Source of the DNA: Pectobacterium carotovorum
GTDB lineage: Bacteria; Pseudomonadota; Gammaproteobacteria; Enterobacterales; Enterobacteriaceae
Length of the DNA stretch: 64,000 bases
Assembly: GCA_016415585.1 (NCBI GenBank)
Contig: CP066552.1
Span: 2,480,001 to 2,544,000, forward strand
Direction of reading: 5' to 3'
The translations under genes and the position numbers were made by a program. Below, in pieces: positions 1 to 64,000 of this stretch (position 1 is the first letter of the stretch; each line of letters opens with the position of its first letter). The notes beneath the pieces were generated by a model. It was not told the DNA's origin. It saw only the letters and a list, made by a program, of their open reading frames with translations, and searched no databases.

Positions 1-43
1 CTATCTGTTCGCCCCCAATACCTGGGAGAGTGTCACGCTATGA
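1..43 (+). CDS. rstA: RstA response regulator, C-terminal end (partial)
   Basis: Only the last 13 codons are in the window, reading YLFAPNTWESVTL and then TGA. The YLFAP segment is typical of the extreme C-terminus of the winged-helix DNA-binding domain of RstA, the response regulator partnered with RstB. The stop overlaps the rstB start (ATGA), so the two are translationally coupled in one operon. The assignment rests on this short tail plus the adjacent rstB. Confidence 0.75.
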   Translation, partial: YLFAPNTWESVTL

Positions 44-1353
44 GAAAGCTGTTCGTCCAGTTTTTTCTATTGCTGTTCGCTTGCTTTGTCGTCATGACGC
101 TACTGGTCGGGCTGGTCTATAAAGTCACAGCCGAACGCGCCGGGCGTCAGTCCATGGATGATCTGATGAAAAGCTCGCTCTATCTCATTCGTAACGAGCT
201 ACGCGCGATCCCCCCCCGCGAATGGCATAAGACCATCAGCCAACTCGATTTAAATCTGTCGTTCAAACTGCATATCGAACCCGTGAGCAAATATGCTCTG
301 AGCCCCAAGAATCGACAGCGTTTGAATCAGGGGGAAATTATCGCACTGGATGATGAATACACGTTTATCCAACGCATTCCCCGCAGCCATTACGTTCTCG
401 CCGTCGGCCCGATTCCTTATTTGTTCTTCCTACATGAAATGCGGCTGCTGGATTTGCTACTGGTGATGCTCATCGGGCTGTCACTCGCGTTGCCGGTTTT
501 CTTGTGGATGCGGCCACACTGGCAGGCCATGCTCAAACTGGAGAATGCAGCACAGCGTCTAGGGAATGGTCATCTGGAGGAACGCATCCACTTCGATAGT
601 ACCTCAAGCCTGTTCCGGCTCGGCGTCGCCTTTAACCGGATGGCGGATAACCTGAATCAGCTCATCAGCAGTAAAAAACAACTGATTGACAATATTGCGC
701 ACGAACTGCGTACGCCGTTGGTCAGACTGCGCTATCGACTGGCCATGAGCGACAATCTGACGGAAGACGAGCAGCAGGCGTTAAACCGGGATATTGGTCA
801 ACTTGAAGCGCTGATTGACGAACTGCTGACGTATGCCAGACTCGACCGCCCACAGGTGACATTACATCTTGCCAATATTGATATTCCTTCGTGGCTACAG
901 GCAAAAGTTGACGATTTCCGTCTGATCCACCCTGATAAGCACATTTCGTTGGAAATCCCCCATTCAGCACAGATTGGCGCGCTCGATTTGCGCCTGATGG
1001 AGCGGGTTCTGAATAACCTGATCGGTAATGGACTACGCTTCTGCCATAACCAACTGCACATCAGCCTGACGTCCGACGCAGAGCACATCGCGTGTCTGCA
1101 AGTCGAAGATGACGGCTCCGGTATTCCACCCGACAGCCGGGAAAGCGTGTTTGAACCGTTTGTCCGTCTGGAAGCGGGTATCGAGAACAGCAGCGGCGGA
1201 TGTGGGCTGGGGCTGGCGATTGTTCATGCTATCGCCCGGGCTTACGACGGCAGCATTACCGTGGATGACAGCCCACTCGGCGGAGCCCGTTTCCGTTTTT
1301 GCTGGCCGGTAAAAACCGCAACAACGCAGGCCGCAATCGTCATTCAGCACTAG
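40..1353 (+). CDS. rstB: RstB sensor histidine kinase
   Basis: Inner-membrane sensor kinase of the RstBA two-component system, which in enterobacteria works together with PhoPQ and responds to acid. The 437-residue protein has an N-terminal membrane helix (about residues 5-28), a periplasmic stretch, a second helix (about 133-157), a HAMP linker, a phosphoacceptor H-box (NIAHELRTPL near residue 220) and a HATPase domain with N-box (NNLIGNG), G1 (DDGSGIP) and G2 (GCGLGLAI) motifs, so it looks fully functional. Its start overlaps the rstA stop. The likely RstA target asr lies immediately downstream with an RstA-box-like sequence. Confidence 0.93.
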   Translation: MRKLFVQFFLLLFACFVVMTLLVGLVYKVTAERAGRQSMDDLMKSSLYLIRNELRAIPPREWHKTISQLDLNLSFKLHIEPVSKYALSPKNRQRLNQGEIIALDDEYTFIQRIPRSHYVLAVGPIPYLFFLHEMRLLDLLLVMLIGLSLALPVFLWMRPHWQAMLKLENAAQRLGNGHLEERIHFDSTSSLFRLGVAFNRMADNLNQLISSKKQLIDNIAHELRTPLVRLRYRLAMSDNLTEDEQQALNRDIGQLEALIDELLTYARLDRPQVTLHLANIDIPSWLQAKVDDFRLIHPDKHISLEIPHSAQIGALDLRLMERVLNNLIGNGLRFCHNQLHISLTSDAEHIACLQVEDDGSGIPPDSRESVFEPFVRLEAGIENSSGGCGLGLAIVHAIARAYDGSITVDDSPLGGARFRFCWPVKTATTQAAIVIQH

Positions 1354-1411
1354 CACTGAGACGGCGGTAATTCCGCCGCTTCTCCCTGTCTTTCCCACTT
1401 TTGCTGGCTTG

Positions 1412-1425
1412 TACATTAGGTTACA
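1412..1425 (+). promoter_or_regulatory. Candidate RstA box upstream of asr
   Basis: The sequence TACATTAGGTTACA matches 13 of 14 positions of the RstA box described in E. coli (TACATNTNGTTACA). It lies about 100 bp before the asr start and just after rstB. RstA is known to activate asr directly in E. coli, so a direct circuit is inferred here; the sequence alone cannot show binding. Confidence 0.6.
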
Positions 1426-1525
1426 CGCCGAAACCAATCACTCACTGAAGCCGCCCTCTGTTTCTCCTATTCTCTCTCTACCAGCCCAACTGAGGGCTAC
1501 GAAACGTGAATGAGACAATGAGGAA

Positions 1526-1822
1526 ATGATGATGAATAAAGTATTAGTTATGATCGCAGGTGCTGCACTGGGTCTGTCCTCTGTAGCGTTTGCCGCGGAT
1601 ACCGTAACCAACGCACCAATGCAACCTTCTGCTCCGGCTAAAGTCGTTCACCATAAAAAATCGGTGAAGAAAGCTAAACCCGCTCCTGCGCAGAAAGCAC
1701 AGGCTGCTAAAAAACACGTGAAGAAAGCTAAACCAGCCCCTGTACAGAAAGCGCAAGCTGCCAAGAAACACGTGAAAAAAGCGAAAACTGCAAAACCAGC
1801 TACCACCACGCCAGCAGCATAA
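1526..1822 (+). CDS. asr: Acid shock protein Asr
   Basis: Small basic periplasmic protein strongly induced by acid; in E. coli it is exported and processed and needed for acid tolerance. The product has a signal peptide (about residues 1-23, ending AFAA) and then a Lys/Ala/Pro-rich tail made of direct repeats of the unit [17 protein letters not shown]. Length (98 residues) fits the family. The first ATG (1526) and the second (1529) are adjacent; either could initiate, with AGGAAATG as the ribosome-binding region. It follows the rstAB operon and the RstA box, and is followed by a strong hairpin. Confidence 0.9.
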
Positions 1823-1834
1823 TCGACAATCGTA

Positions 1835-1860
1835 CACGCCTTCCCCACTGGGAAGGCGTG
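1835..1860 (+). terminator. Hairpin after asr
   Basis: Perfect 11-bp inverted repeat CACGCCTTCCC/GGGAAGGCGTG with a 4-base loop, starting 13 bp after the asr stop. There is no T-tract behind it, so it may be a processing or stability hairpin rather than a classic intrinsic terminator. Confidence 0.55.
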
Positions 1861-2142
1861 ACTTGGAGTAAGCAACGGCGCTAAAGGACTTACCGCGATA
1901 GGACACAACCATCAAACACCCGGCCTACTGGGTATTTATTTCATAGAGGGACAGGAGAATGATACGGCGTTATTCATTTGAGATTATGTTATCTCTTGTT
2001 CTACTCTGTGGCGTTATCACCCTGAGTTTTTTTCTTTAATCAGCAGAGTTTTTGTATCAGACTGTATTGACCGTCAAAATCAAGTCCCTCACCAACAAAT
2101 ACATCTATAGTTAATTCAACGCGCTATATTTAGCACCTCAAG
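1861..2142. other. Intergenic region asr to protease
   Basis: Apart from the asr hairpin nothing recognisable is present. The last 100 bp before the protease are AT-rich and could hold its promoter, but no clear -35/-10 pair stands out. Confidence 0.4.
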
Positions 2143-3024
2143 ATGACTTTTATCATAAGGCTTATTCACAACATGCGCATACCAGCCTGGTTGTTATGTT
2201 CATTATTATTTATCGCTCCGCTCAGTTGGGCAAAATCCTCACCAACAGACACCACCGCGCAGAAGCAGCAACAAATCTTATTTTTCAATCATGACGATCG
2301 GGATATCGTTCCTGATACAGCGGTCTGGCCGTGGCAAGCGATTGGGCAGTTGGAAACCGCCAGCGGCAACCTCTGTACCGCAACGCTGATTTCCCCACAT
2401 CTGGCACTGACAGCCGGGCATTGCGTGGTTGCGCCACCGAAGGGCGAGATAGATAACCCCGTCGCGCTGCGCTTTCTGGCAACAGAAAACGGCTGGCGTT
2501 ATGAAACGACAGAAATTGAAGCGCTGGCGAATAAAACGCTCGCAAAAAAACTGAAAGCCGACGGCGAGGGATGGATTGTTCCTCCTTCCGCAGCACCGTT
2601 GGATTACGCCCTGATTCGGTTAAAGCAAACGCCGCCCGGAATCCGCCCACTTCCACTCTGGCAAGGCAGTCGTCAGGAATTGATGCAGGCTTTGAAGGAC
2701 AACGCCCAGCGCGTCACTCAAGCCGGTTACCCAGAGGATCATCAGGAGGCGCTTTATCGCCATCAAAACTGCTTGATCACCGGCTGGGTTCACTCCGCCG
2801 TTATGGCACACCAGTGCGACACGCTACCTGGCGATAGCGGCTCTCCGCTAATGCTGAATTCAGCCACAGGTTGGGTACTCATGGGCATTCAAAGCTCCGC
2901 TCCCGATGCCAGTGAACGCGGCCAGGCCGATAATCGCGCCGTTTCCGTTACTGCCATTCGTCAGCAGTTGGAAACATTGGCAAAACAAAGCTCGCCAACG
3001 CCAAGCTCACCAACACAACGCTAA
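2143..3024 (+). CDS. ydgD: YdgD-like secreted trypsin-type serine protease
   Basis: Predicted periplasmic serine endopeptidase of the chymotrypsin/trypsin clan, matching E. coli YdgD, which also lies beside asr. A signal peptide ends around LSWA (about residue 30 from the first ATG). The catalytic triad is visible: LTAGHCV (His), LDYALIRL (Asp) and GDSGSPLM (Ser). Two in-frame starts are possible (2143 and the ATG at 2173, NMRIPAWLL); the second gives a more usual signal peptide and I cannot decide. The length of 283-293 residues is slightly longer than the E. coli protein, with a low-complexity Ser/Pro tail. The substrate is unknown. Confidence 0.8.
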
Positions 3025-3489
3025 CGCCCACTACACAAAAGCCCCACCGTCAGGCGGACACCGTTGTTCAGGGTTCGCCTGACGCTAACCACTTCCCACC
3101 CACTTCATGGTATAAAAAAATATCTGTTCTATTCTTATCAGAGATATAGGTTGATTATCCATATTGGCACCCTACGTGGAGGTGCCAATTATCAGGATTT
3201 TATTTTCATCTTATGGAAGATGCCGTTTTTATAATTAGATTCCAATTTATTTGCAGAGCATTTTCTCAGCTGAATCGATTATCTTTTCTCACAGCTAATG
3301 GGGAACATCATAAATTCATGCAACGCATTGAAAACCAAAAACACGGCTTAAGACAAAAAAGTCAGTGGCTTAAGGGAAAGATAACGGTGGTATAATAAGT
3401 TACCTCAATTTTTAGCCTCTATGTTATTGTGTCGCCGTTAAATTAAATTGATGTTGTCGCGATTATTATTGCGGAAAGGAAGAGTCTAC
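3025..3489. other. Intergenic region with two hairpins
   Basis: Contains an imperfect 12-bp hairpin at 3048-3084 (CGTCAGGCG/CGCCTGACG arms) that probably terminates the protease transcript, and a perfect 9-bp hairpin ATTGGCACC/GGTGCCAAT at 3163-3189. No convincing gene: the short open frame at 3213-3395 has no ribosome-binding site and no recognisable product. Confidence 0.45.
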
Positions 3490-5271
3490 ATGTTAAAACA
3501 TCTGAGCCATGACGAAAAAAAACGCATGCAGACTCTCGACGAACTAAAAAAAACCGATATATCTCAAGATGATATTCTCCATAAGCTCACGAAAATGGCC
3601 TGCCAACTGCTCGAAACCCCTACAGCACTCGTGACGCTAACCGGATCCAAATCTCTGCATGTTAAAGCGAAAAACCATTTTCCTCTGGATGATATGGACA
3701 AAATTGGTTCATTCGACCATTTTACCGTACAAACGGGTCAGTCCTTTGTCTGCCCCGATGCCATTCAGGACGAGCGTTTTAACGATAGTCCTTACGTAAC
3801 GGGCAAACCGTTTATCCGTTTTTACGCTGGCGTACCGCTTAAAACCAAAGAGGGTTACTCTATCGGTACGCTCTGCGTCATCGATTATGTTCCACGTATG
3901 TTCAGTAAGATTCAACTACGTCTACTGCATGATTTAGCCGCGATTGCGATGGTGTTAATGGAATACCGCAATGCCATTGGGCTGATTGATGCGGTAACGC
4001 TGCTACCCAACCGCCAACGCCTGATTGATGACATCAGCCACATTACCGACATTCATGAGAGTTACCTGCTTATTCTGATTGATACCATCGACATTTCTTA
4101 TGCTTATGAAATGGGATGTGCGCTGGGTATGCCGACCGTAGAAGGCCTGTTGAAAGATATCGGTGTCTTCCTGCGTCTCAGTTTAAATTCACCAGACAAC
4201 ATTTACTGTGCCGCCGTTGGGCGTTTCGCCTTGCTGGTGAAAGCCGACAAGAAAGAGCAGGTTCTGGCGGAACTTGACGCCTGTGCCGAACGAATTCATG
4301 AAAGTATCACCAGCCATATCCCACTCAAACTTGAGCTTTTCGTTGGCTATACCGAATTTCAGATCCCGGCCAAAGAGCCGCAACGGATCCTGCGTGAATC
4401 GATGAGCGCACTGCGCGCCGCCATCACCAAAAATATCCGCCAATTTGCTTATAACCATGAAGCCGATAAGGCGCAGCAACTCGCCTTTACCTTGCTCAAT
4501 GAGCTGGCTGACGTGCTACAGAACAATAAGCCTGGTCTCTACTTGGTTTATCAGCCGAAATTAAGCATCAAAACCAACACCGTTATTGGTGCCGAAGCGC
4601 TGATTCGCTGGCATCATCCCGAATTAGGTGAAATTTATCCCGACCAGTTTATCCCGCTAGCGGAAGGGACGACGCTAATGCGCCCGTTAACGGACTGGGT
4701 CACCCGAGAAGCGGCATGTCAGGTGAAGCAGTGGCGTCAGGAGGGGTTGAACTTTCCGGTGTCTATTAACGTTTCTGCCAGAAATTTTTCCGAGAATGAC
4801 TTCATTCCGCGCCTTATCACCATTCTGGAGAACCACGGCCTTACCCCTCAGGACATTGACATCGAATGTGTAGAGACACAGGAAATCATCGAAAGCACAG
4901 AAACACTCGCCACTATCCAAACGCTGCAACAGCTTGGGTTTACTATCGCCCTCGATGATTTCGGCACGGGATATAGCAATTTGAGCTATCTACGCAATAT
5001 TCCCTCTACCGTGATAAAGCTGGATAAATCGCTGATTAAAGATATAAAAACTGACCACAAAAGCCGCGTCATTGTGGAATCGATTATCAGCATGCTGCAC
5101 AAACTGAATTACATTGTGCTCGCGGAAGGGGTGGAAAATAAGGAAACACTCGACTATCTGGCCAGTTTTGGCTGTGATGAGGTTCAGGGTTACTATTTTT
5201 CCCGACCTATCCCTCCAGATGCGTTCACCACCTGGTTGCATGACCACGTATCACGTGTGTCATCTCAATAG
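3490..5271 (+). CDS. GAF-GGDEF(degenerate)-EAL cyclic-di-GMP phosphodiesterase
   Basis: Predicted soluble c-di-GMP phosphodiesterase of 593 residues. I chose the ATG at 3490 because GGAAAGGAAG lies just before it; an upstream in-frame ATG at 3448 has no such site. Order: GAF sensor domain (about residues 15-155), a GGDEF-like domain whose signature is lost (AVGRFALLV in place of GGDEF), and an EAL domain from about 320. The EAL domain keeps EALIRW, the Asn of SINVSARN, the ECVE pair, LDDFGTGYSN, the Lys of IKLDKSLI and LAEGVEN, so hydrolysis is expected while cyclase activity is not. No membrane segments. The ligand of the GAF domain cannot be told from sequence. Confidence 0.85.
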   Translation: MLKHLSHDEKKRMQTLDELKKTDISQDDILHKLTKMACQLLETPTALVTLTGSKSLHVKAKNHFPLDDMDKIGSFDHFTVQTGQSFVCPDAIQDERFNDSPYVTGKPFIRFYAGVPLKTKEGYSIGTLCVIDYVPRMFSKIQLRLLHDLAAIAMVLMEYRNAIGLIDAVTLLPNRQRLIDDISHITDIHESYLLILIDTIDISYAYEMGCALGMPTVEGLLKDIGVFLRLSLNSPDNIYCAAVGRFALLVKADKKEQVLAELDACAERIHESITSHIPLKLELFVGYTEFQIPAKEPQRILRESMSALRAAITKNIRQFAYNHEADKAQQLAFTLLNELADVLQNNKPGLYLVYQPKLSIKTNTVIGAEALIRWHHPELGEIYPDQFIPLAEGTTLMRPLTDWVTREAACQVKQWRQEGLNFPVSINVSARNFSENDFIPRLITILENHGLTPQDIDIECVETQEIIESTETLATIQTLQQLGFTIALDDFGTGYSNLSYLRNIPSTVIKLDKSLIKDIKTDHKSRVIVESIISMLHKLNYIVLAEGVENKETLDYLASFGCDEVQGYYFSRPIPPDAFTTWLHDHVSRVSSQ

Positions 5272-5364
5272 CATCATCGTTAAAAGGGGTTCGAGGTTCA
5301 ATGATGTAAAAACCACGCTAAGAGGTTAATTCATTGTTTTTTTATTGACATTCAATGATCTTAG
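5272..5364. other. Intergenic, left of transposase remnant
   Basis: Short AT-rich spacer after the EAL gene; nothing recognised. Confidence 0.3.
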
Positions 5365-5596
5365 TTCGCCCTTTTAAGTATCTTCCGGTAACGAAAACGT
5401 ATAATGCCCAGCATATTTATACGGCTATGCATCAGCGGCGATAATCTTTCAAGTTGCTCCTCCTCAGGAGTTTTCTGATCTCACTACGTTGTCCGTAGCA
5501 AATAGTCCGAGCCACAGCATGACGTCCTTCTCCCCAATTGAGCTGAGTGAGTATCCGGCGTCGGTAATCCTCATCATCGATATTTTCGCCTAAAGA
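5365..5596 (-). pseudogene. Decayed C-terminal end of a Tn3-family transposase
   Basis: Reading the minus strand from 5596 gives ENIDDEDYRRRILTQLNWGE, GRHAVARTICYGQRSEIRK and then, after a shift of frame, LERLSPLMHSRINMLG and a further shifted piece resembling the GRY-F...LKG tail. These match the order of conserved segments at the C-terminus of Tn3-family DDE transposases (RRRxLTQLNRGEGRHAxAR, GEIRK, LSPLxxxHINMLGRY). The remnant has no N-terminal or catalytic part, contains at least two frameshifts and cannot be active. Family assignment is by recall of the motif order. Confidence 0.6.
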
Positions 5597-5675
5597 GACT
5601 TAAATAGAACAAAAATGAGCTATCTGAAAAATTTAAGAGTACACTGGAATTCAACGTCTCTGCTGGATAAAAGAT

Positions 5676-5837
5676 ATGTCTATCTTTGATAGCTTTAAGA
5701 TGTTTCGTGACAAATCAGTAGATGTCACATGTCCTAAATGTTCTCGTATAGCTCAACAGAGCATGCATAAATTAAGAAAAAATATAACGATGCTTTGCCC
5801 TCACTGTGGATATTATTTTCGAGGTGAAGAAGATTAG
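5676..5837 (+). CDS. 53-residue zinc-ribbon protein (YnfU-like)
   Basis: Small protein starting MSIFDSFKMFRDK with two CxxC knuckles, CPKC (Cys19/Cys22) and CPHC (Cys41/Cys44), spaced as in a one-zinc ribbon. The arrangement, including the basic linker and the end CPHCGYYF, resembles the small zinc-binding YnfU family of enterobacteria; I am not certain of that name. No membrane segment or signal peptide. It sits alone between a transposase remnant and a glycosyltransferase in AT-rich DNA. Function unknown; nucleic-acid binding would be a guess. Confidence 0.6.
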   Translation: MSIFDSFKMFRDKSVDVTCPKCSRIAQQSMHKLRKNITMLCPHCGYYFRGEED

Positions 5838-6071
5838 TAATGATTTATATCATTTTCACTATCACAGATTTAACTGAGGTGTAAAAAATGACAATTAACT
5901 ATCTGATAATGAAATGAATATAGGAAGTGGTTAATTCCATTAACCAAGAGTAACTATTACGCATTATTTATAGTTAATAATATTTTAATTTAATGAATTT
6001 CACTCTCACGCACTAATATTTTAGGTGCATTTTTATAAGTGTTTTGAGTTGAAATTCTTAGGTCGTTTAAT

Positions 6072-6926
6072 ATGATTGCATATTTTATTTTGATCCACCG
6101 CTATCCAAACCAATTCAAACGGTTATTCAAATCGATCTATCATAAAAAGAATCATTATGTGATACATGTGGATAAACGTGCAGGAAAAAAACTTTTTGAT
6201 GAAATATCTTTGTTTTTGCGTGATTATAAAAATGCTTCAGTATTAGAAAGCAAAGAAGCAATATGGGGTGGGTACAGTTTGGTAGATGCCCAGTTGCGTG
6301 GTATTGAAAAACTTGTAACCAGCGGCGCAACATGGGATTACTTTATAAATTTAAGCGGTCAAGATTTCCCATTAAAAAATCAGGATTTTATAATGGAATA
6401 TCTTAGTTCATTTGACTGCTGCGAATTTATAAAAGTAGTCAATCAAAACTTTATCAGACCTGAAACTATGCATAGAATAAAAGATTATGTAGAGGAAGTA
6501 AATGGTGAGTTAGTAATATCTACTACATCGAAAAGAGAATTTTTAAAAGGGGTTACACCATATATAGGTAATCAGTGGATGATACTAAGTAAGGATTTTT
6601 GCGAATTTATTACTTATAGTCCAGAATTGGAGGTTTTTAAAGAATTTTACCGTAATACATTAATTGCGGATGAAGGTTTCTTTCAGACGGTATTGATGAA
6701 TACCACATTTAAACCGAGGATAAATTACGATGACAAAAGAGAAATTGACTGGATTGAGTCAAGTGATATTAAATTGCGCCCTCGTGATTTTCTGACGGAT
6801 GATTCAGAGATGCTAATAAACAGTAATAATCTGTTTGCCAGAAAATTTGATGAAAATATAGATAGCGACATTCTCAGTATACTTGAACGCAGTATTAAAC
6901 CGTCGGCCATTAGCGCTATACTATAG
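6072..6926 (+). CDS. GT14-like (core-2/I-branching family) glycosyltransferase
   Basis: A 284-residue protein resembling the Branch family (PF02485; beta-1,6-N-acetylglucosaminyltransferase-like). Visible family features are an N-terminal AYFILIHRYPNQFKRLF, then HYVIHVDKRA (nucleotide-sugar side), a WGGYSLVDAQ segment, FINLSGQDFPL, a GNQWMILSKDF segment and TLIADEGFFQTVLMNT. There is no signal peptide or membrane helix, so it is probably cytosolic or peripheral, acting on a surface glycan. Donor and acceptor are unknown. Base composition is clearly AT-rich compared with the flanking core genes, and it stands alone without other polysaccharide genes, pointing to horizontal acquisition. Confidence 0.8.
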   Translation: MIAYFILIHRYPNQFKRLFKSIYHKKNHYVIHVDKRAGKKLFDEISLFLRDYKNASVLESKEAIWGGYSLVDAQLRGIEKLVTSGATWDYFINLSGQDFPLKNQDFIMEYLSSFDCCEFIKVVNQNFIRPETMHRIKDYVEEVNGELVISTTSKREFLKGVTPYIGNQWMILSKDFCEFITYSPELEVFKEFYRNTLIADEGFFQTVLMNTTFKPRINYDDKREIDWIESSDIKLRPRDFLTDDSEMLINSNNLFARKFDENIDSDILSILERSIKPSAISAIL

Positions 6927-6949
6927 CGAGAGTCTTTATCTCATTGCAA

Positions 6950-6970
6950 CCAGTCACTGTAAGTGACTGG
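6950..6970. terminator. Hairpin between glycosyltransferase and 7017 gene
   Basis: Perfect 9-bp inverted repeat CCAGTCACT/AGTGACTGG with a 3-base loop, lying between two converging genes. No strong T-tract on either side; a shared terminator is likely but not certain. Confidence 0.5.
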
Positions 6971-7016
6971 AAAAAGGGGCTAGAGTAAATTTTCGCATTG
7001 CTGATCCTGAAACCAA

Positions 7017-7253
7017 TTAAAGTCTGCCGTTAATACGTTGATTGTCTCTGAGCACATCAATTGCGGTCTGCATCGCAACTTTATTATCTCTTCTTTTTTG
7101 CTTTTCCTGCATCACCTGCAGATATTCAAGCAGCGTCCGGGTGTTAATCGCTCTGCCCTGTTTGCCAACAGCCAGCACGGCTTCACCAAGGATGATTTTC
7201 ACTGGAGGCAATTGAGCAGGGTACCAATCGAGGGTGTCTTCTGATTTCATCAT
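7017..7253 (-). CDS. Small protein, possibly YmgB/AriR-like
   Basis: A 78-residue protein. The segment ILGEAVLAVGKQGRAINTRT followed by LLEYLQVMQEK resembles the core of the YmgB/AriR/YcgZ family, small helical dimers that act as connectors in biofilm and acid-stress regulation in E. coli. The match is by eye and weak, so the function is not assigned. It starts at ATGATG (7253/7250) preceded by a GAGAAATTA stretch. No membrane segment. It converges with the glycosyltransferase across a hairpin. Confidence 0.55.
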   Translation of the reverse strand: MMKSEDTLDWYPAQLPPVKIILGEAVLAVGKQGRAINTRTLLEYLQVMQEKQKRRDNKVAMQTAIDVLRDNQRINGRL

Positions 7254-7635
7254 TAATTTCTCACGGAGGGTATTCTATCACAGATAAGGCCTTTATGCCT
7301 AAACCGAAATTGCCATTATCCCCTGTCCGATTAAATCAACGCATTCATTGCTGCTTTTGACCGTTCAGCAGAATGTGCTGCCTATAGGCGATACTGGCAT
7401 CAATTAAAAGAGTAAACAAAATCGGTCTTCCTTTATTATCTCCAAATATGTTCGAGAAATGCGCTTAGCATAAGTTCTCATTTCGTTGGGATCTCCTCCC
7501 ATAAAACTAATTTTTTCAGATAGTTAATTGCTTAACGTGATTTTTTACACGAGTGAACCTCAAATCCCTAAAACAAATCGATGACAGCAAGCGGTCGGCA
7601 GCACACGCCACCGACCTGATGTTATACGAGCGATA
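7254..7635. other. Intergenic region before hrpA end
   Basis: AT-rich spacer. A 32-codon open frame on the minus strand (7404-7502, beginning MGGDPNEMRTYAKR) is the only coding-like stretch; without a clear ribosome-binding site or recognised relative I do not call it a gene. No obvious terminator for hrpA other than weak repeats around 7590-7615. Confidence 0.3.
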
Positions 7636-10600
7636 TTACCCTTCAACCTGCTCCATCGCCTGCAAGACGCGCTTATCCGAAATCGGAAATGGCGTCCCTA
7701 GCTGCTGGGCAAAGTAGCTGACGCGCAGTTCTTCAAGCATCCAGCGCACCGCTTTCACGTCGTCGTCGTCACGTCGTTCCGCAGGCAGCTTATTCCACCA
7801 CTGCTGCCAGGTCTGTTGAACCTGCTCCACTCTCAGCATCTGCGCCCGATCGCGGTGAACATCCTGCGCCAGTTTCTCCAAACGGCGCTCTATCGCGTGC
7901 AAATAGCGCAGCACGTCCGGCAGGCGCTGCCAGCCGTTTTCGGTCACAAAACCGCGAAACACCAGACCGTTCATCTGGCTCTTGATATCACTTAACGCCA
8001 GCGCCATCGCCATATCTACACGCCCTTTTAGACGCTTGTTAATGGTGAAGACCGCCGTCAGGATTTGCTCAACCTGCTTGGCGATATCAACCACCGTATC
8101 ATTCAGCTCCGCACGCACTTTTTCATGCAGTTGCTGGAAGGCCTCTTCCTGCCAGACGGGACCACCGGATGATTCAATCAGCTTATCCACTGCGCAAGCG
8201 ATGCAGTCATCGATGAGATCCAACACCTTTCCGTACGGGTTGAAATAGAGGCCAAGTTTCGCCTTGTTCGGCAGTTTTTCATGCAGATATTTGATCGGCG
8301 ACGGAATGTTTAGCAGTAACAGACGGCGCAGCCCTTGCCGCATGACCTGCTGCTGCTGATGCGGTGTGTCGAACAGGCGAATCGCCACGCTATCCTTTTC
8401 ATCCACCAATGCAGGATAGGCTTTGACCGAGTAGCCGCCCCGCTTCTGCTCATAACAGTCCGGCAGCGAACCAAAGCTCCAGACGTGCAGGCCGCGCTGC
8501 TCCAGCCCGTCATCCACTACGGATGACAGCGTTTGCTGCACTTTATCCTTAAGCTGATCTTTCAACGCATTCAGGTCTTTGCCTTCGCGCTGCGTCCGAT
8601 TCTTCTCATCGATAACGCGGAATGTGATTTTCAGATGATCGGGCACCTGATCCCACTGCCACGCCTCACGCGGTACCGTGACGCCCGTCATCAGCCTCAA
8701 CTCACGTTCCAGCGCATCTAAGAGTCCTTTCTCTAATGGCGTAGTACGGGCCAGAAACGCTTCGGCATAGTTCGGCGCGGGAACAAAGTTACGACGTAAC
8801 GGCTTAGGCAATGACTTAATCAGCGCGATCGTCAGTTCGCGGCGCACACCGGGAATCTGCCACTCAAAGCCCTCTTCACGCACCTGATTGAGAATAGGCA
8901 GCGGAATATGTACCGTGACGCCATCCGCATCTGCACCCGGTTCAAACTGATAGGACAAGCGTAATTTCAGGCTGCCTTGATGCCAGAAGTTCGGGTAGTC
9001 CAGCGCGCTCACCTTTTCCGCGCCGTCTTTAATCAACATGCTCTTTTCAAAATTAAGCAGGTCAGCATTATCCCGGCTGGCGGCTTTCCACCATGTATCA
9101 AAATGACGTGACGACACCACATCGTGCGGCAAGCGCTGATCGTAGAAAGCAAACAGCGTCTCGTCATCCACCAGAATGTCGCGGCGGCGCGATTTATGCT
9201 CGAGATCTTCCACTTCCGCCAACAGTTTGAGGTTGGCACGGAAAAAGGCGTGATGCGTTTGCCAGTCACCTTCCACCAGCGCGTGGCGGATGAACATCTC
9301 ACGCGCCAGCGTCGGATCGATTTGGCTGTAGTTCACCTTGCGCGCCGCGACAATCGGCAGCCCGAATAGCGTCACCTTCTCCTGCGCCATCACCGTGCCC
9401 TGCGCTTTCTCCCAGTGAGGATCGCTGTAGCTCCGCTTAATCAGATGCTGAGCTAGCGGCTCGATCCATTCGGGTTCAATACGCGCGGCAATGCGTCCCC
9501 ACAGGCGGCTGGTTTCCACCAGTTCAGCGACCATCGTCCACTTAGGCGGCTTTTTGAATAGCCCAGAACCTGGGAAAATCGCAAACCGTGCGTTACGCGC
9601 GCCGCTGAACTCCTGTTTTTCAATATCTTTCTGCCCGACATGCGACAACAAGCCGGTGAGCAGCGCGCAGTGAATACTCAGGTAATCGGCCGGTTCACTG
9701 TTGACCGGCAGCCCCAATTCTTTCACCACCTGACGCAGCTGCGTGTAGATATCCTGCCATTCACGCACGCGCAGATAGTTAAGGAAATCCGTGCGGCATT
9801 GGCGGCGGAACTGGCTGGAAGACAGCGCCTTTTGCTGGTCACGCAGGTAATCCCACAGATTGACGAAAGCCAGAAAATCGGAGTCTTTATCGGCAAAACG
9901 ACGGTGTTTCTCATCCGATGCCTGCTTCTTATCCATCGGCCTTTCGCGTGGATCCTGAATCGACAGCGCAGCGGTGATGATCATCACTTCACGCACACAG
10001 CCGGTTTTACGCGCTTCCAGCACCATTCGCGCCAAACGCGGATCGATCGGCAATTGCGCCAGCTGTTGCCCCTGCGGCGTCAGGCGATAATGCCCGTTCT
10101 CGGCCAGATTAATCGCGCCTAACTCTTCCAGCAACCGCACGCCGTCCTGAATATTGCGCTTATCCGGCGCTTCAACAAACGGGAACGCGGCGATATCGCC
10201 TAGCCCCAACGACGTCATTTGCAGAATAACGGAAGCCAGATTGGTGCGAAGAATTTCGGGATCGGTAAATTCAGGCCGCGACAGGAAATCCTGTTCAGAA
10301 TAGAGACGGATACACACCCCAGCGGCGACACGGCCACAGCGTCCTTTACGCTGATTCGCCGACGCCTGCGAGACGGGTTCAATCGGCAGACGCTGTACCT
10401 TGGTGCGGAAACTGTAGCGGCTGATGCGCGCGGTACCGGGGTCGATCACATAGCGAATCCCCGGCACGGTGAGCGAGGTTTCCGCCACGTTGGTCGCCAA
10501 CACAATGCGGCGGCCGTGATGTGACTGAAAGACGCGGTTCTGTTCCTGATTCGACAGGCGCGCGTACAGCGGGAGGATCTCGGTATGCGGCAAGTCCAGA

Positions 10601-11523
10601 CGGGTCAACGCCTCTGCCGTATCGCGAATTTCACGTTCACCGCTCATGAAGACCAGAATATCCCCCGGCCCTTCGCGCGTCAGTTCATCGACCGCATCAA
10701 AAATCGCCTGTAGCTGATCGCGTTCGCTGTCATCAGCGTCTTCCACCACGGGGCGATACCGCACATCGACCGGGTAGGTCCGGCCGGACACTTCAATGAT
10801 CGGCGCGTTATTAAAGTGGCGAGAGAAGCGCTGCGGATCGATGGTGGCCGACGTAATAATCACTTTTAAGTCAGGACGCTTTGGCAGCAGCTGGCGCAAA
10901 TAGCCCATGATGAAATCGATATTCAGGCTGCGTTCGTGCGCCTCATCGATAATCAGCGTGTCGTACTGCATCAACAGGCGATCCTGTTGAATTTCAGCCA
11001 GCAGAATACCGTCGGTCATCAATTTGACCAGCGTATTGTCACCGACCTGATCGTTAAACCGGACTTTATAACCTACGCTGCCACCCAGCGGCGTTTCCAG
11101 TTCGGCAGCAATGCGGTCAGCAACGGTTCTGGCTGCCAAACGACGCGGCTGCGTGTGGCCGATCAGGCCGTGCACCCCGCGCCCCAGTTCGAGGCAGATT
11201 TTCGGTAGCTGCGTGGTCTTACCCGATCCCGTCTCACCGGCGACGATAATCACCTGATGATGACGCAGCGCCTCCAGTATCTCGTCTTTTTTCTGGCTAA
11301 CAGGAAGCTGTTCAGGATAGTGAATCGCCGGACAGCTTGCCCGTCGGTTTTCGACTTTCTGGCGCGCGGCGGCGATTTCCCCCTCAATTTCCTGAGCGAT
11401 CGCCGCCTGAGCCTGCGGGCTGTTGACCTTCGCCGCGCCCTGTAAACGGCGGCGCAGGCGTTGCCGATCGCGAAGCATTAGCTCACTTAACTGCGTAGAT
11501 AATGCACTGAGAGGTGATTTCAC
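7636..11523 (-). CDS. hrpA: ATP-dependent RNA helicase HrpA
   Basis: DEAH-box 3'-5' RNA helicase of 1295 residues, almost the same length as the E. coli protein; in E. coli HrpA works on mRNA and helps to resolve stalled ribosomes. Motifs are intact: GETGSGKT (96-103, Walker A), DEAH (193-196), SAT (225-227), TNVAETSLTVPGI (about 343-355) and QRKGRCGR (390-397). The helicase-associated and OB-fold domains follow, then the long C-terminal extension typical of bacterial HrpA. It is divergent from azoR across a 300-bp spacer, the same neighbourhood as in E. coli. Confidence 0.96.
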   Translation of the reverse strand: MKSPLSALSTQLSELMLRDRQRLRRRLQGAAKVNSPQAQAAIAQEIEGEIAAARQKVENRRASCPAIHYPEQLPVSQKKDEILEALRHHQVIIVAGETGSGKTTQLPKICLELGRGVHGLIGHTQPRRLAARTVADRIAAELETPLGGSVGYKVRFNDQVGDNTLVKLMTDGILLAEIQQDRLLMQYDTLIIDEAHERSLNIDFIMGYLRQLLPKRPDLKVIITSATIDPQRFSRHFNNAPIIEVSGRTYPVDVRYRPVVEDADDSERDQLQAIFDAVDELTREGPGDILVFMSGEREIRDTAEALTRLDLPHTEILPLYARLSNQEQNRVFQSHHGRRIVLATNVAETSLTVPGIRYVIDPGTARISRYSFRTKVQRLPIEPVSQASANQRKGRCGRVAAGVCIRLYSEQDFLSRPEFTDPEILRTNLASVILQMTSLGLGDIAAFPFVEAPDKRNIQDGVRLLEELGAINLAENGHYRLTPQGQQLAQLPIDPRLARMVLEARKTGCVREVMIITAALSIQDPRERPMDKKQASDEKHRRFADKDSDFLAFVNLWDYLRDQQKALSSSQFRRQCRTDFLNYLRVREWQDIYTQLRQVVKELGLPVNSEPADYLSIHCALLTGLLSHVGQKDIEKQEFSGARNARFAIFPGSGLFKKPPKWTMVAELVETSRLWGRIAARIEPEWIEPLAQHLIKRSYSDPHWEKAQGTVMAQEKVTLFGLPIVAARKVNYSQIDPTLAREMFIRHALVEGDWQTHHAFFRANLKLLAEVEDLEHKSRRRDILVDDETLFAFYDQRLPHDVVSSRHFDTWWKAASRDNADLLNFEKSMLIKDGAEKVSALDYPNFWHQGSLKLRLSYQFEPGADADGVTVHIPLPILNQVREEGFEWQIPGVRRELTIALIKSLPKPLRRNFVPAPNYAEAFLARTTPLEKGLLDALERELRLMTGVTVPREAWQWDQVPDHLKITFRVIDEKNRTQREGKDLNALKDQLKDKVQQTLSSVVDDGLEQRGLHVWSFGSLPDCYEQKRGGYSVKAYPALVDEKDSVAIRLFDTPHQQQQVMRQGLRRLLLLNIPSPIKYLHEKLPNKAKLGLYFNPYGKVLDLIDDCIACAVDKLIESSGGPVWQEEAFQQLHEKVRAELNDTVVDIAKQVEQILTAVFTINKRLKGRVDMAMALALSDIKSQMNGLVFRGFVTENGWQRLPDVLRYLHAIERRLEKLAQDVHRDRAQMLRVEQVQQTWQQWWNKLPAERRDDDDVKAVRWMLEELRVSYFAQQLGTPFPISDKRVLQAMEQVEG

Positions 11524-12434
<911 letters not shown>

Positions 12435-12477
12435 AGATTCATCATTACCGACCTTGCCATTGGTTTACTTGGCTTGA

Positions 12478-12711
12478 CTATTGCGCGCCTTCCGGCGCGC
12501 TTTTCTTTATCTCATCGCCAGCCGCATTATCCGATCTTTCCAGCAGTTGCGTCGCCTCTTTATCCGCCTTGATGTGAATCTCATGCTCGATCTTCACGTT
12601 CATATTGATGGTGATCGGCTCTTTGGGCGCAGCCACTTCGATACGCGGCACACACCCCGTCAGGAAAGTGACCGTGCAACCTACCACCAGCAATGTCTCG
12701 CACTTGTTCAT
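12478..12711 (-). CDS. ynbE: YnbE outer-membrane lipoprotein
   Basis: Small lipoprotein: signal peptide with lipobox LTGC (Cys20 mature), then a short mature part with INMNVKIEHEIHIKADK typical of YnbE. In E. coli YnbE forms beta-strand multimers in the outer membrane that dock with the periplasmic bridge protein YdbH for phospholipid transport between membranes. The gene lies 15 bp after ydbH in the same operon. At 77 residues it is longer than E. coli YnbE, with an extra polar tail. The usual third gene, ydbL, is not present: the next gene is azoR on the other strand, 43 bp away. Confidence 0.88.
   Translation of the reverse strand: MNKCETLLVVGCTVTFLTGCVPRIEVAAPKEPITINMNVKIEHEIHIKADKEATQLLERSDNAAGDEIKKSAPEGAQ
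12483..12508 (+). terminator. azoR intrinsic terminator inside ynbE 3' end
   Basis: Stem GCGCGCC (12483-12489), loop TTCC, stem GGCGCGC (12494-12500), then TTTTCTTT. A textbook intrinsic terminator for azoR that at the same time encodes the last residues of ynbE on the other strand. Confidence 0.85.
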
Positions 12712-12726
12712 TGTTCTACCTTGAAT

Positions 12727-15318
12727 TTATTCATTGGCCTGCTGCTCCAGCGTATCCCGCAAGTTATCGCCAAAACGCAAGCTGCGCCATAGCTGGAAGA
12801 TATTCTCCTGATGGCGATAGTTAAGAATCACCTGACGTTTCGCGCTGAGCTGCGGGTTTTTCCCCTGCACCTGCGACGTCAATGTCAGTTCGCCCTGATT
12901 AGTCAGGTCAAGCGTGGCATAGGAACGCCCAATCTCCAGATAGCGCAGCCAGCCAATCGCCGCCCCACCTGCCAGATTTTTACTCGCTAGCTCATCGGCC
13001 AGTTGGTTATCCAACCGCAGCGTCAGGAAACCATCATTGGTAATTCGTCCGCCTTCAATCAGCGTGGTCGGGTGATTAAAATTCAGCGGAAGCGTGCCGC
13101 TCACGCGCCCAGACAGGGCAAACTGCTTTTGCTTCAGCACCGTCATTAGCTCGCTGAGATCCACGCTCTTCACGGTGAATAGCGCGGGTTCTCGCTGTGG
13201 CCAACGCAGCGTGGACAGCCCAATATGCCCATCTAATACGTCCATGTCGGCCTGAGACATAACCAGCGGCTGTCGTTCACTGTACGGGTAAAAACCCTGG
13301 AGATCGACGCGGATATTGCTCATCCGAAACAGGTTATCCAACACGTCAATTCGTAGCGCGACAGGCTGCTTGACGCCCAACTGCCAGCGCTGATCTTTCA
13401 AACGGTAAGGCAGGACAAAGCTGACGCCGCTAACTTCACCATCCTGTAGCCACAGTCCGCCATTTTTCACGACCCAATGTCCGCCCGCGCTGAATCCTTC
13501 TTTACGTGCAGCGGAAAATGCCGCCTGCGCGTAAAACTGTCCGGCGCGAATGTTCATTTTCAACAGCGGGGAAAGCAGAGGCTGAAACACCTTAAGCGGC
13601 TGTGTCGGCCACCACGCGCCACCACGCAGTCGTTCACCATCCCAGCGGCCACGCAGCCTGACCGGCCCGATATCTTCAGCCTGTAGCTGCCCCTGTAGTT
13701 GGAAATCATCTGGGCTATGCCCCTGCATCGCCAGCGTTAGCAACGAAGGCGGCAAGTAGCCCCCGTTGCTGAAGTGTGCCCGTTCGGAGGCCAGTTGCAG
13801 CGCGCCTTGAAAATGTTCACCGGAACAGGCTCGCTGCCAACGGATCGGCTCAGTAATGGTCAGCCGGGGCTGGTGCACCGTCACAATGCCGTAGCCCAAC
13901 TGATCCAAGCCGCTCGACAGTTGGCTGACTTCAATCAGAGTATCCTGCCACTGGCCTCGACCGGCCACATCCCACTGCCCTTTGAGCGGTGGCAGATGAC
14001 CGTTGCCCCAATAACGCCATTGCCACTGCCCTTGATCCGGCCAGAAATCCTGTGCCTGACCGTCAAGGTGCAGGCTAAAGCGCCCCCAATATTCTTCCCG
14101 TGCCTTCACAATCGCCTGTAGTCGTCCATTCACGCCCGCCGTACTGACTCGGACACCCGCCAGCGGCCAGCGTGCTTCTTCAAGATAAATTTGCGGCGCA
14201 GGCTTTCCCCAGGCACGCAGCAGTGCCCCCGGTAAAAGTGCGAGTTCGGGATTGAGAATCGAGCCCTGCAATACCCCCGGGAGCGTCGCCGTCAGGGAGA
14301 GCGCGGGTAAGTTCGCCTGCCCGGTAAGCTGAAAGCGCAATTCGCTGTTGAGCAGGCCGATGTTGCCCGGCCCCAACACCAGCACGGCGTTCGCCTTGCC
14401 ATTATGCCCTTGCGTCAGCATATTCAAGCGCGCGTTAATCGTGGTGGCATCCAGCCCTTGTCGCCAGTGCTGTAATGTTATGGCAACCTGCCCTGAGAGT
14501 GGCTGATCGGCATAAGGCCAACGCCAGACGCCGTTAGTCACCTGAATAATCTCATCCGTCAGTTGCCACGGCAGCGATATCAGTGGCGTATCATCATTCG
14601 CCGCATTCAGTGCCAGCTCACCCGCTTGATGATGCCAGTCCAGCAGGAGCGAAAGCGGATCCGGCGTTTGCCCTGAATCCAGTTTTCCGGTGAGCCGCCC
14701 CTGCACCGGTGCAGCATCCAGCGTATCGGCCAGTTCCATTTCACCACTGACTTGCAGGCGAACGAACCCCGCCGGCGTTGCGAGCATGCTCTCATGCAAG
14801 GTCAGACGCTTATCGTTCAGTTCTGCCTTAAACGCCAGTTGATCGCCCTGATAATCCAGCGTTTGTTGCCGCTTGCCGTCGCTGCTGAGTCGCACCTGCC
14901 CGGCATAATCCTGCCAAGGCTGTAGCGTAAACGTCTTCACCTGAATATCGGCAGCAGGCAATCGCTGCTGCCATTGCGCCAGCAGCATCGCTGGCTCGGT
15001 GCTGCTGCTTGCGGGCACATGCTGCAAGCAGTCGCTGTTTAACGTCACGGCATCAATATCGACATGCCATCGCCAGCTATGCCAACGCAGCGTCATATTC
15101 CGTACGTCAACGAGCGTGCACTCCCCGGCCGTAAGACGGAATCCCGCGCTATGCAGCCCACCGCCCTGCCAGCCAGGTGTCCCATCCACGGTCAAAGACA
15201 TCTCCGTCGGGAGCCAGATGTTGGCAAGGTGCGGTAGCCACTGCGACAGTGTTCGCCAGGAAAGAAACAGCAATACGGCGAACAGGAAAGCAATTGAAAG
15301 TGCACGTTTTTTAATCAT
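12727..15318 (-). CDS. ydbH: YdbH, AsmA-like intermembrane phospholipid transporter
   Basis: Large AsmA-family protein of 863 residues (E. coli YdbH about 880). One N-terminal membrane helix (about residues 5-24) anchors it in the inner membrane and the rest is a long periplasmic beta-rich bridge. In E. coli YdbH, TamB and YhdP redundantly move glycerophospholipids to the outer membrane; YdbH partners with YnbE. The C-terminal part (SGRVSGTLPLNF, GRITNDGFLTLRL, GWLRYLEIGRSYATLDLTNQ) is characteristic. Operon with ynbE, as in E. coli. Confidence 0.9.
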   Translation of the reverse strand: MIKKRALSIAFLFAVLLFLSWRTLSQWLPHLANIWLPTEMSLTVDGTPGWQGGGLHSAGFRLTAGECTLVDVRNMTLRWHSWRWHVDIDAVTLNSDCLQHVPASSSTEPAMLLAQWQQRLPAADIQVKTFTLQPWQDYAGQVRLSSDGKRQQTLDYQGDQLAFKAELNDKRLTLHESMLATPAGFVRLQVSGEMELADTLDAAPVQGRLTGKLDSGQTPDPLSLLLDWHHQAGELALNAANDDTPLISLPWQLTDEIIQVTNGVWRWPYADQPLSGQVAITLQHWRQGLDATTINARLNMLTQGHNGKANAVLVLGPGNIGLLNSELRFQLTGQANLPALSLTATLPGVLQGSILNPELALLPGALLRAWGKPAPQIYLEEARWPLAGVRVSTAGVNGRLQAIVKAREEYWGRFSLHLDGQAQDFWPDQGQWQWRYWGNGHLPPLKGQWDVAGRGQWQDTLIEVSQLSSGLDQLGYGIVTVHQPRLTITEPIRWQRACSGEHFQGALQLASERAHFSNGGYLPPSLLTLAMQGHSPDDFQLQGQLQAEDIGPVRLRGRWDGERLRGGAWWPTQPLKVFQPLLSPLLKMNIRAGQFYAQAAFSAARKEGFSAGGHWVVKNGGLWLQDGEVSGVSFVLPYRLKDQRWQLGVKQPVALRIDVLDNLFRMSNIRVDLQGFYPYSERQPLVMSQADMDVLDGHIGLSTLRWPQREPALFTVKSVDLSELMTVLKQKQFALSGRVSGTLPLNFNHPTTLIEGGRITNDGFLTLRLDNQLADELASKNLAGGAAIGWLRYLEIGRSYATLDLTNQGELTLTSQVQGKNPQLSAKRQVILNYRHQENIFQLWRSLRFGDNLRDTLEQQANE

Positions 15319-15690
15319 TAGCGCGAGTTAAGCATCCTGTTCAATAGCGGTAAAAATTCATCCTGTATGACTCCGCCGATTATTCATTCATAAATCGCTC
15401 TTTTTGTTAACAAACAATCCTATTCAACTCACATTTACTACTATTGTGCATACGTACTCATTACCCTTTCGTGGTAAAATGTTTAATTGAGGTTATATTT
15501 TATAATGAATCACGTTATCTCATCATGAACAAAGCGTTTACGGGTGGATATCAGGATTATCTCCTTCTGCCCGACCGCCTTAAAAAAAGCAATGAGCAAC
15601 CTGAACCATTACCGCTATCCGCTGATTCATTGTCGTGGGTATGCCTCATGTTAAATCAGTATTCGGACACAGCATATCAAGGACTGCTTT
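15319..15690. other. Region upstream of the first Aer-like receptor
   Basis: AT-rich divergent region between ydbH and the receptor. A 57-codon open frame (15525-15698, MNKAFTGGYQDY...) overlaps the receptor start by 8 bases and could couple its translation, but it has no clear ribosome-binding site and no recognised relative, so it is noted here only. No sigma-28 flagellar promoter was recognised. Confidence 0.3.
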
Positions 15691-17244
15691 ATGCGTAATA
15701 ACACCCCTGTAACCGACCGCCAGCTCCCTCTTTCTGAAAAAACCAGACTCATGTCGGTCACCACGCCAGAAAGCCATATTACCTACGCAAACAAAGATTT
15801 TATTGATGTCAGCGGCTATACCACTGATGAGCTGATGGGGCAGCCCCATAATCTTATCCGACACCCGGATATGCCACCAGCCGCCTTCGCGGATATGTGG
15901 AAAACGCTGCGCGCGGGCAATATCTGGACGGGGATTGTGAAAAATCGGTGCAAAAATGGCGACCATTACTGGGTAAAATCCAGCACCACGCCGCTGAGAA
16001 AAGGCGGTGAAATTGCCGGTTATATGTCTGTGCGGACCGCCGCCTCACCCGAAGAGATTCGTCAGGCTGAGGGACTCTATGCCAGTGCAAACGAAGGTAA
16101 ACTGAAATATCGCACCTTCCATCATGGCCTGCTTATTTATACCGGGCCATTGCGCATCCTGAGTCTTTTTAAAACCATGCCATTACGCTGGCGCATCCGC
16201 AGCTATTTTCTACTCTTTAGCCTGATTCCGCTCATCGCCGCCTATTCTCTGCTGGCGGGAACGGCATTGGCCTCCGTACTCTTTCCACTGCTCATCGCCT
16301 GTTGTTTTGTCAGTGGCGAGCTTCTGGTGCACCATGTTGCCCGTCCTATTGAGCAAATTCTGGCTCAGGCCATGCGTTCCGCTGCCGGACAGGCGGACAA
16401 CCTGACGCAGCTTAATCGCGTGGATGAAATTGGCATGTTAATGCGCGCGGTAAACCAGTCCGGTATGAATTTCCGCACCTTTGTGGACGATGTGAACACC
16501 AATCTGAGCGAGCTGAAAAACGCCTGTAATGAAATCGCGCAAGGCAACCATACGTTGGCACAGTGCTGCGAGGAAACGGAAGAGAGCCTGCAACAAACCG
16601 CCGCCTCCGTGGAACAGCTTACTGCAACAATAAAAAGTAATGCGGAAGCCTCGCTTCAGGCCTCACTCTATACGCAGGATGTGAATCAGGCGGTGAACTC
16701 TGGTGAGCAGGCTGTCAGTCAGGTCTCTGATACGATGGAGACGATCACCCGTTCCAGCGAACGGATTACGGATATCGTCAGCGTGATGGATAATCTCGCG
16801 TTCCAGACCAATATTCTGGCCGTGAACGCGGCTGTTGAAGCTGCCCATGCCGGAGAACAGGGTAAGAGCTTTGCGGTGGTCGCCAGTGAAGTGCGTTCGT
16901 TGGCGCAGCGCAGCGCCTCCTCTTCCAGCGATATCTCGACCATTATTGATGAAACGCTGAATAGTATTCGTACCGGCGAACAGCAGGTTTCACACACGCA
17001 TAAATCCATGAGCAATATTCTGCTGCAGGTTCAGCACGTCACCAATTTGATGAATGAGATCAGCCTCGCAACGCAGGAGCAATCTCAGGGACTGGATCAA
17101 ATTAATGAAGCGGTAAACCGCATCGATGAGCTCACACATCAGAATACTGCACTGGCAAGTCAGTCACATTCGGCCACCGATCACCTGCAACAGCAGATCT
17201 CAAGTATGGTACAAGCAGCTTCTGTCTTTAGTCTTTCCCGCTAG
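15691..17244 (+). CDS. Aer-like PAS chemoreceptor (first of a tandem pair)
   Basis: A 517-residue energy/redox taxis receptor built like E. coli Aer: an N-terminal PAS domain (about residues 10-120; GQPHNLIRHPDMPPAAFADMW, KNGDHYWVKS, GYMSVRT) that in Aer binds FAD, a membrane region around 160-205, a HAMP-like segment with [20 protein letters not shown], and the methyl-accepting signalling hairpin with [20 protein letters not shown]. It should signal to CheA/CheW about respiratory state. There is no C-terminal NWETF-type pentapeptide. A second copy follows 495 bp downstream, clearly a tandem duplicate. Whether FAD or another flavin is bound is inference from the family. Confidence 0.88.
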   Translation: MRNNTPVTDRQLPLSEKTRLMSVTTPESHITYANKDFIDVSGYTTDELMGQPHNLIRHPDMPPAAFADMWKTLRAGNIWTGIVKNRCKNGDHYWVKSSTTPLRKGGEIAGYMSVRTAASPEEIRQAEGLYASANEGKLKYRTFHHGLLIYTGPLRILSLFKTMPLRWRIRSYFLLFSLIPLIAAYSLLAGTALASVLFPLLIACCFVSGELLVHHVARPIEQILAQAMRSAAGQADNLTQLNRVDEIGMLMRAVNQSGMNFRTFVDDVNTNLSELKNACNEIAQGNHTLAQCCEETEESLQQTAASVEQLTATIKSNAEASLQASLYTQDVNQAVNSGEQAVSQVSDTMETITRSSERITDIVSVMDNLAFQTNILAVNAAVEAAHAGEQGKSFAVVASEVRSLAQRSASSSSDISTIIDETLNSIRTGEQQVSHTHKSMSNILLQVQHVTNLMNEISLATQEQSQGLDQINEAVNRIDELTHQNTALASQSHSATDHLQQQISSMVQAASVFSLSR

Positions 17245-17426
17245 TTAATCTCATCTTCACGGACGCTCATATCAGGGCGTCCGTCGCCTTATCCCCTCGC
17301 CATTTTTCCCGTACTTCAACCTGCATTGCCCACCGTGCAAATTCGCAGAGTCATAATATACTTAGCAAATGAATGTTTTTTGGTCACTGGCGTAGGCTCT
17401 TGCAGCGAGTCGGGCTAGGCAACGAC

Positions 17427-17471
17427 TTTCCTGAAGAAAAAATAACGGTTTCCTAAAGAAAAAATAACGGA
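17427..17471. repeat. Short tandem direct repeat (about 22 bp x 2)
   Basis: Two adjacent near-identical copies of TTCCT(G/A)AAGAAAAAATAACGG in the spacer between the two Aer-like genes. Probably a slippage duplication; no function assigned. Confidence 0.7.
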
Positions 17472-17585
17472 CGGAACTAGTCAGAATATATAAGTCTACT
17501 CGCTAAGTATTTCGTGAAGATTGCCGTTAATTAAATAGCATTAATCGCTTTTCAGTTAGCTAATGGATCTAAAAACATCACATCT

Positions 17586-17711
17586 ATACCCTAAATAATT
17601 CGAGTTGCGTGAAGGCGGCAACTGAGCGAATCCCCGGGAGCTTACACAGGTAAGTGACTGGGGTGAGTAAGGGCAGCCAACGCACAAGCAGCTTGAAGTA
17701 TGACGGGGATA
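17586..17711. repeat. MITE-like intergenic repeat of about 126 bp
   Basis: A block bounded by imperfect terminal inverted repeats: ATACCCTAAATAATTCGAG at the left and, read from the other strand, ATCCCCGTCATACTTCAAG at the right. The inside (GAAGGCGGCAACTGAGCGAA, TAAGTGACTGGGGTGA, CAGCCAACGCACAAGCAGC) resembles the intergenic repeat that I recall as dispersed in Pectobacterium, Serratia and Photorhabdus genomes. It is non-coding and lies directly before the second receptor. Identification as a dispersed element is from memory and needs a genome search. Confidence 0.65.
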
Positions 17712-17739
17712 TGCTTGCTTATACTAAAAGGATCAATAA

Positions 17740-19293
17740 ATGCGTAAGAATTTTCCAGTCAGTGATATTCAGTATTTATTAGATGAAAAAGCAAAGCTAA
17801 TGTCGGTTACCACTACCGATAGCCATATCACTTATGCCAATGACGATTTTATTGATGCCAGTGGTTACGACTTTGAGGAAATTCTCCACCAACCTCACAA
17901 TATCGTGCGCCACCCGGACATGCCCCCACTGGCGTTTGCCGACATGTGGGCAACGCTGAAGGCAGGTAAAATCTGGACGGCCGTCGTCAAGAATCGCCGC
18001 AAGAGTGGCGACTATTATTGGGTAAAAGCCAGTACGACGCCGCTGATGAAGGAAGGGAAAATCACAGGATATATGTCGGTGAGAACCCGCGTTTCACAGG
18101 AAGAGATTCGGCAAGCAGAAGCGCTTTACCACCAAATGAACGAGAATAAATTAAAAAACCGTCGGCTCTTTCAGGGACTAGTGATTTATAAAGGGCCGCT
18201 AAAACTTCTTAGCTTATTTACCGTCATCCCCATACGGTGGCGGATAAGAAGCTACGTTTTCCTTTTCATGCTATTTGCGCTTCTTTTATTATTGGCTACC
18301 CTTCCACTCACCACACCGCTATTAACTTTTGTTCTGGCACTACTCGCTGGCGCGGCAATAACCAGTGAATTATTAGTTCAACATCTGGCAAAACCACTGG
18401 AAAAGATTCTACGCCAGGCTATTAATTCCGCATCTGGGCAGGCGGATAACTCGTTTCAACTTAATCGCGTGGACGAAGTTGGCATGTTATTACGCGCCGT
18501 CAACCAATCCGGCATGAATTTCCGCACGTTTGTCGATGATGTTAACGGCAAGCTGGCTGAACTACGAAACGCCTGCGGCGAGATTGCTTCTGGGAATTAC
18601 ACACTCAGCCAGCGCTGTGAAGATACCGCGCAAAGCTTACAATCCACCGCATCATCAATGGAAGAACTGACGGCGACGATCCAAAGTAATGCGTCTGCCA
18701 CACAGTTAGCAACGCGTTGTGCGAATGATGCCAATCAGGCTGTCAATGCCGGAGAGAAAGCGGTTAATCAGGTAACCGATACCATGGCGACCATGACCCG
18801 TTCCAGCAAAGAGATCACCGACATCATCAGCGTGCTGGATAATCTGGCGTTCCAGACCAACATTCTGGCACTTAACGCGGCAGTAGAGGCCGCTCACGCC
18901 GGAGAACAGGGCAGGAGTTTCGCCGTGGTCGCGGGGGAAGTCCGTATTCTGGCGCAGCGTAGCGCCGCTGCCGCAAAAGACATCGCAGCGATTATCGATG
19001 CCACAATCGCGAACATTCACACCAGCGATAAATTGGTCAACCATACCAGTCAGTCAATGAACAACATTCTGGCTCAGGTACAGCAGGTCTCGCAGCTTGT
19101 GAATCAAATCAGCCTAGCGACACAAGAGCAATCGCAAGGACTGGGGCAGATTAATTCTGCGGTGAACAACATTGATGAATTGACGCGCCAGAACACCATT
19201 TTGGCTACGCACTCCAGTTCTGCCATTAACAGTCTGGAACAGCAGATCTCCACGATGTCCGAAGCCGTGTCGGTTTTCAGTACGTCTCGCTAA
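17740..19293 (+). CDS. Aer-like PAS chemoreceptor (second of a tandem pair)
   Basis: Same length (517 residues) and architecture as the receptor just upstream: PAS domain ([32 protein letters not shown]), membrane region around 170-205, the linker [20 protein letters not shown], and the signalling tip with [20 protein letters not shown]. The membrane region differs most, the PAS and signalling parts least. Ribosome-binding sequence AAAGGATC precedes the ATG. No pentapeptide tether. Tandem duplication with divergence suggests that the two sense different redox inputs or expression conditions, which is inference. Confidence 0.88.
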
Positions 19294-19326
19294 AATCGGT
19301 CTTACGCTATTATTGCCTCTCAATTT

Positions 19327-19358
19327 CAAACCGTTACTGTCAGTCAGGTAACGGTTTG
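19327..19358. terminator. Hairpin between receptor and ldhA
   Basis: Perfect 11-bp arms CAAACCGTTAC/GTAACGGTTTG with a 10-base loop, 34 bp after the receptor stop. Not followed by a strong T-run. Confidence 0.55.
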
Positions 19359-19412
19359 TCACCGCCCGATTTTCTGATAGCTTAACCTAAGGATTTTTCG
19401 GAGAAACTATCA

Positions 19413-20405
19413 ATGAAACTGGCAATTTACAGCACTAAGCAGTATGACCGTAAATATCTGGAGCAGGTCAATCAGCAGTTTGGCTATGAGCTGGAGTTTT
19501 TTGATTTCATGCTGACATCGCGCACCGCGAAAACCGCCGCGGGCTGTCAGGCCGTCTGCATCTTTGTAAACGATGACGGTGGACGCGAAGTGTTGACCGA
19601 ACTGGCAGCGTTGGGCATTAAAACGCTCGCGCTGCGCTGTGCGGGCTTTAACAATGTCGATTTGGAAGCCGCTAAGGAGCTGGGTATCAGCGTAGTACGC
19701 GTTCCCGCGTATTCCCCTGAGGCTGTCGCCGAACACGCCGTCGGCCTGATGCTGACGCTTAACCGCCGCATTCACCGCGCCTATCAGCGTACTCGCGACG
19801 CGAACTTCTCTCTGGAAGGGTTGATTGGCTTCAATATGCACAACCGGACGGCGGGCATTATTGGCACCGGAAAAATTGGCATCGCCACGATGCGCATTCT
19901 GAAAGGCTTCGGGATGCGGCTGCTGGCCTTCGATCCCTACCCAAACCCGCAGGCCTTGGAATTAGGGGCAGAGTATGTCGATCTAAAAACGCTGTACGCC
20001 AACGCGGACGTTATCTCCCTGCACTGTCCACTGACGCCGGAGAATCACCACCTGCTGAATCAGGCGGCCTTTGCACAAATGAAAAACGGCGTCATGATCG
20101 TCAATACCAGCCGTGGTGGACTGATCGACTCGCAGGCCGCTATCGACGCGTTGAAGCAACAGAAAATTGGCGCGCTGGGCATGGACGTTTATGAAAACGA
20201 GCGCGATCTCTTCTTCGCCGATAAATCCAACGATGTGATTCAGGACGACATCTTCCGCCGCTTATCCGCGTGCCACAACGTACTGTTCACTGGGCATCAG
20301 GCGTTCCTGACGGAAGAAGCACTAATCAGCATTTCCCAAACTACGCTACAAAACCTCAAAGACATCAGCCAGAACGCGTCTTGTGTAAATCTGGTTACAT
20401 CTTAA
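19413..20405 (+). CDS. ldhA: Fermentative D-lactate dehydrogenase LdhA
   Basis: Cytosolic NADH-dependent reduction of pyruvate to D-lactate during fermentation. The 330-residue protein has the D-2-hydroxyacid dehydrogenase fold: Rossmann motif GTGKIGIATMRIL (about 152-164), the catalytic Arg in NTSRGGLIDS, the Glu in DVYENERDLFF and the His in VLFTGHQAFLTEEAL. The family-specific start MKLAIYSTKQYDRKYLE fixes the ATG. Neighbourhood (ydbH side, DUF333 lipoprotein after it) matches enterobacteria apart from the inserted receptors. Confidence 0.96.
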   Translation: MKLAIYSTKQYDRKYLEQVNQQFGYELEFFDFMLTSRTAKTAAGCQAVCIFVNDDGGREVLTELAALGIKTLALRCAGFNNVDLEAAKELGISVVRVPAYSPEAVAEHAVGLMLTLNRRIHRAYQRTRDANFSLEGLIGFNMHNRTAGIIGTGKIGIATMRILKGFGMRLLAFDPYPNPQALELGAEYVDLKTLYANADVISLHCPLTPENHHLLNQAAFAQMKNGVMIVNTSRGGLIDSQAAIDALKQQKIGALGMDVYENERDLFFADKSNDVIQDDIFRRLSACHNVLFTGHQAFLTEEALISISQTTLQNLKDISQNASCVNLVTS

Positions 20406-20438
20406 GTTTTCCTGCGGCAGTACTAACTGCCGCAACAC

Positions 20439-20729
20439 TCACCCTGCCGGACAACTTCCATTCATCAGTGATTGTTCGCTACAACGCTTACCGTTGGCTA
20501 ACTGACAGGCCCCCACGCTCGCACCATCAAGCTGCCGGGAGATCGCCATCGTTCCACCAATCAGCGTACAGTTGACGTCAACCGGCGAACTGCTTTTCAG
20601 CAACACCACCGTGCTTGTGTCATCATTTTGCGTGGTGTTTTGCTGGGTAGCGGCAGCGTTCTCACTATGATTACTGCATCCCGCCAGCAGAAGCGCAGCG
20701 GCAGTACATAGCCATGGCAATAATTTCAT
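20439..20729 (-). CDS. DUF333 lipoprotein (YoaF-like)
   Basis: A 96-residue predicted lipoprotein: signal peptide with lipobox LLAGC (Cys18), a Ser/Asn/Gln-rich linker, and a C-terminal DUF333 domain with the pattern SPVDVNC-TLIGGTM...GASVGACQLANGKRCSEQSL-GSC, whose cysteines probably pair in the periplasm. The ATG at 20729 (MKLLPWLCT) is preferred to an upstream in-frame one because it starts the signal peptide. Function of the family is not established. It converges with ldhA. Confidence 0.75.
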   Translation of the reverse strand: MKLLPWLCTAAALLLAGCSNHSENAAATQQNTTQNDDTSTVVLLKSSSPVDVNCTLIGGTMAISRQLDGASVGACQLANGKRCSEQSLMNGSCPAG

Positions 20730-21105
20730 GTTTTGGCCTCGGATCGGGTGGAGCGAAGGTTCTGACACCACGTTTGGCATCAACACCTACTGGATAGACT
20801 TTTCAGACGAGGACTATATCTATCACACCTCGCTCCGACAACACAGGGCTCAATGCGGATAAACGGGGAAAAGATCAAGGAAATGGTGGGTTACATAGGA
20901 AGTGGGGCAACGATAAAGCACAAGCATTATGGTCTGTCCCCAAAAGTTGGACACCCGTTTTGGGCAGCGTTTATGGGAGAGTCGATATACATAATTTTTT
21001 ACAGCGTGCCGTTCTGGGGAACGCCACATGTTTTGATAATGTTCCCTTCTTTATGAAGGGAACATATTTTGCCATTTTAAAGATCCAAGCTTAAAAAAGC
21101 CGGAA
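20730..21105. other. Intergenic region before ferredoxin cassette
   Basis: No credible gene. The stretch around 20930-20985 (GTCTGTCCCCAAAAGTTGGA) looks like the end of an insertion sequence or other mobile relic, but I cannot assign it. The open frame at 20853-21056 shows no recognisable product. Confidence 0.3.
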
Positions 21106-21444
21106 TCAGTTCCACCTCTGCCAGTCTTCAAAGAAGACTTTGTCCGCTTTTTCTTCATCTCCCAGGAGCCATTCTACCCCTGTTCGAATAATACAGTTAC
21201 TTTGAGGATATGCTGAACAGGTTAATATAAATCTAACTTTCTGCTCATCGCTTAGAAACGAACCATCTGATTGATCAACGATACCGGTAATAAGTAGTGC
21301 AGCACATGAAGAGCATGATCCAGCACGGCATGAATAAGGTGAATCAACACCAGCCTCTTCGAGTGAATCCAAAATGCAAACATCATTAGGAGCCTGAATT
21401 TCAGCCCCTGTGGTTAAATCTATAATTGTATAAGTATATCCCAT
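21106..21444 (-). CDS. Plant-type [2Fe-2S] ferredoxin
   Basis: A 112-residue soluble ferredoxin of the plant/cyanobacterial type. The cluster ligands are Cys39, Cys44, Cys47 and Cys76 ([10 protein letters not shown] ... LTCSAYP), the exact C-x4-C-x2-C-xn-C pattern. A charged and aromatic C-terminal tail ([14 protein letters not shown]) is unusual. Start ATG at 21444 with AAGGAT upstream; a GTG one codon earlier is possible. It lies 34 bp after a 50-residue gene, so the two form an operon. No reductase or oxygenase gene is next to it, so the electron partner is unknown. Pectobacterium is known for pectocins M carrying a plant-like ferredoxin domain and for Fus-dependent ferredoxin import; a link to this free-standing protein is only a hypothesis. 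Confidence 0.85.
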
Positions 21445-21478
21445 CACTTTTATCCTTTTTCAGATATTGACATTTACT

Positions 21479-21631
21479 TCATCGTGCGCAAAAACACTTC
21501 TCGCGATTACATCCAGGGCGTCTTTTATTTGAGTCATCGGCGCGATTTTCTTTATCAACGGCCTCCTCTTTTTTACTCATGTCTTCTGACATATATTCAT
21601 TTTTCAAACGTTCATTGCTTTCTTTTTCCAT
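21479..21631 (-). CDS. 50-residue charged protein with Cys-rich tail
   Basis: Unrecognised small protein: a very charged Glu/Lys/Asp/Asn-rich body (MEKESNERLKNEYMSED...) followed by the tail CNREKCFCAR, with three cysteines in the last ten residues. The ATG at 21631 is chosen because GAGGG lies 5 bases before it. It precedes the plant-type ferredoxin by 34 bp on the same strand. It could be a partner or metal/cluster-handling protein for the ferredoxin, or a modified peptide precursor; nothing in the sequence decides. Confidence 0.55.
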   Translation of the reverse strand: MEKESNERLKNEYMSEDMSKKEEAVDKENRADDSNKRRPGCNREKCFCAR

Positions 21632-22190
21632 TATTCCCTCTTTATTAAATTGATTCGTGAGCATGGTGGACATTTCTACTCAGCCAATGACAGCTGTCAC
21701 AGCGAGAGAGATATATTACGTTTAATACCTATTTTGTTATTTTAAAGAACTTTACTAATCAGACGGTTGCTGGCCCACACTGAATACAACTCGGTTTGTA
21801 TTACCGGGCGAGTAAGCGGCGGCAAAAATGTACGACAGTCTTCGATGGCAATATCATGAGGAGGGGGAAAAGAAACCGCGCTCAGAACGTAACGTGGTTA
21901 GTCGATGGCTTGCTGCATAAGCTTTTTGATATTTATATCAAAATATATAATTACACATATGATCATTTCAATGATTATAAGCTTTATCTTTAAACACATT
22001 ACTCACTGAAAATATAATAAATATTATTATTTTATTTTTTTGATATGGTCTCACATTATTCATATAAAGAGAATTGCGTTCCTCCTTGCTAAAGAAAATT
22101 AAATCACCTAGTCTCATTTCACTGACCTGTGAATATATTAACAGGGCAATACAGCGATAGATTATCAATCAAATTAAATGAGGTGAAATA
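21632..22190. other. AT-rich spacer between ferredoxin cassette and broken gene
   Basis: Strongly AT-rich, with no open frame that looks coding. It should hold the promoter of the minus-strand ferredoxin cassette near 21660-21760 and that of the disrupted gene before 22191, which has the clear ribosome-binding sequence GAGGTGAAATA. Confidence 0.4.
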
Positions 22191-22462
22191 ATGTCAGATC
22201 AACTTGCTGGTGGATGGACTGCTTTCCGTGATTTGAATGATGCTGATCAATCACTTTTAAATCTACCGTACATTTAGTGGGTGTGGCTTATACGCCGCTA
22301 TTTGTTGCAACACAGGTGAACTACTCGTTCCTGACCAAAGGTACGGTAACGTCACCAGAAGCACCACTAAAAATTGTCAAAATTCATATTTATAAGCCGC
22401 TGAGCGGCGATGCGCGCATTACTAAAATTGAAGAGGTTTACCGTAAAAAAATAATAGCTTGA
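22191..22462 (+). pseudogene. Small gene broken by a frameshift
   Basis: Begins with a good ribosome-binding site and ATG at 22191 (MSDQLAGGWTAFRDLNDADQ), runs into TAG after about 28 codons, and then continues in another frame with LVGVAYTPLFVATQVNYSFL ... IVKIHIYKPLSGDARI and a stop at 22462. Joined, the two parts give a small protein of about 85-90 residues, which looks like one intact ancestral domain that lost its frame near 22270. I do not recognise the family with confidence. A strong terminator follows. Confidence 0.6.
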
Positions 22463-22480
22463 AGCCCGACGGCTATATAA

Positions 22481-22516
22481 ATGAAAACTCCAGACATACG
22501 CTGGAGTTTTCATTTC
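22481..22516. terminator. Bidirectional-looking terminator after broken gene / cysB
   Basis: Perfect arms ATGAAAACTCCAG (22481-22493) and CTGGAGTTTTCAT (22501-22513) with a 7-base loop. AT-rich ends on both sides would let it stop transcripts from the plus-strand gene and from cysB, which ends at 22544 on the minus strand. Confidence 0.8.
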
Positions 22517-22543
22517 ATAACAACAAATGCTGCATCAGTAGCA

Positions 22544-23897
<1,354 letters not shown>

Positions 23898-26498
23898 TTA
23901 CTTCTTCCCTTCAACCCATTTGCCATCAATATAAAACGCTGACCAACCCGTTGCCTTGCCGTCTTTCTCTGACGAGACATATTGCTGTTTAGTCTTACGG
24001 CTGAAACGTACCTGCGTCTTATTGCCATCTTTATCGACTATCGGCGCATCCGCCAGATAGCGCAGTTTTTCCGGTAAACGATCTTTGAATCGCGCCAGTT
24101 CTTCTACCAGCGGTGCCCGCGTTTCGCGAGATTTCGGGAACGTATTGGCCGCAAGAAAGACCCCTGCCGCGCCATCACGCAATACGAAATAGGCATCAGA
24201 CTTCTCGCAAGGCAGCTCAGGCAACGGCACCGGATCTTCTTTCGGTGGCGCCACATCGCCATTACGCAGGATCTTACGCGTGTTGCTACATGTCTCGCTG
24301 GTGCACGCCATGTATTTACCGAAGCGTCCCATTTTGAGATGCATCTCGGAGCCACATTTTTCGCACTCAACAATCGGGCCATCATAGCCCTTGATGCGGA
24401 ACTCACCAGCTTCGATCTCATATCCGTCACAGGCTGGGTTATTCCCGCAAACGTGCAGCTTACGCTGATTATCAATCAGATAGCTGTCCATCGCCGTACC
24501 ACACTTTTCACAGCGGCGGCGGGCACGCAACGCGTTAGTTTCAGCTTCGTCCCCCTCTAACACGTTCAGCACTTCGGCTTCAGGTATCAGGTTGATCGTG
24601 GTTTTACAGCGCTCTTTCGGCGACAGTGCATAGCCAGAACAGCCCAGAAACACGCCGGTACTGGCAGTACGGATACCCATTTGACGAGAGCAGGTTGGGC
24701 AGTCAATGCTGGTTAACACCATTGCATTGGGACGCATACCGCCTTCTTCAGGATCCTGTTCTGCCTTTTCCAACTGCTGGCTAAATTCGTTGAAGAATTC
24801 ATCCAATACCGCTTTCCATTCCGCCTGATTATTGGCGACCTGATCGAGGCGGCTTTCCATCCGTGCGGTAAAATCGTAATTCATCAGTTCGCGGAAGTTT
24901 TCTTCCAGTCGATCGGTAACGATTTCCCCCATTTTCTCTGCATAGAAACGGCGGTTCTCCACTCGAACGTAGCCGCGATCCTGAATGGTTGAAATAATAG
25001 ACGCGTAGGTAGACGGACGACCAATCCCACGTTTTTCCAGCTCTTTAACCAGAGAGGCATCGCTATAACGCGCAGGTGGTTTGGTAAAGTGTTGCCCTGG
25101 CAGCAGTTTCTGCAACGACAACGGCTCGCCCACCGCCACGGTTGGTAACGTGCGATCTTCATCATTTTTACGCAGGGCAGGCATGACTTTCGTCCAGCCA
25201 TCGAAACGCAGCGTTCGGCCTTTGGCACGCAGTTGATAATCGGCCGCTTCCACGATTAACGTAGTGGAATCATATTGCGCTGGTGTCATTTGACAGGCGA
25301 CGAACTGACGCCAAATTAGCTGATACAGCTTCTGCGCATCGGCTTCCATATCTTTCAGGTTGTCAGCTAACACGCCGACATCGGAAGGACGAATCGCTTC
25401 GTGCGCTTCCTGCGAGTTTTCTTTACTGCTGTAAAGGTTCGCCGATTCAGGCAGATAGCGCTTACCGAATTCTTCTCCGATATAACCACGCACCATCGAC
25501 AAGGCATCCTGGCTCAGGTTCGTTGAGTCAGTACGCATGTAGGTAATATAGCCCGCTTCATACAGGCGCTGCGCCATCATCATGGTCTTTTTCACGCCAA
25601 AACCAAGGCGTGTACTGGCAGCCTGTTGTAACGTTGACGTGATGAACGGCGCGCCCGGTTTGCTGCTGGTCGGTTTATCTTCACGATCGGCAACCACATA
25701 GCGCGCGTTCTCAAGCAGACTGACTGCCGCATGCGTTTGTTCTTTATTAACCGGTTTAAACGGCTTGCTGTTATGGTGCGTCACCTGCATTTGCAGTTGA
25801 ATATCGCTGCCTGCCAGCAAATCAGCGTGCAGTTCCCAATATTCTTCCGGCACGAACGCTTTAATTTCACGCTCGCGATCGACAATCAGACGTACCGCAA
25901 CTGACTGCACGCGCCCCGCGGACAGACCACGGGCAATTTTTTTCCACAGCAGCGGGGAAACCATGTAACCCACCACGCGATCCATAAACCGGCGCGCCTG
26001 CTGGGCATTCACGCGGTCAATATTCAACGTGTCTGGTTTTTCAAATGCCTGTTTAATGGCATTTTTCGTTATTTCGTTAAACACCACGCGGCTGAAACGC
26101 TGATCGTCACCACCAATGATTTCCCGTAGGTGCCAGGCAATGGCTTCCCCTTCGCGGTCAAGGTCGGTTGCGAGATAGATGTGGTCGGCATTTTCCGCCA
26201 GCGTTTTTAATTCGGAGACAACCTTCTCCTTACCCGGCAGTATTTCGTAGTTGGCTTTCCAGCCATGATAAGGGTCGACGCCCATACGATTAACTAGCGC
26301 GGATTTCTCATCCTTTTTGACTTTCTTTTTCGTTTTATCTTTAGTCGTTGAGTCCGCGCTCTTTTTACTGACTGAGCCACTCGTCGGCAGATCGCGCACA
26401 TGACCGACGCTGGACTTCACCACGTAGTCATTGCCTAAATACTTATTGATCGTTTTGGCTTTTGCCGGGGACTCGACGATAACGAGAGCTTTACCCAT
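23898..26498 (-). CDS. topA: DNA topoisomerase I
   Basis: Type IA topoisomerase that relaxes negative supercoils. The ATG at 26498 ([17 protein letters not shown]) gives 866 residues against 865 in E. coli; a longer frame upstream is not typical of the family. N-terminal Toprim domain with [10 protein letters not shown] and [12 protein letters not shown], the active-site tyrosine in [11 protein letters not shown] (near residue 320), [18 protein letters not shown], and C-terminal zinc ribbons with Cys quartets (CPTC...; CEKCG...; CEKCGSEM...C) ending in Lys-rich WVEGKK. Divergent from yciN; neighbours as in E. coli. Confidence 0.97.
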
Positions 26499-26866
26499 AT
26501 GTACTATTACCTGCTGAATTCTTCTGAAAATCAGATATTTTTCGGGGCATTCAGAGCGGATTCTACTGACTGCGCAAAATCCCACACTCTACCTGATAAA
26601 TATCGCCACGCAACCTAATTAGCATGGCAATCCTGTTTTGTCCGCTTCCTGTCACACTAAGTATCGGCAGGTAAGCCCCTAAAATGTAGCCCATTTGCCT
26701 CATAATCTACGCTTTACGCTGAAACCGTATCGCAGTACCCTTTCTCTTGATGCAGCTTTTGATGATAACGGTGTCGGTTTTTGAAATAGCTGCGTTGATT
26801 TTCGAAACAGCATTGCTGATAAGTGCAACTACCCCCTTTTCAAGGGCGAGTACAGGAGTAACAATC

Positions 26867-27136
26867 ATGTCACCTGAACATCAGGTTAACGAAGAAAAGC
26901 GTCCTATTGAGCGCCAGAGCTTATTAGTTGAAGCCAACGACATCATTAAACATCACGATGACTATTTACATGGCATGGTGGCTGATAGCGTAGAACAAAA
27001 AAACGGTGTGCTGGTTTTTCGCGGTGAATTTTTTCTCGATGAGAATGGAATGCCAACCTTAAAAAGCACCGCTGTATTTAATATGTTCAAACATCTTGCG
27101 CATGTTTTATCCGAAAAATACGATTTGATCGATTAA
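26867..27136 (+). CDS. yciN: YciN family protein
   Basis: Small cytosolic protein of unknown function found in the same place (between topA and sohB) in E. coli. The conserved C-terminal half, [20 protein letters not shown], is unmistakable. The ATG at 26867 with AGGAGTA upstream is preferred over earlier in-frame starts and gives 89 residues, near the usual 83. No signal peptide. Followed by an intrinsic terminator. Confidence 0.9.
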
Positions 27137-27157
27137 ATACATTAATTGATTAAATGC

Positions 27158-27184
27158 AAATGCCCGCAAAATTCGCGGGCATTT
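27158..27184. terminator. yciN/sohB shared terminator hairpin
   Basis: Perfect 10-bp arms AAATGCCCGC/GCGGGCATTT around a 7-base loop, between convergent yciN and sohB. Symmetrical A/T ends suit termination in both directions. Confidence 0.75.
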
Positions 27185-27210
27185 GAGCATTATGCCTTAG
27201 TGATTGGCGA

Positions 27211-28257
27211 TTACAGCAAAGGCTTCGAACCACGCTGCCACCAACGCATCATCATTCGTTCGGCGGTATCCCCTGCGCTGCCAGTCAGACGATCCAACAA
27301 GCGTTTACGGCGCGTATAGCGAACGCTTAATACTTCATGACTGGCCATTTCAGCAATCAGCAGATCGTCACTGGTGCCGATAGAATCAACCAACCCTAAA
27401 TCTTTCGCCTGTGTGCCAAACCAATGCTCTCCCGTCGCAACAGAATCAATATCCAGCGAGGGACGCATCTGCTGCACAAAATCCTTAAACAGCGTGTGTG
27501 TGACATTCAGGTCTTCACGGAATTTCTCACGGCCTTGTTCGGTGTTCTCACCAAACAGCGTCAGCGTACGTTTGAATTCACCCGCGGTGTGCAGCTCAAC
27601 ATCAATGTCTTTGTTTTTCAGCAAACGGTGGAAGTTGGGAATTTGTGCCACAACGCCAATAGACCCTACAATCGCAAACGGTGCCGCTACGATGCGGTCA
27701 GCCACACAGGCCATCATATATCCGCCGCTGGCAGCCACTTTATCCACCGAAACCGTCAACCGCACGCCGCCCTGACGCAGACGCTGCAACTGCGAGGCCG
27801 CCAATCCATAGCCGTGAACCACACCGCCGGGACTTTCCAGACGCAGCAATACTTCATCTTTCGGTTTCGCCACGGCGAGTACGGCGGAGATCTCTTCACG
27901 CAGCGAACTGACTTCGCCCGCATCCATACTGCCGTTGAAATCGAGTACGTACAGGCACGGTTTGACACTTTTCTCTTCGCCGCGCTTGGCACGCTGTTTA
28001 TCTTGCTTCGCGGTTTCTTTTTCTTTCTTCTTTTCTTGTTTGGATAACAGCTTACGCTCGGTGTCGCTCATACAGGCAGTCTGCATTTCGCGCTGCATTT
28101 CCTGATATTGTTCACCCAGATTCGTGACCTGCAACTCACCTTTATGTGGACGCTTACGCTGCGTCATCCCGAATGCCAAAACGACTAACGCACCAATAGC
28201 CACCACGATGGTGAGTACCTTAGCCAGGAATAAACCGTACAGAGAAAGTAATTCCAC
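27211..28257 (-). CDS. sohB: SohB inner-membrane S49 peptidase
   Basis: Signal-peptide-peptidase-like serine protease. The GTG at 28257 (VELLSLYGLFLAK) is chosen because GAGGA lies 8 bases upstream and the family starts with this segment; a longer frame from 28308 is open but lacks support. This gives 348 residues. One N-terminal membrane helix (about 7-32), then a charged Lys-rich linker and the S49 domain with the catalytic Ser in AASGGYMMACV and Lys in GEFKRTLTLFG, plus GSIGVVAQIPNF. E. coli SohB suppresses the degP defect when overproduced; natural substrates are unknown. Confidence 0.92.
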   Translation of the reverse strand: MELLSLYGLFLAKVLTIVVAIGALVVLAFGMTQRKRPHKGELQVTNLGEQYQEMQREMQTACMSDTERKLLSKQEKKKEKETAKQDKQRAKRGEEKSVKPCLYVLDFNGSMDAGEVSSLREEISAVLAVAKPKDEVLLRLESPGGVVHGYGLAASQLQRLRQGGVRLTVSVDKVAASGGYMMACVADRIVAAPFAIVGSIGVVAQIPNFHRLLKNKDIDVELHTAGEFKRTLTLFGENTEQGREKFREDLNVTHTLFKDFVQQMRPSLDIDSVATGEHWFGTQAKDLGLVDSIGTSDDLLIAEMASHEVLSVRYTRRKRLLDRLTGSAGDTAERMMMRWWQRGSKPLL

Positions 28258-28615
28258 AAACACCGTCCTCATTGACTGCGTATTAATTAATGTTGGTTTA
28301 TTCACCAACCATGGCGTTGACGTCGTGCGCCATTCCCTTCCTATAACCTAACTGATGGCACGCAATATGGCGATGTTATTCCTGTGGTTTTTACGCCTAC
28401 TGCTGCTTTTTACAACAGCACGGGGATAAATAGAGGCAGTCTCATTGAAAACAGTCGATATTTGAGGCATAACACCCCCATTCACCCTGCCCGGATGCGC
28501 CGTTATCTGACGTTCCGAGTGGCACGACCGACGCATCTCGCCATGCCGTATACGCGATGGCAGGTCTATATATCTGAAACGTGGCTGTTTTGCGCCACGG
28601 TAAGAGGAATTCATT
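28258..28615. other. Divergent region sohB/yciK
   Basis: Some 358 bp between diverging genes with no further gene supported. A short palindromic stretch (ACGTGGC ... GCCACGG, 28579-28601) lies just before yciK. Confidence 0.35.
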
Positions 28616-29377
28616 GTGCATTACCAGCCTAAAATCGATTTACTGCAAAACCGTATCATTCTGGTCACCGGTGCTGGCGACGGCATTGGCCGGGAAGCCG
28701 CGCTGACCTACGCTCGCTACGGCGCACACGTTATTTTATTAGGACGAACAGAAAGTAAACTTCAGTCGGTTAAACAGCAGATCGAGCAAGAACACGGTAC
28801 GTCTGCGCACGTTGTGGTCTGCGATATGCTGGCCTTATCCTCCGCGCAGTGCTTTCAACTGGCTGACGAACTGGCGCAGGTTGTGCCGCACCTCGATGGC
28901 GTTCTCCACAACGCCGGGTTGCTCGGGGAAATCACCCCTATCGTGCAGCAAACGCCAGAGATCTGGCATCAGGTTATGCAGGTCAACGTCAACGCGACCT
29001 TTATGCTGACGCAGGCGCTGCTGCCGCTGTTATTGAAATCACCTTGCTCTTCTCTGGTTTTCACCAGTTCCAGCGTGGGTCGCGAAGGTCGCGCCGGCTG
29101 GGGAGCCTATTCCGTCTCCAAGTTCGCGACGGAAGGCCTGATGCAAGTGCTGGCTGAAGAATATCGTTCACAAAATCTGCGGGTGAACTGTATTAACCCC
29201 GGCGGAACGCGTACAGGAATGCGTGCGTCAGCCTTCCCTAACGAAGATCCGATGAGACTGAAAACGCCAGCGGATATTATGCCGCTGTATCTCTATCTGA
29301 TGGGCGATGACAGCCGCCGTAAGACGGGGATGAGTTTTGATGCACAGCCGGGCAGAAAAGCCGGTCCAGCCGAATAA
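28616..29377 (+). CDS. yciK: YciK short-chain dehydrogenase/reductase
   Basis: Cytosolic NAD(P)-dependent oxidoreductase of 253 residues, substrate unknown. The SDR signature is complete: TGAGDGIGREAAL (cofactor loop, about 19-31), HNAG, the catalytic Ser in FTSSSVGR, and Tyr/Lys in YSVSKFATEG. The start is GTG at 28616 with GAGG upstream (AAGAGGAATTCATT). Eighteen bases separate it from btuR, so the two are one operon, as in E. coli. Confidence 0.93.
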   Translation: MHYQPKIDLLQNRIILVTGAGDGIGREAALTYARYGAHVILLGRTESKLQSVKQQIEQEHGTSAHVVVCDMLALSSAQCFQLADELAQVVPHLDGVLHNAGLLGEITPIVQQTPEIWHQVMQVNVNATFMLTQALLPLLLKSPCSSLVFTSSSVGREGRAGWGAYSVSKFATEGLMQVLAEEYRSQNLRVNCINPGGTRTGMRASAFPNEDPMRLKTPADIMPLYLYLMGDDSRRKTGMSFDAQPGRKAGPAE

Positions 29378-29395
29378 TAAAGAAGAGCACGCACG

Positions 29396-29986
29396 ATGAG
29401 CGATGAACGCCACCAGCAACGCCAACAGCGCCTGAAAGAAAAGGTCGACGCCCGTATTGCCGCCGCGAATGAAACGCGCGGTATCCTGATCGTCTTCACT
29501 GGTAACGGGAAAGGAAAAACCACGGCGGCTTTTGGCACCGTCACGCGAGCGATAGGCCACGGATTGCAGGCAGGCGTGATCCAGTTTATTAAAGGCGAAT
29601 GGCCAAACGGTGAGAAGAATCTGCTGCAACAGCACGGCGTGGAATTTCAGGTCATGGCGACAGGCTTTACCTGGGATACGCAGAATCGCCAGACAGATAC
29701 CGAAGCGGCACAACACGTCTGGCAGCATGGCAAACGTATGCTGGCCGATCCACAGCTCGACCTCGTCGTATTGGACGAACTGACGTATATGATTAGCTAT
29801 GATTATCTGGATTTAAGTGACGTTGTCACTGCCTTGAATCAGCGCCCTGCCGGGCAGACGGTCATTATTACCGGACGAGGTTGCCATCGTGACTTGCTGG
29901 AAATGGCGGATACCGTGACGGAAATGCGTCCGGTAAAACACGCGTTTGATAGCGGGATTCAGGCACAGCAAGGTATTGACTGGTAG
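29396..29986 (+). CDS. btuR: Corrinoid adenosyltransferase BtuR/CobO
   Basis: Cytosolic ATP:cob(I)alamin adenosyltransferase that makes adenosylcobalamin from scavenged corrinoids. The 196 residues match the family; the P-loop FTGNGKGKTTAAFG (about 37-50) and DLVVLDELTYM are present. It forms an operon with yciK. A hairpin with arms ACGGGCAGC/GCTGCCCGT follows at 30026-30047. Confidence 0.95.
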   Translation: MSDERHQQRQQRLKEKVDARIAAANETRGILIVFTGNGKGKTTAAFGTVTRAIGHGLQAGVIQFIKGEWPNGEKNLLQQHGVEFQVMATGFTWDTQNRQTDTEAAQHVWQHGKRMLADPQLDLVVLDELTYMISYDYLDLSDVVTALNQRPAGQTVIITGRGCHRDLLEMADTVTEMRPVKHAFDSGIQAQQGIDW

Positions 29987-30025
29987 TCATTAGTTTTCAT
30001 TGATGATAAGCAAAGCGAAATGAAA

Positions 30026-30047
30026 ACGGGCAGCGAAAGCTGCCCGT
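30026..30047. terminator. Hairpin between btuR and rluB
   Basis: Perfect 9-bp arms ACGGGCAGC/GCTGCCCGT with GAAA tetraloop between convergent genes. On the minus strand it is followed by TTTTCATTTCG, which supports termination of rluB. Confidence 0.65.
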
Positions 30048-30066
30048 GAAGCGTAAGGATAACGTA

Positions 30067-30951
30067 TTACCCGTTGCGCTTAGGTTTTGGCGAAGTACGG
30101 CGTGCCGGAGCACTGTTGATCTGGCTGTGACGTTTTACCGCACGACGGATCTGATTTGCCTTCACCCGGCGGCGCTCGCGCTCAACTGGCAGTTTCGATA
30201 CTGTTTCTGCCGGAAGCTGCACTAATTCACGTAGATAGTTCAGTTGTTCCAGCGGCATTTCTGTCCAGCCACCGCGTGGAATGCCTTTCGGCAGCGTAAT
30301 GTCGCCGTAGCGCACGCGAATCAGGCGGCTAACCTGCACGCCAACCGCTTCCCACAGACGGCGAACTTCACGGTTGCGCCCTTCGGTCAGCGTCACGTTA
30401 TACCACTGGTTCAGACCTTCACCGCCCTGATAGCGGATAGTGCGGAATGATGCCGGACCGTCTTCCAGCTGTACGCCTTTGCTCAGCTGTTTGATCTTTT
30501 CGTCGTCAACTTCACCGAAGACACGCACGGCGTATTCGCGCTCAACCTCGCGGCTGGGGTGCATCAGGCGGTTCGCTAACTCACCGTCGGTCGTGAACAG
30601 CAGCAGGCCGGAGGTGTTCACGTCCAGACGCCCTACCGCAACCCAGCGAGAACCCTGAATTTTTGGCAGACGGTCAAATACCGTCGGGCGACCATCAGGA
30701 TCGTTACGCGTGCACAGTTCACCTTCCGGTTTATAGTACATCAGTACGCGGCACACAGACTCTTCGGTTTCCTTAACGGTAACCACATGGCCATCAATAC
30801 GGATTTTGGTGGCTTTCGTCACTTCAACGCGATCGCCCAGAGTGGCAATCTTACCGTCAACGCTGACGCGTCCAGCCTGAATGATAACTTCAATTTCGCG
30901 GCGTGAGCCATGTCCGGCACGCGCCAGAACTTTTTGTAACTTTTCGCTCAT
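30067..30951 (-). CDS. rluB: 23S rRNA pseudouridine synthase RluB
   Basis: Makes pseudouridine 2605 of 23S rRNA. N-terminal S4 RNA-binding domain (residues 3-60, [18 protein letters not shown]) and RsuA/RluB catalytic domain with the Asp in [19 protein letters not shown]. The ATG at 30951 (MSEKLQKVL) is the family start; an upstream in-frame ATG is ignored. The protein has 294 residues with a basic Lys/Arg-rich tail typical of RluB. Neighbours yciO and rnm on the same side as in E. coli. Confidence 0.95.
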
Positions 30952-31130
30952 TGAGCAACCTCTAGTGTCGCCTTCCCAGGCGTCGGGGGGAGTCATAACT
31001 GCTGATAAAATTCAACAAGTTACGTAAAAATAATGTGTACGTAAAAATCGTTCATCGTATTCAATGCTGGCGCGATTATACCGATCTTCGCGCCATTTGT
31101 ATTCTCATTGTTACAGCCCTGTCGCAGCGC

Positions 31131-31751
31131 TTATAGGAACGGTGTGACATCACCGGTGCCTTCACGGGCGACGCGCGGCACGGACTCTGTCAAGTCAATA
31201 ACCGTCGTCGGCTGTTGACCCAGCGAACCACCGTGAATAACCAAATCCACCTGTTTTCCCAATCTTTCCTGAATTTCTTCTGGATCGGATTCGGCGAAAT
31301 CATTTCCCGGCAACATCAGCGTTGTCGACATCAACGGTTCATTCAGCGCAGCCAGCAACTCCAGTGCGATAGGATTGGACGGCACGCGCAGGCCGATGGT
31401 TTTACGCTTTTCATTCATTAAGCGGCGAGGAACCTCTTTCGTCGCTTTCAGAATAAACGTGTAATTACCGGGCGTATTATTTTTAATCAACCGGAAAGCC
31501 GAGTTATCAACATGGGCATACGTCGACAGTTCGGACAGATCGCGACACATCAGCGTGAAGTTATGATCGCTACCCAGATCGCGAATCCGGCAGATGCGTT
31601 CCAGCGCGTTCTTTTCGCCCAACATGCAGCCCAACGCGTAACCGGAATCCGTTGGATAAACAATCACCCCACCCTTATGCAAAAATTCCACCGATTGATT
31701 GATCAATCGCGGCTGCGGATTCTGTGGGTGAATATAGAAAAACTGGCTCAT
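31131..31751 (-). CDS. yciO: YciO, Sua5/YrdC-family protein
   Basis: Member of the Sua5/YciO/YrdC fold related to TsaC, which makes threonylcarbamoyl-AMP for tRNA t6A. YciO itself has unclear physiological role. The 206 residues match E. coli. The nucleotide/RNA-binding segments YPTDSGYALGC, KNNTPGNYTFILKA, RKTIGLRVPSN and STTLMLPGND are visible. It lies between rluB and rnm, all on the minus strand. Confidence 0.92.
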   Translation of the reverse strand: MSQFFYIHPQNPQPRLINQSVEFLHKGGVIVYPTDSGYALGCMLGEKNALERICRIRDLGSDHNFTLMCRDLSELSTYAHVDNSAFRLIKNNTPGNYTFILKATKEVPRRLMNEKRKTIGLRVPSNPIALELLAALNEPLMSTTLMLPGNDFAESDPEEIQERLGKQVDLVIHGGSLGQQPTTVIDLTESVPRVAREGTGDVTPFL

Positions 31752-31893
31752 AACCCTACCTCATACGTCTGACATTTCGCGGCGTTGTGCATTCCAACCC
31801 GCGTCATCGTGCAATAGCGTTATTATAGAACGTGTTGATGGTAAAAGATTGTTATTTCATGAGATAGCGATGCCACTACGCAATGCTGCACCG

Positions 31894-32784
31894 CTAGTCG
31901 ACCAATACGGGATGGTGCCAGACTGGCTCGACATCGGCAGGCAGCCACAGCTTGCGGCCCAGCTCAATCCAGGCGCACGGCAGGTGGAAATCCGATCCTT
32001 GCGACGCCATCAGGTTGAAGTCACGCGCATAGCGCCCCAACTGCGTACGTTCATCCGGGGCCTGTTGGCATTGCGCCACTTCCATTGCGATCCCGCCGCT
32101 TTCTGCAAACGTCGCTAATAGGCGCTTTAGCCATTTGGCCGTCAAATCGTAGCGCCCCGGATGCGCCAACACCGACACACCACCAGATTGATGAATCGCC
32201 TCGATCGCTTGCGGGATAGTGCACCACTGCGGTGGCACGTAACCGATTTTGCCTTTCGCCAGATATTTCTTGAACACCTGATTCATATTCGCCGCGATGC
32301 CCAGTTCGATCAGATAACGCGCAAAATGCGCCCGCGTAATCTGCCCTCCGGTCGCCAGACGCTGTGCGCCAGCCAGCGCATCGGGAATACGGTTTTTTTC
32401 CAGCCGAGCCGCAATCTGTTCCGCCCGACTCTGCCGACACTCTGCCTGCTGTTGCAGCAAACCCGTTAACGCTGGATGCGCAATATCCATGCCCAACCCG
32501 ACAATATGGATCTCATGATTTTCCCACAGCGTGGAGATCTCCACGCCGGGAATCAATCTCAGCGGCAGCCCTTGTTGTGCAATCGCCTGCTGCGCTTCGT
32601 CAAGCCCAGCCGTCGTGTCGTGATCGGTAATAGCCAGCACACTCACCCGCATGTCTACTGCCCGACTGACCAGTGCTGTCGGCGTTAAAAGGCCATCAGA
32701 CGCTGTGGTATGGCTATGCAAATCATAAAGTGGAAATGACGATATCGGTTGAGAATCTTCTGGCACAAGCCTATCCATTAACAA
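31894..32784 (-). CDS. rnm: RNase AM (YciV), PHP-domain 5'-3' exoribonuclease
   Basis: Polymerase and histidinol phosphatase (PHP) family enzyme; E. coli YciV/Rnm degrades short RNA oligomers and matures the 5' ends of rRNAs. 296 residues (E. coli 293). Metal-binding motifs are visible: DLHSHTTASDG, ITDHDTTAGL, GVEISTLWENHEIH, VLAHPGRYD and SQGSDFHLP. Start could also be the ATG at 32778. It runs away from trp, with the trp promoter in the 210-bp spacer. Confidence 0.92.
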   Translation of the reverse strand: MLMDRLVPEDSQPISSFPLYDLHSHTTASDGLLTPTALVSRAVDMRVSVLAITDHDTTAGLDEAQQAIAQQGLPLRLIPGVEISTLWENHEIHIVGLGMDIAHPALTGLLQQQAECRQSRAEQIAARLEKNRIPDALAGAQRLATGGQITRAHFARYLIELGIAANMNQVFKKYLAKGKIGYVPPQWCTIPQAIEAIHQSGGVSVLAHPGRYDLTAKWLKRLLATFAESGGIAMEVAQCQQAPDERTQLGRYARDFNLMASQGSDFHLPCAWIELGRKLWLPADVEPVWHHPVLVD

Positions 32785-32876
32785 GAATAATGCGAAAGCC
32801 GCATGATGCCATTAATAGGAAGCAAATGGTAATGCCCGCCGTTTTTCCGAGTAATAAAATAATCATATTGAAGGTG

Positions 32877-32910
32877 TTGACATTTCACCGACGAACCAGT
32901 TAACTAGTAC
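32877..32910 (+). promoter_or_regulatory. trp promoter and TrpR operator
   Basis: The -35 box TTGACA (32877-32882) and -10 box TTAACT (32900-32905) are separated by 17 bp. The -10 region is embedded in GAACCAGTTAACTAGTAC (32893-32910), which differs at one position from the E. coli trp operator GAACTAGTTAACTAGTAC and keeps its palindrome. TrpR with tryptophan should repress here. Confidence 0.92.
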
Positions 32911-32995
32911 GCAAGTTCGGTGCACCAATATTGGTCCGTAATAAATATCGGTCCGTACCAAAAAATGTTCAGCAACAGATAGCGAGACGATGATA

Positions 32996-33058
32996 ATGGC
33001 AACGCAGAAAATGACGAAGTATGGTTGGTGGCGCTCTTCCCTCTCGCGGGTGGACTAA
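32996..33058 (+). CDS. trpL: trp leader peptide TrpL
   Basis: Leader peptide of 20 residues, [20 protein letters not shown], with two adjacent Trp codons at positions 11-12. An in-frame ATG two codons upstream (32990) could also initiate. Ribosome stalling at the Trp codons when charged tRNA-Trp is scarce would favour the antiterminator; the terminator hairpin follows. Confidence 0.92.
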
Positions 33059-33096
33059 TCACGCATTGCTGTTATCACACATGCAGATATTCCCAG

Positions 33097-33125
33097 GCCC
33101 GCTTAACTAAGCGGGCTTTTTTATT
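33097..33125 (+). terminator. trp attenuator
   Basis: GCCCGCTTA/TAAGCGGGC stem (33097-33116) followed by TTTTTTATTT. Lies 38 bp after the leader-peptide stop and 30 bp before trpE, the position of the transcription attenuator. Confidence 0.92.
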
Positions 33126-33156
33126 TGATGGGCACAACATTAGACGGGTAGTAAGA

Positions 33157-34719
33157 ATGCAAACAACACAACCTAAACTGGAACTGCTGCGTACCGAGGC
33201 CGTTTATCGTAACGACCCCAGTGCCATCTTCCATCAGCTCTGCGGTGCCAGACCTGCAACGTTGCTGTTAGAGTCGGCTGAAATCGACAGCAAGGAAAAC
33301 CTGAAAAGCCTGTTGATTGTAGATAGCGCGCTGCGCATCACCGCACTGGGCCAGCACGTATCCATTCAGGCACTCACGGCAAACGGCGCCAGCCTTCTGC
33401 CGCTTCTGGATGCCGCGCTACCAGTAGAAATTACCAATCAGCCGCGTCCGAATGGCCGTGAGCTCGCCTTCCCGCTGGCAGATGCGATGCAGGACGAAGA
33501 TGCTCGCCTGCGCTCGCTGTCCGTGTTTGATGCCTTACGCCAGATTCTGACGCTGGTCACCTGCCCGACAGACGAGCGTGAAGCCATGTTCCTCGGCGGC
33601 CTGTTCGCCTACGATTTGGTCGCTGGGTTTGAAGAACTCCCCGCTCTGAGCCAGCAGCAGCGTTGCCCGGATTTTTGCTTCTATCTGGCAGAAACGCTGC
33701 TGGTGCTTGACCACCAAAAACGCGTGACCGCTCTGCAAGCCAGCCTGTTTACGTCGAACCAGAGCGAAAAGCAGCGTCTGCAACAGCGTCTGGAACAGCT
33801 GCAAATTCAGCTCACCCAGCCAGCGCCTGCGCTGCCGCGCCAGCCCATCGAAGACATGACGCTGAGCTGCAACCAGAGCGATGAGGCTTTCGGTGACGTC
33901 GTCAGCCAGATGCAAGAAGCCATCCGTATTGGTGAAATTTTCCAGGTCGTGCCGTCACGCCGTTTCTCACTGCCGTGTCCTTCACCGCTGGCCGCCTACC
34001 AAACACTGAAGGATAGCAATCCCAGTCCTTACATGTTTTACATGCAGGATCAGGATTTCACGCTGTTTGGTGCCTCGCCGGAAAGCTCGCTGAAATACGA
34101 TGCCGACAGCCGCCAAATCGAAATCTACCCCATTGCTGGTACCCGCCCGCGCGGTCGCCGTGCCGATGGCTCGCTGGATCGCGATCTCGATAGCCGCATT
34201 GAACTAGAAATGCGTACCGACCATAAAGAGCTGGCTGAGCATTTGATGCTGGTAGATTTAGCCCGTAACGATCTGGCCCGTATTTGCCAACCAGGCAGCC
34301 GTTACGTTGCTGACCTGACCAAAGTTGACCGCTATTCCTTTGTGATGCATCTGGTCTCCCGCGTGGTGGGCACACTGCGTGAAGATTTAGATGTGCTGCA
34401 CGCCTACCGCGCCTGCATGAATATGGGCACTCTGAGCGGCGCACCGAAAGTCCGGGCCATGCAGCTGATTGCCGAAAGTGAGAAAACCCGGCGCGGCAGC
34501 TACGGCGGCGCAGTCGGCTACTTCACCGCGCACGGCGATCTGGACACCTGCATCGTCATTCGTTCCGCCTATGTCGAAGACGGTATTGCCACCGTTCAGG
34601 CCGGTGCGGGCGTGGTTCTGGATTCTAACCCTCAGGCCGAAGCCGACGAAACGCGTAATAAAGCCCGGGCCGTACTGCGAGCCATTGCTAGTGCGCACCA
34701 TGCAAAGGAGATTTTCTGA
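33157..34719 (+). CDS. trpE: Anthranilate synthase component I
   Basis: Converts chorismate with ammonia to anthranilate, first step of tryptophan synthesis; complexed with TrpG. The ATG at 33157 ([11 protein letters not shown]) gives 520 residues as in E. coli. The Trp feedback site LLLESAEID (about 40) and the chorismate-binding domain with [41 protein letters not shown] and YGGAVGYF are intact. Its TGA overlaps the trpG start (TGATG), so translation is coupled. Confidence 0.97.
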
Positions 34720-35297
34720 TGGCCGACATCCTGCTGCTCGATAATATCGATTCATTCACCTACAACCTGGTGGATCAACTGCGTGCAAGCGGTCATCAGG
34801 TCGTGATTTACCGTAACCATCTGCCTGCCGACGTCATCATCGCGCGGTTACAGCAAATGGAAAAACCGATCCTGATGCTCTCCCCCGGCCCCGGTACGCC
34901 AGCCGAAGCGGGTTGTATGCCTGAACTGCTGCAACGTTTACGCGGTCAGCTGCCGATTATCGGTATTTGCCTCGGCCATCAGGCCATCGTGGAAGCCTAC
35001 GGCGGCCATGTCGGTCAGGCGGGTGAAATCCTGCACGGCAAAGCGTCTGCCATCGACCACGATGCCAGCGGTATGTTTAGCGGTTTACCGCATCCATTGC
35101 CCGTTGCCCGCTACCACTCGTTGGTCGGCAGCAACATTCCTTCAACGCTGACCGTTAACGCACACTTCAACACGATGGTCATGGCCGTGCGCAACGATGC
35201 GGATCGCATCTGCGGTTTTCAATTCCATCCTGAATCGATCCTGACCACACACGGCGCTCGACTGCTGGAACAAACGCTGGACTGGGCGCTCGCTTAA
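34719..35297 (+). CDS. trpG: Anthranilate synthase component II (glutamine amidotransferase), unfused
   Basis: Provides ammonia from glutamine to TrpE. A class-I amidotransferase of 192 residues with the catalytic Cys in GICLGHQAI, His/Glu in FQFHPESIL, and the oxyanion loop SPGPGTP. Unlike E. coli, where TrpG is fused to TrpD, this is a separate gene ending in TAA, 14 bp before trpD. It lacks the C-terminal transferase domain. Confidence 0.95.
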
Positions 35298-35311
35298 CGA
35301 GGGATACGATT

Positions 35312-36379
35312 ATGCAACTGTCTTCTACGCAAGAGTCTTCTAAGACCCGGGAACCGTCTACTGCTCAGGATGTCATGACCATGCAACACATACTGGAAAA
35401 ATTATACCGTGCGGAAAGCATCAGCCGTCAGGAAAGCCAGGCGCTGTTTGGTGCCATTATCTGCGGTGAACTGGAAGCCAGCCAATTGGCAGCGGCGCTG
35501 ATTAGCATGAAAGTGCGCGGCGAGCATCCCGATGAGATCGCCGGTGCCGCCACGGCCTTGCTGGCCGATGCGCAGCCGTTCCCGCGCCCTGACTATTTAT
35601 TTGCCGATATCGTCGGTACGGGCGGTGACGGTACCAACAGCATCAACATTTCGACGGCCAGTGCCTTCGTTGCTGCTAGCTGTGGCCTGAAAATCGCCAA
35701 GCACGGCAACCGCAGCGTATCCAGCCGCTCCGGTTCCTCAGACTTGCTCTCCGCTTTCGGCATTAAGCTGGATATGAGCGCGCAGGATTCCCGTCAGGCG
35801 CTGGACGATCTGGGCGTGTGTTTCCTGTTTGCTCCGCAATACCATCTGGGCTTCCGTCATGCCATGCCGGTGCGCCAGCAGCTCAAAACCCGCACCGTCT
35901 TCAACGTGCTGGGGCCATTGGTTAACCCAGCACGCCCACCGCTGGCGCTGATTGGCGTGTATAGCCCCGAATTGGTTCGCCCTATCGCCGAAACGTTGAA
36001 GGTGCTGGGCTACCAGCGTGCTGCGGTCGTACACGGCGGCGGGATGGATGAAGTCGCGCTTCATGCACCCACGCAGGTTGCCGAGTTAAACAATGGCGAG
36101 ATCGAAACCTACGAACTGACGCACCGCGATTTCGGTCTGGATGCGTATCCGCTATCGGCATTACAAGGCGGTACGCCAGAAGAAAATCGTGACATTCTCG
36201 CGTCGCTGCTACAAGGTAAAGGTGAACGCGCACACGCTGCTGCGGTTGCCGCCAACGTTGCGCTGCTCCTGAGATTGTTCGGACAAGAAGATCTGCGCCA
36301 GAATGCGCAACAGGCGCTTGAAGTCATTCATAGTGGACAGGCTTATCAGCGCGTTATCGCCCTGTCCGCCAGAGGATAA
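35312..36379 (+). CDS. trpD: Anthranilate phosphoribosyltransferase, unfused
   Basis: Transfers phosphoribose from PRPP to anthranilate. 355 residues from the ATG at 35312, which has GAGGGA upstream; the catalytic domain proper starts near MQHILEKLY (ATG 35381), so about 23 residues form an extra Ser/Thr-rich leader that resembles a relic linker. PRPP-binding [15 protein letters not shown] and [17 protein letters not shown] are present. Confidence 0.95.
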
Positions 36380-36386
36380 TGGAACC

Positions 36387-37772
36387 ATGCAGGAAACCGT
36401 ATTACATAAAATTGTGCGTGATAAAGCGCTCTGGGTTGCGGAACGAGAAAAAGCACAGCCGCTGGCCTCTTTTCAGCATGAGATCATTCCCAGCCAGCGC
36501 GACTTTTATCAGGCACTAAAACAGGATAAACCCGCCTTTATTCTGGAATGCAAAAAGGCTTCACCGTCGAAAGGATTGATTCGCGATGATTTCGACCCGG
36601 TAGCGATAGCTCGGGTCTATAAAGATTACGCGTCTGCTATTTCCGTTTTAACCGACGAGAAGTATTTTCAGGGCGATTTTGCTTTCCTGCCGCAGGTTAG
36701 CGCGGCAGTACACCAGCCGGTGTTGTGCAAAGACTTTATTATTTCGCCTTACCAGATCTATCTGGCGCGTTACTATCAGGCCGATGCCATTTTGCTGATG
36801 TTGTCCGTGCTGGACGATGAGCAGTACCAGCAACTGGCCGAGGTAGCGCACAGCCTGAAGCTGGGCGTGTTAACGGAAGTCAGCAACGAAGAGGAGCTAC
36901 TGCGGGCCATTCAGCTCGAAGCGCGCGTCGTCGGGATCAACAACCGCGACCTGCGCGATCTCTCCATTGACCTCAACCGAACCCGGATGCTTGCGCCGCG
37001 TCTGCCCGCAGGCGTAACTGTGATCAGTGAATCCGGTATCAACTGCCAGGCGCAGATTCGTGAACTCAGCGCGTTTGCTCAGGGCTTCCTGATCGGCAGT
37101 TCACTGATGTCCGAGCCGGATCTGAACGACGCAGTACGCCGCATTATTCTCGGTGAGAACGCTATTTTGGGAGAAAACAAGGTCTGCGGCCTGACGCGCG
37201 CCGCAGATGCACAGGCAGCCTATCAAGCGGGTGCGCTCTACGGCGGATTAATCTTCGTCGCCAGTTCTCCACGTTATGTTGACGCCAAACAAGCCGCCGA
37301 CGTTATGACAGGCGCCCCACTGCGCTATGTCGGTGTTTTCCGCAATGCGCCCGTCGAACACATCGTTGCTATCACAACGCAGTTAGGGTTAGCGGCCGTT
37401 CAACTGCACGGTGATGAAGATCAACAGACCATCGACCGGTTACGTCAGCAATTACCAGCGACCTGCCAGATTTGGAAAGCGCTGAGCATCGGGGATGTGC
37501 TGCCAGAGCGCAGCCTTACCCACGTCGAACGCTACGTGTTTGACAACGGTCAGGGCGGCAGCGGTAAAACCTTTAATTGGTCGCTGCTGGCAAATCAGTC
37601 ATTGGATAACGTGCTGTTGGCCGGTGGCCTGAATAGCGATAATTGTGCACTAGCGGCACAGCAAGGTTGCGCAGGACTGGATTTCAATTCCGGGGTCGAA
37701 AGCGAACCGGGAAAAAAAGACTCACATAAAATTGCTGCGGTTTTTGCGACATTACGTCAGCCGCAACACTAA
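36387..37772 (+). CDS. trpC: Bifunctional indole-3-glycerol-phosphate synthase / PRA isomerase
   Basis: Fused TrpC-TrpF enzyme of 461 residues. N-terminal IGPS domain (about 1-255; [41 protein letters not shown]) and C-terminal PRA isomerase domain (about 258-455; [45 protein letters not shown]). The ATG at 36387 ([10 protein letters not shown]) is chosen over an upstream frame inside trpD. Seven bases after trpD. Confidence 0.96.
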
Positions 37773-37788
37773 AACAGACGGGAAAATT

Positions 37789-38979
37789 ATGACATTACTC
37801 AATCCTTACTTCGGTGAATTCGGCGGACAGTTTGTTCCGCAGATCCTCATCCCGGCGCTACGCCAGCTGGAAGAGGCTTTCGTCAGTGCACAGAAAGATC
37901 CTGAATTTCAGGCCGAATTTACCGATCTGCTGAAAAATTATGCGGGTCGCCCAACAGCGTTAACCTTGTGTAAAAACCTGACCGCGGGGACGAAAACCAG
38001 GCTGTACCTGAAACGTGAAGATTTACTGCACGGCGGTGCGCACAAAACCAATCAGGTGCTCGGACAGGCTCTACTGGCTAAGCGCATGGGTAAAAGCGAA
38101 ATCATCGCCGAAACGGGCGCAGGCCAACACGGTGTCGCGACGGCGCTGGCTTGCGCCCTGCTTGGCCTGAAATGCCGCGTTTATATGGGTGCAAAAGACG
38201 TTGAGCGCCAGTCGCCGAACGTCTTCCGCATGCGTCTGATGGGGGCAGACGTGATTCCGGTTCACAGCGGTTCTTCTACGCTGAAAGATGCCTGCAACGA
38301 AGCACTACGTGACTGGTCTGGCAGCTATGAGACCGCACACTATCTTCTGGGAACGGCGGCAGGCCCGCACCCTTACCCGACTATCGTGCGCGAGTTTCAA
38401 CGCATGATTGGTGAGGAAACCAAAGCGCAGATTCTGGAAAAAGAAGGTCGCTTGCCGGATGCGGTACTCGCCTGCGTCGGCGGTGGCTCTAACGCGATTG
38501 GGATGTTTGCTGATTTCATCGATGATACTGACGTCCGCCTGATCGGCATTGAGCCTGGCGGCTTGGGCATTGAATCCGGGCAGCACGGCGCGCCGTTAAA
38601 ACATGGTCGCCTCGGTATCTATTTCGGCATGAAGTCTCCAATGATGCAAACGTCTGACGGGCAAATTGAAGAGTCCTACTCGATTTCCGCCGGGCTGGAT
38701 TTCCCGTCCGTAGGGCCGCAGCACGCCTACCTGAACAGCATCGGCCGCGCTGACTATGTCTCGATTACTGATGACGAAGCGCTGGATGCCTTCAAAGCGC
38801 TCTGCCGCGGTGAAGGGATTATACCCGCGCTGGAATCTTCCCACGCGCTGGCACACGCCTTGAAGATGATTAAAGCGGAACCGGAAAAAGAGCAACTGCT
38901 GGTGGTCAACCTGTCCGGCCGTGGAGATAAAGACATCTTTACCGTGCACGATATTTTGAAAGATCGGGGAGAAATCTAA
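37789..38979 (+). CDS. trpB: Tryptophan synthase beta chain
   Basis: PLP enzyme joining indole and serine to give tryptophan. 396 residues from ATG 37789 ([15 protein letters not shown]). The PLP lysine is in [11 protein letters not shown], the phosphate loop is [10 protein letters not shown], and ETGAGQHG is intact. Its stop overlaps the trpA start (TAATG). Confidence 0.97.
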
Positions 38980-39785
38980 TGGAGCGCTATCAACAGTTAT
39001 TTAACCGTCTGTCAGAGAAAAAAGAAGGCGCGTTCGTTCCATTTGTTACGCTGGGCGATCCCTCTCCCGGGCAATCCCTGAAAATTATCGACACGCTGAT
39101 TGCCGCCGGTGCCGATGCGTTGGAGCTGGGCGTGCCCTTCTCTGACCCGTTGGCGGATGGCCCGACCATTCAGGACGCCAATCTGCGCGCCTTTGCCGCA
39201 GGCGTCACACCAGACCAATGCTTTGAAATGCTGGCGACGATTCGCCAGAAATACCCGGAAATCCCGATTGGCCTGCTGATGTATGCCAATCTGGTCTTCA
39301 GCAACGGCATTGATGAATTTTATCAGCGCTGTGCGCAGGTTGGCGTCGATTCAGTTTTGGTGGCAGATGTGCCAGTGGTGGAGTCAGCCCCATTCCGTAC
39401 GGCTGCGCTTCGACACGGCATTGCCCCCATTTTTATCTGTCCGCCCAATGCTGACGATGAACTGCTGCGCGAGATCGCCTCTTATGGCCGCGGCTATACC
39501 TATTTAGTGTCACGCGCAGGTGTAACCGGGGCAGAAAAGCGCGCACAGCTGCCGCTGAATCATCTGGTTGCCAAACTGAACGCATATCATGCTGCCCCGC
39601 CTTTGCAAGGATTTGGCATCTCCGATCCTGCCCAAGTGCGGGAAACGTTAGCCTCAGGCGCAGCGGGGGCTATTTCTGGCTCCGCGATCGTACGGATTAT
39701 CGAAAAAAATCTGAACCAGCCTGATGTGATGCTGTCCGAGTTACACGCCTTTGTGAGTGAAATGAAAGCCGCTACGCGTTCATAA
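38979..39785 (+). CDS. trpA: Tryptophan synthase alpha chain
   Basis: Cleaves indole-3-glycerol phosphate to indole, channelled to TrpB. 268 residues, TIM barrel, with catalytic Glu in [15 protein letters not shown] (about 47-61), and phosphate-binding [10 protein letters not shown] and GSAIVRIIE. Last gene of the trp operon; a long hairpin follows. Confidence 0.97.
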
Positions 39786-39793
39786 CACTTTTC

Positions 39794-39835
39794 AGGCGCG
39801 CGATTTGTGCTTAACGCAAGTTCTATCGCGCGCCT
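39794..39835 (+). terminator. Hairpin after the trp operon
   Basis: Perfect 11-bp arms AGGCGCGCGAT (39794-39804) and ATCGCGCGCCT (39825-39835), 8 bp after the trpA stop. No T-tract directly behind. Confidence 0.7.
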
Positions 39836-40171
39836 AATAGTGTTTCAAAATATTTCCTATTTAATTAAAATGAAATATCCGCAATTATTATTTAATGTCT
39901 AATTTATTATAATTGTAAGAAATATTTTCAAATTGAAATAATTATTAAAACCCATCACAAAGAAATAAACCAAGTAACTATTTATTTTTTAAATTGCATA
40001 AATCCTTCCAGTAAAACACGAAGAAAATCACAGAACTGAGATCATTTAAAATTATCTCTTTTTAACGATCTTGTTCACATTACTGTAAGAAATAATAAAT
40101 AGAATGGAACCGCTGAACAAAAGTGGCAGCGCGTTTTTAAATAATAATTCTCTTTGACTTGGGATAATAAA
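39836..40171. other. Upstream region of the KdgM-family porin
   Basis: Very AT-rich, about 336 bp. Contains the near-perfect palindrome TTTCAAATTGAAA (39926-39938), possibly an operator. KdgR and CRP are known regulators of kdgM-type genes, but no clear consensus match to either was found by eye. Confidence 0.4.
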
Positions 40172-40891
40172 ATGAAAGTTAAAATATTGACGATGGTGGT
40201 AACCTCCTTAATCAGCTTAAGCTCCATGGCTGTGACGATTGACTATCGTCACGAAATGAAAGATACAGCAAAGAACGATCATAAAGATCGCCTGCTGATG
40301 TCACACCGTTTTGACAACGGCTTTGGCTTGTCCATGGAAGCTAAATGGGGTCAATCTGATAACGACAAGACACCAAATAAACCGTTTAACGAAACGGTCA
40401 GCACCGGTACCGAAGTCACCGCTAGCTACCTGTACAAATTCGATAAAACCTTTGGTTTGGAAGCTGGCTTAAATATGGTTTCCTCTTCAAAAGACAACAA
40501 CTATCGTCCTTATATCAAAGGCACAGCCAACATCACAGATTCTCTGTACTATGGCCTGCGCTACCGTGCATCCTACCTGCGCAAAAGTGACAGCATTGGT
40601 ACTTCAGCCCCTTCTGATATGAAAGGCTACACAATCACCAGTACATTGGGTTACAAACTGCCAGCGAATTTTGTCATTGAATACGAATTTGAATACGACA
40701 AGAAAACTAAAGCCGGTTCTGTTGGCTACCTCGCTGACAACGAGAACTATGACATGACCCACGATGTTAAGCTGGCTTATAAATTCGACAAAAATTGGAC
40801 ACCTTACGTTCAAGTCGGTAACGTTTCTGGTAGCAAAACTACTGACGAGCGTCAAACTCGCTACCGCGTTGGTGTTCAATACAATTTCTAA
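40172..40891 (+). CDS. KdgM-family oligogalacturonate-type porin
   Basis: Outer-membrane beta-barrel of 239 residues, starting at ATG 40172 (MKVKILTMVVTS) with a signal peptide cut after about SSMA. Features of the KdgM family: VTIDYRHEMKD at the mature N-terminus, repeated amphipathic strands with many charged residues (DRLLMSHRFDNGFGLSMEAKW), and a final aromatic strand RYRVGVQYNF. KdgM/KdgN of Dickeya take up oligogalacturonides released from pectin. It stands alone between trpA and ompW where E. coli has yciGFE, so it fits the pectinolytic niche. Which member of the family it is cannot be told here. Confidence 0.85.
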   Translation: MKVKILTMVVTSLISLSSMAVTIDYRHEMKDTAKNDHKDRLLMSHRFDNGFGLSMEAKWGQSDNDKTPNKPFNETVSTGTEVTASYLYKFDKTFGLEAGLNMVSSSKDNNYRPYIKGTANITDSLYYGLRYRASYLRKSDSIGTSAPSDMKGYTITSTLGYKLPANFVIEYEFEYDKKTKAGSVGYLADNENYDMTHDVKLAYKFDKNWTPYVQVGNVSGSKTTDERQTRYRVGVQYNF

Positions 40892-40965
40892 TGGCTAACG
40901 CCATTTAGATAATTGCTGTAATAAAATAGCGTTCTCTTTATTGGTTTGTTATTTCCTGTCTATAA

Positions 40966-41000
40966 AAACGGCGAAGCTATTTACTTCGCCGTTTTTTTAT
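40966..41000 (+). terminator. Intrinsic terminator after KdgM-family porin
   Basis: Arms AAACGGCGAAG/CTTCGCCGTTT (40966-40976, 40984-40994) followed by TTTTAT. It also lies just beyond the ompW stop on the other strand and may serve both genes. Confidence 0.85.
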
Positions 41001-41025
41001 TCGTTGAGAGAAATTAAGCTAGCAA

Positions 41026-41658
41026 TCAGAAACGATAACCGACACCAAACATAAATGCCCACGGGTCAATCTTCGTATGGATACTTTGCTGATCGTTACC
41101 GGCTTTAAATTTCACATCCGTATCGATATCCATCCACCACACGGACATATTTACCAACCAATTTTTATCCAGGTTGTAATCCAAGCCCGCTTGTGCCGCA
41201 ACACCCCAGGAGTTTTTCAGGCTCAAATCGCTCAACCCAGCCCCTTTACCCGTATCATTAAATTTCTCATCGAAGAACAGGGTGTAATTCAGGCCAACGC
41301 CTAAGTAAGGACGTAATTTATCTTGAGCATCACCAAAATAGTACTGCGCAACCAGTGACGGCGGCAGGTGTTTCACTTCCGCAATCGTTCCGGTACCAGG
41401 TGTTCCGACTTTATGTTTGAACGGCGTGGCGGCGAGTAATTCAACGCCGATATTATCCGTCACCATATAACTGAAGGTGAGGCCTAATTGAGTATTGTTA
41501 TTAACCTGAAACTCCCCCAGCCCCAGCACATTGTCCGAGCTTTCGACAGGGCGCACCGTTGCCGAACCCGCACGAACAATGAAATCACCCGCTTGATGAG
41601 CCTGTGCCAATGCAGGCATGAGCGCCGCTGCCAACAATAAGAAAGATGTCTTTTTCAT
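41026..41658 (-). CDS. ompW: Outer-membrane protein OmpW
   Basis: Eight-stranded beta-barrel porin-like protein. The ATG at 41658 (MKKTSFLLLAAAL) with GGAG six bases upstream gives 210 residues including a signal peptide ending AQA. The family features HQAGDFIVRAGSATVRP at the mature N-terminus, SLVAQYYFGD and the C-terminal GYRF are present. E. coli OmpW is a hydrophobic-channel barrel and colicin S4 receptor, induced under oxygen limitation by FNR; a perfect FNR-type site lies upstream here. Confidence 0.94.
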   Translation of the reverse strand: MKKTSFLLLAAALMPALAQAHQAGDFIVRAGSATVRPVESSDNVLGLGEFQVNNNTQLGLTFSYMVTDNIGVELLAATPFKHKVGTPGTGTIAEVKHLPPSLVAQYYFGDAQDKLRPYLGVGLNYTLFFDEKFNDTGKGAGLSDLSLKNSWGVAAQAGLDYNLDKNWLVNMSVWWMDIDTDVKFKAGNDQQSIHTKIDPWAFMFGVGYRF

Positions 41659-42007
41659 TACCCACTCCATTTATAGGGTTTAAATTTCGAGCGAAATATA
41701 CCCCTAAGTGGGTATTCTTGTTTTAAGCCAGATCACATCTTTTAAAGATTTTACGCCCAAATTGAACTGAAGCATTTATCACTAACTGATTAAAATTCAT
41801 GGAATTGATCCAGATCAAGAATGACGCCAATGCATAAAATACGCCACCGCAGGCAAGGAAAACCACTCTTGGTAACCAAGTCATGCTGACTTCTTAGTGA
41901 AGGGAAAAGCAGCATTGCATCGTTGACGGGGTGCCACAGCGCGAATTAACAGGTTACAATTGGGAGTTAAGTTCTCTCTGTCGATTTATCTTTTCCAAGG
42001 AGCCTGC
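41659..42007. other. Divergent region ompW/yciC
   Basis: 349 bp between the divergent ompW and yciC starts, containing the FNR-type site. The yciC ribosome-binding sequence CCAAGGAG (41995-42002) is close before its ATG. No other gene. Confidence 0.45.
41815..41828 (-). promoter_or_regulatory. Perfect FNR-type site upstream of ompW
   Basis: TTGATCCAGATCAA matches the FNR consensus TTGATNNNNATCAA at all fixed positions. It lies about 157 bp before the ompW start and 180 bp before yciC. Regulation of ompW by FNR is known in E. coli; here it is inferred. Confidence 0.75.
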
Positions 42008-42760
42008 ATGCCTATCACGGCTAACACGTTGTACCGTGACACAATGAATTTCACCCGCAACCAGTTCATCAGCATCTTAATGATGTCACTGTTGACGGCA
42101 TTCATTACTGTCATACTGAATCATGCACTATCGCCTTCTGGAGACGAGTTACGGATTCTGAGCAGTTCCAGCAGCGATCTGTCATCTTCTGTCGAAGCTG
42201 GCTTGATGGATATGATTCAGCAGATGACGCCGGAACAACAAACCGTGTTACTGAAAATGTCGGCAGCAGGCACCTTTGCTGCGTTAGTGGGCAATGCGCT
42301 GCTGACGGGCGGGGTTCTGATGCTGATCCAGCTGGTTTCTGACGGACAGCGCACCAGTGCACTGCGCGCGATTGGTGCCTCTGCCCCCTTTTTACTGCGT
42401 CTGCTTATCCTGATCTTGCTGTGCACCCTGCTCATCCAGCTTGGCATGATGCTTCTGGTCATTCCTGGCGTGCTGCTCGCTATTGCGCTGAGTTTGTCAC
42501 CCGTGATTGTCGTTACGGAAAAAAGCGGGATTTTCAATGCGATTAAAGTGAGTACCAAACTGGCTTACGGCAACCTGCGTGCAACCGCACCTGCCATCGT
42601 GATGTGGCTACTGGCTAAAATCGCTATTTTGCTGATCGTGTCGAAGTTACCGATTTCCTCACCGACCGTGCTCGGCGTGGTTCTGAACGGCTTGGGCAAC
42701 CTGATCTCCGCGATCCTGCTCATTTATCTGTTCCGCCTTTATATGCTGCTGCGCGCCTAA
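42008..42760 (+). CDS. yciC: YciC inner-membrane protein (UPF0259)
   Basis: Polytopic inner-membrane protein of unknown function, 250 residues from the ATG at 42008 ([12 protein letters not shown]) with AAGGAG before it. About six hydrophobic segments, e.g. [20 protein letters not shown], the [14 protein letters not shown] stretch and a C-terminal [19 protein letters not shown]. Same position (ompW-yciC-yciB-yciA-tonB) as in E. coli. Confidence 0.92.
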
Positions 42761-42959
42761 TTACCGCCCTTTGCCTATGCCACCGCTCTGGTGGCATAAG
42801 TTCTGCCAAACCCCCGTTCGCTATCTACCCAATCGTAATTTTCTGCAAATTATTACAATATCTCGGGAATGGTGTTCCACAATAAAGGATAATGGTATGA
42901 GCTATCGGATAACTCTCGCGGGTTATGATTACGACACTGTTGAGTGATGGATTGACATA

Positions 42960-43529
42960 ATGAAGCAACTTCTTGATTTTATACCGTTGGTCGTTTTTTT
43001 TGCGGCCTATAAACTTTATGACATCTATATCGCATCGGGTGCACTGATTGCGGCAACGGCGCTGTCACTCGTGGTCACCTGGGTGATGTATCGTAAAATA
43101 GAGAAAATGACGCTGGTCACCTTTGCCATGGTCGTCGTTTTCGGTTCGCTAACGCTGGTGTTCCATAACGACCTGTTTATCAAGTGGAAAGTCACCATCA
43201 TCTACGGCTTGTTCGCCATTGCCCTGCTGGTTAGCCAGTTTGTAATGAAACAAACCCTGATTCAGAAAATGCTGGGTAAAGAGTTAACCTTGCCGCAACC
43301 CGTCTGGGGGAAACTGAATTTCGCCTGGGCCATGTTCTTTCTGGTGTGTGGACTGGTTAACATCTATATTGCTTTCTGGTTACCGCAAAACGTTTGGGTT
43401 AATTTCAAAGTCTTTGGTCTGACCGGTGTGACGCTGCTGTTTACGCTGATTTGTGGCGTTTATATCTATCGTCACTTGCCTAACGATCAGGAAAAGTCAG
43501 AAGAAGAAAAAAGCGAACAGCAGCAATAG
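42960..43529 (+). CDS. yciB: YciB (IspZ) inner-membrane septation protein
   Basis: 189-residue membrane protein with about five helices, beginning [20 protein letters not shown], typical of the intracellular septation protein A family, which in E. coli interacts with envelope-synthesis and division proteins. Contains [17 protein letters not shown] and ends in an acidic [10 protein letters not shown] tail. Nineteen bases before yciA, so likely co-transcribed with it. Confidence 0.94.
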
Positions 43530-43548
43530 CCAAAGCGAGATAGACACA

Positions 43549-43971
43549 ATGAGCACACAAAACGTGTTACCACAGGGCGAACTGGTTCTCCGCACGCTGG
43601 CAATGCCAGCCGATACCAATGCGAACGGGGATATTTTTGGCGGCTGGCTGATGTCGCAAATGGACATCGGCGGCGCGATTTTGGCGAAAGAAATTGCCGA
43701 GGGACGTGTCGTTACCGTACGGGTTGATGGGATGTCATTCTTGAAACCTGTCGCCGTCGGCGATGTGGTTTGCTGCTATGCACGTTGTTTACGTACTGGC
43801 CGTAGCTCTATCAACGTCAATGTTGAAGTGTGGGTGAAGAAAGTCTCCTCTGAGCCGATTGGTCAGCGCTATCGGGCTACCGAAGCATTATTCACCTACG
43901 TCGCCGTAGATGAAGAAGGCCATCCGCGTGAACTGCCTGCTGGTAAAAGCAACTTCACGCCAAGCGAGTAA
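43549..43971 (+). CDS. yciA: YciA acyl-CoA thioesterase
   Basis: Hotdog-fold thioesterase with broad acyl-CoA specificity, hexameric in related bacteria. 140 residues from ATG 43549 (MSTQNVLPQGELVL). Active-site segment ADTNANGDIFGGWLMSQMD (Asn/Asp and helix) is intact, as is VRVDGMSFLKPVAVGD. Downstream is a bidirectional terminator shared with tonB. Confidence 0.94.
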   Translation: MSTQNVLPQGELVLRTLAMPADTNANGDIFGGWLMSQMDIGGAILAKEIAEGRVVTVRVDGMSFLKPVAVGDVVCCYARCLRTGRSSINVNVEVWVKKVSSEPIGQRYRATEALFTYVAVDEEGHPRELPAGKSNFTPSE

Positions 43972-44071
43972 CGTCTGGCATCAGACTCAGCATTCGCTGG
44001 CGCAAGTGCCTAAATTATTATCGGATGCATTGTTACCAGATATATCGTTACCAGATATAAAGACATAACGA

Positions 44072-44112
44072 AAACGGGGCGCTATCTACACAGATAGCGC
44101 CCCGTTTCTTTT
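44072..44112. terminator. Bidirectional terminator yciA/tonB
   Basis: Stem GGGGCGCTATCT (44076-44087), loop ACAC, stem AGATAGCGCCCC (44092-44103), then TTTCTTTTT on the plus strand and TTTTCG on the minus strand. Lies between convergent yciA and tonB; a shared terminator at this place is also known in E. coli. Confidence 0.88.
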
Positions 44113-44127
44113 TCATATCGGCGTGAA

Positions 44128-44886
44128 TTATTCGACTGCCGCCCCGCCGTCAATTTTAAAGACGATGGTCACAACCAAATCTTTTCCCGGTTTACCCGCT
44201 TCATAACGCCATTTACGCATGGCCTGTTTGATATCACGCTCGAACATATTACGTGGCTCAGCAGAAAGCACGCGCACGTTGTCAACGCGCCCAGACTCAT
44301 CCACATCAAACTGCATTTTCACCCGCCCTTCAACACGCAGGGAAAACGCACGAGCCGGATACTGAGGCTGTGCGCGACTCAACGGACGTGGCCCGCTTGA
44401 CTGCGTGCTTGCTGCGGGTGCTGGAGCCTGCTTCACTGGCGCATTCGTCACATTGCGCGTTGGCTCTGTGCTGGTAAACGGCGAAGGCGGCTGTTTTTCA
44501 ACGGTCGGTTCACGTTTAACCGGCTTCGGTTGCTCAACCTTCTTCACCGGCTTAGGCTCCGGTTTAGGTTTCGGCGGCTTGGGCTTTGGTTCAGGTAATG
44601 GCATAGGAACCGGCTGCGGCAATGGCTCCGGTTCTGGAATCGGTTCCGGCTCAGGTTCGGGTTGCTTAACCGGCTCTGGCTCAGGGGCAGATTTAGCAGC
44701 AGGTGCCGCTTCATAGGCCGCAGGGTTCACCATCACAACGCTGATGGGCTTAGATTCCTGCGGTAATTCGATTGAATTATTAAATGATGCGTACAGCAAA
44801 CCTGCAATCAGTGAACCGTGAAAACCGACTGAAAGTATGAATGGCCATGAGTAACGGCGGGTCAAAAAGAACTTTTTTTGCGGCAT
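44128..44886 (-). CDS. tonB: TonB energy transducer
   Basis: Couples ExbBD proton motive force to outer-membrane TonB-dependent receptors (siderophores, vitamin B12, and in this genus also ferredoxin-type uptake systems). 252 residues: N-terminal membrane helix (about 14-33) with the Ser19/His23 pair spaced as in E. coli Ser16/His20, a long periplasm-spanning Pro-Glu then Pro-Lys repeat region (about 65-125), and the C-terminal TonB domain ([17 protein letters not shown] ... [17 protein letters not shown]). Preceded by a Fur-like box. Confidence 0.95.
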
Positions 44887-44924
44887 AGTCTGTCTTTATC
44901 CTCTTATGCCGCCCAAGTTTAAAT

Positions 44925-44943
44925 GCAAATAGCAATCATATTC
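44925..44943 (-). promoter_or_regulatory. Fur-box-like sequence upstream of tonB
   Basis: GCAAATAGCAATCATATTC matches 12 of 19 positions of the classic Fur box GATAATGATAATCATTATC and lies 40-57 bp before the tonB start. tonB is iron-repressed in E. coli; the site here is a moderate match only. Confidence 0.5.
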
Positions 44944-45149
44944 AATAACAACCCGTGGAATTGTTAAAAAAACAGAAATCGTGGGGGGATTACTCTGACA
45001 AATCAACCTATTGTCCTCGCACTATTGTCTTCAAACAACATCACGTATGATGGTAGAAACACGTTTCTCTTGCCCGATAGCGTTTGACCGCTGGGTCTCA
45101 ACCCCGGCCCCAAAACGAAAAAGGGTACCTTCCCACCTGTGAGGTCGCT

Positions 45150-45446
45150 ATGCTCTACGTCATTTATGCTGAAGATAATGTTGATTCATTAGCAAAACGC
45201 CTGTCGGTCCGGCCGGACCATCTTGCCCGTTTACAGGCATTACGCGATCAGGGCCGACTGATTACTGCGGGCCCGTTACCTGCGATCGACAGCGACGATC
45301 CCGGTCAGGCTGGCTTTAGCGGCTCCGTGATTATCGCCGAATTCACATCGCTGGATGAGGCAACGGCATGGGCTAACGCCGATCCTTACCTCGCGGCGGG
45401 CGTCTATAAACACATCAGTGTGAAGCCATTTAAAAAAGTGTTTTAA
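45150..45446 (+). CDS. yciI: YciI family protein
   Basis: 98-residue dimeric ferredoxin-like-fold protein. The ATG at 45150 ([14 protein letters not shown]) gives exactly the E. coli length. The conserved putative active-site pattern [20 protein letters not shown] (His and Asp) and [20 protein letters not shown] are present. The biological function is not firmly known. Neighbour of tonB as in E. coli. Confidence 0.92.
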
Positions 45447-45577
45447 GGGTTTCCTTGATATAGGTCATGATTGCACCAGAAAATTATGACCCCTTACCTC
45501 CCTGCCAAAAGCTGAAATATTTTAGTCATTTAACAGTGATAGTTTGACCGCTATTCATTTACAGAGGGTCAGCAATC

Positions 45578-47248
45578 ATGTTAATGCCTGCGATTTTGCG
45601 AAACGGAGTTGCTACTATCCGCCGCCGTCATCGCCTCAGTATTCTCTCCGGATTGTTATTGATCATTGGGTTATTTTCTTTACTGCAATTGGTTTCCGTC
45701 GGCGTCATTTATCAAACGATGACTCAGGTTCGGCAGGATATTTCCGCTAACGAGAGCCTTCGCCAGCAACAAGCATTAATGGATAAAGCGCGAATGGAAG
45801 TGATGAATGCCAGCGACAAGCTCAACCGCGCGGGCATTTATCTGTTGGTAGACAAAGAAACCGGATCTGAAGGTAGCTGGCACAGCCTGATGGATGAGGC
45901 CGAAGTGTCTCTCAAACAGGCACAAGCGCATTACCAGCAACTGGAAACATCTACGACACCTGAAGCAGACACGACGGCTTTTGTGGATTTGAAAAAGAGC
46001 TACAGCCAGCTTTATTCTGGGCTCGTCGAGCTAGCCGAGGGAATAAAAACCACCAATCAGATCGATATTTTCTTTGCCGTTCCGGTACAGGCCTATCAAA
46101 GCGATTTTACCCAGAAGTATTCACACTATTTGCAAGACACCGATGCGTTGCAAAAACAGCATGGCCAACAATTTTTATCCTCTCTCGATAACGCAAAAAC
46201 AATTTTCATTACGGTTCTGGGTCTCTTGTTGGTTATCGCCATCGCCGTGTGGATTGGCGTGAGTCGGATCATTATTCGTCCGCTGACGCACATCATCGCT
46301 CATTTAAAACTGATCGCCGCGGGTGACCTTTCGCATTCGGTCAGTACAAAGACGCGCGGTACACGCGAAGTTGAACAGCTTAATACCAGCGTCATTCAAA
46401 TGCAGGAAGGTCTGGTGACCTTGGTCAATCAGGTTCGTCAGGGCGTTGACCACATGGTGACGCAGGTTGATCGGGTCGCGACAGATAACCATCGGCTTTC
46501 CGAACAGGCAAACCGCCAATCCCACGAGCTCAAAGTCACCACAGAACATATTATTCAGCTTAGCCAGCATCTGGAACAAAATACCCAGCATACTCAACAG
46601 GCTAATTTGCACGCGGAAGATACCAGCAAGATCGCCGCACAGGGTGAGACGATGATGAATGACGTCAAAGCAGCGATGTCAGATATTGCAAGTAGAACGC
46701 GTGAGATGACAGAAGCCATTGGGATGATAGAAAACGTGGCGTTCCAGACGCACATTTTGTCGTTGAACGCCGCCATTGAAGCGGCTCGAGCTGGGACGAT
46801 GGGACGAGGCTTTGCCGTTGTCGCACGGGAAGTCGGTACGTTGGCTTCGCAAAGCAGCCATTCTGCACAAAATATTAATGTGCTGATTCGTGATTCAGAC
46901 AATAGCGTAACCACCGGAACACGACTGGTTAACAAATTGAATGACAGCCTGCATAACATCATTCAGACGGCAAAGGGCACCGGCACGTTTCTGAGCGAAA
47001 TCTCGGAAATATCGCACCAGCAGAACGAAAGCATTCATGAAGTCACCGCCCGCCTCAGCACGCTGAACGATACCGTCAGAGAAAATGCAGGGCAAGTTGA
47101 AGCCTCTGCGCACACCTTCTCCTCACTCTTGGAACAAACGGAACGCTTAAATACCTCCGTGTCACTGTTTATCCTACCCTCGAAAGAGGCTGATAATCTG
47201 ATTCTTGACCAGAGAGAGATGACGCAGCGCATTCCAGTGATGGGATAA
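45578..47248 (+). CDS. Methyl-accepting chemotaxis protein
   Basis: A 556-residue transmembrane chemoreceptor. First membrane helix about residues 24-46, a periplasmic four-helix ligand-binding domain (about 47-205, Tar/Tsr-like), second helix about 208-228 (FITVLGLLLVIAIAVWIG), HAMP (RIIIRPLTHIIAHLKLIAAG), and the cytoplasmic hairpin with the tip LSLNAAIEAARAGTMGRGFA. No C-terminal NWETF pentapeptide, so methylation would need assistance. GAGGG precedes the ATG. Ligand unknown. Followed by an unusually long perfect hairpin. Confidence 0.92.
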   Translation: MLMPAILRNGVATIRRRHRLSILSGLLLIIGLFSLLQLVSVGVIYQTMTQVRQDISANESLRQQQALMDKARMEVMNASDKLNRAGIYLLVDKETGSEGSWHSLMDEAEVSLKQAQAHYQQLETSTTPEADTTAFVDLKKSYSQLYSGLVELAEGIKTTNQIDIFFAVPVQAYQSDFTQKYSHYLQDTDALQKQHGQQFLSSLDNAKTIFITVLGLLLVIAIAVWIGVSRIIIRPLTHIIAHLKLIAAGDLSHSVSTKTRGTREVEQLNTSVIQMQEGLVTLVNQVRQGVDHMVTQVDRVATDNHRLSEQANRQSHELKVTTEHIIQLSQHLEQNTQHTQQANLHAEDTSKIAAQGETMMNDVKAAMSDIASRTREMTEAIGMIENVAFQTHILSLNAAIEAARAGTMGRGFAVVAREVGTLASQSSHSAQNINVLIRDSDNSVTTGTRLVNKLNDSLHNIIQTAKGTGTFLSEISEISHQQNESIHEVTARLSTLNDTVRENAGQVEASAHTFSSLLEQTERLNTSVSLFILPSKEADNLILDQREMTQRIPVMG

Positions 47249-47271
47249 GGAATACCCGAAATCAGCAAAAA

Positions 47272-47319
47272 CCAGCGGGTGCACTGAAAGTATGTTAATA
47301 CTTTCAGTGCACCCGCTGG
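47272..47319. repeat. Perfect 22-bp inverted repeat after the chemoreceptor
   Basis: Arms 47272-47293 and 47298-47319 are perfect complements around a 4-base loop (left arm starts CCAGCGGGTGCACTGAAAG). It lies 24 bp after the receptor stop. There is no T-tract, so if it stops transcription it does so atypically; the length suggests a stable RNA hairpin or a cruciform-type protein-binding site. Confidence 0.85.
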
Positions 47320-47505
47320 ATATTCGCAAGGCTACTTACACCACAGTAATGAATGCTATGCTATTTTTCCTCTTCTGAAAATAAACATGTATTTATAATG
47401 CATAAATCAATTTTTAACCATTCTGAGCATGATACCGTTGCCCCACGATCCCTTCGGTGTATTGAAAGCGCCAAGTGAAAAAATGAATTGGGGCAATTAA
47501 GATCA

Positions 47506-48615
47506 ATGAGTGAGAAAGCAAGAAAACGGTGGCAACGTCGCCCCGGAACCACTGGTGGTAAACTTCCCTGGAATGACAGGCGCAACACACTGACCTGGCG
47601 CAGATCGATGCAAATTCTGCTACTGGCGATCAACGTTTATATCGGCATCACTTTCTATTTTTGGGTGCGCTACTTTGAAACTGGCGGCACGAGCCTTTAT
47701 GTATCGAGACCTGGCGGTATTGAGGGTTGGCTACCAATTGCTGGATTGATGAACATTAAATTCACATGGGAAACGGGCCATTTTCCTCCTATCCACCTTG
47801 CGTCAATGCTATTACTTGTCGCATTTATTTTTATCAGCCTGTTGCTGAAGAAATCATTCTGTTCCTGGCTGTGCCCTATCGGCACGATTTCCGAGTGGGT
47901 AGGTGCATTGGGAAAAAAAATATTTGGCCGTCACTTCATTCTTCCTAAGTGGCTGGATATTCCGCTGCGCAGCCTGAAATACTTATTATTAAGCTTTTTC
48001 CTCTATATCGCCTTATCAATGCCAGCACAGGACATTTATATGTTCCAGATGTCGCCCTATGGCCTGATCGCCGACGTCAAGATGCTGGGTTTCTTCCGTA
48101 ATATTGGCACCATTACACTGGTCTGCGTTTTTATCTTCACGTTTGCCAGTCTGTTCGTCCACCATTTCTGGTGCCGTTATCTATGCCCTTACGGTGCACT
48201 ATTGGGGATGTTTTCACTGCTGTCTCCCTTCAAGATTCGTCGCAACGCCACCAGTTGTATCGATTGCGGCAAGTGCGCTAAAGCCTGCCCATCTAACATC
48301 CCAGTGGATAAGCTCATTCAGGTGAGAACGGCGGAATGTACAGCCTGCATGACCTGCATCGAATCTTGCCCGGTGGCATCAACGCTTCATTTTTCGCTTA
48401 CGCCACCCTCAGGTTTACAGACAAAAGGCAGCGAAACACCCAAACCGCTATGGAGACAAACTGCGCTGTCCGGTATTGCGATGACGGCGCTGGTGCTTGG
48501 CATCCTTTTCGGCATGATCGGCTTCGCGATGTACATCGGCGGCTGGGACAGTCCAATTCCCGAACACATGTATTTCCGGCTCATTCCCGACTACCGAAGT
48601 ATTGGTCATCCATAA
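47506..48615 (+). CDS. yccM: YccM-like 4Fe-4S ferredoxin-type membrane protein
   Basis: Inner-membrane iron-sulfur protein of the NapH/CcoG-like group; 369 residues from ATG 47506 (MSEKARKRWQRRPG). About five to six membrane helices, two CxxxCP-type pairs next to helices (FCSWLCPIGT, WCRYLCPYGA) and two classical 4Fe-4S motifs, CIDCGKCAKACP and CTACMTCIESCP (about 248-300). The start and the end (LIPDYRSIGHP) closely resemble E. coli YccM. Likely an electron-transfer function; partner unknown. Confidence 0.9.
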   Translation: MSEKARKRWQRRPGTTGGKLPWNDRRNTLTWRRSMQILLLAINVYIGITFYFWVRYFETGGTSLYVSRPGGIEGWLPIAGLMNIKFTWETGHFPPIHLASMLLLVAFIFISLLLKKSFCSWLCPIGTISEWVGALGKKIFGRHFILPKWLDIPLRSLKYLLLSFFLYIALSMPAQDIYMFQMSPYGLIADVKMLGFFRNIGTITLVCVFIFTFASLFVHHFWCRYLCPYGALLGMFSLLSPFKIRRNATSCIDCGKCAKACPSNIPVDKLIQVRTAECTACMTCIESCPVASTLHFSLTPPSGLQTKGSETPKPLWRQTALSGIAMTALVLGILFGMIGFAMYIGGWDSPIPEHMYFRLIPDYRSIGHP

Positions 48616-48783
48616 AGAAAAAAGGACCAGTTCGGCACGCTACCGCCCCGCAGGGACTTTACCGCCTGCAACCGCGCTACATCATAGCAGCGGCGACACT
48701 GTGGAAGCGGAAGAACGGGTGCTACGTTAAGTACAGAGAACGGCTTGGGTTAGCGTTTGCCCTGCGCGCTTACAGAAAACTGG
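48616..48783. other. Unassigned spacer at island boundary
   Basis: GC-moderate stretch that does not match a gene I recognise in any frame. It marks the change from conserved core genes to decayed mobile and toxin genes. Confidence 0.3.
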
Positions 48784-49003
48784 CTAACTTTTGTGGTCGT
48801 TCAGCGATTCAGAGAACAGACTATCGATATCACGCGCACCGTGCAGGACACGCTCGATCCTCACTTCCACATCCGTCGTGCCGTATAGGATAAGATAACG
48901 TCCATAGGCACAACTTCGGATGGATTGCCCCAGCTCCGGACGCTCACGGTAAAGCGTAGTGCTCGTACCGGATTATCTTGCTCTGCCAGCGGTGATACGG
49001 TCA
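48784..49003 (-). pseudogene. parE: Broken ParE-type toxin gene
   Basis: After the ParD stop, the minus strand reads LTVSPLAEQDN in one frame (ParE N-terminus) and then, after a loss of sequence and a frameshift, LYRERPELGQSIRSCAYGRY and LILYGTTDVEVRIERVLHGA RDIDSLF with a stop at 48784. RVLHGARDI near the C-terminus is diagnostic of ParE gyrase-poisoning toxins. About 70 codons remain of the normal 95-100 and they are in two frames, so the toxin is inactive. Confidence 0.75.
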
Positions 49004-49270
49004 GTTTAATTCCGCGTTATCACCTTCTGCCATGTGTCGGTATTTCTGCGACAGACGCCCGAACACCGCTTCGGCATCCTTGCCCTTTCCGTTGTTTACA
49101 CCCAACTCGACCGCCGTCCGTAGCGCATCAAGCTTTATCTGCTGCTCTCGCTCCTCCAGTGCCCGCAACCCTGCACGGATAACCTCGCTGACATTGTTGT
49201 AACGACCACTTTCGATTTGTTCACGGATAAATTGCTCGAAGTAAGGACTTAACGCGATACTGGTTGCCAT
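49001..49270 (-). CDS. parD: ParD-type ribbon-helix-helix antitoxin
   Basis: Antitoxin of the ParDE type II family, 89 residues. The ribbon-helix-helix DNA-binding region is MATSIALSPYFEQFIREQIE followed by SGRYNNVSEVIRAGLRALEE, the classic ParD sequence; the C-terminal part would wrap the toxin. GGAGG lies 5 bases before ATG 49270. It is followed directly by the remains of parE, so the antitoxin is an orphan and may only regulate its own promoter or protect against related ParE toxins. Confidence 0.85.
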   Translation of the reverse strand: MATSIALSPYFEQFIREQIESGRYNNVSEVIRAGLRALEEREQQIKLDALRTAVELGVNNGKGKDAEAVFGRLSQKYRHMAEGDNAELN

Positions 49271-49304
49271 CATTTCCTCCAACCACACAAGATAATATCT
49301 ATTA

Positions 49305-49840
49305 TTATCTATTAGTATTTTCTTCCTCTCCCGTTCCGTCACCCCCTTCTTTCTGATGTGCCTCCTCTTCTGCTATCAAGCCAGCCAGTAACCCGCTTTC
49401 TTCCTCTGCCTCCCGCTCTGCCGGGTTCGCACTCGCATGCACCGCTGACAGCGCACGGATTGAGACCTGCGTGTAAAGCTGCGTGGATTCGATACTCGCA
49501 TGACCCAGCATCGCCTGTATCCGCGGATATCCGCCCCATTCTCCAGCATCTGCGTCGCCATCGCATGACGGAACAGGTGGCAGCTTCCCCACGGCGCGAG
49601 TCCCGATGCCCGGATGTAGTGGCCTACCGTGTGGGTGATACCGTTCGCCGTCAGACCTTCTACCCCGTCCAGCGCCACGAACAACGCCCTGATGTCCGGA
49701 CTGACCAGCAGTTGCGGCCTCACCGCCTGCACGTAATGCCCGCTTGCCAATGGGAACGGTACGGTCTTTCCTCCCCTTGCCCTGTTTTCTTGAGGTGTCC
49801 ACGCTGTAGACATCCAGCTTCGGCAGCTCCAAGCTGAACG
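49305..49840 (-). pseudogene. Tyrosine recombinase/integrase, frameshifted and 5' truncated
   Basis: Pieces in two or three frames reconstruct a Xer-type tyrosine recombinase C-terminal domain: KGRKDRTVPIGKRAL, then HYIRASGLAPWGSCHLFRHA and MATQMLENGADIR (His-x-x-Arg), then IQAMLGHASIESTQLYTQVS with the catalytic His and Tyr, and a Glu-rich tail ending EEENTNR. At least two frameshifts separate the pieces and the N-terminal core-binding domain is missing. The left end (49826-49840) abuts a regulator fragment on the other strand. Confidence 0.75.
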
Positions 49841-49982
49841 CAACCCCGACGATGAGCTGCGCTTGCAGTTTGAGGCAGTGAGTCAGTTCTCATCTGAAGA
49901 GAAGGAAGTGGCCAGAGTGCTGCTGGAGTCATTGATCCTCAAGCACGATGCCAACCGTTTCACACGTAAGACACCGAGTTAA
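49830..49982 (+). pseudogene. C-terminal fragment of an XRE-family regulator
   Basis: Open frame encoding QAERNPDDELRLQFEAVSQF SSEEKEVARVLLESLILKHD ANRF..., ending TAA at 49982. This is the usual C-terminal dimerisation segment of short XRE-family (helix-turn-helix) regulators associated with islands and toxin-antitoxin loci. The helix-turn-helix part is missing, cut at the integrase remnant. Confidence 0.6.
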
Positions 49983-50061
49983 CCGTAATTTTAGCTCGAC
50001 CCGCCAGTGCGGGAACACTGTCAGGTCGCTCACCATAACCCACTAAGTGAGGTAGTTAATC

Positions 50062-50286
50062 ATGGCTGAACGCGATTCTAAGTCAGAACCCCGCGCAACT
50101 GAAGTAAAAGAGCCACAACGGCATTACACTGTCGGTTACGCCCCCAACGGCGGTAAAAAACCGCCCAGCCCACAGCTTAAACTCAGCGGCAAGTGGCTGG
50201 AAGAACTCGGTTTTAATACCGGACGGTCCGTTATCGTCACTGTTGAGCGCGGGCGGCTGGTGATTGAGACTGAGCTAAGGTTCTGA
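50062..50286 (+). CDS. SymE-like protein (intact copy)
   Basis: A 74-residue protein with the SymE core: RHYTVGYAPNG, then QLKLSGKWLEELGFNTGRSV and VTVERGRLVIETELRF, an AbrB/SpoVT-like beta-barrel fold. E. coli SymE is an SOS-induced, RNA-associated toxin repressed by the antisense RNA SymR; this copy is shorter, lacking the C-terminal part. GAGGTAG precedes the ATG. It faces an orphan cdiI tail to tail, with a terminator between. Whether it is toxic or is an accessory of the CDI module is unknown. Confidence 0.75.
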   Translation: MAERDSKSEPRATEVKEPQRHYTVGYAPNGGKKPPSPQLKLSGKWLEELGFNTGRSVIVTVERGRLVIETELRF

Positions 50287-50301
50287 CCGATAAAAACAAA
50301 A

Positions 50302-50333
50302 ATCCCGGCTTGTTTTAGAAGCCGGGATCTCTT
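50302..50333. terminator. Bidirectional terminator symE-like / orphan cdiI
   Basis: Stem ATCCCGGCTT/AAGCCGGGAT (50302-50311, 50319-50328) with a 7-base loop, flanked by CTCTTT on the plus side and, reading the minus strand, TTTTTGTTTTTATC after the stem. Confidence 0.85.
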
Positions 50334-50854
50334 TAATCATTTAGCAGTTCCTGATTTTCTTTTTTCAGCCATTCTTGATGATGCTTAATGACTAATTTAT
50401 ATTGTTCATCAGTATAATATTCTGTAGGTGATATGTTATTTCCAACACCTTGTATTATATTTGGCGTTTCTGCATCCTCTCCCCATAATCGCCAAAACTC
50501 ATTCAGTTTTAGAAGACCATATACACAGTCACCAGGCAATTCCTGCATCGTTAGGCATAGCGCAAGGTATCTCCATTTCCTGCTGGATAACTTGAGATCT
50601 ATATTTTCTTCATCACATATAAATCTTAAGTAATCCATCATCTCATCAGTAATCTCAGAACAAAAAGCCACTTCAGATATTGCCGTCAATAAAATATCTT
50701 TCACGCCATCGGTTTTTGCAAGTTCATTACATGCAAAACTGCTAATTTCTGAAGCAGATAGCTTGCCTGATACTATCCCGCAAGCACCAAGGAAAATCAT
50801 CCCCCAATCGACCAGCTTCATCTGGTTGGCCATTAAAAATAGTTTATCTGTCAT
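50333..50854 (-). CDS. CdiI immunity protein of the orphan CDI module
   Basis: A 173-residue, mostly helical, acidic protein without signal peptide or membrane segment. It overlaps the end of the orphan toxin frame by 4 bases (ATGA), the standard arrangement of cdiA-CT/cdiI pairs. No recognised family. By position it should bind and neutralise the adjacent C-terminal toxin in the cytosol. AT-rich composition relative to the upstream pre-toxin DNA is usual for such cassettes. Confidence 0.75.
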   Translation of the reverse strand: MTDKLFLMANQMKLVDWGMIFLGACGIVSGKLSASEISSFACNELAKTDGVKDILLTAISEVAFCSEITDEMMDYLRFICDEENIDLKLSSRKWRYLALCLTMQELPGDCVYGLLKLNEFWRLWGEDAETPNIIQGVGNNISPTEYYTDEQYKLVIKHHQEWLKKENQELLND

Positions 50855-52484
50855 GGTTTTGACGGTACTCCATTAACTGTGCCACCGGAAACAAACATTC
50901 GGTGACTAACTCCACCTAATTTGGGATCTAGGATCCACTCAAATCGTCCTGGCACACCATTTAAGCTACCTTCTAACTGATAGAGAGTTGCACCGTTATT
51001 CAACGACGTTTTAACGGCTGAGTCCGCATAATTATCTACAATATCACTAAAACCATGTGACTTAGGAACAGAAGGAAATTCCTGAGTAGCCGTTGGTTTA
51101 ATTTTATCTGGATAAATAGAGATCTCTTTTCCATCAATATCCGTAACAACTTTATTAGGCAGTTGGTCTACTTTATTTCCACTACCGCTACCTTTTTCGC
51201 CAACTCCCACTCTTGGGTTATCTAAAATATCATTTTTAATAATATTTCCGCTAACTGATTCGACTTTTCCTATATCAGCGGCAACACCCGGCACTTTCTT
51301 ACCCGGCAACATAATTCCGGCAAGCATTCCACCCGTCGCTTCCAACGCAGCCTGATTTCCCTCTGATGCTTGCTTGATCGTATCGGCCACCGCTGACCAG
51401 GTTTCGCTCTTCATCAGGGCTTTCACTGAGTCTGCTACCGCCTGATTCTTCCCTGATAGATCATTCAACGCCGTACTACAATAACCGTCACCCGCTGCGC
51501 AAGAGGCCAGCGCCATTGCTGCATCAGCAACGTAATCCGCTGAACCTAACGTTGCATCTCCGCTATCTGCAATGGCATTAATAATACCATTCGCAACTGA
51601 AGAGGCTGTCCCTTCACCCAGCTTGTCACGTACCTGATTTTTCCACCATTCCGCACTCTCTTTTACTGACTGACGGGCTTTATCTCCACTCAGCGCATTA
51701 TTCTCCACCGCATTACGCCCAGACTGCGCGCCGCTGGCGGCAGACGCCGTGCTGTTGCTTGCCAGCCCAGAGGCCAGCGTGGAAAGTGCGCTGACCGACT
51801 GTTTTTCTTCTTCCGTCAGGTCGTTCGTCGTCTTGCCAGGATATACTTTAGCCATGATCGCACGGGCGATCAGTTCACCGCTGGAGGCACCCATCGCCCC
51901 CGCAGCCGCATCCTGACCTGACAGCTGGGCGACCACAGCCCCCACCACCGCGTGCGCCATCGCATTGGCTGCGATATCCGACGCCGTGATTTTGCTTTCA
52001 TCCTTCGGTATCGTGACATCTTTCACCAACTGTGCCAGATACGGTGATGCACCACTGGCAATCGCTTTCTGGATGTCCCCGCCCGCCAGTGCCTGAATCG
52101 CCGCCGTCGCTGCCTGTGCCGCTCGCTGGAAGTCACTGCCCGTGCCGTATTTCTGCATCTCGGCTTTGTAGGTCGGCGATTCTGTCAGCGTCTTTTTATA
52201 GTCCTCCCACATCGCGACCGAATCACCGTCCTCCGGACGTTTGACTTTGGAGTCACCCTTGGCTTCTGCGGCTTTCTGCGCTTTCAGCTCTCCTTCCGTG
52301 CGCACGATATCCATCACCTGCGCGCCGATTTCACCAATCAGCTGCGCCTGTTTCAGGCGTTTCTGCTCTTTCTCTTTGTTAAAGATCGGACTGAGCGCGT
52401 TGTTCGCGTGTTCAACGTCACGGCTCAGCGTAGTGATATCCTGCACCTGCTTCGCCGTATCCCGCAACAACAAGGTGCCATCGC
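50851..52484 (-). CDS. Orphan cdiA-CT module (silent toxin cassette)
   Basis: Open frame of about 540 residues without its own good start; it begins abruptly within the pre-toxin region (LLRDTAKQVQDITTLSRDVE) and runs through YLAQLVKDVTIPKDES to the VENN motif (51697-51708). Up to VENN it is almost the same as the main cdiA (53627-54426). After VENN, 281 residues form a different C-terminal toxin whose end, YQLEGSLNGVPGRFEWILDP KLGGVSHRMFVSGGTVNGVP, I do not recognise; a conserved His-containing end suggests a nuclease-type domain but this is a guess. Orphan modules of this kind can replace the main C-terminus by recombination. It is followed by its cdiI. Confidence 0.85.
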
Positions 52485-52675
52485 AGTACTTTGGGTCTGG
52501 CTATGTCAGCCGCCGTCACGCCGACCGCAATGATATGACGCGCTATTACAGCCGCAGCCCCAGCCTGCACCTTACTGACCACTGGCTGGAAGCCGCGGGA
52601 TTTGGGACCGATACGCGGGTCACTATCACTGTTGAACACAGCAGACTGGTCATTGAGACTGAACTAAGGTTTTGA
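52485..52675 (+). pseudogene. SymE-like fragment, 5' truncated
   Basis: C-terminal part of a second SymE-like gene: GSGYVSRRHADRNDMTRYYS, HLTDHWLEAAGFGTDTRV and VTVEHSRLVIETELRF-like end (VTITVEHSRLVIETELRF), stop at 52675. The end is nearly the same as that of the intact copy at 50286. The 5' end is lost exactly where the orphan cdiA-CT homology begins (52484/52485), so it was cut by the insertion or recombination that placed the orphan module there. It again faces a cdiI tail to tail, 47 bp apart. Confidence 0.7.
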
Positions 52676-52722
52676 TCACCACGAATGATGATCCCGGTGG
52701 TTCCGAGATCTTTGAATGTATT

Positions 52723-52962
52723 TTATTTATTCGCTTTGAGCCGGGACATAAGCCAGATTCCTATCCCTAAGGGAACTCCCCCAGATAGGCCTTTTCTAGC
52801 AGAGTCAATAACTACGTTCTGCCACGAAAAGTAAAAAAAGCCATCCTTAAGAAAGAATACAGATGCGATACCTAATCTAATAAGAAGCATAGTTAAAGCA
52901 ATGAGTACAGTGAATGACGTGATTAGAACCAAAAGAGTTTTAATCCCTACTTTATTTGCCAT
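52723..52962 (-). CDS. cdiI: CdiI membrane-type immunity protein of the main CDI locus
   Basis: A 79-residue inner-membrane protein: one long hydrophobic segment (about residues 8-38, TLLVLITSFTVLIALTMLLI RLGIASVFF) and a second weaker one (about 60-74, GVPLGIGIWLM), with a basic C-terminus. Its start overlaps the end of cdiA by 11 bases, typical for immunity genes. Small membrane immunity proteins go with CDI toxins that dissipate the membrane potential, such as that of E. coli EC93; the Gly/Ala-rich toxin here fits. The specific family is not recognised. Confidence 0.75.
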   Translation of the reverse strand: MANKVGIKTLLVLITSFTVLIALTMLLIRLGIASVFFLKDGFFYFSWQNVVIDSARKGLSGGVPLGIGIWLMSRLKANK

Positions 52963-55900
52963 TTTGATTATTCCTGATTGCCTTTACTTGGTTCTCGGCC
53001 TCAGAAGTCGCTGCTTCTGAACTCAAAGCACCGACTACCGCTCCTACGGATTCCGCAGCTCTATCTGAAACAATAGGATTTAGCTTATTACCATAGGTTA
53101 TTAGTTTACCGCCAGCAGCACCAATCGCCGTACCAATCCCCGCCGCGATGGATGCCGTCAACGGATCTTTATTCTGCAATTTTGCTCCTGCGTAAGCACC
53201 GCCAACACTCACAACTTCTGTAAACCAGAATCCCCTGCCTTGTGTGACTGCCCCAGCCCCCGTCGCAATCAGCGCATCGGTATAGCTAAATGAACCATTT
53301 CCCATTAATTGATTACTAATATTTGCTGTACCACTAATGGCTCCGCCGCCAATTATTGTGCCAGCACTCAACATACTGGGTAAAAATACCGGCGCGACAA
53401 CCACAGATGCTCCAGCTCCCCACGCGATTAAAAGTCCTCGGACAGGATCCTGCCCTTCAGGTATCGTACCTGTGATCAATTTGTGCATCGCATACTGACG
53501 TTCTTCTTCCGTTATTGGATTCAGCACGTTACCGTTTTCATCCAGCAAGTTGGTATTGGTGTACAACGATGTCATCGACATGCCAACGTCAGTCATTCCT
53601 TTTGGCATGCCATTTGGGCCGAAGAAGTTATTCTCCACCGCATTACGCCCAGACTGCGCGCCGCTGGCGGCAGACGCCGTGCTGTTGCCTGCCAGACCGG
53701 ATACCAACCCAGAGGCCAGCGTGGAGAGGGCGCTGACTGACTGTTTTTCCTCTTCCGTCAGGTCGTTCGCCGTCTTGCCGGGGTATTGATCGGCCATGAT
53801 AGCGCGGGCGATCAGTTCACCGCTGGAGGCACCAATCGCCCCCGCAGCCGCATCCTGACCTGACAGTTGGGCGACAACAGCGCCCACCACCGCGTGCGCC
53901 ATCGCGTTGGCCGCGATATCCGACGCCGTGATTTTGCTTTCATCCTTCGGTATCGTGACATCTTTCACCAACTGTGCCAGATACGGCGATGCACCACTGG
54001 CAATCGCTTTCTGGATGTCCCCACCCGCCAGTGCCTGAATCGCCGCCGTCGCCGCCTGTGCCGCTCGTTGGAAATCGCTACCCGTGCCGTATTTCTGCAT
54101 CTCGGCTTTGTAGGTCGGCGATTCCGTCAGCGCCTTTTTATAGGCCTCCCATTCCTGCGCCGAATCACCGTCCTGCGGACGGTTGACTTTGGCGTCGCCC
54201 TTGGCTTCTGCGGCTTTCTGCGCTTTCAGCTCGCCTTCCGTACGTACGATATCCATCACCTGCGCGCCGATTTCACCAATCAGCTGCGCCTGTTTCAGGC
54301 GTTTCTGCTCTTTCTCTTTGTTAAAGATCGGGCTGAGCGCGTTGTTCGCATGCTCAACGTCACGGCTCAGCGTAGTGATATCCTGCACCTGTTTCGCCGT
54401 ATCCCGCAACAACAAGGTGCCGTCGCTCACCGCAGCATAGGTGGTGCTGGCAGCATTGCCGCTATTACCCAGCGACATCAGCGCCGACGGCACGTTCATC
54501 GCCAGCGTTGAGAGCAGGCTACCGCTCATCGATGGACTGGCGCTAAAACCTGCGCCGCTGTGCTCCACCTTGAATTCGGCTTTGTTGTTGAGCCCGCTCC
54601 AACCCAGCGTCCCCGTTTCCAGCCGATTTTTCTCTGCGCTGGCGGTGGAGCCAATTACCGCGGCGTCAAGCTGGGTGTGCTCACCGGTTTTTATACCAAA
54701 TCCGTCTTTACCCGCAAAGAGCCCTGTCTGTTGTTGCACACTGTCATAATTGCTGTGCATCTTGTCTTTACTGAGGCTGATATAGCCGCTACCGCCCCCG
54801 CCGCCCCAGGTAAAACTACCGCCCGCTGAGCCACTAACCTGTTTAGAATCATACCGGTCGCTATCCTGCTGACTTTGCAGCAGCAGATTGCGTCCGGTAT
54901 CGACATCAATACGCTCGCCGTTCACCTGCGCGCCAATCAGTCGCGTATCACGTTCGCTTTTCAGCGTGACATGGTTACCCGCATCCACCGTCGTTTCTGA
55001 CCAGCTATTGCCCGTACCGGTTTCCCGCCCTTTCGCCGCATTAACGTTGGCGAAAATGCTGAGCCCCGCACTCCCGTTACTCAGTCCCAGGCTGATGCCA
55101 ATATTCCCGCCGCTGCTGCTGTTTTTACCACTGAGCTCCTCGCTGTTACGGGCTGAGAGCAGGTGAATATCCTGCGCCGCGTTCATCATGACGTCGCCGC
55201 CCGCCTTAAGCTGGCTGCCTGCGACCGTGATATCTCCGGTACGCGATTCGATACCAATATCTCCCGCCGCATTCAGCGTCGAACCAAAGCTCTGTTTCTG
55301 CTCGCTGGTCTGGCTGGAGCGTGAGTTTTGCGCCCCGAGCGAAATACTGACGCCGACAAAAGACGCTTCCCCCTTGTTGTTCAGCTCGGACTGGCTGCCC
55401 TGATAGGCCTGATACCCAGACAGCCCGGCTTTCATGCCCTGCAGCAGCGCCAGTCGGCCATCACTTTCACTTTTTGCCGCCTGAATGCTCTGCACCGCGC
55501 TGTTGAGCGCCGAACCCACCACGCCAGACAGCGCCACGGTCAGACCCGCGGTTTTCTGCTCAAACTCCTGCTGTTGTTTGCGCGTGTCATAGCCCGGATC
55601 GAGGGTGACATTATTGCCTTGCAGGAGGATGTCTTTTCCGGCCACCATATCGGTGCCGCTGATCGTGACATCGTTCCCGGCCTTCACCGTCACCGAATCG
55701 GTCGTGCTGCCAAGGGTGCTGATGCTTTGACTTTGTGTCGCCGCCTGATCGCGCAGTTTCTGGCTGGTCGAGGTTGAACCGATGGTAAAGCCAATGCCGC
55801 CACCGCTGAACAAGCCGCTTTTTTTCTTGCTGTACTCTTCATAGTTCTGGTAGTTCTCTACGCTGGCAGCGGTGTTGACGTCATTATTCGCCAGCAGCGT

Positions 55901-58900
55901 GACCTGTTTGTCACCGACCACGGAGGAGCCTTGCAGGTTGATATCCTGATTGGCCGCCATCGTGACACTGTCACCCGACAGCAGACTGCCTTTTTCATTG
56001 GTCTGCAACGTTTCCCGCAGGGTATGCGTCACCGTCTTCGAAAACCGCTTCTTCTTGACCGTGGTTTCTTCAAAGAAGGTGTGCTGCGTTTCCGTCGCCG
56101 ACAGCAGATTGATGTTGTTGCCCGCCTGCGCCGTCACCGCGCCGCTCGCCACGCCCTGTGCTGCCTGCAGGTTGATATCTCTGCCCGCCTGCAAATTCAG
56201 GCCTTTGCCCGCCGTTAACTCGGTGCTCTGCTGGGTGATATTCTGCTGCCAGTCGGCGTGACGGTTCCACCAGTTGCCGCTGTAGGTTTCTTCCGTTTCA
56301 GACAGCAGGTTGAGATCGCGTCCGGCCGCCAGTGTCGCATTGCCTTTGGCGTTCAGGCTGGCCGCTTCCGACAGCACATCTCGTCCGGCCACCAGATTCA
56401 GATCGCCCCCGCTCAGGAGTTGGCTGTTTGCCACCTCCTGCGTACGGCGCTGCGCGGTACTGCCGCCCTGATACAGCGTCTCTTTCAGCGTGTCCTGTGC
56501 GGTCAGACGAATATCATTACCCGCCGCCAGCGTCAGCGCCGTACCGCCGGAAAGCGAACTGGCATCGATCTGAATATCCTGACCCGCCACCGCGCTCAGC
56601 GCACCGCCGGCATTGACGGTGCTGCCTGCAACAGAGGTATTCAGCGCGGTATTACTGCTGCCCCAGCCGATATCCACGCGGTTATTGGTCAGCGTCAGCG
56701 CCTCAATCGCGACATTGCCTTTGGCGTTCAGCGCCATGTCCTGTCCGGCATTGAGCGTAGCCGCCACGTTGCGGATATCCTTGCCCGCGCTGAGCGTCAG
56801 GCTGTTGCCCGCGACGATCTCGGCGGTTTTGCCCAGTTCAGTGAAGACCAGCGATCCGGTGCCGCTGCGTGAAGCCGTCGGCTGTGCGGTCTGGAAGTTG
56901 CGGCTTTCGGTTCGGTTGATGATGTCGCCGTTGATGCTGGCGAGCTGCAGCGTGCTGCCTTCAATCCGGCTGCCGCTGTTGGTGATATTGTTGAGCGCCA
57001 CCAGATTCAGGCCGCCGTCTGATTTGATCAAGCCGCCTTCGTGGTTATCAATCTTGTCGCCGCTGGCGATCGCCAGCAATTCAACGGCCTTGAGCGTGCC
57101 GCTGTTGGTGACGCTGCCGCCCGCGTTCAGTTCAACTTTGTTCGCGACAATCGCGCTGCCCTGCAGGTTGCTTTTATCCGCCTGCGCCAGATACAGCTTC
57201 GGTGCCAGCACGGTTTGCCCGTTGACCTCGATATTTTCCCACCAGACCATGCTCTGACTGAGGTTCGCGACCTGATCCGGCGTCAGGCTGACGCCCAGTT
57301 GCAGGTTCATGCCTTTCTGCGCCGCGGCCGCGTTATCGAGCAGCTTCTGCATTTGTTCCAGATCGGAGCCGGTGCCATTCAGGTGACGCTGCCCGCTCTG
57401 TTTCAGCACCGCCTGGCTGATGTAGCGGGTATCAAACTCCGCATCCCCGAGGAAGCGATAATCGTGGTCTGCATCCAGATTCAGTTTATCCAGCAGATAG
57501 GACGACCCCAGCACCCTATCGGCCTGCGTCCACTGTGAGCGCGTCTCGACAGGCACCACCGTTGACGGCTGCTGCCCCAGCAGCGTTTGCAGATCGCTGA
57601 ACAGCGCGTTATCCACCTGCCCCAGCTGTTCCAGTTTCGGGTTGGTGTGGATCAGGTAACGACTGTCCGCATTCGGATCGACAACCAGCAGCCCGTTATT
57701 GCTCGTCGGCAGCGGATAATCGGCAAGCGGGTTGGTGCTCAGGTTTTGCAGCCCGTTGCCGATGGCGCTCAGCAGGTCTGTGGCAGAAAGAAGTTGTGGC
57801 GCAGAAGGCGTAGCGCCGCCCGGCAGAGTGTCTGCACTGACCGCCGGCTTCGGTGCGTCAATCGCCGCCATGCCCGGTGTGGTCAGAGTGGCGGGGCTAC
57901 CTACCGTGCCCGCTATCGTTACGCCAGTCACCGTGTTGTCCACGTTAACCGGCGTCAGGCTATTCCCAGCATCAGGCCGTTGGCCTGTCGACGACAGCGC
58001 AATGGTATCAGGGTTGCTGACGTGACCGGAAGCAGAAGGCTGTAGCACCACGGCGTCGCCGGTATTCAGCGTCAGCGGCCCGGTGGTATTCGGCGCCGCA
58101 ATCACCGCTGTGATGTTCTCCGCCTGTGCGCCCGCTTGCAGCGCGGTGCCCACCTGCTGCGTCAGCGTGACCGCATCAGGATTGTTCACGTGACCGGAAG
58201 TCGAAGGCGATAACACCACGGCGTCGCCGGTATTCAGCGTCAACGGCCCTGTGGCAGTCGGAGCCGCGATCGCCGTTGTGATGTTGTCCGCCTGTGCGCC
58301 GGTTTGCAATGCAGTGCCTACCTGCTGCGTTACCGTCACCGTTTTGCCCGTCGCAGTCACCCCTGCGGCATTGCCTGCCAGCGCCGCTTGTCCGCTCGCT
58401 GCTTTGGTGACGTCTACCGCACCCGCGTTAAACGACGAATCCTGGCTGGCCAACTGACGTGTGGTCTGCTTCTGCAACGGTGACAGCGTGGTGATGGCAT
58501 CCAGCACCGGCTTGGTGGAGGCAGGCATAAACCCGCCGCTGCCCGGCTGTAATGTAGTATTACTGATATCTTGTTTGAAATCGGCGGTAATGGTGCCGCC
58601 CGCCTGAATTAATGCGTTATAGCTTTCGCCAACGGTTTTTTCGGTTACTGGGGTGCCTGATAATCCATATTGGATATATGGGTTTGCCTTTTTACGAGCC
58701 TCAGCGCTGATATAAGGCATCATTATTGGATTTCTATTACTACGTTGATAAATGTAGGTTAAATATTCATTCACGCTACCAGATTGATATGATTTATTAT
58801 TGAAATCACCACCATGTAAATCAATATTTTTTTTAGCCGAAATTACTGACGCCTGATTTATTAGCACAAAAGAAAATATTGATAAATTATATCCAGAGTT

Positions 58901-61900
58901 GATTTTACCTGTATTTCCTTCAGCATTTATCTCAATCAATTTATTAGTAATTGATACTCTTTGAATATCAGATTTTTCATATGGAACATAGGAATAAGAT
59001 ACTCTGCAAGTATCAGTTCCATTTTCACCATGAGAGGAACATCTCTCCCTTTCTACTATTCCATACTCCTCTGGTTTAAACCACTCGATCGGAATATTCA
59101 CCGTTGTTTTCCCTGCCCAATCAGGCACCGAATCTCCAGCCAACTCAGTTTCCGTCACCACCAGTCCTTCCCGCTGGTTAGTCAACGTACCGGTATTAAT
59201 GGTGATATCGCCGGATTGGGTTTCAATCGTGCCGGAGCTGTTGAGCAGCGACGTGCTGGCGTTACCCTGTGTATCACGTTGCACCCACAGGCTGTTGCCC
59301 GCCAGAATGGTGCCGAACACGTTGGTCAGGGAATCCGACAGCAGGCGCATATTGCCGCCCGCATACAGCATGCTGCTGTTATGTAACAAGCCTCCCGCCT
59401 GCACCAGCAGGTCACCGGTGGTGCCAATCAGCCCTTTATTATTCAGCGTATTGTCGCTTATCAGCGTCAGGTTCCCCCCCGCCTGAATGCTGCCCGCCTC
59501 CAGCTGTACGATGTCTTTTGCGCTGACACGCAACTCGCCGCCGCCCGCCAGAATATTGCCCTGATTCGTCAGCGTGCCGGTGCTGCTCAACTGGACGGAT
59601 TGTCCCTGTAACGTCCCGCGCTGGTCGAGGTCGCCCGCCACATTCAGCGTCAGCTGTTGCCCGGCGGCCATGGTTTGCGTGAAGGTCAGCGGCCCGGTGA
59701 GTTCGGCGCTCAGGTTGCCCAGCGCCACCAGTTGCCCGTCCTGCTGCAGTTCATTAGTCTTGAGGCGCAGATCCTGTGCGCTGTAGAGTTTCGCACCCTG
59801 ACGGTTAGTCAGACGCTGCGTCTGCAGCGCCAGCTGTGTCAGCCCCAGCAGCGTGCCGTGGTTGTCCAGCTCGTCGGCGATAATCTCCAGTTCACCGGCC
59901 TGCACCAGCCCGTGATTCACCCACTGCGGAATGTTCAGCGTCAGCTTATCTTGCGCCATCAGGCTGCCCTGCTGGGTCAACTGCGCCGTGTTCACAGCCA
60001 GCCCGCGCCCCTGCAGCCAGCCGTGATTGTCCACCGTCGCCGCGTTCAGCGTGGTGGTGCCGTCAGACAGCAACTGCCCCGCCTGCTGGTTGACAATCTT
60101 CTCTTTTCCATCCAGTTGCAGCGCGGCGGTGCCCTGTACCGTACCGCCGTTGGTGATGATGCTCCCCGTCAGCGTAGTGGTCGCGGCGTTGATGTCGCCC
60201 TGATTATTCAACGCGGCCGCCTGCACGCTCAGCGAGCCATCACTGCTTAAACGCGCCTGCGCAGCATTGCTGAACTGGCCGGCGACGGTGGTGTTAAGCG
60301 CACTATCGCCACGCAAAGTACCGTGATTAGTGAGTTCATCGGCACCCAGCGTCAACGTGCGGCCCTGCATCTGTCCACGGTTAGTGATGTCATGCGCCGT
60401 CAGGTTCAGTTGACCGCCGCTAACCAGTTGGCTGCCCTGCGCGCCCTGATAGGCACCGGTCAGCTGCAGCGTCCCGCGCTGCACGCCCAGCAGATGGCCC
60501 TGCTGATCGAGATCGCGGGCGGTCAGCCGTAACTCGTCCGATTGCCACAGCCCCTGATTACTCAGCGCGCCGGTCGTGAGTTCGCCCACACCACCGCTGA
60601 GTAATCGCCCCGTGGCCAGATTATCGACGCGATCGGTGAGCTGCAGCGTAAAGCCACCGACGCCCGTCAGCGTGCCGCCGTTCTCCAGCATCGTGCCGGT
60701 TAACGTCACCGCGCCCTGCGAGAACAGCTCTCCCTGATTACGTAACTGGTCGCCGTTGAGCGACAGACTGTTCAGCCCCGCGACGGTACCGCTATTGCTG
60801 AATGTATCGCCGTTCAGCGTCAGCGTACCCGCCTGCCATAACCCAGCGTTATCTGCCTGTTTAGCCTGGAGCGTGGCCGCCCCTTTGCTGAGCAACTGGC
60901 TGTTTTTATCGCCGACATAGCGCAGCACGTCGAGCAGGCGCAGCGCGTCGGTGCCCTGAATGCGGCCCTGATTGTCAATCTCACGGGCGCGTAGTTGCAG
61001 GTCGTTAGCCTGTAGCGTACCGGCATTGCTCAGCGTGCCGCTGTCGAGATGGCCCGCGCCGTTGGTCAGCAGTTCCGCCCCGGCACGGTTAATCAGTTCA
61101 TCCCGGTTTGTGACCGTCAGGCCGTTGCTGCCCAGCACGCGCCCGCCATTATCCAACGTGCCGGTGGTCAGATTCAGCGTACCCGCGACTATCTCACCGC
61201 TCTGCGTCAGGTGGGCGGCCGTGATAACGGTGTCACCATCGCTCAGCAAACGAGACAGGGCGCTTCCCTGATAGGTGTTCAGTAAATCAAGACGCAGCCC
61301 GTCCTGACCGAGCAGCGACCCGCCATTTGTCAGGTTGTTCGCCGTCAGCGCCAGCGTATTGCCCTGCCAGAACCCGTCATTCGTGACCGTGCCTGCCTGC
61401 GCCTGCAGGGCACCGTTAGTCAGTAGTTGGCCGGTGCTGCCGACCGTCAGACCGTCACGCAGTCCCAGCGTGATGCCACGCTCACCGATAACCGTGCCGG
61501 TGTTGTTGAACGCGCCGCCGTCCAGCGCCAGCGCCCGGCTTTCCCAGCGCCCGCTATTGCGCAGCTGGTTGCCGCGCAGCGTCAGCGTATCGGCAGTATG
61601 CAGCAGACCCGTGCCCTGATAGTCGCCGTCAAGCGTCAGCGCCCCGTCAGCAATCACGCTGCCCGCATTGTTTATCGCACCACTGTCGAGCGTCAGCTTA
61701 CCCACGCCGGACACGGTGCCCTGATTGTCGAGCAGGCTGGCGCTCAGTTGTGTGTCGCCGCCAGAGAGCAGCGTCCCCTGATTGGTGAGAAGGCTGACCG
61801 GATTAGCGCGATCCAACGCGATCGTTAATCCTTTATCCCCCTGCATCCGCCCGCGGTTGGTCAACTGCTGCGCATCAAATGTCAGGCGGTCTGCCTGCGC

Positions 61901-64000
61901 ATCGCCGTCGTTTGTCACGCTCGCCGCGCGTAAAACAGCCAGTCCCTGCGACAGGAGTTTCCCATTCTGCTGATTCGTCAGGCCGTTGGCGGCGGTCAAT
62001 GACAAGGCATTGAGGCCAAAAATCTGTCCACGGTTGGTCAGGTCAGCCGCCTGCAGCGTGATGTCGCCCGCCTGCCACTGCCCCTGATTGTCCACCTGAT
62101 CCGCCGTCAGCGTACTGCTGCCCTGACTCAGCCAGTGGCCCTGATTGCGGGCCGTACCGGTAATCGCCAGCGTCAGTGCATCCACGCCCAGCATCTTGCC
62201 CTGATTATCCAGCGTCTGGGCGTCCACCTTCAGCGCCCGCGCTTCCAGCGTGCCCTGCTGGTCGATATGGTTCGCCACCACGCCCAGCGTGGTGCTGCCG
62301 CTGATAAGTCCGCGGTTATCCAGCGTGTTGCGCACATTCAGTTGCAGATCGTCTGAACCCTGTATCTGCCCGTGGTTCAGCACGTCCTCAGCGGTGATAC
62401 CTGTCCGCTGGCTGGTGAGGTCACCAGTGTTGGTCAGGGTGCCGCCCAGCGTTAACTGCAGGCTACGCGTACCGTTAAGCAGCCCACCGTTGGTCACGGC
62501 ATTGGCAGTAATGGCAAGCGCGTGGCTGTTCAGCGCGCCCTGATTATCAAGATGATTGCCGAGATCCAGCATCAGCCCGTTCACGCCCGTCAGGGTGCCC
62601 TGATTGAATACATCTCTGGCCTTGAGCGTCAGCGCGTTACTGCCGATGTCACGCGTATTATTCAGTGTCCCGTTCAGCCCCAGAGACAGGCTGTCGACAC
62701 CAGTGAGCGTGCCGTGGTTGGTCAGATCGCTGGCGTTCAGCGTCACCGCCGCCCCGTACAGCGTGCCGCGGTTGGTGAGGCTGTTGCTGGTTGTCAGTTC
62801 AAGACGGTCGAGGCCGTTGATTTTCCCGCGGTTGTCCAGTCTGTCGGCCTGTGCGGCCAGTTGATGGCTGTTCAGCGTGCCCTGATTGGTTAACGCGTCA
62901 TCCAGCGTCAGTTGAAGACCGTCAACGCCGGTGAGGGTGCCTTCGTTGGTCAGCGTACGGGCAGCAACCGTGGCGAGCTTGCTCCACAGCGTGCCCTTAT
63001 TGTGTAATTCGCCGTTTGCCAGCGTCGCCTTCAGCGAGGTATCGCCCTGAATATGGCCGACGTTGGTCAGTTGCTGTGCGTCCAGCGTCAGGCTGTCCGC
63101 CTGCCACTCGCCCTCGTTGCTCGCCTCGGCCGCGTTCAGCACCGCCACGCCCTGCGTGAGCAGCTTGCCGGTTTGCGCATTGGTCAATTTATTTTTCGCC
63201 GTCAGCGACAGCGCCGACAGTCCCAGTAGCCGTCCGGCATTCCCGACGTCATCCGCCGTCAGCGCCAGCGTGTTGCCCTGCCAGAATCCGTCGTTAGTGA
63301 CCGCTCCCGCCCGTGCTGATAACTCACCGTTAGTCAGTAGTTGGCCGGTGCCGCCGACCGTCAGGCCATCGCGCAGTTCCAGCGTGATGCCACGCTCACC
63401 GATAACCGTGCCGGTGTTGTTGAACGCACCACCGTTCAGCGCCAGCGCCCGGCTTTCCCAGCGTCCGCTATTGCGCAACTGATTGCCGCGTAACGTCAGG
63501 GTGTCGGCGGTATGCAACAGGCCCGTGCCCTGATAGTCGCCGTCAAGCGTCAGCGTCCCGTCAGCAATCACGCTGCCCGCATTGTTTATCGCACCGCTGT
63601 CGAGCGTAAGCTTACCCACGCCGGACACGGTGCCCTGATTGTCGAGCTGGCTGGCGCTCAGCCAGCTGTCGCCGCCGGAGAGCAGCGTGCCCTGATTGGT
63701 TAACCGGCTGGCGGGGTTGGTACGATCCAGCGCGATGGCTAACCCGTTGTCACCCTGAATGCGCCCGCGGTTGGTCAGTTGCTGGGCTTCAAACGTCAGG
63801 CGGTCCGCCTGCGCGTTGCCGTCGTTTGCCACCGTCGCCGCACGCAATACCGCAATACCCTGCGACAGGAGTTTCCCATTCTGCTGATTCGTCAGGCCGT
63901 TGGCGGCGGTCAATGACAACGCATTGATACCAAAAATCTGCCCGCTGTTGGTCAGGTCAGCAGCCTGCAGCGTGATATCGCCCGCCTGCCACTGCCCGTG
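52952..64000 (-). CDS. cdiA: CdiA: giant contact-dependent inhibition / filamentous hemagglutinin-type exoprotein (5' end outside window)
   Basis: Two-partner-secretion exoprotein; about 3680 codons are visible and the frame is open at the right edge, so the signal peptide and TPS domain are missing. Order from the N-terminal side: FHA-1 beta-helix repeats with LTNQGTL/LDNQG units (about 64000-59200); a distinct non-repetitive AT-rich part with Cys pair (IVERERCSSHGENGTDTC) at about 58600-59130, where CdiA proteins carry the receptor-binding domain; FHA-2 repeats (about 57200-54500); a pre-toxin region; the VENN motif (53627-53638); and a 224-residue C-terminal toxin rich in Gly/Ala hydrophobic stretches (VVVAPVFLPSMLSAGTIIGG, TGAGAVTQGRGFWFTEVVSV). 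cdiB should lie upstream, beyond the window. Confidence 0.9.
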   Translation of the reverse strand, partial: HGQWQAGDITLQAADLTNSGQIFGINALSLTAANGLTNQQNGKLLSQGIAVLRAATVANDGNAQADRLTFEAQQLTNRGRIQGDNGLAIALDRTNPASRLTNQGTLLSGGDSWLSASQLDNQGTVSGVGKLTLDSGAINNAGSVIADGTLTLDGDYQGTGLLHTADTLTLRGNQLRNSGRWESRALALNGGAFNNTGTVIGERGITLELRDGLTVGGTGQLLTNGELSARAGAVTNDGFWQGNTLALTADDVGNAGRLLGLSALSLTAKNKLTNAQTGKLLTQGVAVLNAAEASNEGEWQADSLTLDAQQLTNVGHIQGDTSLKATLANGELHNKGTLWSKLATVAARTLTNEGTLTGVDGLQLTLDDALTNQGTLNSHQLAAQADRLDNRGKINGLDRLELTTSNSLTNRGTLYGAAVTLNASDLTNHGTLTGVDSLSLGLNGTLNNTRDIGSNALTLKARDVFNQGTLTGVNGLMLDLGNHLDNQGALNSHALAITANAVTNGGLLNGTRSLQLTLGGTLTNTGDLTSQRTGITAEDVLNHGQIQGSDDLQLNVRNTLDNRGLISGSTTLGVVANHIDQQGTLEARALKVDAQTLDNQGKMLGVDALTLAITGTARNQGHWLSQGSSTLTADQVDNQGQWQAGDITLQAADLTNRGQIFGLNALSLTAANGLTNQQNGKLLSQGLAVLRAASVTNDGDAQADRLTFDAQQLTNRGRMQGDKGLTIALDRANPVSLLTNQGTLLSGGDTQLSASLLDNQGTVSGVGKLTLDSGAINNAGSVIADGALTLDGDYQGTGLLHTADTLTLRGNQLRNSGRWESRALALDGGAFNNTGTVIGERGITLGLRDGLTVGSTGQLLTNGALQAQAGTVTNDGFWQGNTLALTANNLTNGGSLLGQDGLRLDLLNTYQGSALSRLLSDGDTVITAAHLTQSGEIVAGTLNLTTGTLDNGGRVLGSNGLTVTNRDELINRAGAELLTNGAGHLDSGTLSNAGTLQANDLQLRAREIDNQGRIQGTDALRLLDVLRYVGDKNSQLLSKGAATLQAKQADNAGLWQAGTLTLNGDTFSNSGTVAGLNSLSLNGDQLRNQGELFSQGAVTLTGTMLENGGTLTGVGGFTLQLTDRVDNLATGRLLSGGVGELTTGALSNQGLWQSDELRLTARDLDQQGHLLGVQRGTLQLTGAYQGAQGSQLVSGGQLNLTAHDITNRGQMQGRTLTLGADELTNHGTLRGDSALNTTVAGQFSNAAQARLSSDGSLSVQAAALNNQGDINAATTTLTGSIITNGGTVQGTAALQLDGKEKIVNQQAGQLLSDGTTTLNAATVDNHGWLQGRGLAVNTAQLTQQGSLMAQDKLTLNIPQWVNHGLVQAGELEIIADELDNHGTLLGLTQLALQTQRLTNRQGAKLYSAQDLRLKTNELQQDGQLVALGNLSAELTGPLTFTQTMAAGQQLTLNVAGDLDQRGTLQGQSVQLSSTGTLTNQGNILAGGGELRVSAKDIVQLEAGSIQAGGNLTLISDNTLNNKGLIGTTGDLLVQAGGLLHNSSMLYAGGNMRLLSDSLTNVFGTILAGNSLWVQRDTQGNASTSLLNSSGTIETQSGDITINTGTLTNQREGLVVTETELAGDSVPDWAGKTTVNIPIEWFKPEEYGIVERERCSSHGENGTDTCRVSYSYVPYEKSDIQRVSITNKLIEINAEGNTGKINSGYNLSIFSFVLINQASVISAKKNIDLHGGDFNNKSYQSGSVNEYLTYIYQRSNRNPIMMPYISAEARKKANPYIQYGLSGTPVTEKTVGESYNALIQAGGTITADFKQDISNTTLQPGSGGFMPASTKPVLDAITTLSPLQKQTTRQLASQDSSFNAGAVDVTKAASGQAALAGNAAGVTATGKTVTVTQQVGTALQTGAQADNITTAIAAPTATGPLTLNTGDAVVLSPSTSGHVNNPDAVTLTQQVGTALQAGAQAENITAVIAAPNTTGPLTLNTGDAVVLQPSASGHVSNPDTIALSSTGQRPDAGNSLTPVNVDNTVTGVTIAGTVGSPATLTTPGMAAIDAPKPAVSADTLPGGATPSAPQLLSATDLLSAIGNGLQNLSTNPLADYPLPTSNNGLLVVDPNADSRYLIHTNPKLEQLGQVDNALFSDLQTLLGQQPSTVVPVETRSQWTQADRVLGSSYLLDKLNLDADHDYRFLGDAEFDTRYISQAVLKQSGQRHLNGTGSDLEQMQKLLDNAAAAQKGMNLQLGVSLTPDQVANLSQSMVWWENIEVNGQTVLAPKLYLAQADKSNLQGSAIVANKVELNAGGSVTNSGTLKAVELLAIASGDKIDNHEGGLIKSDGGLNLVALNNITNSGSRIEGSTLQLASINGDIINRTESRNFQTAQPTASRSGTGSLVFTELGKTAEIVAGNSLTLSAGKDIRNVAATLNAGQDMALNAKGNVAIEALTLTNNRVDIGWGSSNTALNTSVAGSTVNAGGALSAVAGQDIQIDASSLSGGTALTLAAGNDIRLTAQDTLKETLYQGGSTAQRRTQEVANSQLLSGGDLNLVAGRDVLSEAASLNAKGNATLAAGRDLNLLSETEETYSGNWWNRHADWQQNITQQSTELTAGKGLNLQAGRDINLQAAQGVASGAVTAQAGNNINLLSATETQHTFFEETTVKKKRFSKTVTHTLRETLQTNEKGSLLSGDSVTMAANQDINLQGSSVVGDKQVTLLANNDVNTAASVENYQNYEEYSKKKSGLFSGGGIGFTIGSTSTSQKLRDQAATQSQSISTLGSTTDSVTVKAGNDVTISGTDMVAGKDILLQGNNVTLDPGYDTRKQQQEFEQKTAGLTVALSGVVGSALNSAVQSIQAAKSESDGRLALLQGMKAGLSGYQAYQGSQSELNNKGEASFVGVSISLGAQNSRSSQTSEQKQSFGSTLNAAGDIGIESRTGDITVAGSQLKAGGDVMMNAAQDIHLLSARNSEELSGKNSSSGGNIGISLGLSNGSAGLSIFANVNAAKGRETGTGNSWSETTVDAGNHVTLKSERDTRLIGAQVNGERIDVDTGRNLLLQSQQDSDRYDSKQVSGSAGGSFTWGGGGGSGYISLSKDKMHSNYDSVQQQTGLFAGKDGFGIKTGEHTQLDAAVIGSTASAEKNRLETGTLGWSGLNNKAEFKVEHSGAGFSASPSMSGSLLSTLAMNVPSALMSLGNSGNAASTTYAAVSDGTLLLRDTAKQVQDITTLSRDVEHANNALSPIFNKEKEQKRLKQAQLIGEIGAQVMDIVRTEGELKAQKAAEAKGDAKVNRPQDGDSAQEWEAYKKALTESPTYKAEMQKYGTGSDFQRAAQAATAAIQALAGGDIQKAIASGASPYLAQLVKDVTIPKDESKITASDIAANAMAHAVVGAVVAQLSGQDAAAGAIGASSGELIARAIMADQYPGKTANDLTEEEKQSVSALSTLASGLVSGLAGNSTASAASGAQSGRNAVENNFFGPNGMPKGMTDVGMSMTSLYTNTNLLDENGNVLNPITEEERQYAMHKLITGTIPEGQDPVRGLLIAWGAGASVVVAPVFLPSMLSAGTIIGGGAISGTANISNQLMGNGSFSYTDALIATGAGAVTQGRGFWFTEVVSVGGAYAGAKLQNKDPLTASIAAGIGTAIGAAGGKLITYGNKLNPIVSDRAAESVGAVVGALSSEAATSEAENQVKAIRNNQNGK
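61330..62090. repeat. Long direct repeat inside cdiA, copy A
   Basis: Near-identical, gap-free to copy B at 63244-64000, displaced by exactly 1914 bp (638 codons). Encodes FHA units such as LTANNLTN, TNDGFWQGNTLALTA, DGDYQGTGLLHTADTLTLRG and LTNQQNGKLLSQG. Confidence 0.9.
63244..64000. repeat. Long direct repeat inside cdiA, copy B (runs into window edge)
   Basis: Second copy of the repeat at 61330-62090, with the same reading frame and only scattered substitutions. It is cut by the right edge of the window, so the true length may be greater. Confidence 0.9.

What the first reader, a model, noticed from the sequence alone, without database searches (positions are those of the whole stretch)
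50851..54426. Orphan cdiA-CT/cdiI module with ~790 bp of homology to the main cdiA
Seen: DNA from the VENN motif back to 52484 (orphan, 788 bp) matches 53627-54426 (main, 800 bp) with one 12-bp length difference (the main gene has extra codons in LASGLVSGLAGNS) and few substitutions, while everything after VENN is unrelated. Known: orphan CT modules are found downstream of cdiA and can displace the main toxin by homologous recombination. Inference: one crossover would delete the main toxin, its immunity gene and the SymE fragment and give a strain with a new toxin. The sharp homology edge at 52484 dates the insertion.
Basis: partly seen in the sequence, partly recalled or inferred. Interest (0 to 1): 0.7.

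Follow-up and report, generated by a model that had tools for sequence, protein, structure and literature searches.

The report
Spare toxin left by VENN-targeting element
Behind a soft-rot bacterium's predicted antibacterial toxin gene lies a predicted spare toxin-and-antidote cassette followed by the remains of a mobile element; in related bacteria most intact copies of that element end exactly at the codons where the toxin part begins, so such elements likely bring in new toxins and push old ones downstream.

Summary
In detail: orphan 51697-52484 matches main 53627-54426 (92.5%, one 12-bp length difference), nothing matches after VENN. It is an orphan cdiA-CT/cdiI cassette, a known kind, in a Pectobacterium near P. 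carotovorum. Its toxin is the main toxin of P. fontis; this strain's main toxin is an orphan in two relatives. (1) The edge at 52484 does not date an insertion: it is a symE|cdiA seam shared with another species. In the genus 27 of 29 orphan edges abut antisense symE, against 0 of 17 main genes. (2) The cassette ends in the wreck (48633-50318) of a mobile element with symE, regulator, DnaG-like primase and tyrosine recombinase. Intact relatives end base-exactly at VENN codons in CDI loci (5 of 6); a sister family ends at DPIG codons in Rhs loci (18 of 28, the other 10 run off contigs). In three loci identical cassettes flank the element, then a different one. Such elements likely integrate at the motif, load a new toxin and displace the old one. 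Crossover through the 788-bp repeat remains the likely way back. Nothing was bench-tested.

The parts
52952..64000 (-). main cdiA, open past the window end; cdiB (ShlB/POTRA) lies directly upstream of it
53627..54426 (-). main copy of the pre-VENN repeat (VENN codons 53627-53638)
52952..53638 (-). CT1, main toxin region; carries PEGQDPVRGLL, the entry-domain motif of group 1 CDI ionophores
   Evidence: for the sequence, for the motif in PMC11630599
52723..52962 (-). predicted immunity gene cdiI1 (79 aa, no Pfam match)
52493..52675 (+). symE1 remnant, start lost, antisense to cdi
52484..52485 (.). symE|cdiA seam, shared with genome G207 (69 symE-side bases before it identical)
51697..52484 (-). 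orphan copy of the pre-VENN repeat (VENN codons 51697-51708)
50851..51708 (-). CT2, orphan toxin region; the main toxin in P. fontis (95% aa)
50333..50854 (-). predicted immunity gene cdiI2, DUF2247 (Imm38)
50298..50332 (.). terminator-like hairpin on both strands between cdiI2 and symE2
50062..50286 (+). symE2, intact frame, antisense
49833..50318 (.). left part of the element remnant (symE2 and the end of the XRE-like regulator gene), 91.2% to the G208 element
48974..49724 (-). recombinase C-terminal part and following cargo (ParD-like ORF 49001-49342), 89.6% to the G208 element; the section with the primase and the recombinase N-part is missing here
48633..48955 (.). scraps of the element's right end (48633-48694, 48760-48955); the terminal part with the VENN junction is missing

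Best explanation
Window 50062-52484 is an orphan CDI cassette (a 788-bp repeat of cdiA, VENN, a predicted toxin, a predicted DUF2247 immunity gene and antisense symE) followed by the remains of a tyrosine-recombinase element whose intact relatives mostly end exactly at VENN codons, so it was likely loaded onto a full-length cdiA by such an element, was likely displaced later behind the present main toxin, and would now be deployed again only by recombination through the repeat. Shown: the anatomy, the identities, the base-exact element|VENN and element|DPIG junctions in relatives, identical cassettes on both sides of the element, the shared seam and the main/orphan switches between species. 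Inferred: that a circular unit [motif-toxin-immunity-symE-XRE-primase-recombinase] integrates at the motif codons. That would put its own toxin in frame on the host gene and leave the old toxin behind its right end. Also inferred: that CT2 came this way, that CT1 arrived later with the symE seam, and that the orphan toxin is silent at present. The order of these two events is a guess.
For: Window remnant collinear with the G208 element, 89.6 and 91.2% in its two long pieces. The remnant recombinase pieces are 85-86% identical to the CDI-type recombinase. Right ends are base-exact: 5 of 6 near-full-length CDI-type recombinases end at VENN codons, and 18 of 28 Rhs-type at DPIG codons, the other 10 being cut by contig ends. 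In G208, two elements 99.97% identical over 5928 bp and a unit repeated without mismatch over 2050 bp are followed by a different toxin. The same order occurs in G200 Rhs (cassettes 1058 of 1058 identical, then 57%) and in G385, outside the genus (three cassettes, 1293 of 1293 aligned positions identical each time, then 48%). CT2 is main in P. fontis, and CT1 is an orphan in G202 and G207. The seam is shared with G207. No promoter-like site or good start codon was found ahead of the orphan. The pre-VENN repeat is more alike within genomes (94.2%) than between (89.9%), 0 of 10000 permutations, which fits local exchange.
Against: The window's own remnant lacks its right end, so the VENN junction cannot be seen here. 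The orphans directly behind an intact element carry no pre-VENN repeat, so the 788-bp repeat and the symE seam need a second process that I cannot name. One CDI-type recombinase (G217, 2181488) has no VENN within about 3 kb, and the remnant in G203 has none in the 6.1 kb fetched. Identical tandem units could also come from unequal crossing-over. Without G208 the within-genome signal is weaker (91.8 v 89.5%, 82 of 10000). In the tracts shared between species, the step in identity lies about 100-500 bp after VENN, neither in the repeat nor at VENN itself. Three E. coli cdi loci read show no annotated symE or such element.
Confidence: 0.62

Rival explanations
1. The orphan is a recent independent insertion behind cdiA; its sharp edge at 52484 dates the event, and one crossover in the 790-bp repeat is the switch.
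For: Repeat of 788/800 bp at 92.5% with tracts up to 86 bp. A 522-bp repeat at 95% is reported to recombine in Salmonella Rhs (PMC3967940, passages).
Against: The same seam occurs in G207 although topA is only 92% identical; 27 of 29 orphan edges are symE seams; dS 0.21 between the copies.
Confidence: 0.12
2. The cassette is kept for its immunity gene: CdiI2 protects against neighbours that deliver CT2, and the toxin frame is only baggage.
For: P. fontis carries CT2 as main toxin, so neighbours with it may exist. An orphan immunity gene is expressed in E. coli EC93 (PMC3150448, passages). In G202 the CT2 frame is stopped by a TGA.
Against: The CT2 frame is open here, and its toxin and immunity part is 96-100% identical to P. 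fontis in 10 of the 12 windows beyond 224 bp after VENN, against 91% for topA. No promoter-like site was seen upstream on that strand.
Confidence: 0.3
3. Homologous recombination alone (unequal crossing-over and transformation with cassette DNA, as proposed for Neisseria tpsC) shuffles the cassettes; the element junctions are inherited scars like the symE seams and the recombinase plays no part.
For: Seams are clearly inherited. The Neisseria model of a unit bounded by repeats is published (PMC3848433, passages).
Against: Two recombinase families, 46-50% identical over the matched part, end base-exactly at two different toxin-boundary motifs in two different systems, in several species and before many different toxins.
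Confidence: 0.2

Closest known systems
Orphan cdiA-CT/cdiI modules (Poole 2011, PMC3150448; passages read)
   Same: VENN-bearing fragment without start signals, immunity gene behind it, toxin found fused to full-length cdiA elsewhere. They also report one orphan pair whose homology runs exactly from VENN to the next VENN.
   Different: Here the cassettes end in antisense symE, the seams are shared between species, and a recombinase element with its end exactly at VENN is identified in relatives.
Meningococcal tpsA/tpsC cassettes (PMC3848433; passages read)
   Same: Displaced toxin cassettes with immunity genes; a recombination unit reaching into the next cassette; circle or single-crossover models.
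   Different: Homologous recombination only in the passages read; no VENN-targeting recombinase element mentioned there.
Evolved Rhs orphan activation in Salmonella (PMC3967940; passages read)
   Same: Main and orphan share a few hundred bp (522 bp, 95%) and recombine to deploy the orphan toxin.
   Different: Rhs, not CDI; no element or symE in the passages read.
E. coli CDI islands with integrase and transposase genes (Ruhe 2016, PMC4927057; passages read)
   Same: They suggest transposition and site-specific recombination remodel cdi loci and propose displacement ('fossil') and silent-store models.
   Different: No attachment site or element with defined ends appears in the passages read.
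Integrative elements that replace the 3' end of their target gene (recalled, from no call)
   Same: Tyrosine recombinase, integration inside a gene, gene end restored by the element.
   Different: Here the supplied gene end would be a different toxin with its antidote, so integration would change the weapon.

Membership tests
orphan cdiA-CT/cdiI module | VENN pre-toxin motif and a CT unrelated to the main one | tested here: met
   PT-VENN E 4.7e-15; no homology after VENN
orphan cdiA-CT/cdiI module | lacks its own initiation and export signals | tested here: met
   stop five codons before the edge, first start TTG, no promoter-like site upstream on that strand; signal peptide prediction not run
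orphan cdiA-CT/cdiI module | followed by an immunity gene | tested here: met
   DUF2247 ORF overlapping CT2 by 4 bp; DUF2247 = Imm38
orphan cdiA-CT/cdiI module | same module fused to full-length cdiA elsewhere | tested here: met
   P. fontis, open frame 5061 aa
orphan cdiA-CT/cdiI module | toxin activity neutralised by its own immunity protein | not testable with these tools
   bench assay needed
group 1 (AcrB) CDI ionophore, main CT1 | PEGQDP(A/V)RGLL entry-domain motif | tested here: met
   PEGQDPVRGLL in CT1; motif from PMC11630599
group 1 (AcrB) CDI ionophore, main CT1 | five-helix ionophore domain, two-helix immunity protein | not tested
   no model made of CT1 or cdiI1
Ntox19 / BECR RNase, orphan CT2 | BECR fold and D, H, DxxxR, E, HxxF residues | tested here: inconclusive
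site-specific integrative element | tyrosine recombinase and a fixed, base-exact end at a target motif | tested here: met
   in relatives, not visible at the truncated window copy
site-specific integrative element | excised circle and recombinase-dependent integration | not testable with these tools
   needs reads or bench
tandem cassettes joined by one shared recombination site (integron-like) | one common site at every cassette junction | tested here: not met
   symE|preVENN seams fall at many different points in symE and cdiA; I grouped them by eye into 16 types. No search for integron attC sites was made.

The most novel reading that the evidence does not exclude
A family of integrative elements, present in several genera, uses the toxin-boundary codons themselves (VENN in cdiA, DPIG in rhs) as attachment sites. 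Each carries toxin, antidote, symE, primase and recombinase, and re-arms two unrelated contact weapons in one step while storing the old toxin downstream. The famous conservation of the VENN and DPxGL motifs would then be partly an attachment-site signature, and orphan arrays would be the element's wake.
Probability: 0.5. Interest if true: 0.88.

Novelty: new variant of a known kind. Interest (0 to 1): 0.72.

Why it matters
How polymorphic toxin genes change their toxin ends has been put down mainly to homologous recombination, in the papers whose passages I read. An element that ends exactly at VENN and DPIG would give a concrete agent, explain why homology between orphans can run from VENN to VENN, and make toxin replacement testable with a junction PCR. 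The symE seams are inherited marks by which cassette movement between species can be traced.

Tried and rejected
The idea that crossovers recorded between species lie at or before VENN: dropped after sliding identity put the steps about 100-500 bp after it. The idea that the clustered orphan edges mark a recombination hotspot: replaced by inherited and eroded seams. Loss on both sides of the seam is correlated over 16 seam types chosen by eye (Spearman 0.58, 220 of 20000 permutations), but chance short repeats between symE and cdiA were not modelled. E. coli as a second case of symE seams: three loci read, none with an annotated symE. Function of CT2: two low-confidence models and a PDB fold search of the first with nothing usable; PDB sequence searches of CT2, cdiI2 and CT1 gave no meaningful match. 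Rows dropped before counts: pieces of 100 columns or less or ending at or before position 2900 of the query, the six shared CT families are those matched over their full length at 86% aa identity or more between genomes, weaker or partial matches being left out, only the 29 orphan and 17 main edges that I had listed were scored, G208b 5951 and G202a 8430 being the two misses, two short recombinase fragments seen (G209:C52, G203:C24) were not fetched, and some of the 28 Rhs-type recombinases are broken. The Rhs loci were chosen because they hold symE clusters, so '39 of 39 antisense' speaks for orientation only. The regions were chosen by the junction pattern, so they are examples, not a rate; in one of them (G245) no element gene was found. 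The pattern was mistyped in its first bases, so its hits needed one or two mismatches and part of them are chance (the backwards control also rang).
Full report
Check of the observation. The repeat is real: 92.5% over 800 columns, 737 of 800 columns identical in a second alignment, dN 0.033 and dS 0.21. It ends at VENN on one side and at 52484 on the other. The orphan frame has a stop five codons before the edge, starts at best with TTG, and the only promoter-like site on its strand in the scanned stretch lies downstream of it. The main gene is an intact-looking cdiA of more than 5,700 codons with cdiB in front.

What the two toxins look like. The main region CT1 has the PEGQDPVRGLL motif of AcrB-type CDI ionophores. 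The orphan region CT2 belongs to a toxin domain that also sits behind HINT, LXG and DUF637 modules in other bacteria. Its immunity gene is DUF2247, listed as Imm38, a partner of the predicted BECR nuclease Ntox19. My structure models are too weak to confirm a fold.

Who has these toxins. Contig lengths name six relatives, and topA puts this genome nearest P. carotovorum DSM 30168 at 96%. CT2 is the main toxin of P. fontis and an orphan in G202. CT1, main here, is an orphan in G202 and G207. Of six CT families shared full-length between genomes at 86% aa identity or more in the loci read, five are main in one species and orphan in another, and one is main in both. CT2 and its immunity gene are 96-100% identical to P. 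fontis in 10 of the 12 windows from about 224 bp after VENN onward (93 and 95% in the other two), against 82-86% in the 500 bp just before that and 91% for topA. The same kind of step occurs for CT1 against G207 and for another toxin between G200 and G208. So toxin-immunity tails move between species, and these tracts begin after VENN rather than in the repeat. The repeat itself follows the genome more than the toxin (94.2% within, 89.9% between, 0 of 10000 permutations; without G208 91.8 and 89.5%, 82 of 10000); 17 of 27 inner branches of its tree are unresolved.

The edge. At 52484 the orphan is fused to the truncated symE1. The same fusion is in G207, behind the same CT1 module: the 69 symE-side bases before the seam are identical, and 94.2% of 224 columns across it. 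Other seams are shared too: one by G204, G210 and G214, one by five copies in G208, one three times in G202, and a weaker one by four genomes. By a DNA profile (E below 0.1, close to the edge), 27 of 29 orphan edges abut an antisense symE and 0 of 17 main genes do. The same layout is seen in the Rhs locus of this very genome: main rhs, antisense symE, then an orphan rhs repeat at 97.4% over 1047 bp. The eight SymE matches of this genome (two of them below Pfam's cut-off) lie in three places: this locus, that Rhs locus and a third place behind a DPxGL-bearing frame. The edge therefore is an inherited cassette seam and does not date an insertion.

The element. In G208, G217 and G200 about 6-7 kb lie between symE and the next VENN: a helix-turn-helix (XRE-like) regulator, a DnaG-like primase and a tyrosine recombinase. 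In G208 and G217 the right end meets the VENN codons exactly, as it does in G200 and G218. Of six near-full-length CDI-type recombinases in 25 genomes, five end at VENN and one does not. Of 28 Rhs-type recombinases fetched, 18 end exactly at the DPIG codons and 10 stop at a contig end. In G208 two units with the same toxin follow each other, then a different toxin. In G200 Rhs two cassettes are identical over 1058 of 1058 bases and the next is only 57% alike; in G385, outside the genus, three cassettes are identical over 1293 of 1293 aligned bases and the next is 48% alike. The Rhs junction pattern occurs in 6 of 392 genomes of the family, three of them outside the five genus members searched counting G105 and G373 by kinship as other genera, with no match in the backwards control. 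The CDI pattern, mistyped and with two mismatches allowed, is noisier: 36 of 392 genomes, with some matches also in the control.

Link to the window. Directly behind cdiI2 the window holds a collinear remnant of this element: 49833-50318 (91.2%), 48974-49724 (89.6%), 48760-48955 (83.2%) and 48633-48694 (88.7%), with the middle and the very end missing. The ParD-like ORF is part of it. The cassette with CT2 thus has the look of an element-loaded unit that has lost its element.

How it would work. I infer that a circle [VENN-toxin-immunity-symE-XRE-primase-recombinase-end] integrates at the VENN codons of cdiA. The new toxin would be in frame at once, and the old toxin would remain behind the element's right end. 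The route by which the 788-bp repeat and the symE seam arose is not explained by this.

What is in print. Orphan modules, displacement and silent-store models, and single notes of symE near CDI, Rhs or T6SS genes are published (PMC3150448, PMC4927057, PMC11278526, PMC8386352, PMC7764402, PMC3942780; passages read). SOS induction of SymE is from the abstract of PMC1891008 as listed. I did not see an element ending at VENN or DPxGL, or symE as cassette seam, in searches, which cover open-licence papers only and of which I read listings and passages.

Noticed in passing
G000:C1:1185527-1189277 (L206): The Rhs locus of the same genome has the same layout (main, antisense symE, orphan) and an element end meeting DPIG codons at 1188053-1188071.
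   Followed up: partly
G000:C1:2269559-2270926 (L146): A second CdiA-like gene (open frame 2471 aa) with a pre-VENN region 50% identical and a CT1-like region 41% identical; no SymE match near it.
   Followed up: no
G208:C1:2336000-2361500 (L123, L124): An array of eight pre-VENN copies counting the main gene, each with a different CT, four of them sharing one symE seam; a fifth copy of that seam is in a second locus near 2.59 Mb (L125).
   Followed up: partly
G385:C1:430000-460000 (L278, L279): Outside the genus: three tandem identical cassettes, each with symE, primase and recombinase behind it (one or two primase frames look broken), then a different toxin.
   Followed up: partly
window 49001-49342: ParD-like antitoxin ORF inside the element remnant; a ParE partner was not looked for.
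   Followed up: no
seams in G200 (L134) and G212 (L137): Short stretches common to symE and cdiA (8-9 bp, by eye) lie at two seams, which may hint at joining by microhomology.
   Followed up: no
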